Origin: Verrucomicrobiaceae bacterium
Lineage (GTDB): Bacteria; Verrucomicrobiota; Verrucomicrobiia; Verrucomicrobiales; Verrucomicrobiaceae
Direction of reading: 5' to 3'
Length of the DNA: 64,000 nucleotides
Assembly (NCBI GenBank): GCA_027486585.1
Contig: JAIXOU010000141.1
Span: forward strand, 1-64,000
Shown here: piece by piece, positions 1 to 64,000 of the stretch
Layout: the number at the start of each line of letters is the position of its first letter
Position numbering within the stretch: position 1 is the stretch's first letter
Notes under the pieces: model-generated
Database searches by the model: none
The model's input: the letters and a program-made list of their open reading frames with translations, nothing else
Told to the model about the DNA's origin: nothing
Program-made: the position numbers and the translations under genes

Positions 1-9
1 CCGGGAGAA

Positions 10-76
10 ATGGAGTCATGGAGTATGGGAGTGCTGTCTTCCAACTCTCCATCACTCCACCACTCCATCGCTCCTG
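10..76. repeat. TGGAG-word low-complexity repeat spanning the start of the DUF1592 gene
   Basis: Positions 10-33 read as overlapping words of the type atggagt/atggagtatggg. Positions 45-76 carry the reverse complement of the same words (actccatc, actccacc). A 14-mer TGGAGTGGTGGAGT is shared (on the opposite strand) with the spacer at 52757-52790. The repeat supplies the first ~20 codons of the DUF1592 reading frame. Confidence 0.6.
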
Positions 77-2747
77 CCTCGCTCTTTTCCTCGGCATGGT
101 CCTGTCCACCCTCCACGCCTCAGACTCAGCTTCACTCAAACCCGACGCCTTCCTTTCGCGCTACTGCCTCGGCTGCCACGATGGTGACGTGCAAAAGGGG
201 GATCGTCGGCTCGATGATCTGCCTTTGAAGGTAGGCACCGACATTGCCATCGCGGAACGTTGGCAGGAGGTGCTGCATCAGCTTCAGCTCGGCGAGATGC
301 CGCCTGCGAAGAAGAAGCAACCCACCGACGATGAGCGCCGGGCTTTGCTCGCCTGGATCGAGGAGCAACTCATTCACGCACAGACCAGCGCTCAAGATCG
401 AGGCGGGCAGGTGGTGCATCGTCGGCTGAGCCGTGCGGAGTATTTGCATACGATGCAGGACCTCTTCGGGTTCGATGGCGACTTCGATCCCACCACCAGC
501 TTCCCAGGTGATGAGGAGCTGGAAGGCTTTCGCAACATCGGCTCCGCCTTGCGCACGTCACGGCATCATTTGGAGCAGTATCTGAAGGCAGCCGATGCGG
601 TGCTGGATCACGCTTACGATCTCGCTGACGTGAAGGGCAAACCCGAGGCCAAGCAGTGGAAGGATAGCGCGGACAAAATGCGCGGCCTCAACGATGCCTT
701 CGGGCTCGGCGTCATCAGCGCGGAGAAGGCGAAAGGTCCGGCCTACATTCATCTCAGCCACGGACTACGAAATCAGGAGCTCATCTTTGATAGCAAGCTT
801 TTCCTCAGCCGCCTAGGCGATACCGGCGTGCCGCATTCCGGTTGGTATGAGGTCGAGGTCGAAGCCACCGCCGCGAACCGTCATCACCCGTATGGCAAGG
901 ACCTCATGCTCGGAGGCATGGCACCCTACTACAAAGATATGAAGTCCTACTATGACGAGTCGCAACCCATGCAACTCGGCATCGGACGACAAGGTGAGGG
1001 AATGAAGGGCAATGGCTGGCGGCTCATTCCGCCGAACATCATCCACGCCACCGAGCTACCAGATGATCGCTACATCACCGTTCGCGCCCGCATTTGGCTG
1101 GATCGCGGCACCGTGCCTTATCTCTCGTGGATCGATGGTCCTCCCAAGGGCACACGCGGCAACTTCATCTCCACTAAGCTCTACAAATACGACCGCAGCG
1201 TGCCGAAGATCGAGAGGCACGTCTGGGAAAATCTCGCCCTACGTGCGGAGCGCGACAAGCTCTACCGACACCTCTACCAAGGCCCCGAGGTGCGCGTTCA
1301 TTACTGGCAAGTCACCGGCCCCATGCGCGATGACAAACCGCATCCCGCCCGCACTCTGCTGTTCGCGAAGATCGCGCCAGATGAAAAACAGATCGAGCCC
1401 GAGCGCCTGCAAACCGAACTGCAAGCTCTCGCCAGCCGACTCTTCCGTCACGAGGTGACGGGTGAAGACATCGCCCCGTATGCAAGCGCCGTGCAAAAGC
1501 GTCTCGATGGCAAGACACGATTCGCCGACGCCGCGCGGCCTGTCTTCAAAGCGCTGCTTTGTTCCTCGGAGTTTTTGTTTCTTACCGAGTTCACTGAGGA
1601 CAATCAGACAGGGGGACAATCAGACAAGGAGACCAACGAGCAATCTGTCGCCCCTTCTCCCCATCCCATGGTCTCATTGTCTCCTCATCAGGTCGCCACT
1701 CGCCTCTCCTACTTCCTCAGCGCCGGTCCGCCTGATGACAGCCTGCGTTCGCTTGCGGCCAAAGGTGCGCTCGATGCCATAGCCATCCGTCGCGAAACGG
1801 ACCGCCTGCTCGGCTCACCGCGCGCTGATCGTTTCCTGCGCCTCTTCACCGAGCAGTGGCTCGGCTTGAACAAGCTCGGCACCATGCCGCCCTCCAAGGA
1901 AACTTTTCCCGCCTATCACATCGACCGCTTGGAGCCCGCGATGCGGGAAGAAACCTGGCGCTTCATTGCCGAACTCATCCGCACCAACAAACCCGTCACC
2001 GCGCTCGTCGATGCCGATTTCACGTATCTTAATGCCGGACTCGCGCGGCTCTATGAAGTCGATTTCGAGACCATCAGCCAATCAGACAAGGAGACCCCCA
2101 AGAGCAACACCGTCTCCCCATCTCCCTCTCTCATTGTCTCCCCGTCTGGCCTCATGCGCATCAGCCTGCCTGCGGATTCACCACGGCGCGGCTTGCTCGG
2201 CCAAGCCAGCATCCTCACCATCACCGCCAACGGCGTCGAAACCTCACCCGTGAAGCGCGGCGTGTGGTTGCTGGAGAAACTCTTCGGCACACCGCCCAGT
2301 CCGCCACCGCCTGACGTGCCGCCCATTGAGCCCGACATCCGCGGAGCTACCACCATTCGTCAGCAGTTGGAGAAACATCGCAGCGTGCAAGCCTGCGCCG
2401 ACTGCCATGCCAAGATCGATCCGCTCGGCTTCGCCCTCGAAGCCTACGACCCCATCGGCCACTTCCGCAGTGCTTACCCGAACGGTGCCGCCATCGACAC
2501 CTCCGGCGAGTATCGCGGCCAGCCCATCAACAGCCCCGCCGACATCCGCGCCTACCTCGTGAAGCACCCCGACCTCCTCGCGCAAAACCTCGCCCACCGC
2601 CTCCTCACCTACGCCCTCGGCCGCCCACTAGGCTTCACTGACCAACCCGCCCTCCGCCGCCTGCAAGCAGACTGGAAAGCAAAAGGCCACACCCTTCGCG
2701 ACCTCATCCATCTCATCACCACCAGCGAGCTGATGCGTCAGCCGTGA
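18..2747 (+). CDS. DUF1592-family planctomycete-type cytochrome c protein
   Basis: A 909-aa exported protein. The leader has a hydrophobic core at residues 20-34. A c-type haem motif CLGCH follows at residues 50-54. The order is then DUF1587 (RRLSRAEYLHTMQDLFG, from ~134), DUF1595/DUF1592 in the middle, DUF1588 (LLGQASILT, from ~727) with a second CxxCH (CADCH, ~792) and a C-terminal DUF1585. This is the full family architecture; the proteins are presumed periplasmic electron-transfer or polysaccharide-linked factors, with no proven reaction. Two stretches (residues ~528-557 and ~687-711) do not belong to the family and are encoded by inserted repeats. The start at 18 lies within a TGGAG-type repeat, so part of the leader is repeat-encoded. 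An ATG at 96 is the alternative start, but it leaves little signal peptide. Confidence 0.9.
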   Translation: MEYGSAVFQLSITPPLHRSCLALFLGMVLSTLHASDSASLKPDAFLSRYCLGCHDGDVQKGDRRLDDLPLKVGTDIAIAERWQEVLHQLQLGEMPPAKKKQPTDDERRALLAWIEEQLIHAQTSAQDRGGQVVHRRLSRAEYLHTMQDLFGFDGDFDPTTSFPGDEELEGFRNIGSALRTSRHHLEQYLKAADAVLDHAYDLADVKGKPEAKQWKDSADKMRGLNDAFGLGVISAEKAKGPAYIHLSHGLRNQELIFDSKLFLSRLGDTGVPHSGWYEVEVEATAANRHHPYGKDLMLGGMAPYYKDMKSYYDESQPMQLGIGRQGEGMKGNGWRLIPPNIIHATELPDDRYITVRARIWLDRGTVPYLSWIDGPPKGTRGNFISTKLYKYDRSVPKIERHVWENLALRAERDKLYRHLYQGPEVRVHYWQVTGPMRDDKPHPARTLLFAKIAPDEKQIEPERLQTELQALASRLFRHEVTGEDIAPYASAVQKRLDGKTRFADAARPVFKALLCSSEFLFLTEFTEDNQTGGQSDKETNEQSVAPSPHPMVSLSPHQVATRLSYFLSAGPPDDSLRSLAAKGALDAIAIRRETDRLLGSPRADRFLRLFTEQWLGLNKLGTMPPSKETFPAYHIDRLEPAMREETWRFIAELIRTNKPVTALVDADFTYLNAGLARLYEVDFETISQSDKETPKSNTVSPSPSLIVSPSGLMRISLPADSPRRGLLGQASILTITANGVETSPVKRGVWLLEKLFGTPPSPPPPDVPPIEPDIRGATTIRQQLEKHRSVQACADCHAKIDPLGFALEAYDPIGHFRSAYPNGAAIDTSGEYRGQPINSPADIRAYLVKHPDLLAQNLAHRLLTYALGRPLGFTDQPALRRLQADWKAKGHTLRDLIHLITTSELMRQP
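1599..1690. repeat. In-frame inserted repeat 1 within the DUF1592 gene
   Basis: This segment has no counterpart in the family and separates 'EFLFLTEF' from 'LSPHQVATRLSYFLS', which are normally nearly adjacent. It is bounded by an imperfect 13-nt inverted repeat, cagacaaggagac at 1621-1633 and gtctcattgtctc at 1671-1683 (11 of 13 pairs). The 18 nt at 1617-1634 are identical to 2079-2096 in insert 2. The encoded peptide contains QSDKET and is rich in Ser, Pro and Gln. Confidence 0.7.
2079..2150. repeat. In-frame inserted repeat 2 within the DUF1592 gene
   Basis: This is a second copy of the same repeat class. The left arm cagacaaggagac at 2083-2095 is identical to that of insert 1. The right arm gtctccccgtctg at 2136-2148 pairs at 11 of 13 positions. 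The reading frame stays open and again encodes QSDKET followed by a Ser/Pro-rich stretch, placed just before the DUF1588 region. Confidence 0.7.
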
Positions 2748-2790
2748 TGCTTGCCTAGTTGCGCCGCACGTAGCATGAGGTCCATGCCCG

Positions 2791-2809
2791 CCGCGCCGGA
2801 CAACCACGA
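2791..2809. repeat. Dispersed 19-nt repeat, copy A
   Basis: The 19 bases ccgcgccggacaaccacga are identical to 46125-46143 in the same orientation. Weaker similarity continues downstream (gattacagccgag here, gactacgccgag there). It lies in the convergent gap between the DUF1592 gene and the AraC gene. Confidence 0.5.
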
Positions 2810-2933
2810 TTACAGCCGAGTGACCTGACCACATGCCTTTGTTTGATGAAACCAATTCAGCCCTGCGAATGGTAGCCGAAGGACCTGATGGCAAGTACGA
2901 GCTACCGTTCGCCAGATCAATACGGTGCTCAGC

Positions 2934-3830
2934 TCATGCCCTCTGCCGATGCTCGCTGGGCGTTGTGCCGGTGTATTTGCGGAAGACGTGGCAGAAATAC
3001 GGGGCGGAGGTGAAGCCACAGGCGGCGGCGATGTCTTCGAGCTTGCGGTTCGTGGTGCGGAGCAGGTCGGTGGCGGCTTTGATGCGGCGGCGTTGCAGCC
3101 AGTCGTTGGGGCTCATGCCGGTTTCACGTTTGAAGTTGGCAAAAAGTCGCGCACGGCTGGTGAGGGCGTGAGCCGCGAGAGCGTCCATGGAGATCGGCTC
3201 GGAAAGGTGGCGCTCCATGTGGTCGATGAGTTGGGCGGCCATGCTGACATGCGCAGCGGGTCTGGATTGCTCGTGATGGCGGGCGGTTTCAAGGATGATC
3301 GATGCTACGGTCACGCGCAGCGCGGCGAGCAGGCCATCGGTGTTTTTGCCCGCTGCGTGCTGGCGGATGAGGGCATGCAGCGTCTTTGCCAGATGCCGCG
3401 TGCCCGCGTTCATCGGGACGGGCTGTGGTGTGCGTTGCTCGAAGTGGCTGGCGAGCCATTCGCACTCTCGTTTGGTGAAGAGGGCATGCCGCGGATGATG
3501 CGCTGGATCGAAAACGATTGCGCAGAGTGTGGAAGGAAGACGCACATCCTTTTGCCCACGATGCGTCGTGCCGGAGGGGATGACCATGAGCTCGCTGCCG
3601 CGCAACTGCACCTTCCGCCCGCCGCGAAACTCGTAGCCAGTAGTGCCGCTGAGCAGCAGGAGGATTTCGTGGCCGTCGTGTGAGTGCCAGCTCATGCGCC
3701 CTGCGCTGAAGCGATGATTCGCGGCGATGTAATCCACCATCGGCAGGCCCAGTTCCTTGCCGGACACGAGCAGGTCTTTGACGGGGAGCGGATTGATGAA
3801 GGTGGTTTTCTCGGGCGGGCGACGTGGCAT
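2934..3830 (-). CDS. AraC-family transcriptional regulator with cupin sensor domain
   Basis: A 298-aa protein. The N-terminal half is an AraC-type cupin (HSHDGHEILLLLSG, then IPSGTTH), which usually binds a sugar or small ligand. The C-terminal ~100 residues form the two helix-turn-helix motifs of the AraC/XylS DNA-binding domain (DALAAHALTSRARLFANFKR and LEDIAAACGFTSAPYFCHVF). The start at 3830 (MPRRPPEK) was chosen because the longer frame adds non-family sequence that is antisense to the next gene's leader. It is divergent from the GH16-GH39 gene with a gap of about 75 bp, so it probably regulates that glycosidase in response to a sugar (inference). Confidence 0.9.
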   Translation of the reverse strand: MPRRPPEKTTFINPLPVKDLLVSGKELGLPMVDYIAANHRFSAGRMSWHSHDGHEILLLLSGTTGYEFRGGRKVQLRGSELMVIPSGTTHRGQKDVRLPSTLCAIVFDPAHHPRHALFTKRECEWLASHFEQRTPQPVPMNAGTRHLAKTLHALIRQHAAGKNTDGLLAALRVTVASIILETARHHEQSRPAAHVSMAAQLIDHMERHLSEPISMDALAAHALTSRARLFANFKRETGMSPNDWLQRRRIKAATDLLRTTNRKLEDIAAACGFTSAPYFCHVFRKYTGTTPSEHRQRA

Positions 3831-3906
3831 GGCAGGATTCAGAAATAGTCTCGCTGAACTAATGCGGATACAAATCATGAAGACAAGAGGCATCGCGGGG
3901 CTCAAG

Positions 3907-6390
3907 ATGACGGATATGCACTTGCCCGATCTCCATTTTCCTGATTCACTCCGCCGCATGCTCGTCGTGATGGCCCTGCTGCTGGCGACGTCGGCTCAGG
4001 CGCAACTCGACCTGAGCACCTTCAAGCTCACCTTCAGCGATGAGTTCGATGGCGACCAGCTCGACACCACGAAATGGCAGGCGCCGGAGATGCCACGTCA
4101 GGGGAGTTGTCGTTGGGTGTCGTCTTTGGCCACGGTGAGCAATGGGGCGCTGCATCTTGGCATCCGCCTGAGCGATGATCCTGTGCTGCGCTACGACTGC
4201 GCGGCGGTGCGGACACGAAAGGACTATGATCCAAAGCAGACGATGTTTGCGCAGCATTACGGCTACTTCGAAGCACGGGCGAAGTTGCCGAAGAACATGA
4301 AGTCAGACTATTGGGCCGCGTTTTGGATGATGTGCGGCAACGTGAACAGCGCGGATACGCGCACAGGCATCGAGACCGACATCATGGAGAGCTTTCAGCA
4401 GGCGGGCGAGCCTCACTACGGCATGGCGTTTCACTGGAACGGCTATGGCAAAGAACATAACTCCACTGGGGTCAAACTCGCGCCGACACCGGAGTTGGCG
4501 GATGGCGAGTTCCACCGCTTCGGCCTGTATTGGGACGAGCACGTCTATGTGGCCTTCTTTGATGGTCGGGAAGTGGGGCGCACGAACCTGCTCGGACTGG
4601 GCAGCAAGGACAATGGCAAGACGCCATCGAAAGGCCCCTGTCAAAAGCCCGGCTATCTGAAGCTGAGCTGCGAGGCGGCAGCCTGGGCGGGCGCCACCAA
4701 TCAATGGGAAAAGGATCCGACGAAGGAAGATGAGTTCGTGGTCGATTATGTGCGTGCTTATGAAGGCACCTTGCCTGCGCTCGTGGCCCAGACGATTCCG
4801 GTGCAGATTCACATCGATGCCGCCAAGCCCATCGGCCCGCTGAAACCTATCTGGCGCTTCTTTGGCGCCGATGAGCCGAACTACGCTTACATGAAGCACG
4901 GCAGCGAGTTGCTGGGTGAACTCGGTGAGTTGAAGAAGGATGAAGTGTTTTTCCGCACCCACAGTTTGCTCAGCACTGGCAAGGGCGAGCATGGCCTGAA
5001 ATGGGGCTCAACCAATGCCTACACGGAAGATGCCGCAGGAAATCCGATTTATGATTGGACCCTCGTGGACCGCATCTTTGATACCTATCGCGAGAGAGGC
5101 GTGCGGCCGTATGTGCAGATCGGCTTCATGCCGCAGGCGCTTTCGACGAAGCCGGAGCCGTATCGGCATCACTTCCCCAATGCGCGATACGAGGATCTGT
5201 TTGGGGGCTGGGCGTATCCGCCGAAGGACTACGCCAAGTGGGAAGAGCTTGTGTATCAATGGGCAAAGCATTGCGCCGAAAAGTATGGCGAGAAGGAGGT
5301 GCTGCATTGGTATTGGCAGACCTGGAATGAGTCGAACGCCGACTATTGGAAAGGAACGCGTGAGGGCTTCTTCAAACTTCACGATCACGCCATCCGCGCC
5401 GTGCGCCGCGCCATACCTGGAGCGAAGGTCGGCGGTCCTGATCTTGCTCAAGGCAAGGGCGGCGACTTTCTGGAAGCCTTTCTCAACCACTGCCTCAAGG
5501 GCACCAATCTTGCCACCGGCGAGAAAGGCACGCCGCTCGATTTCATCTCCTTCCATGCCAAAGGCAGCCCGAAGCAAGTCGATGGCCACGTGCGCATGGG
5601 GATCTCCAGCCAGCTCAATGACATCGACGGTGCCTTCGGTGTGGTCGCAAAGCATCCTGAACTCAAGCAGACACCCATCGTCATCGGTGAGTCCGATCCC
5701 GAAGGTTGCGCCGCATGCCAAGGTGACCACCTCGCCTATCGAAACGGCACCATGTATTCCAGCTACACCGCCGCCAGCTTTCCGCGAAAACTCGACCTCG
5801 CTGAGAAGCATGGCGTCAATCTCGAAGGCGCCCTCACCTGGGCCTTCGAGTTCGAGGACCAGCCTTATTTCGCGGGCTTTCGCACGCTCGCCACCAATGG
5901 CATCGACAAGCCTGTGCTTAATACCTTCCGCATGTTCTCCCGCATGAGCGGCGATCGACTTCGCGTGCAGAGCGATGCCGCCGTTTCCCTCGAAGACATG
6001 CTGAAAACAGGCGTCCGCGATAAGCCCGACATCTCCGCCCTCGCCGCCCGCGATGGCAAGCGCATCACGATCCTAGCATGGCATTACCACGACGATGATC
6101 TCTCTGGACCCGACGCGAGCATCACGATTCAACTCACGAATACGCCCGAGGGCAAACCCAAGCAAATCCGCACGCTCATTGATGAAGGCCACTCAAACTC
6201 CTTCATCGCCTGGCAAGCCCTTAGCTCACCCCAAAAACCCACCGCCGACCAAATCCGCATCATGGAAGAAGCTGGCCGACTCACTCCCGCCTCCGATCAA
6301 ACCGAGCTCAAGTCGGCGAACGGAAACACCGAGATCCGCTTTAAGCTCGCGCGGCAAGGCGTGACACTAGTCGAGCTGGAGTGGCCATAA
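3907..6390 (+). CDS. Secreted GH16-GH39 fusion glycosidase
   Basis: About 827 aa. The leader (LRRMLVVMALLLATSAQA) is a clear signal peptide. Residues ~40-290 form a GH16 beta-jelly-roll: DEFDGDQLDTTKW at the start and the catalytic signature ExDxxE at E156-D158-E161. From ~300 to the end is a clan GH-A domain resembling GH39 beta-xylosidases: WNES with acid/base E475 and IGESDPEG with nucleophile E595. GH16 enzymes are endo-acting on beta-glucans or galactans. GH39 members are exo-xylosidases/iduronidases or act on algal and plant side chains. One polypeptide may therefore cut a backbone and trim another linkage. The start is uncertain (3877, 3916 and 3958 are alternatives; no clear Shine-Dalgarno). 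It is divergent from the AraC gene. Confidence 0.85.
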   Translation: MTDMHLPDLHFPDSLRRMLVVMALLLATSAQAQLDLSTFKLTFSDEFDGDQLDTTKWQAPEMPRQGSCRWVSSLATVSNGALHLGIRLSDDPVLRYDCAAVRTRKDYDPKQTMFAQHYGYFEARAKLPKNMKSDYWAAFWMMCGNVNSADTRTGIETDIMESFQQAGEPHYGMAFHWNGYGKEHNSTGVKLAPTPELADGEFHRFGLYWDEHVYVAFFDGREVGRTNLLGLGSKDNGKTPSKGPCQKPGYLKLSCEAAAWAGATNQWEKDPTKEDEFVVDYVRAYEGTLPALVAQTIPVQIHIDAAKPIGPLKPIWRFFGADEPNYAYMKHGSELLGELGELKKDEVFFRTHSLLSTGKGEHGLKWGSTNAYTEDAAGNPIYDWTLVDRIFDTYRERGVRPYVQIGFMPQALSTKPEPYRHHFPNARYEDLFGGWAYPPKDYAKWEELVYQWAKHCAEKYGEKEVLHWYWQTWNESNADYWKGTREGFFKLHDHAIRAVRRAIPGAKVGGPDLAQGKGGDFLEAFLNHCLKGTNLATGEKGTPLDFISFHAKGSPKQVDGHVRMGISSQLNDIDGAFGVVAKHPELKQTPIVIGESDPEGCAACQGDHLAYRNGTMYSSYTAASFPRKLDLAEKHGVNLEGALTWAFEFEDQPYFAGFRTLATNGIDKPVLNTFRMFSRMSGDRLRVQSDAAVSLEDMLKTGVRDKPDISALAARDGKRITILAWHYHDDDLSGPDASITIQLTNTPEGKPKQIRTLIDEGHSNSFIAWQALSSPQKPTADQIRIMEEAGRLTPASDQTELKSANGNTEIRFKLARQGVTLVELEWP

Positions 6391-6449
6391 AAGTGGCTTC
6401 GGCTTTAGCCGAATCATGAATCAAGTGCGGCTGAAGCCGCAGCCACTTT
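6390..6449. repeat. Double-hairpin palindromic element 1 (possible terminator/REP-like)
   Basis: It begins at the stop codon of the GH16-GH39 gene. Arms at 6390-6411 and 6428-6449 match at 20 of 22 positions. Resolved further, an 8-bp outer stem AAAGTGGC/GCCACTTT encloses two perfect 7-bp hairpins, TTCGGCT-TT-AGCCGAA and TGCGGCT-GA-AGCCGCA, with a 12-nt linker between them. There is no T-tract, so a simple intrinsic terminator is less likely than a REP-type element, though it may still stabilise or end the transcript. Confidence 0.75.
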
Positions 6450-6475
6450 CCCATTTTCCCAACAACGCAATCCCC

Positions 6476-7246
6476 ATGAAAATCCTACTTCCTACCACAT
6501 TACCCATTTGTCTGGCCCTGCTCGGCCTGTTCTCAATCGCGGCATCAGCCGACCCTATCTTACCCGAACCCGCCGGAGCCGACACGACTGGGTTTGTGCC
6601 GATCTTCGACGGCAAAACCTTAACAAATTGGGAGGCCGACCCGACATACTGGCGCGTCGAAAACGGAAGCCTCGTCGGCGAGGTCACTCCCGAAACGTTG
6701 CTCAAGGCCAACTCGTTCGCGATCTGGCGCGGTGGACTTCCAGCCGACTTCGAACTCAAAGTCGAATACCGCGTCAGCGCTGCCGGCAACAGTGGGATCA
6801 ACTACCGCAGCAGCCAGGTGCCTGAGCCAGCCTTCGCCTTGAAAGGCTATCAATGCGACATCGACGGCGACTTCACTTGGACCGGACAAAACTACGAAGA
6901 GCGCGGACGCACTTTCCTCGCACTCCGTGGCCAGATGACACGGATCACCCCCGACGCCAAACCCGCGATCATCGCCAAGACCGGAGAAAAAGACGCGCTG
7001 GCGAAGTTTCTCCGTCGCGATGACTGGAACCAAATCCACCTCATCATCCGAGGCAATGTCCTCACTCACCTCGTCAACGGCCAGGTCATGAGCATCGTCG
7101 TCGATGAAGATGCCGCAGCCCGCACCGCCTCCGGACTGATCGGCGTGCAAGTCCACGTCGGCCCGCCCATGAAAATCGAATACCGCCATTTCCTGCTCAA
7201 AGCTCTTCCTCCAGTCGCTCAAAAACCCAGCGCAGGTGCCCCCTGA
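6476..7246 (+). CDS. Secreted DUF1080 (3-keto-disaccharide hydrolase-like) protein
   Basis: A 256-aa protein with a signal peptide (MKILLPTTLPICLALLGLFS, cleaved near ASADP). The rest is a DUF1080/PF06439 concanavalin-like fold. Recognisable points are FVPIFDGKTLTNWE at the start, FELKVEYRVSAAGNSGINYR in the middle, DWNQIHLIIRGN and a terminal strand. Family members hydrolyse 3-keto-glucosides or bind sugars; which applies here is unknown. The ATG at 6476 was chosen because the longer frame starts inside the palindromic element. It follows the GH16-GH39 gene and is probably part of the same sugar-use locus. Confidence 0.88.
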   Translation: MKILLPTTLPICLALLGLFSIAASADPILPEPAGADTTGFVPIFDGKTLTNWEADPTYWRVENGSLVGEVTPETLLKANSFAIWRGGLPADFELKVEYRVSAAGNSGINYRSSQVPEPAFALKGYQCDIDGDFTWTGQNYEERGRTFLALRGQMTRITPDAKPAIIAKTGEKDALAKFLRRDDWNQIHLIIRGNVLTHLVNGQVMSIVVDEDAAARTASGLIGVQVHVGPPMKIEYRHFLLKALPPVAQKPSAGAP

Positions 7247-7434
7247 GCCAAATCGTCCCTACAGCGTCCGACGAAGATGTTCCCCTGGATTCGCCTGGGC
7301 GTATCGAATGACAGGAAGTCGAAGTACAAGCGTTGAAATAGTTTGGCCAAGGATTTTACGGACAAGAGCTAGCCGCGTCATCGCGCGATGTCTTGATTGC
7401 AGATTCGTTGAGCAAAGGAATCATCGGGCCACTT

Positions 7435-9798
7435 ATGGTATTATTGACTCTCTCTTCCTCCTCCCTTCTCGGCATCGGTGTCATGGTGCTATCCTGCGCC
7501 ACCTCATGGATTGAGGCTGCGGAGTCGCCTCGATTCGAGAAGGACATTTTGCCAATCTTTTATCACCACTGCTTGGGTTGCCACAGCGAGAAGCAGGCGA
7601 AGCCCAAGGGCAAGCTGCGGCTGGATTCGGCGGAGGGGATTTTCGGCAGCCAGGTGATTGTTGAGGGCAAACCCGATGACAGTGAGTTGATGAAGCGCGT
7701 GTTGCTGCCGCATACAGATGAGGATGTGATGCCGCCGCTGAAGGGCGGGGCACAGCCGTTGAATGATGCGGAACGTGCACTGCTGCGCCAATGGATAGCC
7801 AATGGAGCGAAGCTGGACTCCTGGGTGAAGTTCAATCATCGCGGTGCTGTGTCGGCGACGGATGATGCTTCGCTTGCAGGCGCTGATGTGCGGCATCTGA
7901 GTGAGGAGGTGCAGAAGCGCGTGGATCAATCGCTTGCGGCGAAGGGCACGAAGCTAAACGCACCCGCGACTGATGAGACTTTCCTGCGCCGTGTGTATCT
8001 CGATGTCGTGGGTCGCATTCCGAGTCTGGAGGAGAGTTCACGCTTCCTCGAGAGCCACGATGCAGACAAGGGCGGGAAGTTGATCAGCGAGCTCATCGAC
8101 AGCGAGGGTTTCGTGAGCCACATGTTTAACTGGAAGGCGGATTTGCTGCGGGTGAATACGCGCGGGCTTGCTGCCGGTCAGCCGGGCAAGCTTTACGAAG
8201 ATTGGATGAAGGACGCGATTCGCTCACACATGCCCTATGATGAGTTTGTGCGACAGTTGATCACGGCGAGTGGTTACCTTTGGGAAAATGGCGCGGTCGG
8301 TTTCTATGTGCGCGATCTCGGCATGCCGCTCGATCACATGTCAAACATGACGCGCGTCTTCCTCGGCACGCGCATCGAATGCGCGCAGTGTCATGATCAT
8401 CCGCTGGAGCCAATCACGCAGAAGGACTTCTACCAGATGACCGCGTTTACCTTTGGCGTGAGCAATCTTGGTAAGCCCGGCGGGTATTCGCCCGCGAACG
8501 TTAAGCAGTGGCCGGAGTTGAAAGTGAAGATGGCGGCCCTGGGCAATGATAAGGCACTGTTTGATAGCGTGAGTTCCACCATTGCGCCTTTGAAACGACT
8601 GACTCTGGACACGGAGATGCAATTGAAATTTCCTGAGAGCTACCCTTATGATGCCGAGCTGCGCGGCAAGCCCGTGGAGCCGCGCACACTCTTCGGCGAC
8701 GAAGCTGTCGTTAGCGACGGCAATCGGCGCAAGGCTCTCGCTGAATGGATGACCTCGCCACGCAATCCGCGTTTCGCTAAGAACATCGCAAACCGCTTGT
8801 GGAAGCGCGTCATGGGCACAGGCTTGATTGAACCCGTTGACAGCCTTTCGGCACTGCCGAATCCAGATCACTCGGAGCTGATGGATTTCCTCGCGCAAAC
8901 GATGATCCGCCTGAAGTTCGATGAGCGGGCCTTCATGGCGGTTTTATTGAATACGCGACTGTATCAAAGCGAGGCTGTGCGTGAAACGCCGGAGCCTGCG
9001 GCTGTCTTTGCACTTCGTGGACCGCAACTTCGGCGTCTATCAGCGGAGCAGATATGGGATTCAAATCTTGTCTTGCTCGTGAAGGACCTTGATGAACGAA
9101 AGTCGGTGTTTCGGCTGGAAGGCACGCTGGATACGCAGCGCCTGAAGAAGCTCACGGTGATGACGGCGGATGAGATCATCGCACAAGCCCGCATTGATCG
9201 CGCTGAGCACACACGAAACCGCGAGTTCAACCTGCTTCGGGCGCAGCAGATCAAGGAACTGTCTGCAGCCAAGGCACGCGGTGATGACAAGGAAGTGAAG
9301 CGGCTCACGGCAGCGCAAGCGAAGGCGAACAAAGAGTTTGCCGCTAGTATGAAGCCCATGGAAACGGAGTCCGATGGCGAAACAGCAACGAAGGAAACCG
9401 ATCCTCGCTGGAAGTCGCTGCCGCCCAGTTTCATTCGTGCCTCGGAGACACCGCTACCTTTGCCGTTGGGACATTTCCTGCGTCAGTTCGGCCAATCGGA
9501 TCGACGGGAGATTGATGCCTTTAATCGTGATCCGAACACCACGCATTCGCTCGCGTTGATGAACGGCGATCTCACCACTCAGGTGCTCAAGGACAAGTCG
9601 CTGCTGCGCCGACAGCTCGCCGCCAGCCAGGCGACGGGCGATGAACTCACCCAACTCATCTACCGCGCGATCCTCGTGCGTTCAGCGACGGCGGATGAAC
9701 TCGCGGAACTGGCGGCCATGACCCAGGACAGCCCAAGCCCCGAGCAGGACATCATCTGGGCGCTGCTGAACTCGCCTGAGTTTCTTTTCAATCAGTGA
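7435..9798 (+). CDS. DUF1549/DUF1553 cytochrome c-type secreted protein
   Basis: A 787-aa protein with an N-terminal hydrophobic leader. A PSCyt1 haem motif CLGCH lies at residues 46-50, followed by GKLRLDSAEG and the PSCyt1 core. DUF1549 (TFLRRVYLDVVGRIPSLEE) contains a second CxxCH (CAQCHDHP, from residue 316). DUF1553 makes up the C-terminal half, ending in the typical LLNSPEFLFNQ. The stretch at ~565-665 is a charged, probably coiled segment. The function of the family is not established. It is the first gene of a four-gene cluster (DUF1553, DUF1501, esterase-like, 884-aa unknown). An earlier TTG at 7393 is possible; the ATG at 7435 gives a clean signal peptide. Confidence 0.9.
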   Translation: MVLLTLSSSSLLGIGVMVLSCATSWIEAAESPRFEKDILPIFYHHCLGCHSEKQAKPKGKLRLDSAEGIFGSQVIVEGKPDDSELMKRVLLPHTDEDVMPPLKGGAQPLNDAERALLRQWIANGAKLDSWVKFNHRGAVSATDDASLAGADVRHLSEEVQKRVDQSLAAKGTKLNAPATDETFLRRVYLDVVGRIPSLEESSRFLESHDADKGGKLISELIDSEGFVSHMFNWKADLLRVNTRGLAAGQPGKLYEDWMKDAIRSHMPYDEFVRQLITASGYLWENGAVGFYVRDLGMPLDHMSNMTRVFLGTRIECAQCHDHPLEPITQKDFYQMTAFTFGVSNLGKPGGYSPANVKQWPELKVKMAALGNDKALFDSVSSTIAPLKRLTLDTEMQLKFPESYPYDAELRGKPVEPRTLFGDEAVVSDGNRRKALAEWMTSPRNPRFAKNIANRLWKRVMGTGLIEPVDSLSALPNPDHSELMDFLAQTMIRLKFDERAFMAVLLNTRLYQSEAVRETPEPAAVFALRGPQLRRLSAEQIWDSNLVLLVKDLDERKSVFRLEGTLDTQRLKKLTVMTADEIIAQARIDRAEHTRNREFNLLRAQQIKELSAAKARGDDKEVKRLTAAQAKANKEFAASMKPMETESDGETATKETDPRWKSLPPSFIRASETPLPLPLGHFLRQFGQSDRREIDAFNRDPNTTHSLALMNGDLTTQVLKDKSLLRRQLAASQATGDELTQLIYRAILVRSATADELAELAAMTQDSPSPEQDIIWALLNSPEFLFNQ

Positions 9799-9818
9799 CA
9801 TCCTTTTTAACTCAACGC

Positions 9819-11096
9819 ATGAACTCCAACTTCACAGACACCAGCCGACGCGCCTTCATGGAGCGTTTTGCCAAAGCCGTTTTCGGCGTCAGCCTGCTGC
9901 CTTCATTCAGTGGACTGCGCGCAGCGGAGAGCAACCTCGGCGGCAAGGCGAAGAGCGTGATCTTTCTCTACATGCGAGGTGGCATCTCGCACATCGACAC
10001 CTTTGATCCGAAGCCTGGAAAGCCCGAGATGGGAGGCGTAAAAGCCATCGCGACCAGCGCGGAGGGCGTGCAGATTTCCGAATGGTTCCCGCGCATGGCG
10101 AAGCAGATGCACCACGTCTCGCTCGTGCGCTCGATGACTTCCACACAGGGCATCCATGATCGCGGCACTTACCTGGCGCATACGAGTTATTTCATGACAC
10201 CGACGATCACGCATCCATCGCTCGGATCGTGGGCGGTGAAGTTGCTCGGTTCTGCGAACACCGTGCTTCCTGGCAACATCCTCATCAATGGCAGCCCGCA
10301 ACACCCACGCAGCGGCTACATGCCCACGCATCTCGCGCCGTTGCCCATCGTCGATCCAGGCGCGGGTCTGCAAAATGCCGCACTGCCGTCGCTGGTCACT
10401 GAGTCCGACTTCGCGCGGCGTTCCGCATTGGCGCAGACAATGGGCAATCGCTTTGTGCAACAGACATCTCACCGCGATGTCGCTGCGTATTTGAAAGTGC
10501 AGCAGGATGCGACTTCGCTGATGAAGAGCGAGGACCTGAAGGTGTTCGACATTTCGCGCGAAGATAAAAAGACGCAGGCCGCCTATGGCACGCACACCTT
10601 TGGCAAAGGCTGCCTGCTTGCTCGGCGGCTCGTGGAGAGCGGCGTGCGCTTCATCGAGGTCGAGGACACGCACAACTGGGACACGCACAACGACCAGATC
10701 AAATCCATGGAGAACTTCACGCCCACCACGGATCAAACCATGGCGGCATTGCTTGACGATCTGCATCAGCGCGGCTTGCTCGCAAGCACGCTGGTCGTCA
10801 TGGCCACCGAGTTTGGCCGCACACCGCAAATCAGCACCGTCACCGCTGGACGCGGACACCACCCCTCCGCCTTCACTTGGTGGCTCGCCGGTGGTGGCAT
10901 GAAAGGCGGTTACGTCCACGGCAAGTCCGACGAGATCGGAGAGCACGTCGCTGAAAAACCCGTCACCATGCAGGACTGCAACGCAACCATCGCGCAAGCC
11001 ATGGGCATCGATTTAAAACACATCGAGCATTCACCTTCGGGTCGTCCCTTCACCGTGGCGGACAAGGGCGTGCCGGTGCTCGAGTTGTTTGCGTGA
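9819..11096 (+). CDS. DUF1501 protein with twin-arginine leader
   Basis: A 425-aa protein. The leader contains SRRAFMERF, a twin-arginine export signal. The body is DUF1501, a sulfatase/alkaline-phosphatase-like fold. Typical motifs are MRGGISHIDTFDPKPGKPEMGG, FGRTPQ near the C-terminal third and the HHPSAFTWWLAGGGMKGG block. DUF1501 genes are nearly always beside DUF1549/DUF1553 genes, as here, and are thought to work with them in the periplasm. An alternative GTG start at 9795 overlaps the upstream stop and would give tight coupling. The ATG at 9819 places the RR motif at a more usual distance. Confidence 0.9.
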   Translation: MNSNFTDTSRRAFMERFAKAVFGVSLLPSFSGLRAAESNLGGKAKSVIFLYMRGGISHIDTFDPKPGKPEMGGVKAIATSAEGVQISEWFPRMAKQMHHVSLVRSMTSTQGIHDRGTYLAHTSYFMTPTITHPSLGSWAVKLLGSANTVLPGNILINGSPQHPRSGYMPTHLAPLPIVDPGAGLQNAALPSLVTESDFARRSALAQTMGNRFVQQTSHRDVAAYLKVQQDATSLMKSEDLKVFDISREDKKTQAAYGTHTFGKGCLLARRLVESGVRFIEVEDTHNWDTHNDQIKSMENFTPTTDQTMAALLDDLHQRGLLASTLVVMATEFGRTPQISTVTAGRGHHPSAFTWWLAGGGMKGGYVHGKSDEIGEHVAEKPVTMQDCNATIAQAMGIDLKHIEHSPSGRPFTVADKGVPVLELFA

Positions 11097-11116
11097 ATGC
11101 TTGCCCCACAAATTCA

Positions 11117-12433
11117 ATGCAACGACTGTTCGTCCTTATCGCGCTGATAAACCTCAGCGCCTTGGCCTTGGCCGGAGATACGACTTCGCTCGTTGATCTC
11201 TCGAAGTTGGATGCAAGCAAGCTCACGACCTCGCACGCTGCCGTTACCTCAACGGGAGAGGCCTTGTCTGTTCGCAGTGAGGATGCGCGAGAGCAGGGAA
11301 CCGTGCAGTTCGATGTCCCTGAGGCGATGCGTGATTTGTCGACGTGGGGCTTGGTGAAGGTTGATCTTGAGAACGTCGGGGACAAGCCTTTGCGGTTCAC
11401 ATTCTGGGCGCTTTCGGGCAATGGCTGGGGTGGAGCGGGCACTTGGAGCACGCAGCCGGAAAGGTTTCAACTTCCAACACCTGGTCAGCCCAAGTCGGCA
11501 GGTGTCGAAGTGCTCGCCGCCAAAGAGCGCCGCAGCTTTCAGATGGATCTTCACGCCTGCTATCCGAAGCCCGATGCGTCCGGGCGATTCTACACCCGAG
11601 CGATGGAGCCTGCGTCCGTTCGATGGTTGAAACTGGTCTTGGGCGAGCGCGGACAGGTGCTCGTTCACGGCATTCATATCAGTGGCAAAGCACCTGCAAA
11701 GCCACACGAACATTTCAATCGTGTTCTCGTGCCGGACATCGAGCGTGGCGAGCCGATGGCGGGGAAGCGCGTTTATCAAAAGCTGCCGGGCTGGGAGAAT
11801 ACCCGAATCGAGCATGTGCTCACGCTGCCAAAGGAATGGAATCAGGGCACGAAGTTTCCCGTCATCGTCGAATACACAGGCAATGTCTTTTACCACAAGT
11901 GGTGTCACTCCACGGGCCTCACGGATCAAGGCAACATGGCCTATGGCTTGTCGCGTGGCGAGACCTTCATCTTGTTGAATCTGCCATTCATCGCCACTGA
12001 CGGCCAGCGGGAGGAGCCCAATGGCTGGGGCAGCATCGAGAAGACCGAGGACTACTGCATGGAGGCGCTGCAGTTCGTTAGCGCGCACTATGGAGCTGAC
12101 TTGAATCAGGTCTTCTACACGGGCTTCTCACGCGGTGAGCTGGCGATGAATTACCTCGCGCTGCGTGATGATCGGATTGCTCCCATCTGGCGCGGCTTCA
12201 TCGGTGCTGATCCCGCCATGGCCTCCGCGAAGAAGTGGCAAGGCACAGCGGGCTGGAACCACTGCGCCGAGGGCTGGGACGAACGCGGTGCGCGACTCCA
12301 TGGTCGACCCTTCTTTAGCCAGCATCCCAGCTATGGTCCCGTGCATGTGGATGTGGAGTATCTGGAAGATTCACCCAGCACCTTGGCGGCACGTGCTTGG
12401 CTTCAAGGGATGATCCAGCAGCCCAAGCCTTAA
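11117..12433 (+). CDS. Secreted alpha/beta-hydrolase-like esterase
   Basis: A 438-aa protein with a signal peptide ([20 protein letters not shown]). Residues ~20-190 look like a beta-rich accessory domain. From ~215 an alpha/beta-hydrolase core follows, with the nucleophile elbow G-F-S-R-G centred on Ser338 and an upstream strand '[10 protein letters not shown]'. The acid and histidine are not assigned with confidence; His near '[12 protein letters not shown]' is a candidate. The start at 11117 is preferred over GTG 11093, which overlaps the DUF1501 stop. Its place behind a DUF1553/DUF1501 pair suggests de-esterification of a secreted substrate (inference). Confidence 0.75.
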
Positions 12434-12449
12434 GCCACTTCCGACGACC

Positions 12450-15104
12450 ATGAAAACCATTCTCGTTTCAATATGTCTGCTCACGGCCCTTCAGGTGGTC
12501 GCTGAGTCTGCGACTGTGTTCCGCCCTGAGTTCATTGCCATTCACTCGCGTGAACCTCTGACTGTCACGCCAGTGAGGTGGAAACATCCCATCTACAATC
12601 TCCCTGGATGGAAACGCGCAGACGGCACCATCGAGCGCGACCTTTTTAAAGCCGGTGAGGTCATCCCTTTGACGAATCCCATCCGTGATAAGCGCGGCGA
12701 CGTTACCCACTGGACGTTCACTCACGAAGCCATCGAACTCAAGGCGGAGTTATCGAAAGGGAAGTTGAGCTACACCTTCACCGCGAAGCAGCCCGGCCTC
12801 TGGTCGGTCGCCTTTGCCGGAGCGCCTGCCGCGCCGATGGCGGATGTCATCGAGCTGTTCCAGCCGCTCGTGTGGAATGGTCGGCGCATGCCCGAGGAAT
12901 GCTTCCTTGTCGGCGATGACATTTGCTCGATCCCTGGATGTCTCGTGCAGACCCAAAGCGGCACGCTCGGGGTATTCGCTCAGCCGCAGCAGTTTCCGTT
13001 TGCGATGCCTACCGCACAAACGCGGCGCTTCGGTGTCACGCTGCGCAATGCGAAGGGCGATGCGCAGCCGATGGTCTTCGCTCCCTTTCTCGGTTCAAAG
13101 GAGTCGCGTTTAGAAGCAGGCATGAAGCATTCGTTTGAACTGGCCCTCGTGACCGAATCGAAGTCGCTGAGCGAGACCTTCGAGCAGGTTGCAAGAGACC
13201 TCTGTGGCTTCCGTGATCGGCGCGAAAACACGCTGACATCTCTCAACACGGCTCTGGAAAACATGCTGGATTTCGTGCTCGGCCCATGGGGCAATTTCGA
13301 CGCCGCGAACAAGGCCTTCTTTTATCCCGACTCCCATGGCTCGGTGAAAAACGTCAGCGCCCTGCATCCGCTTGGGCTTGCCTTCGTCACGGACAACGAA
13401 CGCCTCTTCCGCGAGCAAGGCGTGCCCATCATGGAGTTCCTGCTGTCGCGCGAGAAGTTCCTCTTTGCCCTCAATGATGAAGCGATGAAAGGCAGTCAAC
13501 GTCCCTCCATGCGCCTGAATGGCCCGGCGATGCCACTCTCCGAGCTCGCCGCGCTGCATCGCATCAGTCAAGGGGCCACGCCGTATTTTCGTGCGAGCGT
13601 GGAGCGCCTGCATGGCGTCAGTCGCACGCTGAACATGGATTGGGTGAGTCCTGCAGACGCATGGCAAAATGACCTCTGGCGCTTCCGGGCCACTGGCGAG
13701 CGCAAGTGGCTCGATGCTGCCATTGCCAAGGCTGAGCCGGAACTCACGAAAGTGCCCAGCGATTTCAAAGAAGCCGCCGACGGCACTTTCTTCGAATACA
13801 TGATGCCCGCGTGGAAGGATTTTTATGAGCTGTATCGGGACACGCATGAGCCTCGTCACTTGGCTGCCGCGCATCGCGGAGCGCGCTTGTATGCTCAGCT
13901 CATCTTCTTCTATCCAGCCGTGCCCGATGGCGACATCACGGTGAATGAGAGCGGCTTCTCGCCAAGGCGAGGCTCGCTCGACAAGCCCGGCCTCTTGCCC
14001 GTCGCCAAGGAAACCGTGCCCGCCTGGCGTGTCTCTGAGCAGGGGCTTATCTGTGAGGGCAACGGCACCGTGCAACGCATCGCCATCTACCTGGCCACCC
14101 ACGCGCCGATCTTCCTGCGCATTGCTCAGGACACCAGCGACAGCTTCCTTCGCGACATCGCCCGCAGCGCCATGATTGGCCGCTTCGCCAACTTCCCGGG
14201 CTATCACTTCAACACGCTCTACTCCACCGCCCAGGAGAAGGCCGACTTTCCACTGCATCCTCATGACGAACTGAAACCCACGACCTCCTTCCACTACAAC
14301 CACGTCCTGCCCATGGCGAACCTCGTGCTCGATTACCTCATGGCCGAGGCCAGTGACCGCTCGCATGGCGCCATCGATTTCCCCAGCGAATACGCCGAGT
14401 GCTACTCCTACCTTCAGAGCAGCGTCTATGGCGCCCCCGGCAAGTTTTACGATCAAACCCACGTGACCCCATGGATGCCGAAAGGTCTCGTGAAGACCAA
14501 CAACGTACAGGTCAATCACGTCACGGCCCGAGGTGAAAACACCCTCTGCATCGCCTTCATGAATGAGTGCGACCGAGAGCTGACGGACGTAGCCGTGCAG
14601 CTCGATTTGCCCGCAGGCAGCCACCCAGCCACGGTCTGGCGTAACAACAAGCGTTTGGACACCCAGCTTACCATTCACAACGGCGCGGCCAAGATCTCGC
14701 TCAGTCCCAAAGGCATCACCGCGCTTGTGATCGAAGGCGTCAAAGTCAGCGCAGCGTTTCAAGCCAAGTTTATCGGCAAGCCATCATCGGGGAAGGGGAT
14801 CACCCATCAAACCGTCCAAACCCCGTTCGGCGAAGCCCACGCCATGATCCTCTCCTTCGGTCCCGAACTCACCTGGCTCTACGCTTACCTTACGAGCGAT
14901 GCCAAAACTTTGACGTCTGCCAAGGTGCACGTCGCGCTTGATGGTCACCACGAAGTCCTCACCGACGCCACTTTCCCCTTCGAATTCTCTCTTCCGCTGA
15001 AATCCGCCGACACCCCTGCGCAACTCACCTTTGAAGCGCAGTCGGTTTCCGGTCCGGCTGCTCAATCGAAGGTGATTCGGCTTGGACTCACCAGTCAGCC
15101 ATAA
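12450..15104 (+). CDS. Large secreted protein of unknown function, possible alpha-toroid glycan-active enzyme
   Basis: An 884-aa protein with a signal peptide ([20 protein letters not shown]). I do not recognise the family. The N-terminal ~230 residues look beta-rich. The centre (~250-640) is helix-rich with aromatic motifs such as [20 protein letters not shown] and [13 protein letters not shown], as in (alpha/alpha)6-toroid glycosidases and lyases. The C-terminal ~200 residues look like beta-sandwich modules. No catalytic pair can be assigned. It is the fourth gene of the DUF1553-DUF1501-esterase cluster, 16 bp after the esterase, so co-transcription is likely. Confidence 0.7.
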
Positions 15105-15138
15105 TGCGGCTCAAGCTCACTGCAGTTCCCCTGAAAAA

Positions 15139-15262
15139 CATCCCAGCTTTCTGGCCTCTGCTCTCTGACCTCCGACCTCTGGCCTCTATTCTCGCTGCTT
15201 AGTCTCTGCCTGAGGTGGGGCCTAACCAAGAACGAAGAACCAAGAACCAAGAACAAGGAACC
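15139..15262. repeat. Low-complexity word repeats left of the restriction locus
   Basis: Words of the type ctctggcctct/ctgacctcc at 15149-15190 are followed by TCTGCCTGAGGTGGGG at 15205-15220 and then AACCAAGAAC/GAAGAACC words at 15224-15262. The 16-mer recurs in the same orientation at 29127-29142 on the far side of the restriction locus, next to a TTGGTGC word repeat. The whole gap 15105-15334 otherwise holds no gene. Confidence 0.55.
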
Positions 15263-15334
15263 GTCTTGGCCGACTGCTTTCGTCAGCCCGATCCAGCCTG
15301 GCCCCTGTCTTAGCTTTCATTTCGTTACATTCGG

Positions 15335-18300
15335 CTAGGCTGCCTTGGTCTTTTCCTGCATGGAAAGAATCCTCATCACGGTCTCATTGAAGGCTTGTTT
15401 GAAGGCGTCATCCTGCCGCAGCATGTAAAGCTCCATGTCGGTCTTCCGCTGAGCGAGCACGGCTTGGTTGATCAGCGCTTCCAGTGCCAGCTTCTTGTTC
15501 TGCTCGTCGGGATTGTTGACCACCTGCTTCTCATAGTCAGCGCTTTGTTTCACGCGATCGACAATGTTCACCAGCTTCACGCGTTGTTCATCGGGCGTGG
15601 CGCTCCACGCACTAAACCAGCGTTCGTTGAAGGCGGCGATGATGTCGTCGAGTGGTTCACGTTCTTCTTCGGCACCGTGATGGCCGCGCACGTTCGGGTT
15701 CTGGGGTTCCAAGGTGGTGGCTGAGGCATCCAGGCCGATGTGCTCGTTCAGGCGGACGCGTTCGAGGGCGTAGGTGCTCAGGTCCACGCTTTCCAGCAGG
15801 GCATCCAGCTCGTCTTTGTCTTTATCCTTCACCTTCAGCTTGGGGACGAGGAATTTCAGGAACCAGTGTAGCTTCTCCCAGTTCAGGTTTTCAAAAGGGA
15901 TGATGCACGCCAGTTGGCCGTAGATCTTCACAAACTGCTTGGCCTTGATCTTGAAGTCGATCTTGTCCTCCTCGTCTTCGATCAGGTCAAAGTGAGCCAC
16001 GCAGTGGTCGATGATCGGGTGGAGCTGTTCCGGCGGAGCTTTTTTGAAGAAGGCTTCATTGAAGCGGTCCACGTCATCCTGATTATAGACCTCGGCTTCA
16101 TCCAGCTCGTCTTTCAAGTCATGCAGGACGTTGATGTCGGTTGGCTCACTCAGGCTGGTAGCCGTGTAGAAAGGATCGAAGGCATCCTTGATCTCAGCGG
16201 CGGTGTTGTAGAAGTCGAGGATGAAGGTGTTCTGCTTCGCCATCTTCACATTGCAGCGGTTCAGGCGGGAGAGTGTCTGCACGGCCAGCACGCCTTGCAG
16301 TTTCTTGTCCACATACATCGTGTGCAGCAGCGGTTCGTCAAAGCCGGTGAGGAACTTATTTGCCACCACCAGCAAGCGGTAGCCGGGCTCCTTGAGCTTG
16401 CTACGAATCTCCTTCTCAGGAAATCCGTTCAGGCTGTCCTCGGTGTGTTCGATGCCATCCACCACCTTCTTGCCGGAGAAGGCGATGATGGGCTGGAAGT
16501 CGGCGTTGGCCTTTTTGAGCTCTTCTCGGATCGCAAAGAAGTAACGGATGGCAGACTCAATGTTGCGCGTCACCACCATGCCGCGTGCCTGACCTTTCAG
16601 GAGCTTGGGCTTCACCACATGATCCATGAAGTGGTTTACCATCAGTGCAGCCTTGGTGCCGATGGTCTGCTTGTGGGCTTCCACATAGGCGCGGAGCTTC
16701 TTCTGGGCCTTCGCGGTTTCAAACTGCGGATTGTCCTCGATGGACTTCTGCACCTCGTAGTAGCTCTTGTAGGTCGTGTAGTTGGCCAGCACGTCCAAGA
16801 TAAAATCCTCCTCGATGGCCTGCTTCATCGAATACAGGTCATGCGGATCAAAGCCGCCGTTTGCATTGGGTTTGCCAAACTTCTCCAGCGTCGCGGGCTT
16901 GGGCGTGGCCGTGAAGGCAAAGTAGGACGCATTTTTGCCCATCTTGCGCTTCGCCATCGCGGCCAGCATCATGTCCTGGTAGTCCTCCGGCTCTTCAGCG
17001 TCATCCGTCGCGCCGATGGCGGCATTCAGCTTGTCAGCGGCCACGCCGCCCTGACTGCTATGCGCCTCGTCAATGATCACGCCAAACTTCTTGTCGCTCA
17101 TGTTGGCCATGCCATCGACGATGAACGGAAACTTCTGAATCGTGGTCGTGATCAGTTTCTTGCCATTCTCCAAATGACTGCGCAGGTCAGCGGCGCTCTC
17201 GGCATGGGCGACCAGTTTTTTCACTTCGGCGAACTGCTTGATGTTGCCGTCGATCTGCTTGTCCAGCACGCGGCGGTCCGTCACCACGATGATCGAGTCG
17301 AAAAGATTCGTCTGTCCTGTGCTGTCGTAGAGTTCGATCAGCTGATAGGCCAGCCAGGTGATGCTGTGACTCTTGCCGGAGCCCGCGCTGTGCTGCACGA
17401 GGTAGCAGCCACCCACACCTTCCTGCTGTACTTCTCGCAGCAGCTTGCGCACCACTTGCAGTTGTTGGAAGCGGGGGAAGTAGAGAATGGTTGTGACCTT
17501 CTTGGTTTTCTTGTCCACCTCATCCACCACCTTGGCAAAGTGCTCGATGATGTTGCACAGGCTCTGCCGGGTCAGGATGTCCTGCCAGAGATAAGCTGAC
17601 TTCGGGCCATCGGGATTCACCGGATTGCCTTTCCCTGCACCATCAGGCAGACCCTTGTTGAAAGGCAGGAAGTAAGTGCCCGCGCCATCCACCTTCGTCG
17701 TCATCCAGACCTCGTCGGGATCGACCGCAAAGTGGACGAGGCAGCGGCGGAAGTGAAAGAGCGTCTCGTTCGGGTCGCGGTCATCGCGATACTGCTTCTT
17801 CGCGTGGTTCACGTTCTGGCCGGTCCACGGGTTCTTGAGTTCCAGGGTGGCCAAGGCCAGCCCGTTGATGAAGAGCACCATGTCCACCGACTTCAGCGGA
17901 TCAGCCAGAGAGTAATGCACCTGCCGGGTCACAGAGAAGAGATTGCTCTCAAACTTCGCCTTCACGTCCGGGTTCAGGTCATTGTAGGGCAGACGGTAAA
18001 GAAGCTCCAAATGGGCGTTGTCCACTTCCAGCCCCTTCTTCAGCACAGCCAGGATTCCGTCCTTCTTCAGCTTGCGATGCAGCCTCTCAATCACCTGCCG
18101 CTTCCAGTCCGGCTTGTGATGCAGCTTGGTGAGTTCCTTCGCCTGCGTGCTTTCCAGGAACTGCCACAGCATCGCCTCATCCACCGCAAACTCCGCGTTG
18201 AAGTCGCCCGGCTTACCGCGCTTCCAGCCGTTGCCACCGATGTCCGGTGTCGGCGCTTGCAGCACGCCATCTTTAACGGCCACCGTCACGCCGCCGCTCA

Positions 18301-18355
18301 AGGCACGTTCAATGCAGGCTTCCAGGGCGGCTTCGTTGGTTTGGGAAGAGTTCAT
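15335..18355 (-). CDS. hsdR: Type I restriction enzyme R subunit (HsdR)
   Basis: A 1006-aa motor/nuclease subunit of a type I restriction-modification complex. The N-terminal nuclease domain has the PD-ExK core within VDMVLFINGLALATLELKNP (~155-175). The SF2 helicase part follows: Walker A SAGSGKS (~325), DEAH box (DEAHSSQGG, ~428), FTATPKP, and LNRCNVKMAKQ in motif VI. It is the last gene of the operon, 4 bp after abiEii. Its first ~68 codons exist a second time at 19894-20145, so abiE cassette entry duplicated the 5' end and left this copy intact. It cuts DNA lacking HsdM methylation. Confidence 0.95.
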   Translation of the reverse strand: MNSSQTNEAALEACIERALSGGVTVAVKDGVLQAPTPDIGGNGWKRGKPGDFNAEFAVDEAMLWQFLESTQAKELTKLHHKPDWKRQVIERLHRKLKKDGILAVLKKGLEVDNAHLELLYRLPYNDLNPDVKAKFESNLFSVTRQVHYSLADPLKSVDMVLFINGLALATLELKNPWTGQNVNHAKKQYRDDRDPNETLFHFRRCLVHFAVDPDEVWMTTKVDGAGTYFLPFNKGLPDGAGKGNPVNPDGPKSAYLWQDILTRQSLCNIIEHFAKVVDEVDKKTKKVTTILYFPRFQQLQVVRKLLREVQQEGVGGCYLVQHSAGSGKSHSITWLAYQLIELYDSTGQTNLFDSIIVVTDRRVLDKQIDGNIKQFAEVKKLVAHAESAADLRSHLENGKKLITTTIQKFPFIVDGMANMSDKKFGVIIDEAHSSQGGVAADKLNAAIGATDDAEEPEDYQDMMLAAMAKRKMGKNASYFAFTATPKPATLEKFGKPNANGGFDPHDLYSMKQAIEEDFILDVLANYTTYKSYYEVQKSIEDNPQFETAKAQKKLRAYVEAHKQTIGTKAALMVNHFMDHVVKPKLLKGQARGMVVTRNIESAIRYFFAIREELKKANADFQPIIAFSGKKVVDGIEHTEDSLNGFPEKEIRSKLKEPGYRLLVVANKFLTGFDEPLLHTMYVDKKLQGVLAVQTLSRLNRCNVKMAKQNTFILDFYNTAAEIKDAFDPFYTATSLSEPTDINVLHDLKDELDEAEVYNQDDVDRFNEAFFKKAPPEQLHPIIDHCVAHFDLIEDEEDKIDFKIKAKQFVKIYGQLACIIPFENLNWEKLHWFLKFLVPKLKVKDKDKDELDALLESVDLSTYALERVRLNEHIGLDASATTLEPQNPNVRGHHGAEEEREPLDDIIAAFNERWFSAWSATPDEQRVKLVNIVDRVKQSADYEKQVVNNPDEQNKKLALEALINQAVLAQRKTDMELYMLRQDDAFKQAFNETVMRILSMQEKTKAA

Positions 18356-18359
18356 TGGA

Positions 18360-19256
18360 TTAGGAATCTTTGTACCAGCCAGCAGCTAGCTGCCATTTCA
18401 TAGCCGCTGCATCGGCGGAAGCAAAGAGCACAGGTTGAAGAAAATCATGCAACCGCTCAATGATGACTGGCAGTGGATCAGCGCTTAGTCGGTTCTTGCG
18501 AAGAAAGGCAGACCACTGCGTAAGCTTGCCCTTGTCCTCAGCAAAAGCCTGCGTCAGGGCCAGCATGGGCTCCTTTGGCCACTCGGTGCCGCGATTGGCA
18601 AAAGTCGCCCAGATAGCATCATGAAGCGTCTGGTGGTTAAACTCAAGGTGTCGGCATAGCCAGTCTAAGTCGAAGAAGTCCTTCATCCGGCTATTGCCCA
18701 AGCCCAGTTCTTGAGCCGCATTCAGCTTCTCCGCAATTACCGTCTCTGGCGGGTAGGTCAGCAGCCGCGCGGCAGGGAAGTCCAGCAGCTCACGCCACTC
18801 TAGCTCCACGGGGGCGGGCGTGATGGCATCACCAAAGCCGATGTCGATCTGAAGAGGGATGAGAGCTTTTGCCAGCACCACTTTCACAGCGACACGTACG
18901 CCTTCATAGTGCTGGTCCTCACGGATGCGGGAAACGTTGATCTCGCCCCAGACGAGTCCATCGTCAGGGTCTGCTGGCTTCGCCAACAATTCCTCAAAAA
19001 ACGCCTTCACACCAGCGAGCGAAGAATCACCGAAACACAGAAGGTCAAGATCGCGCGTTGGACGATGAGGGGAGGCCTGCCACACTGAAAAAACCTGGGC
19101 ACCTTTGAGCACGAACTGCCGCTCTGTTTCACACTGACTCAGCCGCCAAAGAAGACGCCCGATAGCGAAGCGCTCCATCAGCGTCGGCAGATCGATTCCG
19201 CTGGCTCGGAAAACATTCATCAGCCGCGCTCGGACTGAGTCGGCCACGTTGGTCAT
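18360..19256 (-). CDS. abiEii: AbiEii/AbiGii-type nucleotidyltransferase toxin
   Basis: A 298-aa protein of the AbiEii toxin family (type IV toxin-antitoxin, abortive infection). The nucleotidyltransferase motif HRPTRDLDLLCFG lies at ~60-73, and the later motif MKDFFDLDWLCRHL matches the family. It overlaps abiEi by an ATGA (stop of abiEi/start of abiEii at 19253-19256), as in known AbiE pairs. Family members transfer nucleotides, in some cases to tRNA, and stop growth when phage infect. It is inserted between the ParA gene and hsdR of a type I restriction operon. Confidence 0.92.
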   Translation of the reverse strand: MTNVADSVRARLMNVFRASGIDLPTLMERFAIGRLLWRLSQCETERQFVLKGAQVFSVWQASPHRPTRDLDLLCFGDSSLAGVKAFFEELLAKPADPDDGLVWGEINVSRIREDQHYEGVRVAVKVVLAKALIPLQIDIGFGDAITPAPVELEWRELLDFPAARLLTYPPETVIAEKLNAAQELGLGNSRMKDFFDLDWLCRHLEFNHQTLHDAIWATFANRGTEWPKEPMLALTQAFAEDKGKLTQWSAFLRKNRLSADPLPVIIERLHDFLQPVLFASADAAAMKWQLAAGWYKDS

Positions 19257-19861
19257 GCCAGCACCTCCATGTAGGGCTGCATGACGCGGGACATGCCCAT
19301 GATTTTGGCATAGTGGTGAATATTCGCCAGACTATGACGCCGATGTTGCATACGCTCGCGTAGGGCCTCGATGCAGAGTTCCAGAGTCACCAAGCTGCGA
19401 TGCTTAAAACAGTCCACAATGGTGCGATCCACGTTCGTTATTCGCACCGGATAACCGTCCAGCATGTGCGTTTCCACCCCCTCGCTAAAGGCCTCGGGCA
19501 TCCGACTGCGGATGATGCGTAGTGTCAGGTGCTTTAGCTTGGGAGCCGGATAATTGGATGGCAGCTGCATCCAGACACCCCTCGGCATGTGGGTGCCGAT
19601 TCCGTGAAACGCCAGCGCACTGACGAGCACGATCACCCCTTTGGGCACCAGGATGGACGCCTCAACGATGTCTGGGTGGGCATGCCATTCAGCCTCAGTG
19701 ATGTGATAGAGTCCCCGGCCCATGCGTTCCAGCGCGCCTGAGCGAGTGAGTCGGGTGAGCGTAGTCGTAGAAACACCTGCCGCCACAGCGTCAGCACCGC
19801 GAATGATCGGTGAGCGCTCGGCCAGCTTGGCTAGCTTTTCGAGGGGGCTAAGTGTCTTCAT
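19253..19861 (-). CDS. abiEi: AbiEi-type antitoxin/transcriptional repressor
   Basis: A 202-aa protein. The N-terminal winged helix-turn-helix (RGADAVAAGVSTTTLTRLTR) is followed by GALERMGRGLYHIT and the AbiEi C-terminal domain (VSALAFHGIGTHMPRGVW, VRITNVDRTIVDCFKHR). In studied pairs the protein neutralises AbiEii without direct binding and represses its own promoter through inverted repeats. The ATG at 19861 was chosen because the upstream extension crosses the operator. A perfect 15-bp inverted repeat lies 12 bp upstream of this start. Confidence 0.92.
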   Translation of the reverse strand: MKTLSPLEKLAKLAERSPIIRGADAVAAGVSTTTLTRLTRSGALERMGRGLYHITEAEWHAHPDIVEASILVPKGVIVLVSALAFHGIGTHMPRGVWMQLPSNYPAPKLKHLTLRIIRSRMPEAFSEGVETHMLDGYPVRITNVDRTIVDCFKHRSLVTLELCIEALRERMQHRRHSLANIHHYAKIMGMSRVMQPYMEVLA

Positions 19862-19873
19862 GGCCGATGTTCT

Positions 19874-19910
19874 AAAGTCTAGGACATTGTGGATTAATGT
19901 CCTAGACTTT
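19874..19910. promoter_or_regulatory. Candidate AbiEi operator (perfect 15-bp inverted repeat)
   Basis: Arms aaagtctaggacatt (19874-19888) and aatgtcctagacttt (19896-19910) are perfect reverse complements with a 7-bp spacer. The element begins 12 bp upstream of the abiEi start codon, where the promoter of the cassette must lie. AbiEi proteins are known to autorepress through inverted repeats at this position. A terminator is less likely because the site is upstream of the cassette's first gene and lacks a following T-run. Confidence 0.8.
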
Positions 19911-20145
19911 GCAACATTGAGTTCCTTCTTCGCGCCAACTTGCTCTTCAGGAACTTCCAAAGCATCGCCTCATCCACCGCAAATTCCGCGTTGAAGTCGC
20001 CGGGCTTACCGCGCTTCCAGCCATCGCCACCGATGTCCAGTGTCGGCGCTTGCAGCACGCCATCCTTCACGGCCACCGTCACGCCACCGCTCAGGGCACG
20101 TTCAATGCAGGCTTCCAGAGCGGCTTCGTTGGTTTGGGAGGGCAT
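19894..20145 (-). pseudogene. Remnant of the hsdR 5' end (duplicated)
   Basis: The first ~69 codons are almost the same as those of the intact hsdR. Over 19962-20145 versus 18172-18355 about ten substitutions and one 3-nt indel are seen in the aligned part. Similarity fades out near 19938. The frame then ends within the abiEi promoter region. It starts 19 bp after the ParA gene, which is where hsdR would have begun before the AbiE cassette arrived. It encodes no nuclease or motor domain. Confidence 0.85.
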
Positions 20146-20164
20146 GGCAGGCTCTTACTTCGGG

Positions 20165-21157
20165 TCAAATCAGATCGAACCAACTAAGACGCTCAAGAAT
20201 AGCTTCCGCTAGTACACTGAAATCACTATGTGCCGACTGAACCGAATAGCTATGCGCGCCAATAGCTCCGTCGGAAGCCTTGAGATCGAAAATTGGTTTG
20301 CGGGCCTCCATAGCCATCGGAATGAGTGATCTATAGTGCTTCAGCATGGCGATCTGATGGTCGTCCACGTTGTCCCAAGATTGTGAGAGCCCCTTGGGAC
20401 CAAGGATAAACTCTTCATAGATTCCGGGAATCTTCTGCGCCCACCTGTCATAAGCCTTGACTAAGCCAGAGTCACGAAGGCCAAATTGAAGAATCACATA
20501 TCCGAGAGCACGAAGATGTCCTGCTGGTAAAGGCAGGTCGTCTGCAGGATTGAGAGCTGTCCGTGTCTTCCACTCGGAACGCCATCTTTTTAAGGTCGGA
20601 CCAAGGTTCTTGAGTCCTTGGAGAGAAAAGAGATCAGGAGCCAATGGTAAGACAATGGCGTCTGCGCAAATCAGGGCTGCTCTGTTGATTGCACCAAGGT
20701 TGGGTCCCACATCAATGAGAATCAGGTCAGCCTCAGCATCTTTGCCGGCGGCTTGAATAATCCGGTAAAAGGCACTCGTAGTGCGGAATGCTGGTTCTTT
20801 GCCATCCAGGCACTTTCCCCAAGCTTCTGAAAGCTCGGCTTCAAACAAGGCGAGACCAAGATCACCGGGAATGAGACGCAATGAATCACGAATCTTTTGG
20901 ACCGGAGCGGGTGCGATGTCTCCCGTGCCTCGGATGATTGGAGAGAGTGCCTGCATGATGCTCTGGCCTGGGCCAGAATCACTCCAGATATCCTCTAATT
21001 TGTCCTCAGGCAGAAACATTGAAGTGAGATTGGCCTGTGGATCAAGGTCAGCCACCACGACACGCTTCCCCATACGGGAGAACATCCACGCCAAATGATA
21101 GACGAGTGTAGTCTTACCCACGCCACCTTTGTTGTTAAAGAAGGCAATCGTTTTCAT
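20165..21157 (-). CDS. ParA-type ATPase within the restriction operon
   Basis: A 330-aa ParA/MinD-type ATPase. The deviant Walker A KGGVGKTT sits at residues 10-17, switch I 'DLDPQANLTSMF' follows, and 'LILIDVGPNLGAINRAAL' is the switch II/Walker B region. The family usually positions cargo or DNA, but single ParA-like proteins also occur in defence operons. No ParB gene or parS-like site is visible. The start overlaps the stop of the AlbA_2 gene (ATGA at 21154-21157), so the two are translationally coupled and probably act together. Base composition is less GC-rich than that of the flanking chromosomal genes. Confidence 0.88.
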   Translation of the reverse strand: MKTIAFFNNKGGVGKTTLVYHLAWMFSRMGKRVVVADLDPQANLTSMFLPEDKLEDIWSDSGPGQSIMQALSPIIRGTGDIAPAPVQKIRDSLRLIPGDLGLALFEAELSEAWGKCLDGKEPAFRTTSAFYRIIQAAGKDAEADLILIDVGPNLGAINRAALICADAIVLPLAPDLFSLQGLKNLGPTLKRWRSEWKTRTALNPADDLPLPAGHLRALGYVILQFGLRDSGLVKAYDRWAQKIPGIYEEFILGPKGLSQSWDNVDDHQIAMLKHYRSLIPMAMEARKPIFDLKASDGAIGAHSYSVQSAHSDFSVLAEAILERLSWFDLI

Positions 21158-22350
21158 CGGAGGAGATGCTTGCGAAGAAGGGCGAGAAAATGGTGTTGGG
21201 CAGGCGTGAATTCCACAGGAGGGCTTCCGTTTTCCTCCATACTGCGTTTCGCCATTCGAATGCCGTAGCCGTAGCGATTCACATATCCGAGGGGCTTCAT
21301 GGCCTCGGCGATGATCGGGTTCCGGTAATCGTTAAGGCTGGGGAAATCACTCTGGGAGAGTCCATAGAGGCCACCAGCATTTTGAACTTCGATTCGGTCG
21401 TTAAAAAAATAGATTGTGATCGGGCGGTTGAACTGGTAGTCGCGATGCACCACCGCATTCATCACAATCTCGCGCACGGCCGTTTCAGGATAGTCCCAGA
21501 TCAAGCGCTCACGCAGTGCGGTTTCCTTCACCGGGCGCTGGGTGAAACGGGACTTGATAAACATATCTAATTCTCTCAATACAACCATCAACGGACCGGT
21601 GAATTGCTTCTCCTCAATTGGAGGCCCGTCTTCCAGATGTTGTCCCTCAAAACGCGCAAATTGAATGTAGGCTCCTGGAAAAAAGTTCAGCGGGTCTTTT
21701 CCGAACATTAAGACCCCTGCGTTTGTTGGGCACTGTCGGATCGGATTGTAAAAGCGTAGCGCCGCAAGCTGCGCTTCAATGTTGCGCCCATTCTCGCGAA
21801 TCACCTCAGCATCCACGGCTTCACGCCGATAGGTGTTCTGAAAAGCATCTAAGTCCAAATCTTCCACTGTAGAACCTAGGCAAGGCGCCGCGTCAAAGCT
21901 CCGGAAATGGACGCTTCGACGCTCACTGAGGCGGCGTTCTTCCGCTTCAGAGGCTGTCGCTCGGCGCGGTCCAACACGGATATGCACACGCCCATCGTAG
22001 AACACAGGTGGAATCTCAGATGGCTGAACTTCGACCACCAGGAACTCACCACCCGCAGGATGAGCCTGTTTGAAAACCGACACCATGGGCTGAGGCAGGA
22101 TGTGCCCATCGTCCCGATAGGCCGCAAACTGCTTCTGGAGATCATCTGTAATTGGCACATTGGGAGACAGAGAACCATCGTCCTCAATACCAATGAGCAA
22201 ATACCCCGGCTTGCCGTGACCAGGCATATCATTCGAAAATGCACAGATAGCCTCGCGGAACTTCGTCGTGTTCGTGATCGACCGTGTCCGCTCGATCCGG
22301 TCGGCTTCGGTCGAGGTCAGGACTTCTTGAACTTGTTCAGGGGTCAGCAT
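21154..22350 (-). CDS. AlbA_2 (Schlafen-type) ATP-binding protein
   Basis: A 398-aa protein. The N-terminal AlbA_2/Schlafen domain is visible in FREAICAFSNDMPGHGKPGY and YLLIGIEDDG, with VHIRVGPRRATASEAEERRL after it. The C-terminal part has the GHKL-like ATPase region found in this family (AVREIVMNAVVHRDYQFNRP, IEVQNAGGLYG, NRYGYGIRMAKRSMEENG). Such proteins are frequent passengers of type I restriction loci; their action is poorly defined (nucleic-acid binding or RNA cleavage is proposed for relatives). It is coupled to the ParA gene by an ATGA overlap. Confidence 0.85.
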   Translation of the reverse strand: MLTPEQVQEVLTSTEADRIERTRSITNTTKFREAICAFSNDMPGHGKPGYLLIGIEDDGSLSPNVPITDDLQKQFAAYRDDGHILPQPMVSVFKQAHPAGGEFLVVEVQPSEIPPVFYDGRVHIRVGPRRATASEAEERRLSERRSVHFRSFDAAPCLGSTVEDLDLDAFQNTYRREAVDAEVIRENGRNIEAQLAALRFYNPIRQCPTNAGVLMFGKDPLNFFPGAYIQFARFEGQHLEDGPPIEEKQFTGPLMVVLRELDMFIKSRFTQRPVKETALRERLIWDYPETAVREIVMNAVVHRDYQFNRPITIYFFNDRIEVQNAGGLYGLSQSDFPSLNDYRNPIIAEAMKPLGYVNRYGYGIRMAKRSMEENGSPPVEFTPAQHHFLALLRKHLLR

Positions 22351-22385
22351 GGGGAGTTAATAAGCGCTGGGGGCGATATTCGCAA

Positions 22386-23375
22386 TCATTCCTCTTTTAT
22401 CAGTTCAATCTGAATGAGCGGTCCAGACGGCTCAGTTTCCTCGATCTTCAGACCAAGTTCTGGCTGCTGTAACTCAATGGCTTGGAGACGAAGCTTCGGT
22501 TTCTTGTAAAGTGATGTTCGCATCACTTCAGCGGTCACGTTTACAGACTCCTGATAAAATTCGATGTAGTTTTTTGAGTTTAATCCGGCCTGTGGCAAAG
22601 CGTCGAGATTGTAGTCGATGCTTTCGTGCTGGATCTGGAGAGTTAGCCTATCACCTCGGGTGGCTTTGAGGCTGGTGATGGTTCCACTAAGCGGATAGAC
22701 ATGCCCATCCTCAAGATGGGGGAGGATCTTGTCATCGTCAGCAAGGTAGTCCGCCAAGTTCGATTGATCGACCTTCGCAGAATCGGTAAACTTCGGATCA
22801 TCACTCACCTCGATCACATCCACCTTGTTCTCCGTCATCGGCTTTAGCGCTTTTTTGAAGCCCTTTCTCTTGATGAGCTTTTGCAGTGACAGTTGCATCC
22901 GTTTGGGCAGTTCCTGGACATCGGACAAGCGAAGCCGTTTACACCCCCCAGCGTGTTTCATTAAGCGCTGAGCAGCTTTGCCAAATACCAACGTCCAAAA
23001 TGTGGTATCAATAGGATGTGCCGAAACCCAATCATTGAGAGTTTTTCGAGTTTCGAGGGCGCTGTTAAAATAAGCCTCGACCTCATCAGCAAGCGGCTCT
23101 TTGGCAAGGCGCAGAAAAGTGATGAAGTCATCCGCCGAATGAAACGGCAGACCATCCGAGGTATCTCTCCACCACGCAGCAATCTCAATGATGAGTGATC
23201 CTTCGCGGTGACTGGTCGCCTGAACCTCGGGTTCCAGCCCAATCCGAAGGATGCGTGCAAACTCTTTAAAGACAGCATCAAAGCCTTGAAGGGACTCGCC
23301 AAGCTCTGCCAGCGAGATGTTAGAATCTAGCTCCTCATCCGAGCCCTGAAAACGAAGATAGAGATTCGGCTGCAT
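22386..23375 (-). CDS. Unknown 329-aa protein of the restriction operon
   Basis: I do not recognise a named domain. The protein is soluble, has no leader and starts MQPNLYLRFQGSDEELDSN. Residues ~10-60 look like an alpha-beta segment (NISLAELGESLQGFDAVFKE). The centre is basic (LQKLIKRKGFKKALKP) and the C-terminal half is beta-rich (VYPLSGTITSLKATRGDRLT), possibly a small barrel. It lies 15 bp downstream of hsdS and 35 bp upstream of the AlbA_2 gene. It is therefore a member of the operon and a likely partner of the AlbA_2 and ParA-type proteins. Codon use is more AT-rich than in neighbouring chromosomal genes. Confidence 0.7.
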   Translation of the reverse strand: MQPNLYLRFQGSDEELDSNISLAELGESLQGFDAVFKEFARILRIGLEPEVQATSHREGSLIIEIAAWWRDTSDGLPFHSADDFITFLRLAKEPLADEVEAYFNSALETRKTLNDWVSAHPIDTTFWTLVFGKAAQRLMKHAGGCKRLRLSDVQELPKRMQLSLQKLIKRKGFKKALKPMTENKVDVIEVSDDPKFTDSAKVDQSNLADYLADDDKILPHLEDGHVYPLSGTITSLKATRGDRLTLQIQHESIDYNLDALPQAGLNSKNYIEFYQESVNVTAEVMRTSLYKKPKLRLQAIELQQPELGLKIEETEPSGPLIQIELIKEE

Positions 23376-23390
23376 GGTTGTGAAATGGGC

Positions 23391-24689
23391 TCAGACTTTG
23401 ATCTTCCCCGTCACCGCGTGGGCGATGAGGGTGCTGCGGAGGGTTTGCAGGGTTTGGATTTGGGATTCAAGCTTGGATTTAGCACTAGTGGAAGCGTCGT
23501 TAATAGCTTGAACTCTAATGACCAGTTCGTCCTGTTCATGGCGTGGTGGAGTTGGAATCATAACCGTCTTGAGGCTTTCAGTTCGCAGGCAGCGAGTTCC
23601 GTGTCCTGACTCTTCAATTAGGGGCGTTAACATATCCTGGCAGGCAGTCAGCATAGTTAACAAATATTCAGGTGACATGACCATCTGGTTAACATCCATG
23701 CCCTTGATGTCTTGGTTAATGGTTGCAGGGACGGTGTTGAGTCCTATCGGAACCGTGCGCGCGAGAATCATTCCTCGGACAACGATCAACACAGTTCCAG
23801 GAGGCAATAACTTGATGTTTGTGTGCTTTAGAGCGGCTGGGGTTATGGTGTCTTCAGAAGAGTCAATTCTCAAACGCTTCATGTCCTTCGGAGAAATCCA
23901 CGGCACACCTCCATTCCAGAAGTCATTCCGATCTTTTGACGGTGTTGCCCCACTCACAAAGGACACCACGGCACCAAGTTTTCGGATCTGCCAATGCTTC
24001 GGAATTGGGCCGATCCAGGGGATGTCGGAGTCTTGCAGTTCGGCTTGGGGGGCGAGGCCTCGGGTGACGGCGCGGTTGATGAGGATGGCTTTTTGCTCGT
24101 CCAGCAGCTCGATCTGCCGCTGCTTCTTCGCGATCAAGGTGTCGATCTCCGCCGTCTTCTCATCCAGGAAGGCGACGATGCGGTCGATGTCTCGGTCTGG
24201 TGGAATGACCGAATAGCTTGTCTTGAAATGCTCATAGCGAAGACTGTTCATGTCCCCGCATAAGCCATAGGAGAGACGGTTGGCTTCGGTGATGAACTCG
24301 TTCGTGCGGAACAGATAATGAAAGAACTTCGACAGTTTTGGATTGCGCGGAGTCAGGACAACATAGGCAGGACTTACAATCCCATCAAAGGTTGAGATGC
24401 CCAGTGCTCCTTGCCAGGCACGCATCTTGTTGTAGGCAAGATCACCCACTTTAACGACCTTGTATTTGGTTTTGTCGTCGTTGGAAGAGTCCTTTTTGAC
24501 GGTGATCTCAGATTGACGAATGATGCCTCGATCTTGAGTCACGGATAACAGTTCTGCATTCGGCAAGTTGGCTTCTTTTCGTTCGTCAAAGATACCAAGA
24601 TTGCGCCTGACCTCCCAATGCTCCGGCACGTCGCCGAGCCATTCGACACCGGAGTCTTTGTACTTGGGGTATTTCGGGAAGGGGGTCAT
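23391..24689 (-). CDS. hsdS: Type I restriction specificity subunit (HsdS)
   Basis: A 432-aa specificity subunit. Two target-recognition domains are present, introduced by the familiar PEHWEVRRN (residues ~21-30) and PKHWQIRKLGAV (~225). Each is followed by a conserved helix with 'IDTLIAKKQRQIELLDEQKA' and the corresponding C-terminal coiled helix. The subunit sets the bipartite DNA sequence that is methylated and recognised. Its start overlaps the DUF1016 gene stop by an ATGA (24686-24689). Confidence 0.93.
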   Translation of the reverse strand: MTPFPKYPKYKDSGVEWLGDVPEHWEVRRNLGIFDERKEANLPNAELLSVTQDRGIIRQSEITVKKDSSNDDKTKYKVVKVGDLAYNKMRAWQGALGISTFDGIVSPAYVVLTPRNPKLSKFFHYLFRTNEFITEANRLSYGLCGDMNSLRYEHFKTSYSVIPPDRDIDRIVAFLDEKTAEIDTLIAKKQRQIELLDEQKAILINRAVTRGLAPQAELQDSDIPWIGPIPKHWQIRKLGAVVSFVSGATPSKDRNDFWNGGVPWISPKDMKRLRIDSSEDTITPAALKHTNIKLLPPGTVLIVVRGMILARTVPIGLNTVPATINQDIKGMDVNQMVMSPEYLLTMLTACQDMLTPLIEESGHGTRCLRTESLKTVMIPTPPRHEQDELVIRVQAINDASTSAKSKLESQIQTLQTLRSTLIAHAVTGKIKV

Positions 24690-25717
24690 TCGGCGCTCTC
24701 TCCTTTTTGCAGTTGATGCTCCACGAGGCGGCGCTCGCGCTGGAGTTCGGCGACGAGTTCGGCCTCGGTGGGCAGGCAGGTGCGGTATTTGGAGGCAAAG
24801 AGCTGCTCGCTGCCTTTGAGCACGGAGTATTGGACCATGGTCTCGTCTTTGTCCGTGCAGAGGATGAGGCCCAGCGTGGGGTTGTCATCGGGTCCGCGCT
24901 TCAGGTCGTCGAACATACGGACATACATGTCCATCTGGCCGATGTCCTGATGGACGAGCTTGCGGGTCTTGAGGTCGATGACAATGAAGCACTTCAGCAG
25001 GTAGTGGTAGAAGACGAGGTCCAAGTAAAAGTGACTGGTCTCTGTGCTGAGCCGCATCTGCCGAGCGACGAAGGAAAAGCCGTGTCCCATTTCTAAAAGG
25101 AAACGTTGCAGCTGGGAGATGATGGCAGACTCGACCTCTGCCTCCGTAGCATTCAGGTCCTCTGGCAGCTGGAGAAACTCGAGGATGTAGGGGTCTTTGA
25201 TGAAGTCGCGAATGTCCTGTTTTCGCTCGGGGTCCACAGCTTCGGTGGTGGGCTGCTGGGTGGAGAGCAGGCGCTGGTAGGTGCGGGTCTGGAGCTGGCG
25301 TGTGAGCTGCCTGACACTCCAGTTCTGGGAGCTTGCTTCCTTCAAATAATAGGCTCTGGCGGTTGGGCTATCCTCCCGCATGATAAGGCGGTGGTGGCTC
25401 CAGCTCAATTGGCTACACAGTGTGTAGCTTTTTCCGCCATCAGGATAAGTGAGGTAAAATTGGCGGAAGTTTTTGAGATTGGCGAGGGAGAAGCCTTTGC
25501 CGAACTCAACGCTGAGAGATTTGGAAAGTTCCCTGAGCAGGCCCTCCCCATAAACGGCCTTGGCCTGACCGCCCTGCTCCTCTTCCACAATGCGCTGCCC
25601 AATCTGCCAGTAAGCCTGAACCATGGCCGCATTGACGGCCGTGTAGGCCTGCTGCCGGGCACTGGCGAGGATGCTGCGGACATCCGTGAAGAATGAAGAG
25701 GCGGGGACGGGTTTCAT
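24686..25717 (-). CDS. DUF1016 (YhcG-like) PDDEXK nuclease-family protein
   Basis: A 343-aa protein of the DUF1016 family. The N-terminal domain has AAMVQAYWQIGQRIVEEEQ and the following LSKSLSVEFGKGFSLANLKN. The C-terminal PD-(D/E)XK-like domain carries LDLVFYHYLLKCFIVIDLK (core D and D-x-K) and QMDMYVRMFDD. Such proteins often accompany type I restriction systems and are thought to be accessory nucleases. It sits between hsdM (6-bp gap) and hsdS (4-bp overlap), so it is an integral operon member here. Confidence 0.9.
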   Translation of the reverse strand: MKPVPASSFFTDVRSILASARQQAYTAVNAAMVQAYWQIGQRIVEEEQGGQAKAVYGEGLLRELSKSLSVEFGKGFSLANLKNFRQFYLTYPDGGKSYTLCSQLSWSHHRLIMREDSPTARAYYLKEASSQNWSVRQLTRQLQTRTYQRLLSTQQPTTEAVDPERKQDIRDFIKDPYILEFLQLPEDLNATEAEVESAIISQLQRFLLEMGHGFSFVARQMRLSTETSHFYLDLVFYHYLLKCFIVIDLKTRKLVHQDIGQMDMYVRMFDDLKRGPDDNPTLGLILCTDKDETMVQYSVLKGSEQLFASKYRTCLPTEAELVAELQRERRLVEHQLQKGESAE

Positions 25718-25723
25718 GGCGGT

Positions 25724-28105
25724 TCAACGGGCGAATTGGAGGATCTGCTCCAGGAGGCCTTCAGTCTCGGTCTCTAGCTGACGGATCTCGGCCACCACGT
25801 CCTCCAGTGGACGCAGGGGCTGGTGCTGGTAGAAGTATTTGTTGAAGCTGATCTCGTAGCCAATGACGGTTTTCTCCTCGTCCACCCAGGCGTCAGGAAC
25901 ATGCGGCAGGACTTCCTTCTGGAAGTAGGCAGGAATTCCGCCTGGATAGGTGAGCGGGACGTTCTCAGTATCCCGCAGTTCGCTGTCGGGCTCGTAGAAA
26001 GTGGTCCGCACAGTCCCCTGTGCGGTCTGGGAGGGGGAACCGCACAGAGGACTGTGCGGACCACTCTTCTCAGAGCCACTTTTCAGCACTGGCTTGGCCG
26101 CTGGATCGCGCCAGGAGACAGCATCGAGGATGGCCTTCACGTCTGCGGGCTTGAGGTCGAGCTTGAGTTTTTTCACAGCGGCCTTGGTGGACTCGCTGAA
26201 GGCATTGAAGTCGTCGCTGGTGGCTTCACCCAAATGCTGGTGTAGCTTTTCGGCGGCCTGCATCAGGTCACGGCGGTTGGTCCAGGTGGCGGTATCAAGC
26301 AGCTTCTTTTTATTAGCAGGGGAGGTCTCCAGCTGCTCCTTCTCCAGCCAGTGTTCGACGGCTTCCTTCTGCGTGGTGAGAAAGCCTTTCTCATAGACCT
26401 TCTGGCCCCACTGCTGCCAGATCCATTCCATCTCGGTGCCGAGCGCGGGGACAAAGCGTAGGGTGGCGATGCGGTCGGTGCTGTATTGGGCGGACTTCCG
26501 CAGCGGGCGCTCGACGGTGATCTTCCAGTAGCCGAACTCGTGGTTGGGGAAGGTTTTGCAGCGCAGCGCGCTCGTAGGCTTGCTCGCCAGAGCAAGAGGA
26601 TCGGAAGACCGCGTCTTGGCAGACGCGCCTACGGCAGAGGAGTCATCCTGCATTCTGGTGAATGCGCTTACGATCTGCTCGATGTGGGCCTGGGTGAAGG
26701 CGCAGTTCTTTTCGCCGAGGTTCTTGCGCAGCTTCTCATAAAGCTGGGAGGCATCAAGAAGCTGGACTTTGCCCTGGCGCTCCTTGGCCTTGTGATTGGA
26801 AAGCACCCAGATGTAGGTGGTGATGCCGGTGTTGTAAAAGATGTTGTTCGGCAGCTGGATGATGGCTTCCAGGTAATCGTTCTCGATGAGGTAGCGGCGG
26901 ATGTTGCTAGCCCCGCCGCCTGCATTGCCGGTGAAGAGGGCAGAGCCATTGTGAACGGTAGCGATGCGGCTGCCGAGGGGGCTGTCTTTGAGCCGCTTCA
27001 TCTTGCTGACCATCTCCATGAGGAAGAGAAGCTGGCCGTCATCCACAGCAGGCGCGGCGGAGACGGTTTTCTTCTCGCCGTTCGCATCTGGCAGCACGAC
27101 CTCGAAACGTCCGTCGATGATGACGGTCTCGCTGCCTTTCTTTTCCAGGATCTGGCCTTGGTCGGTCTTCCAGCTCTTCCCATAGGGTGGATTGGAGAGC
27201 ATGAAGTCGAAACGCAGAGTGCTGAACTCGTCGGTGGCCAGGGTGGAGCCGTAGCGGATGTTTTCGGGGTTGTTCCCCTTGATCATCATGTCTGATTTGC
27301 AGATGGCGTAGGTCTCGGGGTTGATCTCGCGGCCATAGAGATGGACGGGCGCGTCTGACTTGATGGCGCCTTCGGGGTCGATGATGAAGTCCTGTGCCTC
27401 GGTCAACATGCCACCGGAACCGCAGGCGGGATCATAGATGGTGATGACGGGCGGCAGCTTCTTTTTGATGGGCTCAAAGATGAGGTGTACCATCAGCTGG
27501 ATGACCTCACGCGGGGTGAAGTGCTCTCCGGCTTCCTCGTTGTTCTCTTCGTTGAACTTGCGGATGAGTTCCTCAAAGACGTAGCCCATGCCGAGATTGC
27601 TGAGGCCGGGCAGCTTTTTGCCATCGGGCGCGGCAGTGTCGTGCGGGCTGAGATTGATCTCTGGCGAGACGAATTTCTCGATGACGCCGAAAAGGGCATT
27701 GGCCTCGGCCATCTTCCGAATCTGATTGGCAAGGTCGAACTTCTCGATGATCTCGCGGACGTTGTCGCTGAAGCCGTCGAGGTAGTGGGTGAGATTGGCC
27801 ACGAGCTGGGAGGGATTCCCGAGCAGGGTCTTCAGGGTGAACTTGGAGGTGTTGTAAAAGACCTGCCCGGCAGCGTCTTTCAGTCCCTCGGGGTCCAGCA
27901 CGGCCATCTTGGCCTCCTGCTTCTGGAAGCGCACCTCCTCCAGCACGGCGGCCTTCGTGTCTTCCAGCAGGCAGTCAATGCGCCTAAGGACAAACATCGG
28001 CAGGATCACATCCCGGTATTTCCCCCGAACAAAGACATCCCTCAGGCAGTCGTCCGCAATGGACCAGATGAACGAAACGATCTTATTGTGAGCGGAATGA
28101 TCCAT
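25724..28105 (-). CDS. hsdM: Type I DNA methyltransferase subunit (HsdM) with two in-frame repeat insertions
   Basis: A 793-aa N6-adenine methyltransferase. The HsdM N-terminal helical domain is at ~1-150, SAM-binding motif DPACGSGGM at ~224-232 and catalytic NPPYGKSW at ~304-311. Two non-family segments are present: residues ~491-511 (VGASAKTRSS...), encoded by palindrome 26573-26633, and ~680-702 (SGPHSPLCGSPSQ...), encoded by palindrome 26000-26065. Both keep the frame open, so the protein is probably still made. They lie behind the catalytic core, in the region that contacts HsdS/HsdR. It is the first gene of the operon; the promoter should be in 28106-28330. Confidence 0.93.
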   Translation of the reverse strand: MDHSAHNKIVSFIWSIADDCLRDVFVRGKYRDVILPMFVLRRIDCLLEDTKAAVLEEVRFQKQEAKMAVLDPEGLKDAAGQVFYNTSKFTLKTLLGNPSQLVANLTHYLDGFSDNVREIIEKFDLANQIRKMAEANALFGVIEKFVSPEINLSPHDTAAPDGKKLPGLSNLGMGYVFEELIRKFNEENNEEAGEHFTPREVIQLMVHLIFEPIKKKLPPVITIYDPACGSGGMLTEAQDFIIDPEGAIKSDAPVHLYGREINPETYAICKSDMMIKGNNPENIRYGSTLATDEFSTLRFDFMLSNPPYGKSWKTDQGQILEKKGSETVIIDGRFEVVLPDANGEKKTVSAAPAVDDGQLLFLMEMVSKMKRLKDSPLGSRIATVHNGSALFTGNAGGGASNIRRYLIENDYLEAIIQLPNNIFYNTGITTYIWVLSNHKAKERQGKVQLLDASQLYEKLRKNLGEKNCAFTQAHIEQIVSAFTRMQDDSSAVGASAKTRSSDPLALASKPTSALRCKTFPNHEFGYWKITVERPLRKSAQYSTDRIATLRFVPALGTEMEWIWQQWGQKVYEKGFLTTQKEAVEHWLEKEQLETSPANKKKLLDTATWTNRRDLMQAAEKLHQHLGEATSDDFNAFSESTKAAVKKLKLDLKPADVKAILDAVSWRDPAAKPVLKSGSEKSGPHSPLCGSPSQTAQGTVRTTFYEPDSELRDTENVPLTYPGGIPAYFQKEVLPHVPDAWVDEEKTVIGYEISFNKYFYQHQPLRPLEDVVAEIRQLETETEGLLEQILQFAR
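26000..26065. repeat. Double-hairpin palindromic element 2, in frame within hsdM
   Basis: Arms 26000-26025 and 26040-26065 match at 25 of 26 positions. Resolved further, a 6-bp outer stem AGTGGT/ACCACT encloses two perfect 8-bp hairpins, CCGCACAG-TCCC-CTGTGCGG and CCGCACAG-AGGA-CTGTGCGG, separated by a 14-nt G-rich linker. The total length of 66 nt is a multiple of three, and no stop codon arises in the hsdM frame. Confidence 0.85.
26573..26633. repeat. Double-hairpin palindromic element 3, in frame within hsdM
   Basis: An outer 6-bp stem CGTAGG (26573-26578)/CCTACG (26628-26633) encloses two perfect 7-bp hairpins, CTTGCTC-GCCA-GAGCAAG and CGCGTCT-TGGC-AGACGCG, with a 13-nt linker. It has no clear sequence identity to elements 1 and 2, but the layout is the same. 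The hsdM frame remains open across it and the flanking HsdM sequence (KTFPN...YWKITVERPL) resumes directly. Confidence 0.8.
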
Positions 28106-28410
28106 GAAAAAGCTTTTTGATTTAAAGGGCTAGAAAGATTGAATAGGCTGAGAAGTGCTCTCGAAGCCGATGCTGGCGCAGCAGTTGCAGGACTCGGGTA
28201 TTCTCAACGCTTTTCGTGCCATGGGGTATTTTCCCTATCTAAGCGGAGAGCGTTATGGATGGCAAGGGCAGAGGGTAAGAAAAGGATGAAGGAGGGAGGA
28301 ATCAAAGGATGAAGCACTCGGTGTCCTAGTTGAGACTAGGGGCCGGATTCTTGAGAATTGAGGGCTTTGTTGAGACGCTGAGGACAGATGTTGAGATTCA
28401 CAAGGATCGT
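28106..28410. other. Gap upstream of hsdM: probable promoter region and degenerate repeat onset
   Basis: No convincing gene is seen. The palindrome AAAAAGCTTTTT lies at 28107-28118, directly before the hsdM start codon. From 28331 a TGAG word recurs at 28331, 28352, 28371, 28392 and 28410, with spacings of 21, 19, 21 and 18 nt. This looks like a decayed beginning of the 21-bp array that follows. The hsd operon promoter must be in this gap but I cannot point to clear -35/-10 boxes. Confidence 0.4.
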
Positions 28411-28788
28411 GAGCCTGCTCAAGAGTCCTGTGAGCTAGCTCGTGAGCGCTTTGAGCCGGCTCACAAGCGCAATGAGCCCCGTCGTGAAGGCTGTGAGCCC
28501 CGTCGTGAAGGCTGTGAGCCCCGTCGTGAAGGCTATGAGCCCCGTCATGAAGGCTGTGAGCCCCGTCGTGAACGCTGTGAGCTAGCGCATGAGGAACGTG
28601 AGCCCCGTCGTGAAAGCTGTGAGCTAGCTCGTAGGCCCTATGAGCTACCTCATGAGGCTGGCAAGCTAGCTCATCAAAGCCATGAGCTAGCTCTAGATAC
28701 CTGTGAGCTAGCTCTTGATACCCGCGAGCCTGCTCAAAAAAACCATGAGCTAGCTCTCGCAGGCTGTGAACTTACCCCTGATGACTGT
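28411..28788. repeat. Array of 18 tandem 21-bp repeats
   Basis: Eighteen units of exactly 21 bp start at 28411 and every 21 bases thereafter. Two main forms alternate: gagccccgtcgtgaaggctg+t, and units starting with the 10-bp palindrome GAGCTAGCTC. In the one open frame each unit reads as a heptad, E-[P/L]-[A/R]-[R/H]-x-x-[C/Y]. Nine units end in Cys. The other frames contain TGA at each unit boundary. The surrounding frame (28330-28797) has no ATG or GTG start, only TTG immediately after a stop codon, so coding is unproven. There are no spacers, so this is not a CRISPR array. Confidence 0.85.
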
Positions 28789-29080
28789 GACCTTTGATGG
28801 CAGCAACGTGCGATTCAGTTTCGGCATCCCACGCGGCAACGATGGCCTGAACGGAACCAACGGCACGAACGGCAGTGATGGTATCAACGGCAGCAACGGC
28901 AGCGACGGAGCCCCCGGCGAAGTGACATCGGCCCAGCTCAGCGCTGCCATCAGCGGCACCAGTGGGAACACGAACAGCGTCAGCACGCTCGGCCAAGCTG
29001 CCGACGGCAGCTACAACCCCCAACAGATGCAGGACCTGATGAACAAGGTCGATGAGCTGATCAATGTGCTGAGGCGGTAG
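28781..29080 (+). CDS. Small collagen-like (G-x-y) protein
   Basis: About 99 aa. The sequence opens MTVTFDGSNVRFSFGIPRGN, followed by around ten G-x-y triplets rich in Asn and Asp (GLNGTNGTNGSDGINGSN...), GAPGEVTSAQLSAAISGTS and a helical end DLMNKVDELINVLRR. This resembles the C-terminal part of collagen-like tail-fibre/surface proteins. The N-terminal part may have been lost, because the start lies inside the last unit of the 21-bp array in another frame. GTG 28766 is an alternative start. It could be a truncated gene rather than a complete one. Confidence 0.6.
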   Translation: MTVTFDGSNVRFSFGIPRGNDGLNGTNGTNGSDGINGSNGSDGAPGEVTSAQLSAAISGTSGNTNSVSTLGQAADGSYNPQQMQDLMNKVDELINVLRR

Positions 29081-29089
29081 GGATCGTTG

Positions 29090-29142
29090 TTCTTGGTGCT
29101 TGGTGCTTGGTGCTTGGTGCTTTGTTTCTGCCTGAGGTGGGG
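29090..29142. repeat. TTGGTGC word repeat and 16-bp direct repeat right of the restriction locus
   Basis: Four TTGGTGC heptamers run from about 29094 to 29120. TCTGCCTGAGGTGGGG follows at 29127-29142 and is identical to 15205-15220 in the same orientation. The pair encloses the hsd/abiE operon and the 21-bp array. Confidence 0.55.
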
Positions 29143-29143
29143 T

Positions 29144-29704
29144 TTACTCCACGTCGGGCAGTTCGATGGTGAAATCATCTTCCAGACGGCCCTGGAACTT
29201 CCACACTCCTTCGACACGGATGGCGGAATCGACTTCGAGCTTCAGCTCCGTGCCATCGGCCGTGCGCAGGCGAATCTCGATGCCATCAAAGCGCGGGGTG
29301 TCCGGCGAAGCATCCTCGTCCTCACTGACCTCCACGCTCGTCAGCGTGAGCTGGCCCAGTTCGCCGAAATACTTGGTGATCAACCCACGCACCAAGCCAG
29401 CACGCGCCACGGTGACCTGCAGATTCCGCGTCTGCTTTTTGATCTCCTTTTCTTGCTCCTTCGCCGCATCGACTTCGGTCGGTGAGGTGGAGGCTTCCGC
29501 CGTTGCCTGGGCGGCTTTCACCTTGCCCAGCACCTCGGCAGAATGCCAGCAGGCACTCAGAGCTGTGTCATCATTCCCTTTGAGCGCCCCCACCATGGCC
29601 TCCACCAGCTTCTGCATCTCCGGCGGCACGGGTGTGTCATCATCCGCCCTCAAGGAAGGAGCAAGCAGGGAGAAAAGGGAGAGTAGAAGGAGTGTGGTTT
29701 TCAT
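29144..29704 (-). CDS. Small secreted protein of unknown function
   Basis: A 186-aa protein with a signal peptide (MKTTLLLLSLFSLLAPSLRA). The mature part starts with an acidic/proline stretch (DDDTPVPPEM) and a helical region ~25-80 that includes ACWHSAEVLGKVKAAQATA. A short charged segment, EQEKEIKKQTRNLQ, follows, then a beta-rich C-terminal half (IEIRLRTADGTELKLEVDSA). No family is recognised. The end of the gene lies 2 bp from the 16-bp repeat, and it converges on the collagen-like gene. Confidence 0.75.
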   Translation of the reverse strand: MKTTLLLLSLFSLLAPSLRADDDTPVPPEMQKLVEAMVGALKGNDDTALSACWHSAEVLGKVKAAQATAEASTSPTEVDAAKEQEKEIKKQTRNLQVTVARAGLVRGLITKYFGELGQLTLTSVEVSEDEDASPDTPRFDGIEIRLRTADGTELKLEVDSAIRVEGVWKFQGRLEDDFTIELPDVE

Positions 29705-29765
29705 GGAAGCGTAGGCAAGGCCAGACGCCCACGCTTTTCAAGCTTCAAGTGGTTACAATTCAGGC

Positions 29766-29879
29766 ATGTTGAAGCGTCTCGATGAGCTGCGGGCAACGCT
29801 TTGCTCGGGCTTTGCCGATCCCGACCTGGAGGCCCTGCGCCAGAAGTTGAATGAGATCATTTTGAATGGGCGGAGGTAG
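29766..29879 (+). CDS. Possible small ORF, 37 aa
   Basis: An ATG frame encodes a 37-aa helical peptide, MLKRLDELRATLCSG... ending KLNEIILNGRR. The end resembles the last helix of the collagen-like protein at 28781-29080 (KVDELINVLRR). No good Shine-Dalgarno is visible upstream. It may be a relic of such a gene rather than a working one. The rest of the gap 29705-29969 holds nothing that I can name. Confidence 0.3.
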   Translation: MLKRLDELRATLCSGFADPDLEALRQKLNEIILNGRR

Positions 29880-29969
29880 ATTTTCGTCAGCGGGCTGCTA
29901 AGGAGTGGGGCGAGGCAATGAACCGGCCTTCATGGGGTTCGATGCCTCTGCGTCCATGCTCTTATCCCG

Positions 29970-31136
29970 ATGAACAACATCTTACCTCTTTGCCTTGCCC
30001 TTCTAACCGGCATCTTGCTTCAACAGACCACCTTGGTTCATGCGGAGCCATCGGTGACCACGCCATCGATTAGGCAGCGAGGCCTTGTCTCCCATGGAAA
30101 TGTGAGCCGGTTGGCAGCGGTGATGGCGAAGGCGCGGCGTGGGGAGGAGATCTGCGTGGCGGCGATTGGGGGATCGATCACGGCGGGTGGGTTGCAGACA
30201 AAGGACCCGAAGAATCGCTACATCGCGAGAGTCGCGGATTGGTTCACGCGGAACTTTCCCAAGGCCAAGGTGCGCTTTGTCAATGCGGGCATCGGCGGCA
30301 CGAACTCGCTCTATGGGTCGATGCGGGTGCAACGAGATGTGCTGAGCAAGAAGCCGGACCTCGTCATCGTGGAGTATGCGGTGAACGACAATCATCCGGT
30401 GCCGATGTTCTGGGGCAGCTACGAGGGCGTGCTGCGGCAGATCCTTCGCGAGCCGCAGCAGCCAGCCCTGGTGCAGTTGTTCTTCATGCAGCGGAAGGGC
30501 GAGAACGCTCAGGAGAAGCAGCACATGCTCGGTCGTCATTATGATCTGCCGATGGTCAGTTTCCGCGATGCCTGGTGGCCGGAGATTGATAGCGGTCGCG
30601 CGGTGTGGGAGACCATGTATGCCGATGTGGTGCATCCGAACGATACCGGACACATCCTCGCCTCCGAGCTTTTGATTGCGCTGCTCAATGACGTGAACGC
30701 CAAGCCCGAATCGAGTGCCACCGCGAGCCGCGCGGACCTCCCAGCGCCGATGATCACCGACCTCTTCGCCAATTGTCGCTATGCGCAAGGCACCGACTTG
30801 AAGCCCACGCAAAACAGCGGCTGGACCCAAAACGCGGACCACACCAAGTGGGAAAGCCCTGCTGCGACCGATGGCAGCATCGAGTTTGGTTTCGTGGGGA
30901 AGCTGCTCTTTGTGGGCTACGATGTGGATGAGGAAGCTGAACGCTTGGCCACGTTCTCCATCGACGGCGGCAAGGCCCAGCCTTTGAAAAAAAGTCCCAA
31001 CCGATTGCCGCTGGCCGAGGACTTGCCTGCCGGTCAGCACCGCGTGCGCATCGAGTTCGCAGGCAGCCAAGCAAAGCCAGGATCAACGGCCAATGTGCGG
31101 ATCTGGGCGGTCGGTGCCGCTGGAGCTCAGGAGTGA
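29970..31136 (+). CDS. Secreted SGNH/GDSL hydrolase
   Basis: A 388-aa protein with a leader (MNNILPLCLALLTGILLQ). The SGNH blocks are in order: block I AIGGSITAGG with nucleophile Ser69, block II Gly in NAGIGGTNSLYG, block III Asn in EYAVNDNHP (~137), and block V D-x-x-H-like in HPNDTGH (~220-226). The C-terminal ~150 residues form an added beta-sandwich (GSIEFGFVGKLLFVGYDVD). Such enzymes remove acetyl or other acyl groups from polysaccharides, which fits the neighbouring glycosidases; the actual substrate is unknown. Confidence 0.88.
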   Translation: MNNILPLCLALLTGILLQQTTLVHAEPSVTTPSIRQRGLVSHGNVSRLAAVMAKARRGEEICVAAIGGSITAGGLQTKDPKNRYIARVADWFTRNFPKAKVRFVNAGIGGTNSLYGSMRVQRDVLSKKPDLVIVEYAVNDNHPVPMFWGSYEGVLRQILREPQQPALVQLFFMQRKGENAQEKQHMLGRHYDLPMVSFRDAWWPEIDSGRAVWETMYADVVHPNDTGHILASELLIALLNDVNAKPESSATASRADLPAPMITDLFANCRYAQGTDLKPTQNSGWTQNADHTKWESPAATDGSIEFGFVGKLLFVGYDVDEEAERLATFSIDGGKAQPLKKSPNRLPLAEDLPAGQHRVRIEFAGSQAKPGSTANVRIWAVGAAGAQE

Positions 31137-31340
31137 CCAAGGTCACGCGGAAAGCACTTGCTGAGTCTCTGTGAACCACTCGCGCGAGGTCGGGAGAAGC
31201 GATGAGCACGGCTTGAGACCGGTGTGCGTTTTCGTCACCTGCTGGTGTGTGTCGGCGACTTCACTTGGAGTGGGGCAGGGGCTAGAAGTGTGTCTCATTC
31301 CTTCCCGATTGTCCCGCAAACCACCGACTCCACCATCGCT

Positions 31341-31649
31341 ATGCCCCAGGTCAAACATTACGGCTGCTTCCAATTCAAAGCCCAGATCACTCCGCAACAG
31401 ATCGACGAGTGTTTTGCCTCCATGTCGAGCATGGTTGGGCGCATTCCGGGTCTGCTGGATTTCAATCATGGCCCCTACGACTCCGGCGAGGGCCTGAACG
31501 ACGGTTTCACCCACGGCTTCATCATGACCTTCGCCAGCCCACAGGCGCGGGATGAGTATCTGCCGCATCCGATTCATGAGGAGGTGAAGGCGATTGTTGT
31601 GCCATGTCTTGAGCGCGTGGTGGTCTTCGATTTTAACCTGCCGCTGTAA
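31341..31649 (+). CDS. Dabb (stress-responsive A/B barrel) protein
   Basis: A 102-aa protein. MPQVKHYGCFQFKAQITPQQ opens a Dabb-type ferredoxin-like dimeric barrel. The centre has IPGLLDFNHGPYDSGEGLND and 'THGFIMTFASPQARDEYLPH', and the end is VVFDFNLPL. The family includes plant stress proteins and bacterial proteins of unknown role. The ATG at 31341 was chosen; the longer frame begins in non-family sequence. It lies 30 bp before the haem dehydrogenase-like gene, so the two may be co-transcribed. Confidence 0.85.
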   Translation: MPQVKHYGCFQFKAQITPQQIDECFASMSSMVGRIPGLLDFNHGPYDSGEGLNDGFTHGFIMTFASPQARDEYLPHPIHEEVKAIVVPCLERVVVFDFNLPL

Positions 31650-31679
31650 CGCCCGTTTCACACGCCGACTCCGCCGATT

Positions 31680-34490
31680 ATGCCCACCCATTCATGGCTC
31701 ATTCTCTTTCTCCTGCCGCTTCTCACCCTTAGCGCCGCAGGGCAAAACGTCCCCACTTTGCTGGAGGGTGAAAAGCTCGCGGTGCGCAAGGTCAGCGGTC
31801 AGGCAAAGCCCCAGGATTTGCGCCGTTACAAGCAGGGTTCATGGAGTGGCTCAGCGCATCTCTGGTGGACTGGAGCCAAGCCTGAAGATGCGCTGGAACT
31901 GACTCTCCCCATTACCCAGGCGGGAGTTTACCACCTCGGCGCGGGGTTCACTCAAGCGCTCGATTACGGCATCTTCGACGTTTGGCTGAATGATCAGCTC
32001 TTGCTCGAAAAGCTCGATCTCTACAACCCTGCGGTGGTCCACACTGGCACCTTGCCGCTGGGGCCTCGCCTGGACCTGAAATCAGGCGATCAGGTGCTGC
32101 GCTTGGTGGTGCGTGGTGCCAATCCAGCGGCGCGCAAGAGCTACATGCTCGGCCTTGATTATGTGGTGCTTGTCCCCGGTGAACAAGCAGATGTGGTGGT
32201 GGTGGCAAAATCCTTGATTCAAGCGCCACCCAAGAGCCCGGAGGCACCCGCACGAGCCATGGGCTACAACAACGAATCCGTGCAGGCGCTCAGCGCGACG
32301 GAGCAGCAAAAGCGTTTCACGCTGCCGGAAGGCTTCAGCGTCGAACTCGTCGCCAGTGAGGAAACAGGACTGCCGAAGCCGACGATGGTCGCCTTTGACG
32401 ACGCCGGCCGCATGTGGTCGGCCACAGCGACGATGTATCCCTGCGACAATGATCCCGAGATTTGGAAGCAACCTGGTAAAGACCGCATCGTGGTGTTTGA
32501 TACGCCCACGGCAGGCTCGCCGCAGACGCCGCGTGTGTTTGCAGAGGGAATGGTGATGCCGCTTTCATTGCTGCCGCGCGGTCGCGGAGTGTATGTCGCG
32601 CAGGGGCCGGAGATCTTCTTTCTCGATGACAAGGATGGCGACAGTCGCGGAGATGAGCGACGCCTGTTAATGCAGGGTTTTGGCACGCAGGACACGCACA
32701 CACTACCGCATCAGCTCACGTGGGTGCCGGGCGGGCGAGTGTTGTTTTCGCAAGGGCTGCTGAATCGCGGCACGATGACCGATGCCTCTGGCACATCCTT
32801 GGTTTTCAATCGTACGCTCGTCGCTTCGACGGCCCCCGACGGCACGGATACCCGCATCCTCAGCGCGGGGCTAAACAATATCTGGGCCTGGGGTCTTGGT
32901 CGCACTGGGCGCGTGTTCATCCACGAGGCCAATGATCTTGGCTACAGCGTGGTGCCGTTCGAGGAGGATTCCAGTTATCCGGCCTACATTTCCATGCGGC
33001 TGCATCCGAATGCGCCGATGCATCCACCCACGGCCTGGGAGTTGAACCTTGGCGGCACGGGCTTCTCCGGCCTGGCGATTTACGATGACCTCAGCGGCAG
33101 TTTTCCAGCGCCGTGGCAAGGGCTGCTCTACATCGCGAATCCCATTCTCGGCAAAATCCACGCCGTTTCCGCAAAGCTCGATGAGCGCGGCGTGTGGAGC
33201 TTTGAGAAACGCGGCGACTTGGTTTCATGCAGTGACACGATGTTCCGACCGGTGGCGATCACCTTCGGTCCTGATGGATGCCTTTACATCACCGACTGGT
33301 ATAACCGCATCATCTCGCACAACGAAATCCCACGTGACCATCCTGCCCGCGACAAAGATCACGGTCGTGTTTGGCGCGTGCGCCACAGCTCACAAGAGCA
33401 GCGCCCAACGCCTGACCTGACCAAGGTGCCCAGCGCCGAGCTGCCCGCGCATCTGCAAGCCGCAAGCACTTGGGAGATGCGCGCCGCGTGGCATCAGATC
33501 GGCGAGCGGAACGCGAAGGAACTCATCCCCGCGCTCTCGAAACTCGCCGCTGACAGGCAACTCGCCGACGATACCCGCATCCACGCCCTGTGGTCGCTAG
33601 AAGAACTCGGCCACTTTGACGCCGCCCTGTGGAAGACGCTGCTCAGTGCCCCTTCCACTGATCTCCGCCGCGAGGCCGTGCGCGCTCTCAGCACCTTGAA
33701 GGTGGCGGAGGATAAGGCCTTCGAGCTGCTCCAGTCGCTCGCCTCCGAGAGGCAGTGGACCGTCCGCTACGAGGTGCTGCGCTACTTCCGACGCGCCGCC
33801 GGGCCGGTGAATGCCAACCACATCGCCTGGTTGAAACAGTGGAGTGCCACGCCAGCGCCGAAGGTTGAGATCAAAGGCTGGAACGGCAACTACCTCGCCC
33901 TTGGCGGCAGTTATGAGCGGGCCTTCCAAGATTTTTTGCTCTCGCTGGCGGAAACCAAATCGCCTGCCGCGCAGCTCTTGGAATCAAAGTGGGACAAAGT
34001 CATCGGCACGGCCCCAGCACCCACTGCCGACGAACAAACCAAGCTGCAAGCCCGCATCGCCGCGGTGACCGCGCTGCTGCCAAAGGCCAACGCTGCTGCA
34101 GGACGTGCCTTGTTTGAAGGCACCTGCATGTCCTGCCACGTCATTGGCGGCAAGGGCGTTTCGCTTGGCCCGCCACTCGACGGTTCGTCGAAGCGCGACA
34201 TGGAGGGCTTGCTCACCTCCATCCTCGCCCCTGATGCCGCCGTTGAGCAAGTCTTCCGCCTCTTCCGAATCGAAACAAAGACCGGCCAGCGCATCGAAGG
34301 CTTCAAGAAGTCCGAGTCTGCCAAAGACATCAGCGTCCTCCTCATGGGCGGCGTGCTGCAGGTGATCCCTGTGACGGACATCAAGAGTGCCGGCTACATC
34401 GCCGGAAAATCCGTCATGCTACCGCTCGCCGGTGGCTTCTCTGACCAGCAACTCGCTGACTTGGCGGCGTATTTGCGGACCCTTCCATGA
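31680..34490 (+). CDS. PVC-type haem-binding dehydrogenase-like protein (TIGR02604/TIGR02603)
   Basis: A 936-aa protein with a signal peptide (MPTHSWLILFLLPLLTLSAAG). Residues ~25-170 form a beta-sandwich that resembles carbohydrate-binding modules (YHLGAGFTQALDYGIFDVWL). Residues ~210-580 are the TIGR02604 beta-propeller, a membrane-bound dehydrogenase-like domain (FTLPEGFSVELVASEE, DGCLYITDWYNRIISHNE). A HEAT-like helical part lies at ~590-740. The C-terminal haem domain TIGR02603 has CMSCH at ~816-820. Family roles are inferred as periplasmic sugar oxidation coupled to electron transfer; no cofactor site was assigned. Confidence 0.88.
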   Translation: MPTHSWLILFLLPLLTLSAAGQNVPTLLEGEKLAVRKVSGQAKPQDLRRYKQGSWSGSAHLWWTGAKPEDALELTLPITQAGVYHLGAGFTQALDYGIFDVWLNDQLLLEKLDLYNPAVVHTGTLPLGPRLDLKSGDQVLRLVVRGANPAARKSYMLGLDYVVLVPGEQADVVVVAKSLIQAPPKSPEAPARAMGYNNESVQALSATEQQKRFTLPEGFSVELVASEETGLPKPTMVAFDDAGRMWSATATMYPCDNDPEIWKQPGKDRIVVFDTPTAGSPQTPRVFAEGMVMPLSLLPRGRGVYVAQGPEIFFLDDKDGDSRGDERRLLMQGFGTQDTHTLPHQLTWVPGGRVLFSQGLLNRGTMTDASGTSLVFNRTLVASTAPDGTDTRILSAGLNNIWAWGLGRTGRVFIHEANDLGYSVVPFEEDSSYPAYISMRLHPNAPMHPPTAWELNLGGTGFSGLAIYDDLSGSFPAPWQGLLYIANPILGKIHAVSAKLDERGVWSFEKRGDLVSCSDTMFRPVAITFGPDGCLYITDWYNRIISHNEIPRDHPARDKDHGRVWRVRHSSQEQRPTPDLTKVPSAELPAHLQAASTWEMRAAWHQIGERNAKELIPALSKLAADRQLADDTRIHALWSLEELGHFDAALWKTLLSAPSTDLRREAVRALSTLKVAEDKAFELLQSLASERQWTVRYEVLRYFRRAAGPVNANHIAWLKQWSATPAPKVEIKGWNGNYLALGGSYERAFQDFLLSLAETKSPAAQLLESKWDKVIGTAPAPTADEQTKLQARIAAVTALLPKANAAAGRALFEGTCMSCHVIGGKGVSLGPPLDGSSKRDMEGLLTSILAPDAAVEQVFRLFRIETKTGQRIEGFKKSESAKDISVLLMGGVLQVIPVTDIKSAGYIAGKSVMLPLAGGFSDQQLADLAAYLRTLP

Positions 34491-34659
34491 CAGAAGAGGC
34501 CTGACAGCTGCCTTCGAATGGCGATCACAGATGCCACGATTACATCAAGCGCATGATGAAGTTGTTGCCCAGAGGATTGCTAGAACTGCGTGAACGCTGT
34601 GCAGCCAATCCCATGCTCATTGCCATAGCTCAATCTAGTCATTGCTAGGCCTGATCTTC

Positions 34660-34676
34660 ATGCTCGCTTCGAGCAT
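34660..34676. terminator. Weak hairpin between convergent genes
   Basis: ATGCTCG-CTT-CGAGCAT is a perfect 7-bp stem in the gap between the convergent haem-dehydrogenase-like gene and the SDR gene. There is no T-run on either side, so intrinsic termination is only suggested by the location. Confidence 0.3.
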
Positions 34677-34682
34677 CCGGCA

Positions 34683-35444
34683 TCACGCCAGAGTCCAACC
34701 ACCATCGACCATCAGCACCTCGCCGGTGATGAGGCTGGAGTCGGGGTGGCAGAGGAAGCGGACGGCGTGGGCAATGTCGTGGATGCTGCCGACGCGGCCG
34801 ACGGGGATGCGGGCGAGCACGGATTGACGGAACTCGGATTGCTCCAGGAAGGGACGGGTGCCGGGGGTCATGAGATAGGTCGGGGCCACGGCATTGACGG
34901 TGATGCCCAGCGGTGCCCATTCGAGAGCCATGCTTTTCGTGAGCATGTTCAGCGCGGCCTTCGATGAGGAATAGGCCACGTGGTTCATGATCGCGACGCT
35001 GGCGGCCTGCGAACTGATGTTCACGATGCGGCCATGCTTGCGCGGCAGCATAAGGCGCGCGGCGGCTTGAGAGCAGAGGAACGGACCGCGTGCATTCGCG
35101 GTCATGATGCGGTCCCACTGCTCGGCGGTCTCATCGAGTGCGGAGCAGTTCGCGCCGTCGCCTGCGTTGTTGACGAGGATGTCGAGGCGACAGGCCTCGG
35201 ACTCGATCTGCTGGAAGGCGCGAGTGATGCTTGTTGGATCAGACACATTGAGCTGCACCGCGCGGGCTGAAGCACCAAACGATGCCAGCGGCTCCGCGAG
35301 CTCCTCGACCTGGGCATCGAGGCGGCAGCCGAAATAGACGGTCGCGCCCTCTTCGATGAGTTCACGTGCAATGCCGAAGCCGAGGCCCTTCGGGTCATTG
35401 GCTCCAGTCACGAGGGCGATATGGTTTTGAACAGGGGATGTCAT
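34683..35444 (-). CDS. Short-chain dehydrogenase/reductase (enoyl-ACP reductase-like)
   Basis: A 253-aa SDR. The cofactor motif VTGANDPKGLGFGIA is of the divergent type seen in FabI-like enzymes. NNAGDG follows, and the catalytic part is NISSQAASVAIMNHVAYSSSK with Ser, Tyr and Lys. The C-terminus SSLITGEVLMVDGGWTLA is typical. The substrate is unknown. It is the last gene of the minus-strand operon starting at 41241, 28 bp after the glycosidase-like gene, so a sugar substrate is more likely than a fatty-acid one (inference). A decayed copy of its 3' end occurs at 46197-46250. Confidence 0.88.
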   Translation of the reverse strand: MTSPVQNHIALVTGANDPKGLGFGIARELIEEGATVYFGCRLDAQVEELAEPLASFGASARAVQLNVSDPTSITRAFQQIESEACRLDILVNNAGDGANCSALDETAEQWDRIMTANARGPFLCSQAAARLMLPRKHGRIVNISSQAASVAIMNHVAYSSSKAALNMLTKSMALEWAPLGITVNAVAPTYLMTPGTRPFLEQSEFRQSVLARIPVGRVGSIHDIAHAVRFLCHPDSSLITGEVLMVDGGWTLA

Positions 35445-35472
35445 GGGGTGGCTATTGGCTTGGTGAATGGCT

Positions 35473-36905
35473 TCACTTCGTTTGTCCTTGTTCAATTTTA
35501 TGGTCGAGTGCGGCGGAACGTGTGCGTAGTTCAGCAGGAGGTGGCGCTGGCAGCTGGTCGGCGCGCAGTTCCCCGCGGCTCAGCACGCCTAAAGGCAGGG
35601 CAATCGATGTTCCGAAGGACGGGTTCTTGTTGGCCTGCCCGTCCCAGCCGATGCACTCCCAAACCTTGCCCTGCTGGGCACGCAGGTGGCCCAGCCAATG
35701 CCGCTTAATGGTCTGCGCCAACTCCGGATGCTCCGGCTGCAGGATGGTCAGCAGCCAGCCGACCGGGACGTGCCAGTAGGCGCCGTTCATATACCTGTTT
35801 TTTTTGGGCCTGGCTTTCTCCCACATGGTAGTCGGCGAGAAGTCGCCGCTCAGCGGGACGTGGCGCAGTGCCCCCTCGAACTCGATCTCTCCTGGCTTGG
35901 CCAACGCCGCCGTAATCGTCCTGAGCAAAGCCGCGCGGGCTTCACCCTCAACCGCGCCGATATAGATCGCGTAGATGCTGCCCCACACATCCGACTGCCC
36001 GGAGATGCCGTTAGAGGCTTTGAGCCAGCCGCCGTGGGTGCCGTCGGTGTCGGCAAAGACCGGCAGGATATGCGAGCGGATCTGTTGGGCGACGCCGGCA
36101 TAGTGTTTGGCGTCTTCGGGTTGGTCCATCTTGGTGGCGAGCCAGGCGAGGTTTAGGGCCGTGCGGTAGCGGATCAGCGAAGCCATCAGGAGGTCTCCCG
36201 TCATCTCGATGGCATCATAGAAAATGAATCCGACCGACCGCCGCGCCGCCGTGGTGCGCACCAATTGTGTGGCCGGATTGATCTCCGGCACGGTAAAAGC
36301 CAGCTTCAGTCGCTCATACACGGTGCGTCCGCCCACCTCGCGGCTCAGCAGCGCTTTGGCATCACCACTGCGAGCGAGCATGTGGGCGAGCGAGATGACT
36401 TCAAACTGGTTGTTGCTGGGCGGGCGGAACCCCCAGTCACCATTCATGTTGGCCAACGGATCGTAGGTGCCGGGAAAGAACACCGGTGCGCCGTCCACGT
36501 TGATATGATCGGGGATGGCATGGGCGGGTATGACCACCTGCTGGCCCAGAGCCCTTGGCTCCGGACCGTTTTGCTTTTCCAGAATCAGTTGGAAGTGCTG
36601 GAGTCCGTCCTCGCGCGCAATCAAACCGCTGGAAAAGTTCATGGTGAGGTCCTGGATCCAGATCGCCGGATAACCACCCGGCGTGATGGCCCGGAACCCC
36701 AAGGTATTGGTTTTGCCGTGGGCGATGGCACCCGGAGCCACCCCGCAGGTTTCGAGCGTGGCCGTCGCCAACTCGCGGACCAACGTCAGTTCGTCCGGCG
36801 CCAGAATCTCCGGCTGGGCCATGCCATTGGCAACGGCATCGGCCGCAGGTAGAACACCGGCCAGCGGCGCGAACAGCAGGGCGGTAAGGAGATTGAGAGT
36901 GCGTT

Positions 36906-36909
<4 letters not shown>
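35473..36909 (-). CDS. Secreted (alpha/alpha)6 glycosidase-like protein
   Basis: A 478-aa protein with a signal peptide (MKRTLNLLTALLFAPLAGVLPA). The body is helical with YPAIWIQDLTMNFSSGLI (W-x-Q-D resembles the substrate-site start of six-hairpin glycosidases), HGGWLKASNGISGQSDVWGS, GAYWHVPVGWLL and a late GKVWECIGWDGQ. This suggests an (alpha/alpha)6 glycoside hydrolase of the GH63/amylo-glucosidase type; the exact family is not assigned. Its start overlaps the DUF1501 stop by an ATGA (36906-36909). The longer frame upstream only runs over the DUF1501 gene. Confidence 0.75.
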
Positions 36910-38328
<1,419 letters not shown>

Positions 38329-38339
<11 letters not shown>

Positions 38340-41241
38340 AAGCAAACTCGTTGGAATTGAGAAGCGCGAGACAGATATCGGCGAGAGCGCGGGTGTGCGC
38401 GGGGACATCGGCGGGCTGCAAGTCGGGCATGAACTCGGCATAGGCGTGCAGCTTCTCGTTGAAGGAAAACTTCTCGCCGGTGTTCTCTTCCACGGCATCG
38501 CGGCGGACTTCGAGCGGTGGCTTTTGAGTCGTCGGCTTTTCGCTACCAAGCAGGGCTTCGATGTCGCGCCAATGAGCGAGGCAGCTTTGCGTTTCTTTGG
38601 CATTCGGCGGGCGGGAGAACGTGAGCACGAAGATCCGTGCAATGGCTTCTTTATCAGTGCGCGTTTCCTTCACAGCGCGATGGGCGAGGGCGAGTGCGCG
38701 GGATTGCGTGCTCTGACCATTGAACAAGCTAAAGACCTGCGGCGTGACGGTGCTGGCCTCGCGGCGCTCGCAGGAGAAGTCCGGCGCGGGCGCATTGAAG
38801 ACCTCCAGCATCGGGTCGGTGAGGCCGCGCAGTTTCAGGGCGTAGAGTGAGCGTCGGTGGCGCTGCTTAGGCCTGGGATTCGGCACCCAGGCGGAGGCAA
38901 AGGTGCCCATGACCTGGCGTGGTTGCAGGGCGGCTTCTAGGTTGATTTCAGGCCGGTTCGGGATGCCGCCTAGGGTGCGGTTCAGTTCGCCTGTGGCCGC
39001 GAGCATGGCATCGCGCAGCTCTTCCGCGCTGAGGCGGCGCGGCTGAAAGACGGCGTAGCTGGTGCCGAGGGCGTCTTTCTCCCGCAGGGCCTTCAAATCA
39101 GGATGCGTGGCGCTGCGGCGATAGGCCTCCGAGGTCATGATGAGGCGGTGCAGTGCTTTGAAGCTCCAGCCGCTCTCCACAAACTTCGTCGCGAGCCAGT
39201 CCAGCAGTTCGGGGTGGGTCGGCTTTTTGCCGGTGCTGCCGAAGTTGTTCGGATTCCCCGCGAGCGGTTGGCCGAAGTGCCACATCCACACGCGATTCAC
39301 GATGGCCCTTGAGGTCAGGGGATTGTCCGAGCTGGCGACCCACTCGGCGAAGGCTTTGCGACGGCCTTCGATGGCGTCGGGGATGGGCGTCTTTTGCACG
39401 GAGCCGAGCACACTGAGGACACCGGGCTTGACCTTGGTGCCGGAGGCAAAGGGATCGCCACCTGTGAGGATGCAGGTCTCTTCCAGCTCGCCCGCGCTCA
39501 TCCGGTCAGGGGGCATCCGCAGCGGAGCGAAGACGGTTTTGTATTGCCGAGTGCGACCGCCATAGACCGCGAGAGCATAGGGTTCGTAGCGATCAAGCTC
39601 CCATCGGAGTCGCTCCAAGCCTTTTCGTGCCACTCGTTCCATGCCGAACTGTTCTGGCGTGAAGCCGACCAGTTTCGGAGGGAAGTCCCCTTCCGGCGCA
39701 CCGGTGTTGGTGAGCGCGGTTCGTGCGGCGGCGAACAGGTCCGAATACTTGCCGAGTCGCTTGGCGGGGCCTTGCTTCGGAGCCGCGGGATTTCGTGCGG
39801 CCTCGACGGCGGCATTCCACTTGGCCGGGTCCTTGCCGTTGTCCTTGAACCAGCGCGCGGCGTTCTCCAGCAAGACGGCGTCGAGCTTCGTGAGGACGGA
39901 CTCATATTCCGCGAGGCTTTTTTCCAGATAGCCGCGCTCTTCGAAGCCCTGCGTGTTCTCTTCTGGAAGAAAAGGCGCGGCCCGTTCCGAGAGCTGGGTC
40001 GTCGCAAATACGGCCTGAATCGAGTAGTAATCATGCGTGGGCACCGGATCGAACTTGTGATCGTGACAGCGGGCGCACTGAAGCGAGTGCGCGAGGAAGG
40101 TTTCGCCCACACTGTTGGTCACATCATCGAGAAAGCGCTGGCGAGCGATCTTCTCGACCTCCATACCGGTCAGCTCCCACGGCCCCGTGCGCAGGAAACC
40201 CGTGGCGATGATCTTCTCAGGGTCGTTAGCGTCGATCTCATCCCCGGCGATCTGCTCCTTGATGAATTGATCATAGGGCTTGTCGCGGTTGAAGGCGCGC
40301 ACCACGTAATCGCGATAGCGCCAGGCATTCCCACGCTCGTAGTCATTCGAGAAGCCCGAAGAATCGGCGTAGCGGGTCACATCCAGCCAGTGCTGAGCCA
40401 TGCGCTCGCCGTAATGCGGAGAGTCCAGCAGGCGATTGATGAGCGTCGTCACCGCCGCATTCGCGTCCTTCGAGTAACTGCTCTCAAAGGCTGTGACTTC
40501 CTCCGGCGTCGGCGGCAGACCGGTGAGGTCAAACGAGGCGCGGCGGATGAACGTGCGGGCGTCAGCCGCAGGCGCGGGCTTCAACCCGGCAGGCATCTTC
40601 GCCGTGATGAGCGTGTCGATAGGATTCCTATCCTTGTCCCCCTGTCCCCGTGTCTCCAAGTCTGGCCTCCGAACTGGCTGATAAGCCCACAGTCCCTCCG
40701 GCTTGTATTTCCGATTCGCCCACTCAGGCGACAAGGCTCCCGTCGTCTTTACCGTGGTGCCATCCTCCGCGGACCACTTCGCCTCGTTCATCTTGGCGAT
40801 TTGCTTTTGCCGCGCCTCATCCGGCCACGGCGCACCACCTGCGATCCAGTCTTTCAGCCAGACGATCTGCTCCGCATAAAGCTTGTCCGCCTCCTTCGGC
40901 GGCATCGGCTCCCAGTCATCGTGTGTGCGCAGAGAGGCGAGATAGAGCGGGCTTTCCTCAGGCTTCCCAGCGATGAACCCCGGCTTCCCACTGTCGCCAC
41001 CTTTCCGCGTGGAAGCGAGCGTCCGCATATCGAGCCCGCCTTTGATCTTCGCCTCATCATTGCCATGACAGGCGAGGCACTTCTCATGGAAGAGCGGCGC
41101 GATGCGGCGCACGAAGAGCTGCTCTGCTTTCTCATCCGCCAAGGCCGAAGGCCCAACGACCGCAAGCACGGAAATCAAAAACCAAACCCCGCCGAGACAG
41201 GCGCGGTTCCACAAGGGCGGGCAGGGTTGAGTGAGTTGCAT
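38329..41241 (-). CDS. DUF1549/DUF1553 cytochrome c-type secreted protein
   Basis: A 970-aa protein. The leader is WFLISVLAVVGPSALA. PSCyt1 with CLACH lies at ~54-58. DUF1549 follows (FIRRASFDLTGLPPTPEEVT), including the second CxxCH (CARCHDHKFDP), and DUF1553 forms the C-terminal third (WVASSDNPLTSRAIVNRVW; end LLNSNEFAYVY). It is the first gene of the operon DUF1553-DUF1501-glycosidase-SDR. The segment RRPDLETRGQGDKDRN before the DUF1549 part is encoded by a repeat related to the inserts in the DUF1592 gene. A start further upstream (41343) is possible but would leave the leader too long. Confidence 0.9.
40634..40664. repeat. Insert-type repeat within the DUF1553 gene
   Basis: TTGTCCCCCTGTC at 40634-40646 is the reverse complement of 1607-1619 in DUF1592 insert 1. 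GTCTCCAAGTCTG at 40652-40664 resembles the right arm gtctccccgtctg of insert 2 (11 of 13). The segment encodes LETRGQGDKD in the linker between the haem domain and DUF1549. Confidence 0.5.
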
Positions 41242-41364
41242 CACTCTCTTTCCCGTCACCGGAACCGAGAGTGCCAAAAAAATATCGCCGGGAGCATCCA
41301 TTGGCATGGTGCATAAACTCCGGAAAGCGATGGGTTTGTGCAAAGTCTGCCTGGTATGGTGAGC

Positions 41365-41393
41365 GTGGCATCAGCCGAGAATCCATTGGCAGG
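41365..41393 (+). repeat. Dispersed 29-nt repeat, copy A
   Basis: The 29 bases are identical to the reverse complement of 51725-51753. Weaker similarity runs on to about 41435 (both copies have a GGGTGAACC core in it). The copy lies in the gap 41242-41438 between the divergently read DUF1553 start and the end of the PAS-AraC gene. Nothing else is recognised in the gap. Confidence 0.7.
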
Positions 41394-41438
41394 GTCAAAG
41401 GCGGCTTCATCTGCCCAACCATGGGTGAACCACGGGGC

Positions 41439-42245
41439 CTATCCTGCCTGCTTCGCTCGATATTCGGTGGGTGTCATCCCGGTGCGGTGTTTGAATTGTT
41501 CGGCGAAGCTGCTGGCATCGACAAAGCCGCTTTTGCTGGCGATTTCGGCGGCGGTGAGGCTGGTTTCGTTGAGGAGGCGCGTGGCGGCGAGGACTCGGGT
41601 CTTGATGAGGAACTCTTGGGGGCTGATGCCGAAGGCGGTTTGAAAGCGGCGTTGCAGGTTGCGAAGCGTAAGACCGCACGATTCCGCCACGGCTTTCAGG
41701 GAGACGGCTTTGGCATAGTCGTTGCGGATGGCATCCACGGCTCGGGACACGGTTTGTATCAGCGGAAGCTTCGTCTTGTGCTCGGTGGCTTGACGTAAAA
41801 TGCCCACGATGCCAATGGGGCGCTGGCGGGCGTCGAGGAGAGGGAGCTTGGTCACGACGAACCAGTCGGGCAGGCCTTGGCGGTCGAACCACAGTTCCAG
41901 GCGCTCAATGTGCTGGACCTCTCCCATGAGCAGGCGCTGATCGTCGCGAACGTAGTTTTCGGCCATGCTGTCTGGGTTTTTGTCGAAGTCGGTGAGGCCG
42001 AGCATGTCATTTTCGTCCCTCATTCGGTAGCGTTGCAGGATGCCGCTGCTGGCGAACATGGTGCGACCGAGGTGGTCTTTGGCGAAGAAGTTCACGCCGG
42101 GGATGTAGTCAAAGATGCGGTGGAAATGGCCGCAGGCGTCGAGCTTTGCAAGCCAAGCCGCCCGTTCTTTCTTGAGGGCTTTGAGCTGGCTTGCTGTTCG
42201 GGTCTGGCGAATGAGACGGGGCTGGAGAGGGTGCGCATTTGGCAT
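41439..42245 (-). CDS. AraC-family regulator with PAS-type sensor
   Basis: A 268-aa protein. A PAS-like N-terminal domain is seen in IFDYIPGVNFFAKDHLGRTM and 'LPDWFVVTKLPLLDARQRPI'. The C-terminal AraC/XylS double helix-turn-helix follows, VSLKAVAESCGLTLRNLQRR and LTAAEIASKSGFVDASSFAE. It was started at 42245 (MPNAHPLQ). It is divergent from the LamG-like and GH5-like genes with a 44-bp gap, and its 3' end faces the DUF1553 operon. It may control either or both. Confidence 0.88.
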   Translation of the reverse strand: MPNAHPLQPRLIRQTRTASQLKALKKERAAWLAKLDACGHFHRIFDYIPGVNFFAKDHLGRTMFASSGILQRYRMRDENDMLGLTDFDKNPDSMAENYVRDDQRLLMGEVQHIERLELWFDRQGLPDWFVVTKLPLLDARQRPIGIVGILRQATEHKTKLPLIQTVSRAVDAIRNDYAKAVSLKAVAESCGLTLRNLQRRFQTAFGISPQEFLIKTRVLAATRLLNETSLTAAEIASKSGFVDASSFAEQFKHRTGMTPTEYRAKQAG

Positions 42246-42289
42246 AGGCTTTGTCGCCACGTTGCGAGTGAAGGCGGTTAGTATCAATC

Positions 42290-42928
42290 ATGACTTTGCC
42301 CGCTGATTTCAGTTCTCCCTCCCGCCTTGTCTCTACCGTGCTCTCTTTAGTCGTGAGTGCGTCGTTTGCATTCAGCGCCGAGCCCTCGGTTGTGCTCGAA
42401 GAAACATTTGAGCAGCCCCTCTCCGCCGATTGGCATTGGGGGCTCGGCACCTGGACTGCGAAGGGCGGCGTGCTGCGCGCTTTCGAGTCGGGCGAGCGCC
42501 GTCACGGGCCGGTCAAGCAGCGCCGCTTCGCTTTCACAGAAGCCGATGTCCGCTTTGAGTTCCGGCTCGAAGGCAAGGCGTCCTTCGCCAGCTTTCCCAT
42601 CGACGGAACCCGCGAGCGCAGCCACATCCTCAATTTCGTCATGGGCCGCGATGTGTTCCGCATCATCGCCCACCCAAAGAAAGGCGAGAACGTAGACCTC
42701 GTGCGCGAAAAAATCACCCTCGGTGACGACGAGTGGCATCCCGTCCACATCGTGCTGAAGGGCGAGACCATCACCGTCGAGTTCAATGGACGCACGTGGA
42801 CCACGAAGCATCCCGTCGTGGCCGAGCCCAAAGCCAACATCGGCTTCGGAGGCGAATCCGGCGGACCCAAAGGCGAAAAGGCCGGGGCGCTGGAGTTTCG
42901 CCATCTCAAGATCACGGCCACGCCCTGA
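42290..42928 (+). CDS. Secreted LamG/DUF1080-like protein
   Basis: A 212-aa protein with a leader (LVSTVLSLVVSASFAFSAEP). The mature protein is a single concanavalin-like beta-sandwich: VVLEETFEQPLSADWHWGLG, VRFEFRLEGKASFASFPIDG and DDEWHPVHIVLKGETITVEF are the typical strands. Such domains bind or hydrolyse sugars. It is 72 bp upstream of the GH5-like glycosidase, so a joint role in glycan use is plausible. Confidence 0.8.
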   Translation: MTLPADFSSPSRLVSTVLSLVVSASFAFSAEPSVVLEETFEQPLSADWHWGLGTWTAKGGVLRAFESGERRHGPVKQRRFAFTEADVRFEFRLEGKASFASFPIDGTRERSHILNFVMGRDVFRIIAHPKKGENVDLVREKITLGDDEWHPVHIVLKGETITVEFNGRTWTTKHPVVAEPKANIGFGGESGGPKGEKAGALEFRHLKITATP

Positions 42929-43000
42929 CACCCGAAGCACCGCAACTCGCCCATGAACATTCCCCCTGACGAACAGATGAAGACGAAAGTGAACACACTG

Positions 43001-44248
43001 ATGAAAACCACCCTCACACTCCTCACCGCTCTCCTGCTGGCACCGCTATCCGCGCTGCACGCTGAGGATGCACCGAAGCCTGTTTCCGCGCAGTCTCCGT
43101 CGGGGCTGCATGTGGAGGCGGACGGCACGTTGACGCTGGCAGGGAAGCCGTTCTACGGCATGGGACTCTGCTATTATGACGGCTTTCTCCGCACTATCCG
43201 TAAAGCGAAGTATTCGTCATACGCTCCGGCTCTCAAAAAGATCGCTGCCAGCAAAATCCCATTCATTCGGGTGCCGTTCAGCGGATTCTGGCCCAACGAA
43301 CTCAAAGTCTATCAAACAAAGCCTGAGCAGTATTTCCGCGAAATGGATTTGTTCGTGAAGACCTGCGAGGAAAACAACATCGGCATCATCGCCGACCTGT
43401 TTTGGACCAAATTCAGCGTCTCTGATGTGGTGGGCGAAAGTGTCAACCAGATCGGAAACCCTGCCAGCAAAACCATGGACTATGCCCGCAAGTATGTCCG
43501 CGACGTCGTGAGCCGATATAAAGATTCACCAGCCATTTGGGGTTGGGAGATCGGCAATGAATTCAATCTTGCGGCCGATCTGGATAAGCAAGGCGAGCCT
43601 CCCCTTGGTTACCCCTATGTATTGGCTTCCAGAGGAACACCGGCGCAGCGAGGGCCTGCTGACCGAATCACTTCCCAGGATGTCGAAGTCTATTTCACCG
43701 AGGTCGAAAAGGCCATTCGCAGCATTGATTCCTACCGCATGATTTCCAATGGAACGGCGGATTTCAGAGCCAATCAGTATCGTCTGAGGACAGAGCGAGC
43801 ATGGAAGGATGACACTGAAGAGGAACTCCGGGCTATCATGGACATCTTTTCACCGCGCACGGTCAACGTGATCAGCGTGCATATCACCCTCGACAAGGAC
43901 AAGGACGGGATGTCCCAGAAAAGGTTCGACCGAGTCGTCGAGATCGAAGAGTTGCTCGCGATCTATGTGAAGCTCGCGAAGCAAAGCCACAAGGTGCTGT
44001 ATATGGGCGAATTCCACGGAGACACAGACGCGAATTTCGTCCGCAAGATCAAGGCGATCAAAGCCTCTGGAATGCAGCTCTCGTCGTTGTGGAATTATGG
44101 CGATGCGGCCGATGCAAAAACGAAATCCTTTTCGGATGAGTCGTTCATGTTCACACGGACCGCTGAGGCGAATCAGCAATATCGTGACGAGGGACTTCAG
44201 AACCTTGAAGCCTATTGGCCGAAGACTTCCGCGTCCTCGACGAAGTAG
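43001..44248 (+). CDS. Secreted GH5-like (clan GH-A) glycosidase
   Basis: A 415-aa protein with a signal peptide (MKTTLTLLTALLLAPLSALHA). The TIM barrel carries IPFIRVPFSGFWPN, the acid/base GWEIGNEFN with Glu187, and the nucleophile YMGEFHGD with Glu337. The distance and the NE pair fit clan GH-A, most likely GH5-like mannanase/glucanase types. Two earlier starts (42953, 42977) are possible; all give an export signal. It is followed 93 bp later by the FAD oxidoreductase gene. Confidence 0.82.
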   Translation: MKTTLTLLTALLLAPLSALHAEDAPKPVSAQSPSGLHVEADGTLTLAGKPFYGMGLCYYDGFLRTIRKAKYSSYAPALKKIAASKIPFIRVPFSGFWPNELKVYQTKPEQYFREMDLFVKTCEENNIGIIADLFWTKFSVSDVVGESVNQIGNPASKTMDYARKYVRDVVSRYKDSPAIWGWEIGNEFNLAADLDKQGEPPLGYPYVLASRGTPAQRGPADRITSQDVEVYFTEVEKAIRSIDSYRMISNGTADFRANQYRLRTERAWKDDTEEELRAIMDIFSPRTVNVISVHITLDKDKDGMSQKRFDRVVEIEELLAIYVKLAKQSHKVLYMGEFHGDTDANFVRKIKAIKASGMQLSSLWNYGDAADAKTKSFSDESFMFTRTAEANQQYRDEGLQNLEAYWPKTSASSTK

Positions 44249-44341
44249 CCCAACTTGCGTCTTCATCAGCGCCTCATTTGCCGCCTCCGACCAGGTAATG
44301 CCACCAGTGATCCAACCGAACCCGTGAGCCTCATTCATTCC

Positions 44342-46015
44342 ATGAAAACCACCCTCCTTATCACACTCCTTGCCTCCATTGGCAGCGTCCTATTTGGCGC
44401 AGAATCACATCAAACCGATGTCGTCGTCGTTGCCGCAACTCCCGGCGGTGTCGCTGCTGCCGTTTCGGCGGCCCGCTCCGGCGCGAACGTCATTCTATTG
44501 GAAGAGAAGAGTCACGTGGGCGGTGTCGTGTCGGCTGGATTGACGAATACGGACATCTACAAAAAGGCGGCGGTCGGCGGCCTGTTCGCTGAATTTGTGA
44601 AGCGGGTGCGCGAGCACTATGTGAAGACCTACGGCGAGAACTCCGAGCAGGTGAAGGCCTGCCAGGGCGGGCATATGTTTGAGGCGAAGGTCGCTGAGAA
44701 GGTGTTCCGCGACATGCTCGCGGGGGAGAAAAACATCCGATTGATCGAGCGGCAGCGCGTCATCTCCGCGCGAGTCTTGGGTGCCGATGGAATCGAGCGT
44801 GAGGCGGAGCGGGGCCAGCGGCTGAATGGTGCCCAGCCCAAGGACTTCGGCTCTACGGTGAAGCTCGTCAGCATCAGCGCCGAAGACCTCGCCCAGCCTG
44901 GAACCAAGGTGGAGTTCCGCGCGAAGACGTTCGTGGACGCCACCTACGAGGGCGATCTCGCGGCGCTGGCGGGCGTGCCGTATCGCGTCGGCAGAGAGAG
45001 CCGCGAAACGTATGGCGAAACACACGCGGGCAAGATTTATCTTCGCTTCAAGGATACCAATCCACAGCCCGGCTCCACCGGCGAGGCGGACGATGGCATT
45101 CAGGCCTTCTGCTTCCGCATGCACGTCACCAAGGACCTGGCCAATGCCGTGCCGATTGAAAAGCCCGCCGCGTTCAACCGCGACGACTATCGCGTGATGC
45201 TCGACGACATGCGCTCGGGCAAAGTCACGAAGCTGACCAAGCTCATGCACGCCTTCCCGATGCCCAATGGAAAGTTTGAATTGAACAACGCGCATCCGGC
45301 TGGAGACACCGGCGTGCCCAGCGAGTCTTTCGATCTCGCCGAGGAAAACTGGGGCTGGCCCGAGGCCGATGTCGCCGAACGCGAGCGCATTTTCCAACGC
45401 TACTGGACGCACGCCGAAGGCTACCTGTGGTTCCTGCAAAATGACCCCGAAGTGCCGCAGGCCATCCGAGATGAAGCGCGGCAATTCGGCTTCCCAAAAG
45501 ACGAGTTCACCGACAACCGCCACCGTCCCCATCACATCTACGTGCGCGAAGGTCGGCGCATCTGGGGCGAGTATAACTTCACGGAACGAGACTCGGCCCT
45601 CGACAACGCGACTGGTCTGCCCCGCCGCAAGCCCGACGGTATCGCCGTCGCCGAGTTCGGATTCGATTCCCACGGCGTCCACAAATACGACCCCGCACAT
45701 CCCGGCGTGCGCGAAGGTTACATCTTCATCGAGCATCAGCCATTGCAGCTTCCGTATCGCATCCTCGTGCCCAAACGCGTGGACGGCCTCCTCGTGCCCG
45801 TTGCATGTAGCGCCAGCCACGTCGGCTACCAAACCATCCGCATGGAACCCGTCTTCATGGCGCTAGGCGAAGCCTGCGGAATCGCCGCGAAAACAGCAGC
45901 CGATGCAAAGACCGAACTCCGCACCGTGGATGTGCCTGCCGTGCAAAAAGAGATCCTGAAACGCGGCGGCGTCATTCTTTATGAAGCGCAACCCCTGCGG
46001 CCCGATGGGCTCTAG
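44342..46015 (+). CDS. Secreted FAD-dependent oxidoreductase
   Basis: A 557-aa protein with a leader (MKTTLLITLLASIGSVLFGA). The Rossmann start TDVVVVAATPGGVAAAVSAA and ANVILLEEKSHVGGVVSAG belong to the FAD_oxidored family (PF12831). The C-terminal 'PVACSASHVGYQTIRMEPVF' followed by ALGEACGIAAKTA is the second FAD-contacting block. The family is common in Verrucomicrobia/Planctomycetes next to glycosidases. A sugar or sugar-acid substrate is inferred only. The ATG at 44342 was chosen because the longer frame is not family sequence. Confidence 0.88.
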   Translation: MKTTLLITLLASIGSVLFGAESHQTDVVVVAATPGGVAAAVSAARSGANVILLEEKSHVGGVVSAGLTNTDIYKKAAVGGLFAEFVKRVREHYVKTYGENSEQVKACQGGHMFEAKVAEKVFRDMLAGEKNIRLIERQRVISARVLGADGIEREAERGQRLNGAQPKDFGSTVKLVSISAEDLAQPGTKVEFRAKTFVDATYEGDLAALAGVPYRVGRESRETYGETHAGKIYLRFKDTNPQPGSTGEADDGIQAFCFRMHVTKDLANAVPIEKPAAFNRDDYRVMLDDMRSGKVTKLTKLMHAFPMPNGKFELNNAHPAGDTGVPSESFDLAEENWGWPEADVAERERIFQRYWTHAEGYLWFLQNDPEVPQAIRDEARQFGFPKDEFTDNRHRPHHIYVREGRRIWGEYNFTERDSALDNATGLPRRKPDGIAVAEFGFDSHGVHKYDPAHPGVREGYIFIEHQPLQLPYRILVPKRVDGLLVPVACSASHVGYQTIRMEPVFMALGEACGIAAKTAADAKTELRTVDVPAVQKEILKRGGVILYEAQPLRPDGL

Positions 46016-46124
46016 CCAATCAACATCGAGCAAAGTCCGCGTCCGAGCACGTCCTTCGATCTGGATGCACTTATAGGAAAAGGCTGATTTCTCAGACAGC
46101 CCACGCAATGAACTACCCGGCCCT

Positions 46125-46143
46125 CCGCGCCGGACAACCACGA
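46125..46143. repeat. Dispersed 19-nt repeat, copy B
   Basis: Identical to 2791-2809 in the same orientation. The downstream text cgcccacgactacgccgagc resembles the copy-A flank gattacagccgag with a 9-nt difference, so the two sites are likely homologous over ~35 bp. Confidence 0.5.
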
Positions 46144-46196
46144 CGCCCACGACTACGCCGAGCGCATCCGCGAGCGGATGCATAGACGTTTACTCA

Positions 46197-46250
46197 AGCC
46201 AGAAGTCCAGCCACCATCGCCCCTCGGCACCTCGCTAGTGACGAAGCGTC
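46197..46250 (-). pseudogene. Relic of an SDR gene 3' end
   Basis: Read on the minus strand the segment encodes VTSEVPRGDGGWT, which matches the C-terminal ITGEVLMVDGGWT of the SDR at 34683-35444. The nucleotide match (gcgaggtgc, cgatggtgg, tggact) continues to the stop, with one extra T that breaks the frame. No other part of an SDR gene is visible upstream. Confidence 0.65.
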
Positions 46251-46317
46251 GGTGATCAACGGATTGAGAGGAACAGAGACGGACGTTTTCATCCGGTTGG
46301 CTCCAGGGTTTCAAGCT

Positions 46318-47487
46318 TCACAACTTCACTGCCACGCTGGCTCCGCTTTGTCTGGCGGAGGCGTAGATGGCCTCGACGATGCGGATGTCGCGCAGGCCCA
46401 TCGCCCCATCGGCTTTGAAGGGCGACTTGCTGGTGATGGCCTTGGCGAACTCGTCGAGCAGCACGGCTAGCTGGAGCGTGTCTTCGGCGGGCACTTCCTT
46501 TTTGTTCACCACGAGGCGCTTCGGATTGGGTTTGTTGCCACCGCTTTGTCCATAGACACTGCCTTTGTCTCCGGGGAGGATTTCCACGCTGCCTTTCGGG
46601 CCGAGCGTGGTGCATTGATGGAAGCTGTTGCTGTAGCTGGCGCGGCAGAGAGCCTGAAAGCCGTCGTCGAACATCAGTTCGAAGCTCATCGTCTCCTCCA
46701 CGCCTTCGGGGAATAGCTCCTTGTGCCGCGTGGCCGGAAAGGCGCGGACGGATACGGGCACCTTGCCGGTGAGGTAACACGCGGCCTGCACGGGATACAC
46801 GCCCGTATCGAACATCGCGCCGCCGCCAGCCATCTTCGGGTCCAGCAGCCACTTCTTGATGGTGGCGGCTCTCACCGGGTCGGCGAGGCCGGCGGCATAG
46901 CCCCAGGAGAACTCATAGTTACCATTCGAGAGGTCGCCCACCGCGCCGCCGCGCAGCGCCTCAATGGCCTTCAAATGATGCGGCTCCCATTGCAAGCGGT
47001 AGTTCACACCGAGATAGACATTGGCGGCCTGCGCGGCGGCGATCATCGCCTCACACTGCTCGGCGCTCGTCGCCATGGGCTTTTCGCACATGACATGCTT
47101 GCCCGCTTTGGCTGCGGCGATGCTGTGCTCCGCGTGCAGCGAGTTTGGCGTGACGACATGCACGATGGCGATGTCTTTGCAGTCCGCGAGCTTTGCCATG
47201 TCGGCGTAAGAGAAGATGTTCTTCTCCGGGAAGCCGTATTGCGCCGCCCACTCGCGGCCTTTGGCGGCATCGCCCGTAATGGCTCCGGCGAAATACACGT
47301 TCTTCGCCAGCGGCAGCTCGGGGGCGATGGATTGCTTCGAGAAGCCGCCGAGGCCGCAGAGCGCGACACCGAGCTTGCCTTCATTGGCGGCTTGGGCACG
47401 GACGGTGGAGTTGAGGCCCACGATGGCTGGTGCGGCGAAGGCGGCGGTTTTGAGGAAGGAACGACGAGGGGTAGTGGATGGAGTCAT
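46318..47487 (-). CDS. Gfo/Idh/MocA-family oxidoreductase with Tat leader
   Basis: A 389-aa protein. The leader PRRSFLKTAAFAAPAIVG is a twin-arginine signal. The NAD(P)-binding start is VALCGLGGFSKQSIAPEL. The conserved lysine block is HVMCEKPMATSAEQCEAM (E-K-P), and the C-terminal GFO_IDH_MocA_C domain has 'MFDTGVYPVQAACYL'. Family members oxidise or reduce sugars and inositols; exported versions are typical of this phylum. It lies 19 bp after the esterase/SMP-30 gene, at the end of the ECF sigma operon. Confidence 0.9.
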   Translation of the reverse strand: MTPSTTPRRSFLKTAAFAAPAIVGLNSTVRAQAANEGKLGVALCGLGGFSKQSIAPELPLAKNVYFAGAITGDAAKGREWAAQYGFPEKNIFSYADMAKLADCKDIAIVHVVTPNSLHAEHSIAAAKAGKHVMCEKPMATSAEQCEAMIAAAQAANVYLGVNYRLQWEPHHLKAIEALRGGAVGDLSNGNYEFSWGYAAGLADPVRAATIKKWLLDPKMAGGGAMFDTGVYPVQAACYLTGKVPVSVRAFPATRHKELFPEGVEETMSFELMFDDGFQALCRASYSNSFHQCTTLGPKGSVEILPGDKGSVYGQSGGNKPNPKRLVVNKKEVPAEDTLQLAVLLDEFAKAITSKSPFKADGAMGLRDIRIVEAIYASARQSGASVAVKL

Positions 47488-47506
47488 GGCGTCTGAGTGA
47501 GATGGG

Positions 47507-49246
47507 TTACTGAAGTTGGGTGACGTAGCAGGCGTCCCGTGTGGTGACGGCAAGGCGGCCTTCGGGGCCGAAGGCGATGCTGGTGGGCTTGCCGGGGGGG
47601 TTCAGGAGGCCGAGCGCTTTGCCATCCAAGGCGGTGATGCGGATGCCGTCCTTCGTGCAGACCCAGAGCTGGCCCTGCGGGGACAGGGCGAGGCCGTCGA
47701 GGCCTTTTTCGGTGAACGTGGCGAAGACTTCGCGCGGCCCCAACGTGCCGTCCGTGTTGAACGGGAAGCGGAAGACACTCGGCGTGCCGCTGTCGGAGAT
47801 GAAGAGATGCTTCTCGTCCGGCGAGAAGGCGATGCCGTTCGGCTTGTCGAAGCCCTCGGCGACTTTCGTGAGCGTTTTGGTCTTCGGATCAAATCGGAAC
47901 ACGAACTGGCCGGGCATCTCTTTTTTGTCCAAGGGGCGCTTGCTGAAAAGCCAGTCAGGATCGGTGATCCAGAGCGTGCCGTCGGACTTCAAGATGACGT
48001 CGTTGGGGCGGTTGAGCTTTTTGCCCTCAAAGGTATCCGCGAGCACTTCCACTCGCTCACCATGGGCGTTCCAGCGGGTGAGCTGCCGCGTGGTCTGCTC
48101 GACGACATAAAATCCACCTGCACCATCGGGGCGGAAGCTGGTGGCCTCGGGCGAGTCCTTGCGCCAGACGACGAGACCGGTGGCCTCGGACCATTTGAAG
48201 GCGAAGCCGTCATGATGCGCAGCGTAGTGCAGCGTGTCGCCGACCCACTGTGCCCCTTCACATCCTGCGTAACCGCCACCGATGAGCTGCCAGTTGGCAC
48301 CCTCCGCAAAGAGAGCAGGCAGATCGCACTCCACGATTGGTTTGCCGCTCTGCTTCAGATGGAGGGTGAAGAAGTCATCGCAAGCAGTCACGCACACATC
48401 GAAGGCTCTTTGTCCACCCAGGAAAGCGTGTGGAGCCTGTGGGATCAGGGTCAGGCTGGTGGCGATGCCCAACTGCATGAGATCACGACGTGTTTCTTTT
48501 GCATGGGTGCTATCATGATCGCCATCACCCGCCATGAAGGCGAGTGGGGGATCGCCTCGATCAAGGTGATGGCGTGGCGAAGCCAGTGCATACACCTCAG
48601 GGATGTTGACGGCATTGCCCCCAAGAAAGGGGCGGTAAAACGGGTCCTGCGGTTGACGTGACAGCGCTCGGATGCGTTCACTTTGCAGGTCGCTTTGAGC
48701 ACCCATCGCCATGCAGGCCTGCACCCTGCTGGACTGCTGTGCATGTCCACCGCTACCCTCAAGCTCCTTCACGCCGCTGCTCGTGGATAGCAGAGCCGCG
48801 AGATGTCCGCCAGCCGAGAGACCCGTGACGCCGATGGCGTCGCTGCGGATGCCAAATCGATCCGCATTGGCCCGCAGGAAGCGAATGGCTGCCTTGCAGT
48901 CCTCAATCGCTGCCGGAAATTTCGCTTCGCCGCTGAGCCGGTAGCTGATCGTTGCCGTGACGTAGCCTTTCGCTGCGAGGGCTTGGGCAAGCAGCGTCAT
49001 GTTGCTGCGCTCCCCCTTGAACCAACCGCCACCGTGAATGCAAACGATGGCGGGCAGAGGTGTGGCGATGTTCTTTGGACGATAAAGATCAAGCTCCATC
49101 TCTTTCTGACCATAGCGGGCGTAAACCAGCGCAGGATGTGTCTCGAGTCCGGCGATCAACTCAGGAACGACCGCGGTCAGACCGGGTTTGGTGACTTGAG
49201 CCCCGAGCAGTAATGGAAGAAGGAGAAGGGATAGAAGCAGCCTCAT
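47507..49246 (-). CDS. Fusion of BD-FAE-type esterase and SMP-30/gluconolactonase
   Basis: A 579-aa protein with a leader (MRLLLSLLLLPLLLGAQ). Residues ~30-290 are an alpha/beta-hydrolase of the BD-FAE type: oxyanion HGGG at 71-74, nucleophile G-L-S-A-G-G with Ser144, and a His in PQAPHAF. Residues ~300-579 are an SMP-30/gluconolactonase six-bladed propeller (LNRPNDVILKSDGTLWITDP, KPNGIAFSPDEKHLFISDSG, GLDGLALSPQGQLWVCTKDG). The join suggests acyl removal and lactone hydrolysis on one released sugar product (inference). The start overlaps the FecR-LamG stop by an ATGA (49243-49246). Confidence 0.9.
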   Translation of the reverse strand: MRLLLSLLLLPLLLGAQVTKPGLTAVVPELIAGLETHPALVYARYGQKEMELDLYRPKNIATPLPAIVCIHGGGWFKGERSNMTLLAQALAAKGYVTATISYRLSGEAKFPAAIEDCKAAIRFLRANADRFGIRSDAIGVTGLSAGGHLAALLSTSSGVKELEGSGGHAQQSSRVQACMAMGAQSDLQSERIRALSRQPQDPFYRPFLGGNAVNIPEVYALASPRHHLDRGDPPLAFMAGDGDHDSTHAKETRRDLMQLGIATSLTLIPQAPHAFLGGQRAFDVCVTACDDFFTLHLKQSGKPIVECDLPALFAEGANWQLIGGGYAGCEGAQWVGDTLHYAAHHDGFAFKWSEATGLVVWRKDSPEATSFRPDGAGGFYVVEQTTRQLTRWNAHGERVEVLADTFEGKKLNRPNDVILKSDGTLWITDPDWLFSKRPLDKKEMPGQFVFRFDPKTKTLTKVAEGFDKPNGIAFSPDEKHLFISDSGTPSVFRFPFNTDGTLGPREVFATFTEKGLDGLALSPQGQLWVCTKDGIRITALDGKALGLLNPPGKPTSIAFGPEGRLAVTTRDACYVTQLQ

Positions 49247-50784
49247 TTGGGATTGCCGTTTTCAAAGATGGACTGGATTTCCGCCCCGCTAAGCACGGCG
49301 GCGTAGATGGCGAACTCGTCGATCGCCCCGTTGAGATTGCGGATGGGGAACGGATGACCTTGGGTTGGCAGTCCCCAGTTGCCCAGTTCGCACGGTCCAT
49401 AGCTGATCGGGCGTCCGGCGTGATGCAGCTTCGACACCTCACGGCTGACCTCGGCGCCATCGAAGTATTGGATGACCTGCCCGCTTTGATTGTCATAACT
49501 CACCGCGATGTGATGCCAGCGCCCCAGGCTGTCTGGACCAAAGACAGGTCTGGAGAAATAGATCTGGTTCCAGTCTCCGCCGCGTGTGATCCCATCAGGT
49601 CGATAGATGATGGAGAACATGAGGCTGCCGTCTTCATAGATCTGCCAGTGCGGTTCGCCGTTGTCGTAGCCATCGGTTAGCAGCAGCGAGTTGTATTTCT
49701 TGTCCACGCTGTCCACCTTCACCCAGGCAGACAAGGTGAGTGCCGTGTAACTGCCGTCGAGATTCAAGCGAAGGCGGTCGCCCGGTCGCTTGAACTCCAG
49801 CGCGTCCTTTTCGGGCCAGCGACCTTGCGTCCACTTTGCACCGACAGCGCCGCCAGCACGCTGCTTTAGCTGAGGAGCCGCGAAGTTGCTCACCAGCCGA
49901 TCCCAGCGATCATCCGGCGCATGCTGGAAGGTGTAATAAGCAATGAGACGCGGGTCTTTGCTCGTCCCTTCCGACCACACCTGCCATTGCTGAAAACGAC
50001 GTTGTTCGCGCTGGCGAATCAGCCCCTGAAGTTCGCTGATGGGAAGGAAATCCTGCGGCGATACACCCGCCGTCGTGGAGGCCAATGACATGCCCACCTT
50101 TAGACTCGCAGGCGCTTTATCCTTCGTATGCGCGATGACTTCACCATCGAAGACATGCACCGCGCTGTCCTTGCCCGTCACATTCAGCGCGAACTCCGTG
50201 CCGAGGTCCTCCAGCTTCACATCCGGCGCATGCATAAGGAAACCCTTCGCGGCTGGCGGCACATGCACGCGCACGCGACCGCTCACACAACGCGCTTCCC
50301 AGGCCGAGAGGATTTCGATTTGTGTGGCACCCTCGATCAACACCGTCGCCCCGCTGAAGAACTCGATCTGCGCCAGGCCTTTGTTCAAGGTCAGCTTCCC
50401 CGGCGCGATGGTATCACCACTGCGCACCGCAGTTTCAGCAAAGTCAGCATCCAACGTGTCACTGACCATTGCGACTCCATTGGAAATCGCCTCTTGATCC
50501 ACCGCCGCGCGTGGCCAGACGATGAAGGCCAGCAGGACAATCGCCGCCGCCGAAGCAATGAGTGCCGAGGTGCGCCAACGCGACGTCCGGCTCATGACCG
50601 ATGGCTGCTTGAGCCTGCCGGTGTTCACCGCCGGTTGTTGCAGCAAACGCGCATGTTGATCGGCGAGTTCCAGATAAAGGCGTCGCGCCTGCCAGTCATC
50701 GCGCAGCAGAGCTTCGAGTTGCGCGTGCTGCTCTGGCGTGATTTCGCCGTCGAGCTTGGCGTGGATCAGTGATTCAAGATTCAT
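49243..50784 (-). CDS. FecR-type anti-sigma factor fused to a LamG domain
   Basis: A 513-aa membrane protein. The cytoplasmic N-terminus (MNLESLIHAKLDGEITPEQH) resembles anti-sigma helices. A single membrane helix lies at ~73-90 (SALIASAAAIVLLAFIVW). The periplasmic FecR domain is at ~120-230 (ISGATVLIEGATQ-like core, VSGRVRVHVPPAAKGF, LEDLGTEFALNV). A LamG/concanavalin-like domain is at ~310-500 (LTLSAWVKVDS, HHIAVSYDNQSGQVIQYFDG, LNGAIDEFAIY). It would read an external glycan and release the sigma factor. ATGA overlaps join it to both neighbours. Confidence 0.9.
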   Translation of the reverse strand: MNLESLIHAKLDGEITPEQHAQLEALLRDDWQARRLYLELADQHARLLQQPAVNTGRLKQPSVMSRTSRWRTSALIASAAAIVLLAFIVWPRAAVDQEAISNGVAMVSDTLDADFAETAVRSGDTIAPGKLTLNKGLAQIEFFSGATVLIEGATQIEILSAWEARCVSGRVRVHVPPAAKGFLMHAPDVKLEDLGTEFALNVTGKDSAVHVFDGEVIAHTKDKAPASLKVGMSLASTTAGVSPQDFLPISELQGLIRQREQRRFQQWQVWSEGTSKDPRLIAYYTFQHAPDDRWDRLVSNFAAPQLKQRAGGAVGAKWTQGRWPEKDALEFKRPGDRLRLNLDGSYTALTLSAWVKVDSVDKKYNSLLLTDGYDNGEPHWQIYEDGSLMFSIIYRPDGITRGGDWNQIYFSRPVFGPDSLGRWHHIAVSYDNQSGQVIQYFDGAEVSREVSKLHHAGRPISYGPCELGNWGLPTQGHPFPIRNLNGAIDEFAIYAAVLSGAEIQSIFENGNPK

Positions 50785-51314
50785 GAGAGTCCCTCCGATT
50801 GAAGCTGGCGTGTGACGCACTCGTGCAGCCGCTGGCGCAGCAGTTCCAGGTTTCGAAACAACGTGCGACGGCTCATCGCGAACCGCTGCATCATCTCCTC
50901 TGCGCCCTGACGCATCGCGTATCGGCTGGTGACCAGTTCCTTGTCCTGCGGCGTCAGTTTGGCCAGACACCCATCCAAGAACTGAAGCCGCTGATCGAGT
51001 TCCGGCTCCATCCGCTCCCGGTCATGCGCCAGCAGATCCATGACATCCTCGCCAAACAGCAGCGGCGATCTCGCCGCCTTCTCGCGATGCTTCTGCACCT
51101 GCAAATAGGCAAACCGATAAGCCCACGGCAAAAACGGTCGCGACGCATCATACGCATCGAACTTCCGATACAGCGCCAGACTCGTCTCCTGCAGAATATC
51201 CCGCGCATCCGCCTCGCAAGCCACGAGGCTGAAGATGTAACGAAACAACGGCTCCTGATGCTGGGTCAGCAGCAGGACAAGCTGTTCGGTGCGTGGTGCA
51301 GATTCAGAACTCAT
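50781..51314 (-). CDS. ECF sigma factor (PVC-type)
   Basis: A 177-aa sigma-70 family protein. Region 2 is in PLFRYIFSLVACEADARDIL through FLPWAYRFAYLQVQKH, and region 4 in LTPQDKELVTSRYAMRQGA plus the recognition helix MSRRTLFRNLELLRQRLHEC. This matches the Rhodopirellula/Verrucomicrobium ECF type. It is the first gene of the operon sigma - FecR/LamG - esterase/SMP-30 - Gfo/Idh, and it overlaps the FecR gene by an ATGA. Confidence 0.92.
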   Translation of the reverse strand: MSSESAPRTEQLVLLLTQHQEPLFRYIFSLVACEADARDILQETSLALYRKFDAYDASRPFLPWAYRFAYLQVQKHREKAARSPLLFGEDVMDLLAHDRERMEPELDQRLQFLDGCLAKLTPQDKELVTSRYAMRQGAEEMMQRFAMSRRTLFRNLELLRQRLHECVTRQLQSEGLS

Positions 51315-51397
51315 GAGCGTGGTTCACCTGTAATCCCGCGCATCTCGCTCTGAGTGCCAAAATTGTTTTCAGAAAGGAAGGAGGGGAGAACGAATGT

Positions 51398-51694
51398 TTA
51401 CGGAGTTGTGTTTGGTTTGGATGGTGTGGTTGTTTGCGTGGCGACGTATTCGACAAGGTCGCGAAGTTCTTGACGGGACATGAGGGAAATAAGCGTTGGC
51501 ATGGCGGAGGTAGAGATCCGCTGTTGGACGTCGGCTTTGAGCACTTCGCGCTGCTTCATGGCTCCTGCCCTCGCGACTTCGACTTGGAGTGCGCTGGGGG
51601 ATTCTTGCCGGATGATGCAGACGACGGTGCTGCCGTCTTTGAGCTGAAGCATGACAAATTCAAAGCCGATGGCGATGTCGGCACCGGGGTTCAC
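51398..51694 (-). pseudogene. 3' remnant of a PVC-type haem protein (TIGR02603 C-terminal part)
   Basis: A 98-aa frame from a GTG. VMLQLKDGSTVVCIIRQES and MSRQELRDLVEYVATQ are the last two landmarks of the TIGR02603 haem domain, but the CxxCH and everything upstream are absent. The 5' boundary falls next to the 29-nt repeat copy B, so the rest was probably lost in a rearrangement there. The remaining frame is open and could still be translated, but it would bind no haem. Confidence 0.7.
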
Positions 51695-51724
51695 CCAAGA
51701 TCGAGCAGATGCCCTGCGTTTGAT

Positions 51725-51753
51725 CCTGCCAATGGATTCTCGGCTGATGCCAC
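51725..51753 (-). repeat. Dispersed 29-nt repeat, copy B
   Basis: The reverse complement is identical to 41365-41393. Weaker similarity continues toward 51685 and runs up to the first codons of the haem-protein remnant (GGGTGAACCCCGG versus GGGTGAACCACGG). The gap 51695-51871 contains nothing else recognised. Confidence 0.7.
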
Positions 51754-51871
51754 ACTTACGAGCCAGGGGTGGACGTGGCTCAATCCCATCGCCTCACGGG
51801 CTGTGGGTGTCGTAATTGGCTTGGGTGAAATCCTTTGGCTGTGTGAAGCCCCATTCGTAATGGGTCCACGC

Positions 51872-52756
51872 TTAGCTCCAATGCTGCGCGATCTTCTTTT
51901 TCAAAAATTCCACGCTGCGGGCGAGCTGCTCCATGCCATCGACGCCGTCTTCGATGCTGATCCAGCCGTTGAAACCCTTGCTCTTTAGCTCGGTGAAGAT
52001 GGCGTCGTAATCGTTGAGGCCTTTGCCGATCTCGCCGTGACGCAGGCGTTTGGCGTAGCCTTGGGCACCGCCTTCTTCTTTGCGCAGGTCTTCGATGGTG
52101 CCCTCGGCGAGGTAGCGGTCGCTGGCGTGCATGGTAATAACGCGGTGTGAGACGCGCTTCAACAGCTCGATGGGGTCCTCACCAGCGAGGTAGGTGTTCG
52201 AGGGATCGTAGTTCACACCGAAGTTCGGGTGGTTCACGGCATCCACGAGTTTGCAGAAGACATCCATTTTCTGTGCGAACTCGGGGTAGTCCCAGAAATC
52301 GTCCTTGTAGTGATTCTCGATAATCAGCGTGATGCCGCGTTCTTGCGCATAGGGCAGACAGGCATAGATCGAGTCTGCCGCGAGCTTCACGCCTTCATCC
52401 AGCGTCAATTCAGGCCGACGCTGACCGCTGAGCACCCGGCAATACGAGCCACCGAGCGTGTGCGTCATGTCGATCCAGCGTTTCTGCTTGGCGATTTCCT
52501 TGTCGCGAAAGGCCGCATCGGGATGCGTGAAATCCGGCGAGCAGCACATCATCGGGATGACCTTGCCGGTGTCCTCGACCTCTTGGCGGAAGCGCGGCCA
52601 GTTTTTCTCATCAGCCATCTCCAGAAAGCCTGCATACCACTCCAAGCCCTGCACATCGAGCGTGGAGGCGAGCTTGATCCATTCGGAGACGGTCATCGTT
52701 CCTTCTTTGCAAAGGGCGACCATGAAGGCTTTCGGGAAGGCGGCGAGGCGAGGCAT
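51872..52756 (-). CDS. Sugar phosphate isomerase/epimerase (TIM barrel)
   Basis: A 294-aa protein of the xylose-isomerase-like TIM-barrel family (AP_endonuc_2). Metal-site landmarks are TLIIENHYKDDFW with the Glu, NFGVNYDPSNTYLAGEDP with the Asp, VITMHASDRYL with the His, and WISIEDGVDGMEQ near the end with the Glu. It was started at 52756 (MPRLAAFP). It follows the SDR gene with a 34-bp spacer that consists of the TGGAG repeat. A role in sugar or inositol conversion is likely; no specific substrate can be given. Confidence 0.9.
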   Translation of the reverse strand: MPRLAAFPKAFMVALCKEGTMTVSEWIKLASTLDVQGLEWYAGFLEMADEKNWPRFRQEVEDTGKVIPMMCCSPDFTHPDAAFRDKEIAKQKRWIDMTHTLGGSYCRVLSGQRRPELTLDEGVKLAADSIYACLPYAQERGITLIIENHYKDDFWDYPEFAQKMDVFCKLVDAVNHPNFGVNYDPSNTYLAGEDPIELLKRVSHRVITMHASDRYLAEGTIEDLRKEEGGAQGYAKRLRHGEIGKGLNDYDAIFTELKSKGFNGWISIEDGVDGMEQLARSVEFLKKKIAQHWS

Positions 52757-52790
52757 GCGGTTGGAGTGGTGGAGTGGTGGAGTATGGAAT
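52757..52790. repeat. TGGAG-word repeat between SDR and epimerase genes
   Basis: The spacer reads TTGGAGTGGTGGAGTGGTGG followed by AGTATGGAATTC. The words match those around the start of the DUF1592 gene (10-76). The repeat fills the whole intergenic gap and also makes part of the longer, rejected start of the epimerase frame. Confidence 0.6.
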
Positions 52791-53588
52791 TCACTTCGTC
52801 GGAATTGTGCTCGCATCCTTCGGTGGGTTGCGACCGATGAACGGGTGCTGCTCTAAATCAAAGACCTGGCCGCTGATGGGGCCGCATTCATCGGCAAGGA
52901 GCCAGGCGGCGCAGGCGGCGATTTCGTCGGGCCAAAGGATGCGGCCAGCAGGAGCATAGACCTTGGGTAGATCGGCATACCAATCATCTTTGAGGCCATG
53001 TTCGCGTTTACGCTTGGCCTCGTTTTCGGTAAGGACCCAGCCGGGGTTGATTTGATTCACGCGCACGCCGTTTTCCCGCATCAGTGTATCGCCGAGATTG
53101 CGGGTGAGGGTCATGAGCGCTCCTTTGGAGACGCTGTAAGGCATGAGATTGGGCTCGCCACTGTAAGCATTCACGCTGCCGATGTTGATGATGCTGCCAC
53201 GGGTTTTTTCGAGCTGTGGCAGTGCCGCCCGTGTGATCAGATAGGGCACCACGCAGTTGATCTCCAACATGCGGCGGAACCATGGGCCATCCGTATCATG
53301 AATGTTGCCGACACCCACTTGAGCCGCGTTATTGACGACCGCATCAAGCCTCCCGAAAGTCTGGATCGCCGTTTCGACAAGCCTTTGCGGCGCGTCTGCA
53401 TCGGCAAGGTCTTGGAGCACGAGCACCGCTTTGTCCGCGCCGAGTTCCGCGAGCGTTTCATGGCCAAGATCGGCCTCCAACCCATGAATGACGACCTTTG
53501 CGCCTTCCGCGACACAGCGTTTAGCAATGGCCTTGCCGATGCCGGTGACACTGCCTGTGATGAGGATGATTTTGTTTTCGAGACGCAT
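52791..53588 (-). CDS. Short-chain dehydrogenase/reductase
   Basis: A 265-aa classical SDR. The cofactor motif is ITGSVTGIGKAIAKR (TGxxxGIG), then NNAAQV, the catalytic INIGSVNAYSGEPNLMPYSV-SKGAL (Ser, Tyr-x-x-x-Lys) and VNQINPGWV. It was started at 53588 (MRLENKI). It precedes the sugar epimerase on the same strand, so a sugar or polyol substrate is likely. The C-terminal end lies next to the TGGAG repeat. Confidence 0.92.
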   Translation of the reverse strand: MRLENKIILITGSVTGIGKAIAKRCVAEGAKVVIHGLEADLGHETLAELGADKAVLVLQDLADADAPQRLVETAIQTFGRLDAVVNNAAQVGVGNIHDTDGPWFRRMLEINCVVPYLITRAALPQLEKTRGSIINIGSVNAYSGEPNLMPYSVSKGALMTLTRNLGDTLMRENGVRVNQINPGWVLTENEAKRKREHGLKDDWYADLPKVYAPAGRILWPDEIAACAAWLLADECGPISGQVFDLEQHPFIGRNPPKDASTIPTK

Positions 53589-53682
53589 GAGATGATGATA
53601 AGAAGATTCGATCACTTTTGACCACGACAAAGTGTGTGTGATCTACGACAAACGCTGATTCAAAACGGCAAACTATAGTCTC

Positions 53683-54423
53683 TCAAACGATCTTAAACTC
53701 TAATGTCTGCGCTACCGCTGCTAAATCTGGGGGCAGGGGAGCGGTGAGGGTGGTTTGATAGCCAGAGGCGGGATGTTTGAAGGTCAGCTGCCTGGCGTGT
53801 AGAGCAAGACGCTTCAATCCGAGCTGCTGACGCAGGCGGCGGTTCAGGTCGAAGTCGCCATAGACATCATCTCCCGCCAGAGGGTGCTGACGAGAGGCGG
53901 ATTGGACGCGGATCTGGTGCGTGCGCCCAGTGATGAGGGCGATATCGATGAGCGATAAACGATGACCGGCATGGTGGCCGAGGAGCTGATAGCGCATTTC
54001 AGCATTCGGGGGTCGGCCTTTGAGCACGCTGGTGCGGACGCGGCCTGCGGCTTTGGTGATGCTGAGGTGATCCAGCCAGGTGTCCTGGGGCGGTGGGCAG
54101 CCACGGATGAAGGCGAGGTAGTGCTTTTTAACGGCATCTGCCTCAAACAAGGCGCGGCATTTTTCGGCGGTGCGTTCGTCGAGGGCGGCGAGGAGAACGC
54201 CGGAGGTGTCCTGATCAAGCCGATGAATCAGCCAGACTTTGCCTGCGGGGCTATCGAAGCATTTTTGATCGAGGTCGTAGCGGCCTTCAAAGGCGCAGCG
54301 GATTTTGGGGTCGATCTTGGCTGAGTTTGGGTGGGAGAGGACGCCAGCGGGTTTGTTCACGACGATGATGAACCGGTCCTGATGCACGATGGGGCAATGG
54401 GTATGGGCGGCGACTTCAGACAT
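53683..54423 (-). CDS. RluA-family pseudouridine synthase
   Basis: A 246-aa protein with the RluA-type catalytic signature LIHRLDQDTSGVLL (catalytic Asp in HRLD). NKPAGVLSHPN lies before it and TGRTHQIRVQSASRQHPLAGD after it. No S4 domain is present. It isomerises specific uridines in rRNA or tRNA; the target cannot be told. It overlaps the end of the upstream ATPase gene by 8 bp. Confidence 0.92.
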   Translation of the reverse strand: MSEVAAHTHCPIVHQDRFIIVVNKPAGVLSHPNSAKIDPKIRCAFEGRYDLDQKCFDSPAGKVWLIHRLDQDTSGVLLAALDERTAEKCRALFEADAVKKHYLAFIRGCPPPQDTWLDHLSITKAAGRVRTSVLKGRPPNAEMRYQLLGHHAGHRLSLIDIALITGRTHQIRVQSASRQHPLAGDDVYGDFDLNRRLRQQLGLKRLALHARQLTFKHPASGYQTTLTAPLPPDLAAVAQTLEFKIV

Positions 54424-57091
54424 GATGGGTGAGAAGCAGCTCGCGCGCACCGAGGGCGGTGTAATCTCCTGGATTGCAAGTTAGAACGATGATCTGAAGG
54501 CCGCGTGAGGCACCTAAATCTAACATACGCTGGAGAGCCTGGACGCGGGCGGGGTCGGAGTGGGCAAAGGCGTCATCGAATATCATGGGCAGGCAGCCAT
54601 CTTGCGCTTCAGCTAGGATTTCAGCCATGGCTAGGCGGAAAGCCGCGGCGACTTGTTCCCGGGCACCACCACTGAGGGTGTGGAAGTCTAAGGCACCTTT
54701 ACTGCCGCGAGTGAGGGCTAGTTTACCAAACTCCGTGCCGTCCATGACGACGCTGACCTGGGCCTCTGGGCCAAATAGACGCTGCAGGTAGAGGGAGACG
54801 CGCTCGGCAAGGGGACGCGTGAACTGATCGGCGAGCCGCTGCTGCTCCTGCTGAAAAAGCTGATGCAAGAGCTGAAGAGCCGAGGAACGGCGCTCGATCC
54901 CAGCGCGCTGTTCCTGGGCAGACAGGGTGCGTGCCTTGGCTAGAGTGACCGCGGCGACAGGGTCAAAGCTGCCATCCTGGCGCAGCAGGGCGGCCGCACT
55001 GGTAAGCTGGGCGAGGGCATTTTCACGTTTGGCATTCTGCATCTTGGACACTCGTAAGAGGCGCTCACGATCAGCCGTGATCTGGTCAGGCTGTAGTTCA
55101 GCGAGCAGTTGATCGATGGTGTTTAGTTTGGCCTGCTGAGTGCCGACTTCGGCCTGGGCAGATTGGAGGGCGCTGTTGCGCTGTGCTTCGGTGCCGTGTT
55201 GTTCCGTCAAAAGGGCCAATCTTAACTCAAGCGTGCGGATCTCCTCTTCTTCAAGCCGGAAGGTTTCCTGTCTTTGATTCAGGGAGGCGATGGTTTCTTT
55301 GTGCCGCTTCAGTGTGGCGTCATGCGTGCTGCGAGCGGTTTGATGGCGAGCTTCGGCCTTCCTCAGATCTTCAGGCCCGCGGAATGATTGGGCACCGGAG
55401 TGGGGCAGGGCAGGGCTTCGGCGTTTCACCTCGGCTGAACAGGCGCTAAGGTCGCGCTCTGTTGCTTGTAGTTCGGATTGAAGGTTATCGGCACCGAGGC
55501 CGTTCATCTCGGCCTGCAAGGCTTTGAGTTGAGATTGTAGCTGTAGCCGCTGGGTCTGGATGGTGGCAGCTTCGGCAAAGGTTTGGATGCCGATCTTTTG
55601 TAAACTCTGCTGAAGACTGTGAAGGGCCTCATCAGCGAGTCGCCGCGCTTCTGCCAGTGAAGTGCCACCGCCGGGACGTATGCGGAGCTGGGTGCCAGTG
55701 CCGATCTGGATCTCACTATCCTCAGTGACGATGACGGCCTTGCCCGCGGGGATTTTTGCCCCATTAAGCAACACGTCGAGGTCTGAGCTAAGGATCTCTA
55801 AGCCCGTAGCCATGCCTTTGAGCGTGGCTTGAGCGTTTGCAGCATCGCGCTCTCGACCTTGGAGCGTGCGCAGCGTGTTGGCATCGACCAAGGGCAGTTC
55901 TGCTAGCTCTCTTTCTAACGCGCTTTGATTTTCCTTCAGTGTAGCAAGTTTTGCGGCGCGGGTGAGCAGTCGGGCATGATCTGCTTGTTTGCTGACTAGG
56001 AGCACTTGGGCCTGATGCAGGTCATGCTGGGCGCGGGCAGTTTGTAGAGTTTCTTCAGCTGAGCGCGCCTGTTGTCCGGCGGTTTCGACTTCGCTTCTGG
56101 CATGGGTTTCCGCAGCCTGAATCCGCTCCAGCTCTGCCTGACGCGGTGCTTGATGGGTGCGCAGGCCAGAAAGCTTAGCTTGGAGTCCGATTAAGTTCCG
56201 GTGGGCTGCCAATTGGGCGTCGTGCGCACGCTGGGCTTCTTGGAGGTGCCGGATCTGGTCTTCCTGATCGCGCTGCAATTGGCTGGCGGCGCTGTGGCGC
56301 GCCTCTAGCTCATCCTGCTCAGCGGTAATGCCGGCGAGTGTTTTTTCCGCAGCTGCTAGGTCGGATGTCGCCTGCTCATGGTCGCGCACTGTTTGCTGAA
56401 GCTTGGCCAAAGTGGCATGAGCCGCGCTTTCTACTTCGAGCGCTTCTTTTTCAGCGGCACGGGACCGTGAGAGCTCGGTATTAGCACGGGCGTCGCCATT
56501 TAGAGTGAAGAGTTCGTTCACCTGGGTGGAGATCTGCTCGATCACGCGAGCGTCCAGTTCAGACTGCATCACGGCAGCGCCGCCGTGGGTCTGTAGGCGC
56601 TGCATGAGAGTGCTACGCTCTGCGTTCGCATGTTCCACAGGATCGGCACCTGAGTCGCCCTGCCAGATCCACAGGTGGGCCCAGAGGGCACGGATTTTGT
56701 TGGCTGCCCCAGCGCCGCCGAGTGGCTCAGTGCCTAGCAGGGCGGAGAGAGTTTCCTCAGCTTCGATGTCTAACCAGGTCTTGCCGCCTGATTGGGTGAG
56801 TTTGGTGATGCCTTTGGCGCCGCTAAAAATTTTATGAATCTGATAGCGCTGACCGTGCAGGCTGAACTCTAACTCCACTTCGGGATGGCCCGGATGCGTG
56901 ATGGAGTTCATGCTCTGATGCAGCTCGGTCTTGCCCTTAGCTTTCAAAAAAAGAGCCCTGTGTGCCGCTTCCATGAGCGTGCTTTTGCCGGATTCATTGG
57001 GTCCGCCGATGAGTGTGCGCTCAGCATCGAACTCCACGCGCTGTTCGCGGTGGGCACGGTAGTTTCGAACCGTGAGTGAGATGAGACGCAT
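54416..57091 (-). CDS. SbcC/YhaN-like SMC-type ATPase
   Basis: An 891-aa protein. MRLISLTVRNYRAHREQRVE is the RecF/SMC-type start, and Walker A GGPNESGKST lies at ~29-38. Long Gln/Ala-rich coiled coils run from ~220 to ~740. The C-terminal ATPase half has LSGGAREQVAAAFRLAMAE (signature) and MIFDDAFAHSDPARVQAL (Walker B/D-loop). No zinc-hook CxxC is visible, so it is closer to YhaN than to Rad50/SbcC. Such proteins act in DNA-end processing with a metallophosphoesterase (SbcD/YhaO type), but no such gene is next to it in this window. Confidence 0.9.
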   Translation of the reverse strand: MRLISLTVRNYRAHREQRVEFDAERTLIGGPNESGKSTLMEAAHRALFLKAKGKTELHQSMNSITHPGHPEVELEFSLHGQRYQIHKIFSGAKGITKLTQSGGKTWLDIEAEETLSALLGTEPLGGAGAANKIRALWAHLWIWQGDSGADPVEHANAERSTLMQRLQTHGGAAVMQSELDARVIEQISTQVNELFTLNGDARANTELSRSRAAEKEALEVESAAHATLAKLQQTVRDHEQATSDLAAAEKTLAGITAEQDELEARHSAASQLQRDQEDQIRHLQEAQRAHDAQLAAHRNLIGLQAKLSGLRTHQAPRQAELERIQAAETHARSEVETAGQQARSAEETLQTARAQHDLHQAQVLLVSKQADHARLLTRAAKLATLKENQSALERELAELPLVDANTLRTLQGRERDAANAQATLKGMATGLEILSSDLDVLLNGAKIPAGKAVIVTEDSEIQIGTGTQLRIRPGGGTSLAEARRLADEALHSLQQSLQKIGIQTFAEAATIQTQRLQLQSQLKALQAEMNGLGADNLQSELQATERDLSACSAEVKRRSPALPHSGAQSFRGPEDLRKAEARHQTARSTHDATLKRHKETIASLNQRQETFRLEEEEIRTLELRLALLTEQHGTEAQRNSALQSAQAEVGTQQAKLNTIDQLLAELQPDQITADRERLLRVSKMQNAKRENALAQLTSAAALLRQDGSFDPVAAVTLAKARTLSAQEQRAGIERRSSALQLLHQLFQQEQQRLADQFTRPLAERVSLYLQRLFGPEAQVSVVMDGTEFGKLALTRGSKGALDFHTLSGGAREQVAAAFRLAMAEILAEAQDGCLPMIFDDAFAHSDPARVQALQRMLDLGASRGLQIIVLTCNPGDYTALGARELLLTHHV

Positions 57092-57205
57092 GGGAGACTG
57101 GCATATGCCAAGAGAATCAGAGGGCACAAGTAAGACCTGATTTTCAGTGATGGGAAGTCGCTGCATGAACTTGCACAATTCCTCTGGGCCATGTAGTCCG
57201 TGAGG

Positions 57206-59095
57206 ATGATGCAAACTGCGGCACTGGTTGTCTTTATTTTGGCACTCCTGATCACTGGCGTGCTGGGAACGGAGACTCGTCTTTTGTTCTTTTGGCCAGG
57301 TGCCGCCCTACTCGGCATCGCCGGACTCCTGGCGACGCTGAAATGGCGTCTGCGCGTGCTTTTCCCGCCTAGCGATGTGTGCCTGGCAACGTTTCTGCTT
57401 TTCTCTGCCTACATCCTGGGGCGTGCCATTCTGTCACCAGTGGCTGCTTATGCCCGAGAGGACGTGATGATCCTGCTGGGCTGTCTGGTGACCTATGTCT
57501 TAACGGTGACGGCTGCCAGTCATCCGCGCTGGCGGATCACGCTGATCGTCTGCCTGCTGGTGCTGGTGCTGGGGAATTTGGCGGTGGGTTCAGTGCACTT
57601 ATCGGGAAACTGGGGTTTTCATATTTTACCGACCTTTCTTCGTGGCACGGAGGCTGGAAGAATCGGCGGCTTCTTTGTGAATCCGAATCATCTTGGGGCG
57701 TTCTTATCTTTTGTGCTCTTTTTGTCGTTAGGCTGGCTTTGCTTCGGGCGTGGTGGTGCAGCGTTAAAGCTTTGGTTAGGCTTTATGATTGTGGCCATGG
57801 CCGTGGGCATGTCTCTGACGGTGAGCCGTGGGGCGCTCATGGGATTGGCCGCTGGTGGGCTGGTTTATACGGTGCTGGCTTTGTGGATCGTTTGGCAAAC
57901 TCAGCGTCACTTTTTCTGGAGCCTGCTAGGTGGTGGATTGGTTCTCATTTTACTGGCAGGCGCGGTGCTCTGGAAAGTGAACGATGAGTATCTGCGTCAG
58001 CGTATGGGCAATAACTCCATGACGGATGATATCCGCTTTGGTATCTGGGACACAGCAGCGGTGCAGTTCCAGCAGGCTCCGTTGCTGGGGGAAGGGTCGC
58101 GCATGTTCTATGATGGCGGCATCAAATACCGTTCAGAAAAAATCTCGCCGTGGCTCTCAGAACCGCAGTTTGCGCACAATGAGTTCCTGCAATTGCTCGC
58201 TGATTATGGGATCGTCGGCGCGGTATTTTTACTGATCATGATCCTAGCGCATGGGCTGAATGCGTTGCGCTTTTTACGGTGGTTTGTGCGTGAGAAATTC
58301 ATTCTTACTGGGCGCGTGTTGAGCATGAATTTAGCTCTGTGTCTCGGTGCGTTGAGTGCCTTGTTGGCGACGCTGGTTCATGCCTTGCTTGAATTTCATT
58401 ATCATGTGCCAGCCACAGCCATGGGCGGCGCTTTGGTTCTAGGATTGCTGGCTAATCCTGGCTTTGAAGCCATGCAAAGACCGCTCATGCGTGTGATCGG
58501 CGTTCGCGTCGCTACCAAGATCGCGCTTGGTTGCAGCGCCTGCGCTTTGCTGGCAGGATTTTGGATCTTGGGTCGTGGCGATTACGCCTTGGTTCAGGCT
58601 CGACTTGCCGAGGCGCGCAAAGATCCGAAAGCCTATGATCAACATTTGGATGAAGCAGCTCAGCTTGACCCTAACAATGGAGAAGTGTTTTATCTGCGCG
58701 GGATCAAGATCCTGGATACACCAACCACAAAGGAGGCTAAAGAAATCCAGGCGTCACTGACTCTAGCGGTAGCGGACTTACAGAAGGCCGTAGCTTTGAA
58801 CCCTTACAATTATTTGTATCATTTAGCCTTAGCGGATGGCCTGGATGCAATTGGTCGATATGATGAGGCACTGAAGAGCATTCAAAAGGCGTTAATTGAA
58901 GCGCCTTATCATGAGGAGGCCCGGTTAGCTCTGGGTGTGCATTGGCACCGGCTCGGGCGCTGGAAAGAGGCTGAAAAGGCCTATCTTTGGGCTAGCAAGT
59001 CCCGTGCAATGAATAAAGAAGGAGTGATGAACTGGTATGCGAGCTACAGAATCATGCTGAAAGATGCAGCCGCTTCTCGTGGCCAAAAGCCGTAG
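57206..59095 (+). CDS. O-antigen ligase-family membrane protein with TPR domain
   Basis: About 629 aa. Around a dozen hydrophobic helices fill residues ~1-460. The Wzy_C/O-antigen ligase landmarks are RIGGFFVNPNHLGAFLSFVL, LTVSRGALMGLAAGG and the long periplasmic loop with GEGSRMFYDGG and PQFAHNEFLQLLADYG (the HNEF/L-Q-L-L block). The C-terminal ~150 residues are TPR-like (AQLDPNNGEVFYLRG, GRYDEALKSIQKALIEAPYH). It would join sugar polymers to lipid or protein carriers in the envelope. It is divergent from the ATPase gene. GTG 57200 is an alternative start. Confidence 0.85.
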   Translation: MMQTAALVVFILALLITGVLGTETRLLFFWPGAALLGIAGLLATLKWRLRVLFPPSDVCLATFLLFSAYILGRAILSPVAAYAREDVMILLGCLVTYVLTVTAASHPRWRITLIVCLLVLVLGNLAVGSVHLSGNWGFHILPTFLRGTEAGRIGGFFVNPNHLGAFLSFVLFLSLGWLCFGRGGAALKLWLGFMIVAMAVGMSLTVSRGALMGLAAGGLVYTVLALWIVWQTQRHFFWSLLGGGLVLILLAGAVLWKVNDEYLRQRMGNNSMTDDIRFGIWDTAAVQFQQAPLLGEGSRMFYDGGIKYRSEKISPWLSEPQFAHNEFLQLLADYGIVGAVFLLIMILAHGLNALRFLRWFVREKFILTGRVLSMNLALCLGALSALLATLVHALLEFHYHVPATAMGGALVLGLLANPGFEAMQRPLMRVIGVRVATKIALGCSACALLAGFWILGRGDYALVQARLAEARKDPKAYDQHLDEAAQLDPNNGEVFYLRGIKILDTPTTKEAKEIQASLTLAVADLQKAVALNPYNYLYHLALADGLDAIGRYDEALKSIQKALIEAPYHEEARLALGVHWHRLGRWKEAEKAYLWASKSRAMNKEGVMNWYASYRIMLKDAAASRGQKP

Positions 59096-59404
59096 TTTCA
59101 GGGGCTTGTGTCGTCGAGATCTGAGACAGAAGCAGGGACGTGGTTTGAATAGTTTTAAAAAAACTTCAAAACAATGCAAAAAGAAGTTGCAGAACTTTTG
59201 CCATACGCCACTATCTCGCCCCCCGGCCCCGGCTTTCACTCGTGATTGCTAGGACCATGAGATGCGAAAGCACCTCCTGACTTATCGGAGCAGTGATCCG
59301 GAAAAACACTGTGCTGACCTTGCCTTTGCAAGGTGGAAGCACTGTCTTTCCAGTTCTTTGTCCCACGAGGCCATTTTAAGGAACGGAATTTTTTCTCAGA
59401 CAAC
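59096..59404 (+). promoter_or_regulatory. rpsL operon leader/promoter region
   Basis: This 309-bp gap holds no gene. A weak promoter-like pair TTGCAG (59187-59192) and CACTAT (59209-59214), 16 bp apart, is possible. The leader then has two hairpins, CAGTG...CACTG (59291-59311) and CCTTGC-CTTT-GCAAGG (59318-59333). They may be part of ribosomal-protein feedback control, but nothing proves it. The rpsL Shine-Dalgarno is AAGGAAC near 59378. Confidence 0.4.
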
Positions 59405-59812
59405 ATGCCCACCATCAATCAGCTCGTCAGATTCGGCCGCAAAGATAAAGCGACCAAGTCCAAGTCGCCTGCCCTCGCCAAGTGCCCTCAGCGCCGTGGC
59501 GTCTGTTTGCAGGTGATGACCCGCACGCCGAAAAAGCCGAACTCCGCTCTTCGTAAGGTGGCTAAGGTTCGCTTGACCAATGGCTTTGAAGTCATCGCAT
59601 ACATCGGTGGTGAAGGTCATAACCTCCAGGAGCATAGCATTGTGCTAGTCCGTGGCGGTCGTGTGAAAGACTTACCTGGTGTTCGTTACCACATTGTTCG
59701 TGGAACTCTTGACTGCCTTGGGGTGGACAAGCGCCGCCGTGGCCGTTCTAAATACGGTGCAAAACGTCCGAAGGCTGGTGCTGCTGCAGCTGCCGCCACC
59801 AAGAAGAAATAG
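59405..59812 (+). CDS. rpsL: 30S ribosomal protein S12
   Basis: A 135-aa S12. [20 protein letters not shown] opens it, followed by [20 protein letters not shown] with Lys43 and Lys44 as in sensitive wild types, [11 protein letters not shown], and [15 protein letters not shown]. The C-terminus has an extra Ala/Lys-rich tail ([12 protein letters not shown]). S12 sits at the decoding centre. It is the first gene of the str-type operon, 49 bp before rpsG. Codon use shifts to T-ending codons here compared with the accessory genes. Confidence 0.98.
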
Positions 59813-59861
59813 GCTTCGCTCTTCTCAACTGATCTTTATCAACCTCTTTTAATATCGACTT

Positions 59862-60335
59862 ATGGCCCGCAGGAAACGCGTTTACGACAAGCCAGTCCAC
59901 AAGGACTCTCGCTATGACAGCCAGCTTGTTGCTCAGCTCATCGCTCGTGTGATGCAGTCAGGCAAAAAATCGCTCGCTGAGCGCATTGTTTATACTGCAA
60001 TCGAGCAGCTAAACGAGAAAACTGAGACGATTGATCCTCTCGAGCTTTTCCACCGCGCTATCGAGAATGCTAAGCCAAAGGTTGAAGTGAAAGCTCGCCG
60101 TGTTGGTGGTGCTACTTATCAAGTGCCGCTTGAAGTGAGCCCTGAGCGCTCCGAGTCCCTCGCAATGCGCTGGATCGTTGCCTATGCTCGTGGCCGTAAG
60201 GGTCAGCCGATGCACCGCGCGCTCTCCAACGAGCTCAAGGAAGCTTCCCAGGGTCAAGGTTCATCCGTCCGCAAGCGTGACGATGTTCATAAGCAAGCCC
60301 AGGCCAACCGTGCCTTCGCTCACTTCCGCTTCTAA
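59862..60335 (+). CDS. rpsG: 30S ribosomal protein S7
   Basis: A 157-aa S7. The start MARRKRVYDKPVHKDSRYDS, the central KVEVKARRVGGATYQVPLEV and the C-terminal NRAFAHFRF are characteristic. It binds the 3' domain of 16S rRNA and starts head assembly. It lies between rpsL and fusA; in many bacteria S7 represses this operon, but I cannot see the site. Confidence 0.98.
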   Translation: MARRKRVYDKPVHKDSRYDSQLVAQLIARVMQSGKKSLAERIVYTAIEQLNEKTETIDPLELFHRAIENAKPKVEVKARRVGGATYQVPLEVSPERSESLAMRWIVAYARGRKGQPMHRALSNELKEASQGQGSSVRKRDDVHKQAQANRAFAHFRF

Positions 60336-60386
60336 TTAGAAGTCTCCCTTCCTCTTTTTTTCCACACACCATAGCTTTCCAGACAC

Positions 60387-62537
60387 ATGGCCAATTTGAA
60401 CTCCCCTAACCGTGAATACCCGCTTGAGCGCACCCGTAATATCGGGATCTGTGCCCATATCGATGCGGGCAAGACCACGCTGACGGAGCGAATCCTGTTC
60501 TACACAGGCATGATTCACAAAATCGGTGAAGTTCATGACGGTGCTGCTACGACAGACTGGATGGAACAGGAAAAAGAGCGTGGTATCACCATCACCTCCG
60601 CTGCTGTTACTGCCCGCTGGAAGCAGTTGAAGGAAGCTGGCATCTTCAAGCTCCGTGAGGAAGAAGATATCCGCGTTAACATCATTGATACCCCTGGACA
60701 CGTGGACTTCACGGCTGAAGTGGAACGTTCCCTTCGCGTTCTTGACGGTGCTATCTTCGTTCTTTGCGGTGTTGCTGGCGTTCAGCCGCAATCTGAAACT
60801 GTTTATCGCCAAGCTGAGAAATACAGCGTCCCGCGTATTGCTTTCGTCAATAAGATGGACCGCACAGGTGCCAACTTTGACAATGTTGTTAAAGATGTCC
60901 GAACAAAGCTCGGTGCCAATGCTTGGCCGATTCTGATCCCTATTGGTGCCGAAGACAATCTGATCGGTCAGATTGACGTCGTGAACCAAAAAGCTATCAT
61001 CTACAGTGATGACGCCTTGTTCGGTTCCAAGTACACCATCCGCGAACTTGAAGGTGATGAGATCGCTAAAGGTAAGGAAGCATACCAGGGTCTTCTTGAT
61101 GAAGTTTGCAGCCAGGACGAAGAGCTCGGCATGCAGTTCCTTGAAGAAAAGCCGATCAGCATTCAAGAATTGAAGTCCGCACTTCGTCGCACGGTGATCG
61201 CCAATAAGATCATCCCAATGGCTGGTGGTTCTGCTTTCAAGAACAAAGGTGTTCAGTATCTGATCGACGCCGTCATTGATTACCTTCCAGGACCACTCGA
61301 CATTGAGCCCCAGAAAGGTCACGTGATCGATGAGCCTGAGAACATTGTGACAGCGATGCCTGATGACAATGGTAAGTTCATTGCTCTTGGTTTCAAACTC
61401 TGGTCTGATAAGTTTGGTCGTCTCGTATTCTTCCGCGTTTATTCCGGTTGCGTCCGTAAAGGTGACACGATTTACAATCCTCGCACTCGTAAGTCTGAGC
61501 GTGTGGGTCGCTTGATCCAGATCCAAGCCAGCGTGCATAAGGATATCGATTGTTGTTACTCCGGTGACATCGCAGCTCTTGTGGGTCTCAAAGACGTCCG
61601 CACTGGTGATACCTTCTGCCACGAAAGTCTTGACGTGCTTCTTGAGCCGCCGACCTTCCCTGAGCCAGTTATCTCCATGGCTGTTGAGCCAAAGACTAAG
61701 GCTGACCAAGAGAAAATGGGCAATGCTCTCCAGCGTCTCTCTGAGGAAGATCCAACCTTCTTCGTCAAGACTGACGAAGAAACCGGCCAGACCATCATCG
61801 CCGGGATGGGTGAGCTTCACCTTGAAATCCTTTGCGACCGCCTCAAGCGCGAGCACAAGGTTGAAACCAATACTGGTAAGCCACAGATCGCTTATCGTGA
61901 GACACTCACGATCCCAGCCGATGGCGAAGGTAAACTGGTCAAACAGTCCGGTGGTCGTGGTCAATACGGACACGTTGTTCTGAAGGTCTTCCCAAGCGAA
62001 AAAGGCAAGGGCGTGACTGTTGATAACAAAGTTGTCGGTGGAACGATCCCGAAAGAGTTCATCAATCCAGCGAAAGCCGGTTGTATCGAAGCAACGCTCA
62101 ATGGCATCATCGCTGGCTATCCGGTCATCGATATTCATATCGACCTGGTCGATGGATCCAGCCATGACGTTGACTCCAACGAAAACGCTTTCAAGATGGC
62201 AGCCATCTTCGCGATGAAGGACGCCCTAAAGAAGGCCAAGTGCATTCTTCTTGAGCCGATCATGGCCGTTGAAGCCTCCACGCCTGAAGATTATCAGGGT
62301 GACATCATGGGTGACCTTAACCGTCGCCGGGGTAAGATCCAAGGCATCGACACCCGTGGCACCACCGCCATCATTCGCACAGAAGTTCCTTTGGCAGAAA
62401 TGTTTGGCTACTCGACCGCCATCCGCACTCTCTCCTCAGGCCGTGCTTCCTACTCCATGCAACCTTCTCACTTCGAGCAGGTGCCAAACAACATCGTTGA
62501 GCAGATCTCTGAGCAGCGCGGCACGAAGAACGCCTAA
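60387..62537 (+). CDS. fusA: Translation elongation factor G
   Basis: A 716-aa EF-G. G1 is ICAHIDAGKTTLTERIL, G3 DTPGHVDFT, G4 NKMDR. The switch region DWMEQEKERGITITSAA is complete. Domains II-V follow (GDIAALVGLKDVRTGDTFCH; GRGQYGHVVLKVFPSEKGKG; TRGTTAIIRTEVPLAEMFGY). It drives translocation. The next gene is rpsJ after 36 bp; no tuf lies between, unlike the standard str operon. Confidence 0.98.
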   Translation: MANLNSPNREYPLERTRNIGICAHIDAGKTTLTERILFYTGMIHKIGEVHDGAATTDWMEQEKERGITITSAAVTARWKQLKEAGIFKLREEEDIRVNIIDTPGHVDFTAEVERSLRVLDGAIFVLCGVAGVQPQSETVYRQAEKYSVPRIAFVNKMDRTGANFDNVVKDVRTKLGANAWPILIPIGAEDNLIGQIDVVNQKAIIYSDDALFGSKYTIRELEGDEIAKGKEAYQGLLDEVCSQDEELGMQFLEEKPISIQELKSALRRTVIANKIIPMAGGSAFKNKGVQYLIDAVIDYLPGPLDIEPQKGHVIDEPENIVTAMPDDNGKFIALGFKLWSDKFGRLVFFRVYSGCVRKGDTIYNPRTRKSERVGRLIQIQASVHKDIDCCYSGDIAALVGLKDVRTGDTFCHESLDVLLEPPTFPEPVISMAVEPKTKADQEKMGNALQRLSEEDPTFFVKTDEETGQTIIAGMGELHLEILCDRLKREHKVETNTGKPQIAYRETLTIPADGEGKLVKQSGGRGQYGHVVLKVFPSEKGKGVTVDNKVVGGTIPKEFINPAKAGCIEATLNGIIAGYPVIDIHIDLVDGSSHDVDSNENAFKMAAIFAMKDALKKAKCILLEPIMAVEASTPEDYQGDIMGDLNRRRGKIQGIDTRGTTAIIRTEVPLAEMFGYSTAIRTLSSGRASYSMQPSHFEQVPNNIVEQISEQRGTKNA

Positions 62538-62573
62538 TTTTTTGAAGTAAACCATTCACGCTGGACTAACGAC

Positions 62574-62882
62574 ATGAGCAATCAACGAATCAGAATCCGC
62601 CTCCGCGCTTACGATTACCGCGTCCTCGACAAGAGCACCGCAGACATCGTAGAGACCGCCAAGCGCACCGGAGCTAAAGTTGCTGGGCCGATCCCGCTTC
62701 CTACCCGAATTGAAAAATTCACCGTCAACCGCTCTCCGCACGTTGACAAAAAGTCGATGGATCAGTTCGAAATCCGCACTCACAAGCGTTTGCTCGACAT
62801 CGTTGACCCAACTTCCCGCACCGTGGACGAGCTGAAGAAGCTCAACCTCCCATCCGGCGTGGACATCACGATCAAAATTTAG
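62574..62882 (+). CDS. rpsJ: 30S ribosomal protein S10
   Basis: A 102-aa S10. [40 protein letters not shown] and '[20 protein letters not shown]' are diagnostic. It belongs to the 30S head. It would start the S10 operon in many bacteria; here it follows fusA directly and may be transcribed with it. Confidence 0.97.
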
Positions 62883-62921
62883 TTTCCACCCCCGAAACGA
62901 TCTCAACTGGAGGAACACATT

Positions 62922-63572
62922 ATGGCTATTGGCTTAATTGGAAAAAAACTTGGAATGACGAAGGTATACACCGATAAGGGTGAAGCCATCGCCGTGACCG
63001 TCGTGGACGTCAGCGGGAACGCTGTGATCCAGACCAAACTAACTTCTGGCAAGGACGGCTATAGCGCCATCCAGTTAGGTTACGAAGACCGTAAGGAATC
63101 AAGAATGACCAAGCCTTTGCTTGGCCACTTCAAAAAACACGGCGTCGCTCCAAAGCGTATCGTGAAAGAGTTCCGCGTTGCCTCTGACGATCAGCTCCCG
63201 ACTGCCGAAACTAAGATTGACGCCAGCTTGTTCAGCAACGGTCAATGGGTTGACGTCATCGGCACCACCAAAGGTAAAGGCTTCCAAGGTGTTGTGAAAC
63301 GCTGGAACTTCGCCGGTCAGCCAGCAACTCATGGTCACATGATGCATCGTCGCCCAGGTTCCATCGGTTGCCGCTTGACTCCTGGTCTGGTTTGGAAAAA
63401 CCAAAAGATGCCTGGTCAAGATGGTGTTGATCGTCGCACGACTCAAAATCTCAAGATCATCCAGAGCCGTCCAGAAGATGGATTGCTTCTTATCAGTGGC
63501 TCTATTCCTGGCAACAAAGGTAGCATCGTCGTGGTGCGTCCGGCCAAGAAGAAGCTCGCACCCGCCAAGTAA
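62922..63572 (+). CDS. rplC: 50S ribosomal protein L3
   Basis: A 216-aa L3. MAIGLIGKKLGMTKVYTDKG opens it, then KGKGFQGVVKRWNFAGQPAT and HGHMMHRRPGSIGCRLTPG. It contacts 23S rRNA near the peptidyl-transferase centre. A clear GGAGG lies ten bases before the start. It is followed by rplD after 20 bp. Confidence 0.97.
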   Translation: MAIGLIGKKLGMTKVYTDKGEAIAVTVVDVSGNAVIQTKLTSGKDGYSAIQLGYEDRKESRMTKPLLGHFKKHGVAPKRIVKEFRVASDDQLPTAETKIDASLFSNGQWVDVIGTTKGKGFQGVVKRWNFAGQPATHGHMMHRRPGSIGCRLTPGLVWKNQKMPGQDGVDRRTTQNLKIIQSRPEDGLLLISGSIPGNKGSIVVVRPAKKKLAPAK

Positions 63573-63592
63573 ATCCCAGAGGAACTTGAATC

Positions 63593-64000
63593 ATGTCAGC
63601 TACTATTTTATCCACTGAAAGCGCTAAGCAAGCCAATGTGAACCTCGTCGAAGGTCACCACGGCAAGCAAGCTCTCAATGACACTCTCGTTGCCTATCGT
63701 GCGAACCGTCGCCAAGGTAATGCCAACACCAAGAATCGCTCCGAAGTCCGCGGAAGTGGCAAGAAGCTCTGGGGTCAAAAAGGTACCGGTAATGCTCGTA
63801 TGGGCAGTAAGCGCTCTCCTGTTTGGTCTGGTGGTGGTGTGGTTTTCGGACCTCGCACCCGTGACTACAGCGTCAAGATCCCTCGTGCGATCAAGAAGCT
63901 TGCTCTTCGCACTGCTTTGACAGCTCGCATCACTGATGGTGCTGTATTGACCATCCCTACTTTCGCAGTGGCTGATGGCAAAACCAAGTCTTTCATCGCG
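63593..64000 (+). CDS. rplD: 50S ribosomal protein L4 (partial, cut by window end)
   Basis: The first 136 codons are present and the frame is open to the last base. [13 protein letters not shown]-like text, [20 protein letters not shown] and '[20 protein letters not shown]' are L4 hallmarks. A Shine-Dalgarno AGAGGAA precedes the ATG. L4 lines the exit tunnel and often represses the S10 operon. Confidence 0.96.

What the first reader, a model, noticed from the sequence alone, without database searches (positions are those of the whole stretch)
26000..26633. Two double-hairpin palindromes inserted in frame inside hsdM
26000-26065 and 26573-26633 share one layout: an outer 6-bp stem, two perfect 7-8-bp inner hairpins with 4-nt loops, and a 13-14-nt linker. 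Their sequences differ. Both interrupt family-typical HsdM sequence without breaking the frame, so the methyltransferase carries two foreign peptides in the part behind the catalytic domain. In-frame REP-type insertion twice in one gene is unusual.
Basis: partly seen in the sequence, partly recalled or inferred. Interest (0 to 1): 0.75.

Follow-up and report, generated by a model that had tools for sequence, protein, structure and literature searches.

The report
Mobile palindromes inside hsdM reading frame
Two small mobile DNA palindromes of a known type (REPINs) sit in frame inside a DNA-methylase gene and are translated as extra loops; a similar element in another gene of the same bacteria keeps its DNA letters between species far better than the gene around it, which was not expected.

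Summary
26000-26065 (E1) and 26573-26633 (E2) are REPINs: paired, inverted REP palindromes with outward tags (GTGG in E1, GTAG in E2), of two families, both multicopy in this genome and in relatives (Verrucomicrobiaceae). A RAYT transposase gene framed by E1-type REPs was found in two relatives, not in the own genome. A third, decayed REP lies beside E2 (26649-26671). Both are read in frame and fall in low-confidence loops of the HsdM model. E2 is a net addition of 18 residues. E1 is not clearly an insertion: 6 of 12 verrucomicrobial homologues are two residues longer there, with other residues.

Precedent exists: in-frame REPs, two dimers in one gene, and GTGG tags are reported for Opitutus terrae (PMC3733652).

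The surprise lies beyond the finding. An in-frame E1-type REPIN in a phosphotransferase gene is shared by nine genomes; in eight compared, its REPs differ at third codon positions by 0.056 per pair, the rest of the gene by 0.434, the linker between the REPs by 0.317. An E2-type REPIN in a second gene differs between two species only by one compensated stem pair. So some in-frame REPINs seem held at the DNA level, by selection or homogenisation. For hsdM itself this is only suggestive.

The parts
25724..28105 (-). hsdM, type I DNA methyltransferase subunit, 793 codons, host gene of both elements
   Evidence: ORF; Pfam HsdM_N and N6_Mtase
26000..26065 (.). E1, REPIN of the GTGG-tagged family; read as HsdM residues 681-702
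   Evidence: inverted repeat; fold z -11.9; copies
26001..26025 (+). E1 left REP unit, tag plus hairpin
   Evidence: pattern match, none elsewhere in the window except its partner
26040..26064 (-). E1 right REP unit, tag plus hairpin
   Evidence: pattern match
26573..26633 (.). E2, REPIN of the GTAGGC-tagged family; read as HsdM residues 491-511
   Evidence: hairpins; fold z -3.2; family copies; same element in homologue L051, absent from L050
26574..26596 (+). E2 first REP unit
   Evidence: pattern match
26610..26632 (-). E2 second REP unit, same tag and loop, different stem
   Evidence: pattern match
   Evidence: stem (I23); intact counterpart in L051
24686..25717 (-). context: DUF1016/YhcG PDDEXK nuclease gene downstream of hsdM
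   Evidence: Pfam
23391..24689 (-). context: hsdS
   Evidence: Pfam Methylase_S
15335..18355 (-). context: large gene that reads as hsdR
   Evidence: ORF of 1006 aa; the name is my reading, not scanned

Best explanation
E1 and E2 are REPINs, non-autonomous palindromic elements copied by RAYT (IS200-like tyrosine) transposases, which recognise the unpaired GTGG/GTAG tag and the hairpin of each REP in single-stranded DNA. Two different families landed in two loops of hsdM. Copies that kept the frame survived because the loops tolerate extra residues, so the cell translates the palindromes as parts of HsdM. Shown here: element identity, copy number, in-frame reading, natural length variation at both sites, low model confidence there, and an E1-framed RAYT gene in two relatives. 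Inferred: mobilisation by that RAYT, that HsdM still works, and that HsdM gains nothing.
For: Tags, paired hairpins and inverted layout. Dispersed copies with reversed-pattern controls of 0 (E1) and 1 (E2) in the own genome. RAYT gene inside E1 clusters in G086 and G027. L050 lacks both elements, L051 has E2 but not E1, L052 has another double hairpin at the E2 site. E2 site is 44 residues in 9 of 9 of L053 and L194-L201 and 37-54 in the 70 rows L202-L271. Coded stretches have pLDDT near or under 50. Same kind of in-frame copies in other genes.
Against: No RAYT beside E1 in the own genome, and no RAYT found with E2-type REPs (only eight own RAYT loci were read). E1 is not a clean insertion against the nearest homologues. 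Activity of this HsdM is untested. The nucleotide-level retention seen in other genes is more than plain tolerance predicts.
Confidence: 0.85

Rival explanations
1. The palindromes are working parts of this gene: the hairpins act in the mRNA or DNA (ribosome pausing between domains, transcript stability) or the residues act in HsdM, and they were kept here for that.
For: E2 letters are unchanged between the window and L051 (0 of 48 REP nucleotides, 3 of 12 in the linker, 216 of 771 gene third positions). In two other genes in-frame REPs outlast synonymous sites.
Against: Only one hsdM pair shares an element, and just downstream third positions differ at only 2 of 30. Close homologues do without E1 and E2. 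The same families sit in unrelated genes and, for E1, mostly outside genes by my screen.
Confidence: 0.07
2. Exchange by recombination: hsdM alleles with ready-made elements were imported from other species, and no REP transposition into this gene happened in this lineage.
For: L051, from another genus, shares E2 and the third REP although L050 of the same genus is more alike overall. Identity to L050 drops around both elements. The phosphotransferase tree also needs at least 4 label changes.
Against: This explains how alleles spread, not how the elements first entered. No donor with E1 in hsdM was found among the 20 relatives with a homologue or the 80 named loci.
Confidence: 0.07
3. Chance hairpins of ordinary coding sequence.
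For: Short inverted pairs are common in this region (24 listed).
Against: Multicopy families with fixed tag and loop and near-zero controls; fold z -11.9 and -3.2.
Confidence: 0.01

Closest known systems
GTAG-tagged REP families with intragenic copies, above all in Opitutus terrae (Di Nocera et al. 2013, PMC3733652; section 15 and first part of section 17 read, other passages seen)
   Same: Tagged palindromes, dimers, in-frame copies in many genes, two dimers in one gene (uvrA), phylum Verrucomicrobia, and a family whose tag is mostly GTGG (GTAG-20)
   Different: Other family of the phylum, other host gene; hsdM, methyltransferase and restriction do not occur in the main text (its supplement was not seen). 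No comparison with synonymous sites there (the word is absent)
REPINs and RAYTs of Pseudomonas fluorescens SBW25 (Bertels and Rainey 2011, PMC3116915; first part of section 10 read, passages seen)
   Same: Two inverted REPs with a spacer as the unit; the most abundant 16-mer there also begins GTGG; doublets more alike than singlets; compensatory changes
   Different: Described there as primarily extragenic and compared within one genome, not in frame and between species
Rickettsia palindromic elements (known here from PMC3733652 passages)
   Same: Palindromic repeats read in frame in many unrelated genes
   Different: RPE-4 and RPE-6 fall in the CGTC super-family of that paper, which its table does not associate with transposase genes; no sequence comparison was made here

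Membership tests
REP / REPIN | short hairpin with an unpaired GTAG-like tag at one end | tested here: met
   GTGG (E1) and GTAGGC (E2) with 8-bp and 7-bp stems
REP / REPIN | two REP units in inverted orientation with a spacer | tested here: met
   both elements
REP / REPIN | many dispersed copies in the genome | tested here: met
   E1 15 matches, control 0; E2-type 22, control 1
REP / REPIN | RAYT-class transposase gene in the genome | tested here: met
   14 Y1_Tnp matches in the own genome
REP / REPIN | RAYT gene framed by the same REP family | tested here: inconclusive
   E1: yes in G086 and G027, not in the own genome. E2: none in the eight own RAYT loci read; other RAYT loci were not examined for it
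REP / REPIN | copies lie mostly outside genes | tested here: met
   87 of 98 E1-type clusters fail the coding screen, four of these in genes by eye; 72 of 78 E2-type clusters fail it; hand-picked samples
REP / REPIN | mobilised by its RAYT | not testable with these tools
   needs an experiment
Rickettsia palindromic elements | sequence homology to RPE families | not tested
   only the way of insertion was compared
type I HsdM (host gene) | HsdM N-terminal and N6-methylase domains, hsdS in the operon | tested here: met
   Pfam; nearest solved chains by fold are type I M subunits

The most novel reading that the evidence does not exclude
In-frame REPINs in this genus are not fading scars. The REPs inside coding genes keep tag and stem for longer than synonymous sites stay alike, either because the hairpin is selected in place or because the REP population keeps rewriting it. 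The APH-like phosphotransferase, a DUF7133/HEAT gene and possibly hsdM thus carry live members of a mobile-element population inside their reading frames, and synonymous sites give an internal clock to tell selection from homogenisation.
Probability: 0.5. Interest if true: 0.7.

Novelty: new member of a known kind. Interest (0 to 1): 0.5.

Why it matters
Whether REPs are kept because they do something for the cell or because they copy themselves is unsettled (PMC8049555, introduction, passages seen). Between genes there is no good neutral yardstick. Inside a reading frame there are three: third codon positions, the flanking gene, and the spacer between the two REPs. The phosphotransferase case of this genus offers all three and shows an excess of conservation confined to the REPs. 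The hsdM case adds two REP families in two loops of one methylase.

Tried and rejected
Six-frame openness. E1 has no stop in any of six frames; E2 has one in two of six. I considered a family shaped for coding sequence, but by my screen most copies lie between genes; not claimed.

Methyltransferase preference. Of 13 E1-type host genes scanned, three are DNA methyltransferases: window HsdM, L072 (N6_N4_Mtase) and L155 (MmeI). The window was the starting point, one of the 13 (L022) holds only a partial 24-nt match, and no base rate was measured. A lead only.

Single REP in the alcohol dehydrogenase gene: present in the own genome and G038 only, of 30 genomes viewed (49 of 115 have a homologue). 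Net gain 6 residues against L355 for a 9-codon REP, but other homologues are as long as the window's genome without a REP, so a deletion with the insertion is not shown.

KdpD of G086 against G027: REP codons differ at 2 of 16 third positions, the gene at 194 of 967; not informative.

Compensated stem of G044 as proof of selection. The same CTCAG stem exists as a minor REP subfamily in 9 of 20 genomes; G044 has three copies, this one included, so conversion is not excluded. The pair count alone is weak: 47 of 500 shuffles reach it.

Excision footprint. L050 keeps AAGCCTACG at the E2 site, which recalls excision products that leave about 6 bp of the right REP (PMC3116915, passage). But L050 also has native-like letters where the window has the third REP, so it need not descend from an E2 allele. 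Left open.

Bacteroidota homologues L251, L253 and L255 have odd extra residues at the E1 site; I took them for other repeat-coded peptides (recalled), but the three genomes hold only 1 to 6 copies. L212 and L243 show one hairpin each at the E1 site. Not used.

Plasmid search: 95 records match, but joined pieces cover at most 17% of the query. Not used.

Codon-score screen. My first pattern was wrong and found 4 clusters; corrected. It misses real cases with low scores (L010, L013, L141, L152, by eye). Of its 11, L138 is doubtful; L102 and L103 are the same kdpD site, and for L103 the frame chosen was on the strand opposite to kdpD. L013 and L014 are overlapping contig ends of one gene counted twice. 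The 60 E1 and 60 E2 stretches were hand-picked from listed places.

Literature: eight searches. None listed a report, that I recognised, of an in-frame REPIN compared between species with synonymous sites; the library holds open-licence papers only.

Full report
WHAT IS THERE. The window carries a type I restriction-modification operon on the minus strand: hsdM 28105-25724, a DUF1016/YhcG nuclease gene, hsdS, further genes, and at 18355-15335 a 1006-aa gene that reads as hsdR (the hsdR name is my reading). Each is two REP units in inverted orientation with the tags outside: GTGGT-CCGCACAG-loop-CTGTGCGG in E1 and GTAGG-stem-GCCA-stem in E2. The two E2 units share tag and loop but differ in the stem, as do other copies of that family. 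A third, decayed unit lies at 26649-26671; it is intact in homologue L051.

COPIES AND TRANSPOSASE. With up to two mismatches the E1 unit has 15 matches in the own genome and occurs in 50 of 115 genomes, own included; the reversed pattern has 0 matches in all 115. The E2-type pattern has 22 own matches against 1, at least one of the 22 (L047) without a proper stem. It is rich in some relatives (G024 51, G009 44, G011 31; controls 0, 1, 2), while single matches elsewhere equal the control; 56 of 115 genomes match in all. The own genome has 14 Y1_Tnp (RAYT-class) matches; none lies near an E1 place (on the one shared contig they are about 80 kb apart). Of the eight own RAYT loci read, L005 is framed by GTGGAACAGG units and L004 by a GTAGCATAGG palindrome. 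In two of eight relatives searched for RAYTs, G086 (another family of the order) and G027 (same genus), a 232-aa RAYT gene lies inside a cluster of E1 REPINs next to kdpD. This is the likely E1 transposase; that it moves E1 is inferred.

HOMOLOGUES. 20 of 115 genomes have an HsdM homologue at E 1e-60, and the best 80 named homologues came from GTDB genomes. The nearest titles there are Verrucomicrobiaceae bacterium D8_MAG_00034 and Prosthecobacter sp. VE4, so the organism is of the Verrucomicrobiaceae, probably near Prosthecobacter (inference). L192 and L193 look like repeats of L050 and L052 and were dropped from the site table, which has 83 rows.

E2 site: 44 residues in 9 of 9 of L053 and L194-L201, 43 in L050, 62 in the window and L051, 55 in L052, which has a different double hairpin there. 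In the 70 rows L202-L271 it is 37-54 residues. The loop varies in length by nature, and two kinds of palindrome have entered it.

E1 site: the window has 58 residues; L050, L051, L052, L053, L194 and L199 have 60, L198 61, L195 53, L197 and L201 39, L196 and L200 33. Against the long form E1 is a replacement, against the short forms an insertion; I cannot say which happened. In the model (52-row alignment, mean pLDDT 79) residues 489-511 fall under pLDDT 50, and the blocks 681-690 and 691-700 average 49 and 51. Both coded stretches are thus poorly ordered loops, as far as a prediction shows.

HOW COMMON ARE IN-FRAME COPIES. Of 98 E1-type clusters from the own genome and relatives, 11 pass a screen for a spanning frame with coding-like codon use on both sides. 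By eye four of the others also lie in genes, one of the 11 (L138) is doubtful, and two (L102, L103) are the same kdpD site. Hosts scanned include an APH-like phosphotransferase, an alcohol dehydrogenase, KdpD, a NACHT protein, a protein kinase, DUF7133 proteins and two other DNA methyltransferases. For the E2 type 6 of 78 clusters pass, two of them the hsdM of the window and of L051; below the threshold are a squalene-hopene cyclase gene (L038) and L412. Both samples are hand-picked.

THE UNEXPECTED PART. The own genome's in-frame E1-type REPIN in the phosphotransferase gene (L010) is shared. Homologues occur in 66 of 115 genomes; I read 55 loci from 54 of these (six loci matched no text pattern, of which two, G032 and G031, could be read by eye and four were partial). 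Nine genomes carry both REPs (G000, G038, G017, G033, G008, G044, G006, G024, G043). Five carry decayed or interrupted remains by my reading (G003, G013, G036, G005, G032). Others have a short native loop. In eight carriers (G038 left out as near-identical to the own genome) the mean pairwise difference at third positions is 0.056 in the REPs, 0.434 in the gene and 0.317 in the linker between the REPs; at first and second positions 0.054, 0.124 and 0.277. Third positions vary in 4 of 18 REP codons, against a mean of 15.2 (lowest 9) in 20,000 random sets of 18 gene codons. Where the amino acid never changes, 1 of 10 REP codons varies synonymously against 146 of 176 gene codons (Fisher p 3e-6, which treats codons as independent). 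The ten codons on either side of the element differ at third positions by 0.40 and 0.44, so this is not a young tract. In the eight, tags never vary and loops vary most. With G038 added, 98.9% of 189 stem cells pair, with one compensated pair; 47 of 500 shuffles reach that.

BIAS. Carriers were chosen because both REPs were recognisable. Adding the three copies from impaired alleles that align without gaps raises REP divergence over all positions from 0.057 (left) and 0.060 (right) to 0.107 and 0.105; the gene over all positions has 0.228. Copies that do not align were not counted. Carriers are not one clade: on a tree of 45 rows (six of the first 51 eligible rows skipped for lack of a clear cut point) the label needs 5 changes, at least 4 forced. 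So alleles were exchanged between lineages or the site was hit more than once; the alike linkers argue for exchange.

SECOND CASE. A DUF7133/HEAT gene has an E2-type REPIN at the same place in the own genome (L043) and G009 (L412). The proteins agree at 739 of 924 aligned residues and third positions differ at 382 of 901, but the compared REP codons at only 2 of 45 nucleotides: the two sides of one stem pair, T-A to G-C. For hsdM only E2 is shared with another genome here: 0 of 48 REP nucleotides differ between window and L051, 3 of 12 in the linker, 216 of 771 third positions in the gene, but only 2 of 30 just downstream (8 of 30 upstream). This is suggestive only.

WHAT IT MEANS. The hsdM elements are ordinary REPINs in an uncommon but published setting (PMC3733652). 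The wider result, in-frame REPs that outlast synonymous sites, fits selection on the hairpin in place or rewriting by other copies of the family; the CTCAG subfamily keeps the second open. PMC3116915 reports that within one genome REP doublets are more alike than singlets and that compensatory changes are common (section 10), which agrees with either.

Noticed in passing
L102 and L103 (G086:C91, G027:C38): A RAYT gene and many E1 REPINs are woven into a kdp region in two different families of the order, with kdpD carrying an in-frame REPIN at the same place in both; the whole block may have moved as a unit.
   Followed up: partly
L347 (G032) and L306 (G003), phosphotransferase site: The in-frame REPIN looks interrupted by other inserted palindrome-like sequence, still in frame: repeats inside a repeat inside a gene.
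   Followed up: no
L052 (G011), E2 site of hsdM: A different double hairpin (GTGA-like tags, GCAGGCA stems) sits in the same hsdM loop as E2 in the window.
   Followed up: partly
L251, L253, L255, L195, E1 site of hsdM homologues: Homologues from Bacteroidota and one verrucomicrobium have odd extra residues at the E1 site that may be coded by other short repeats; low copy numbers in the three genomes searched.
   Followed up: partly
L055 and G086:C63:3562-3900: In G086 a RAYT gene lies directly beside an hsdM homologue.
   Followed up: no
window 28330-28797: An open frame made of short, imperfect tandem repeats upstream of hsdM.
   Followed up: no
window 18360-24689: Between hsdS and the hsdR-like gene lie an unassigned gene, a Schlafen/AlbA_2 gene, a ParA-like gene and a further gene that may be a nucleotidyltransferase.
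   Followed up: no
L072 (G086), L155 (G027): Two more DNA methyltransferase genes carry in-frame E1-type REPINs.
   Followed up: partly
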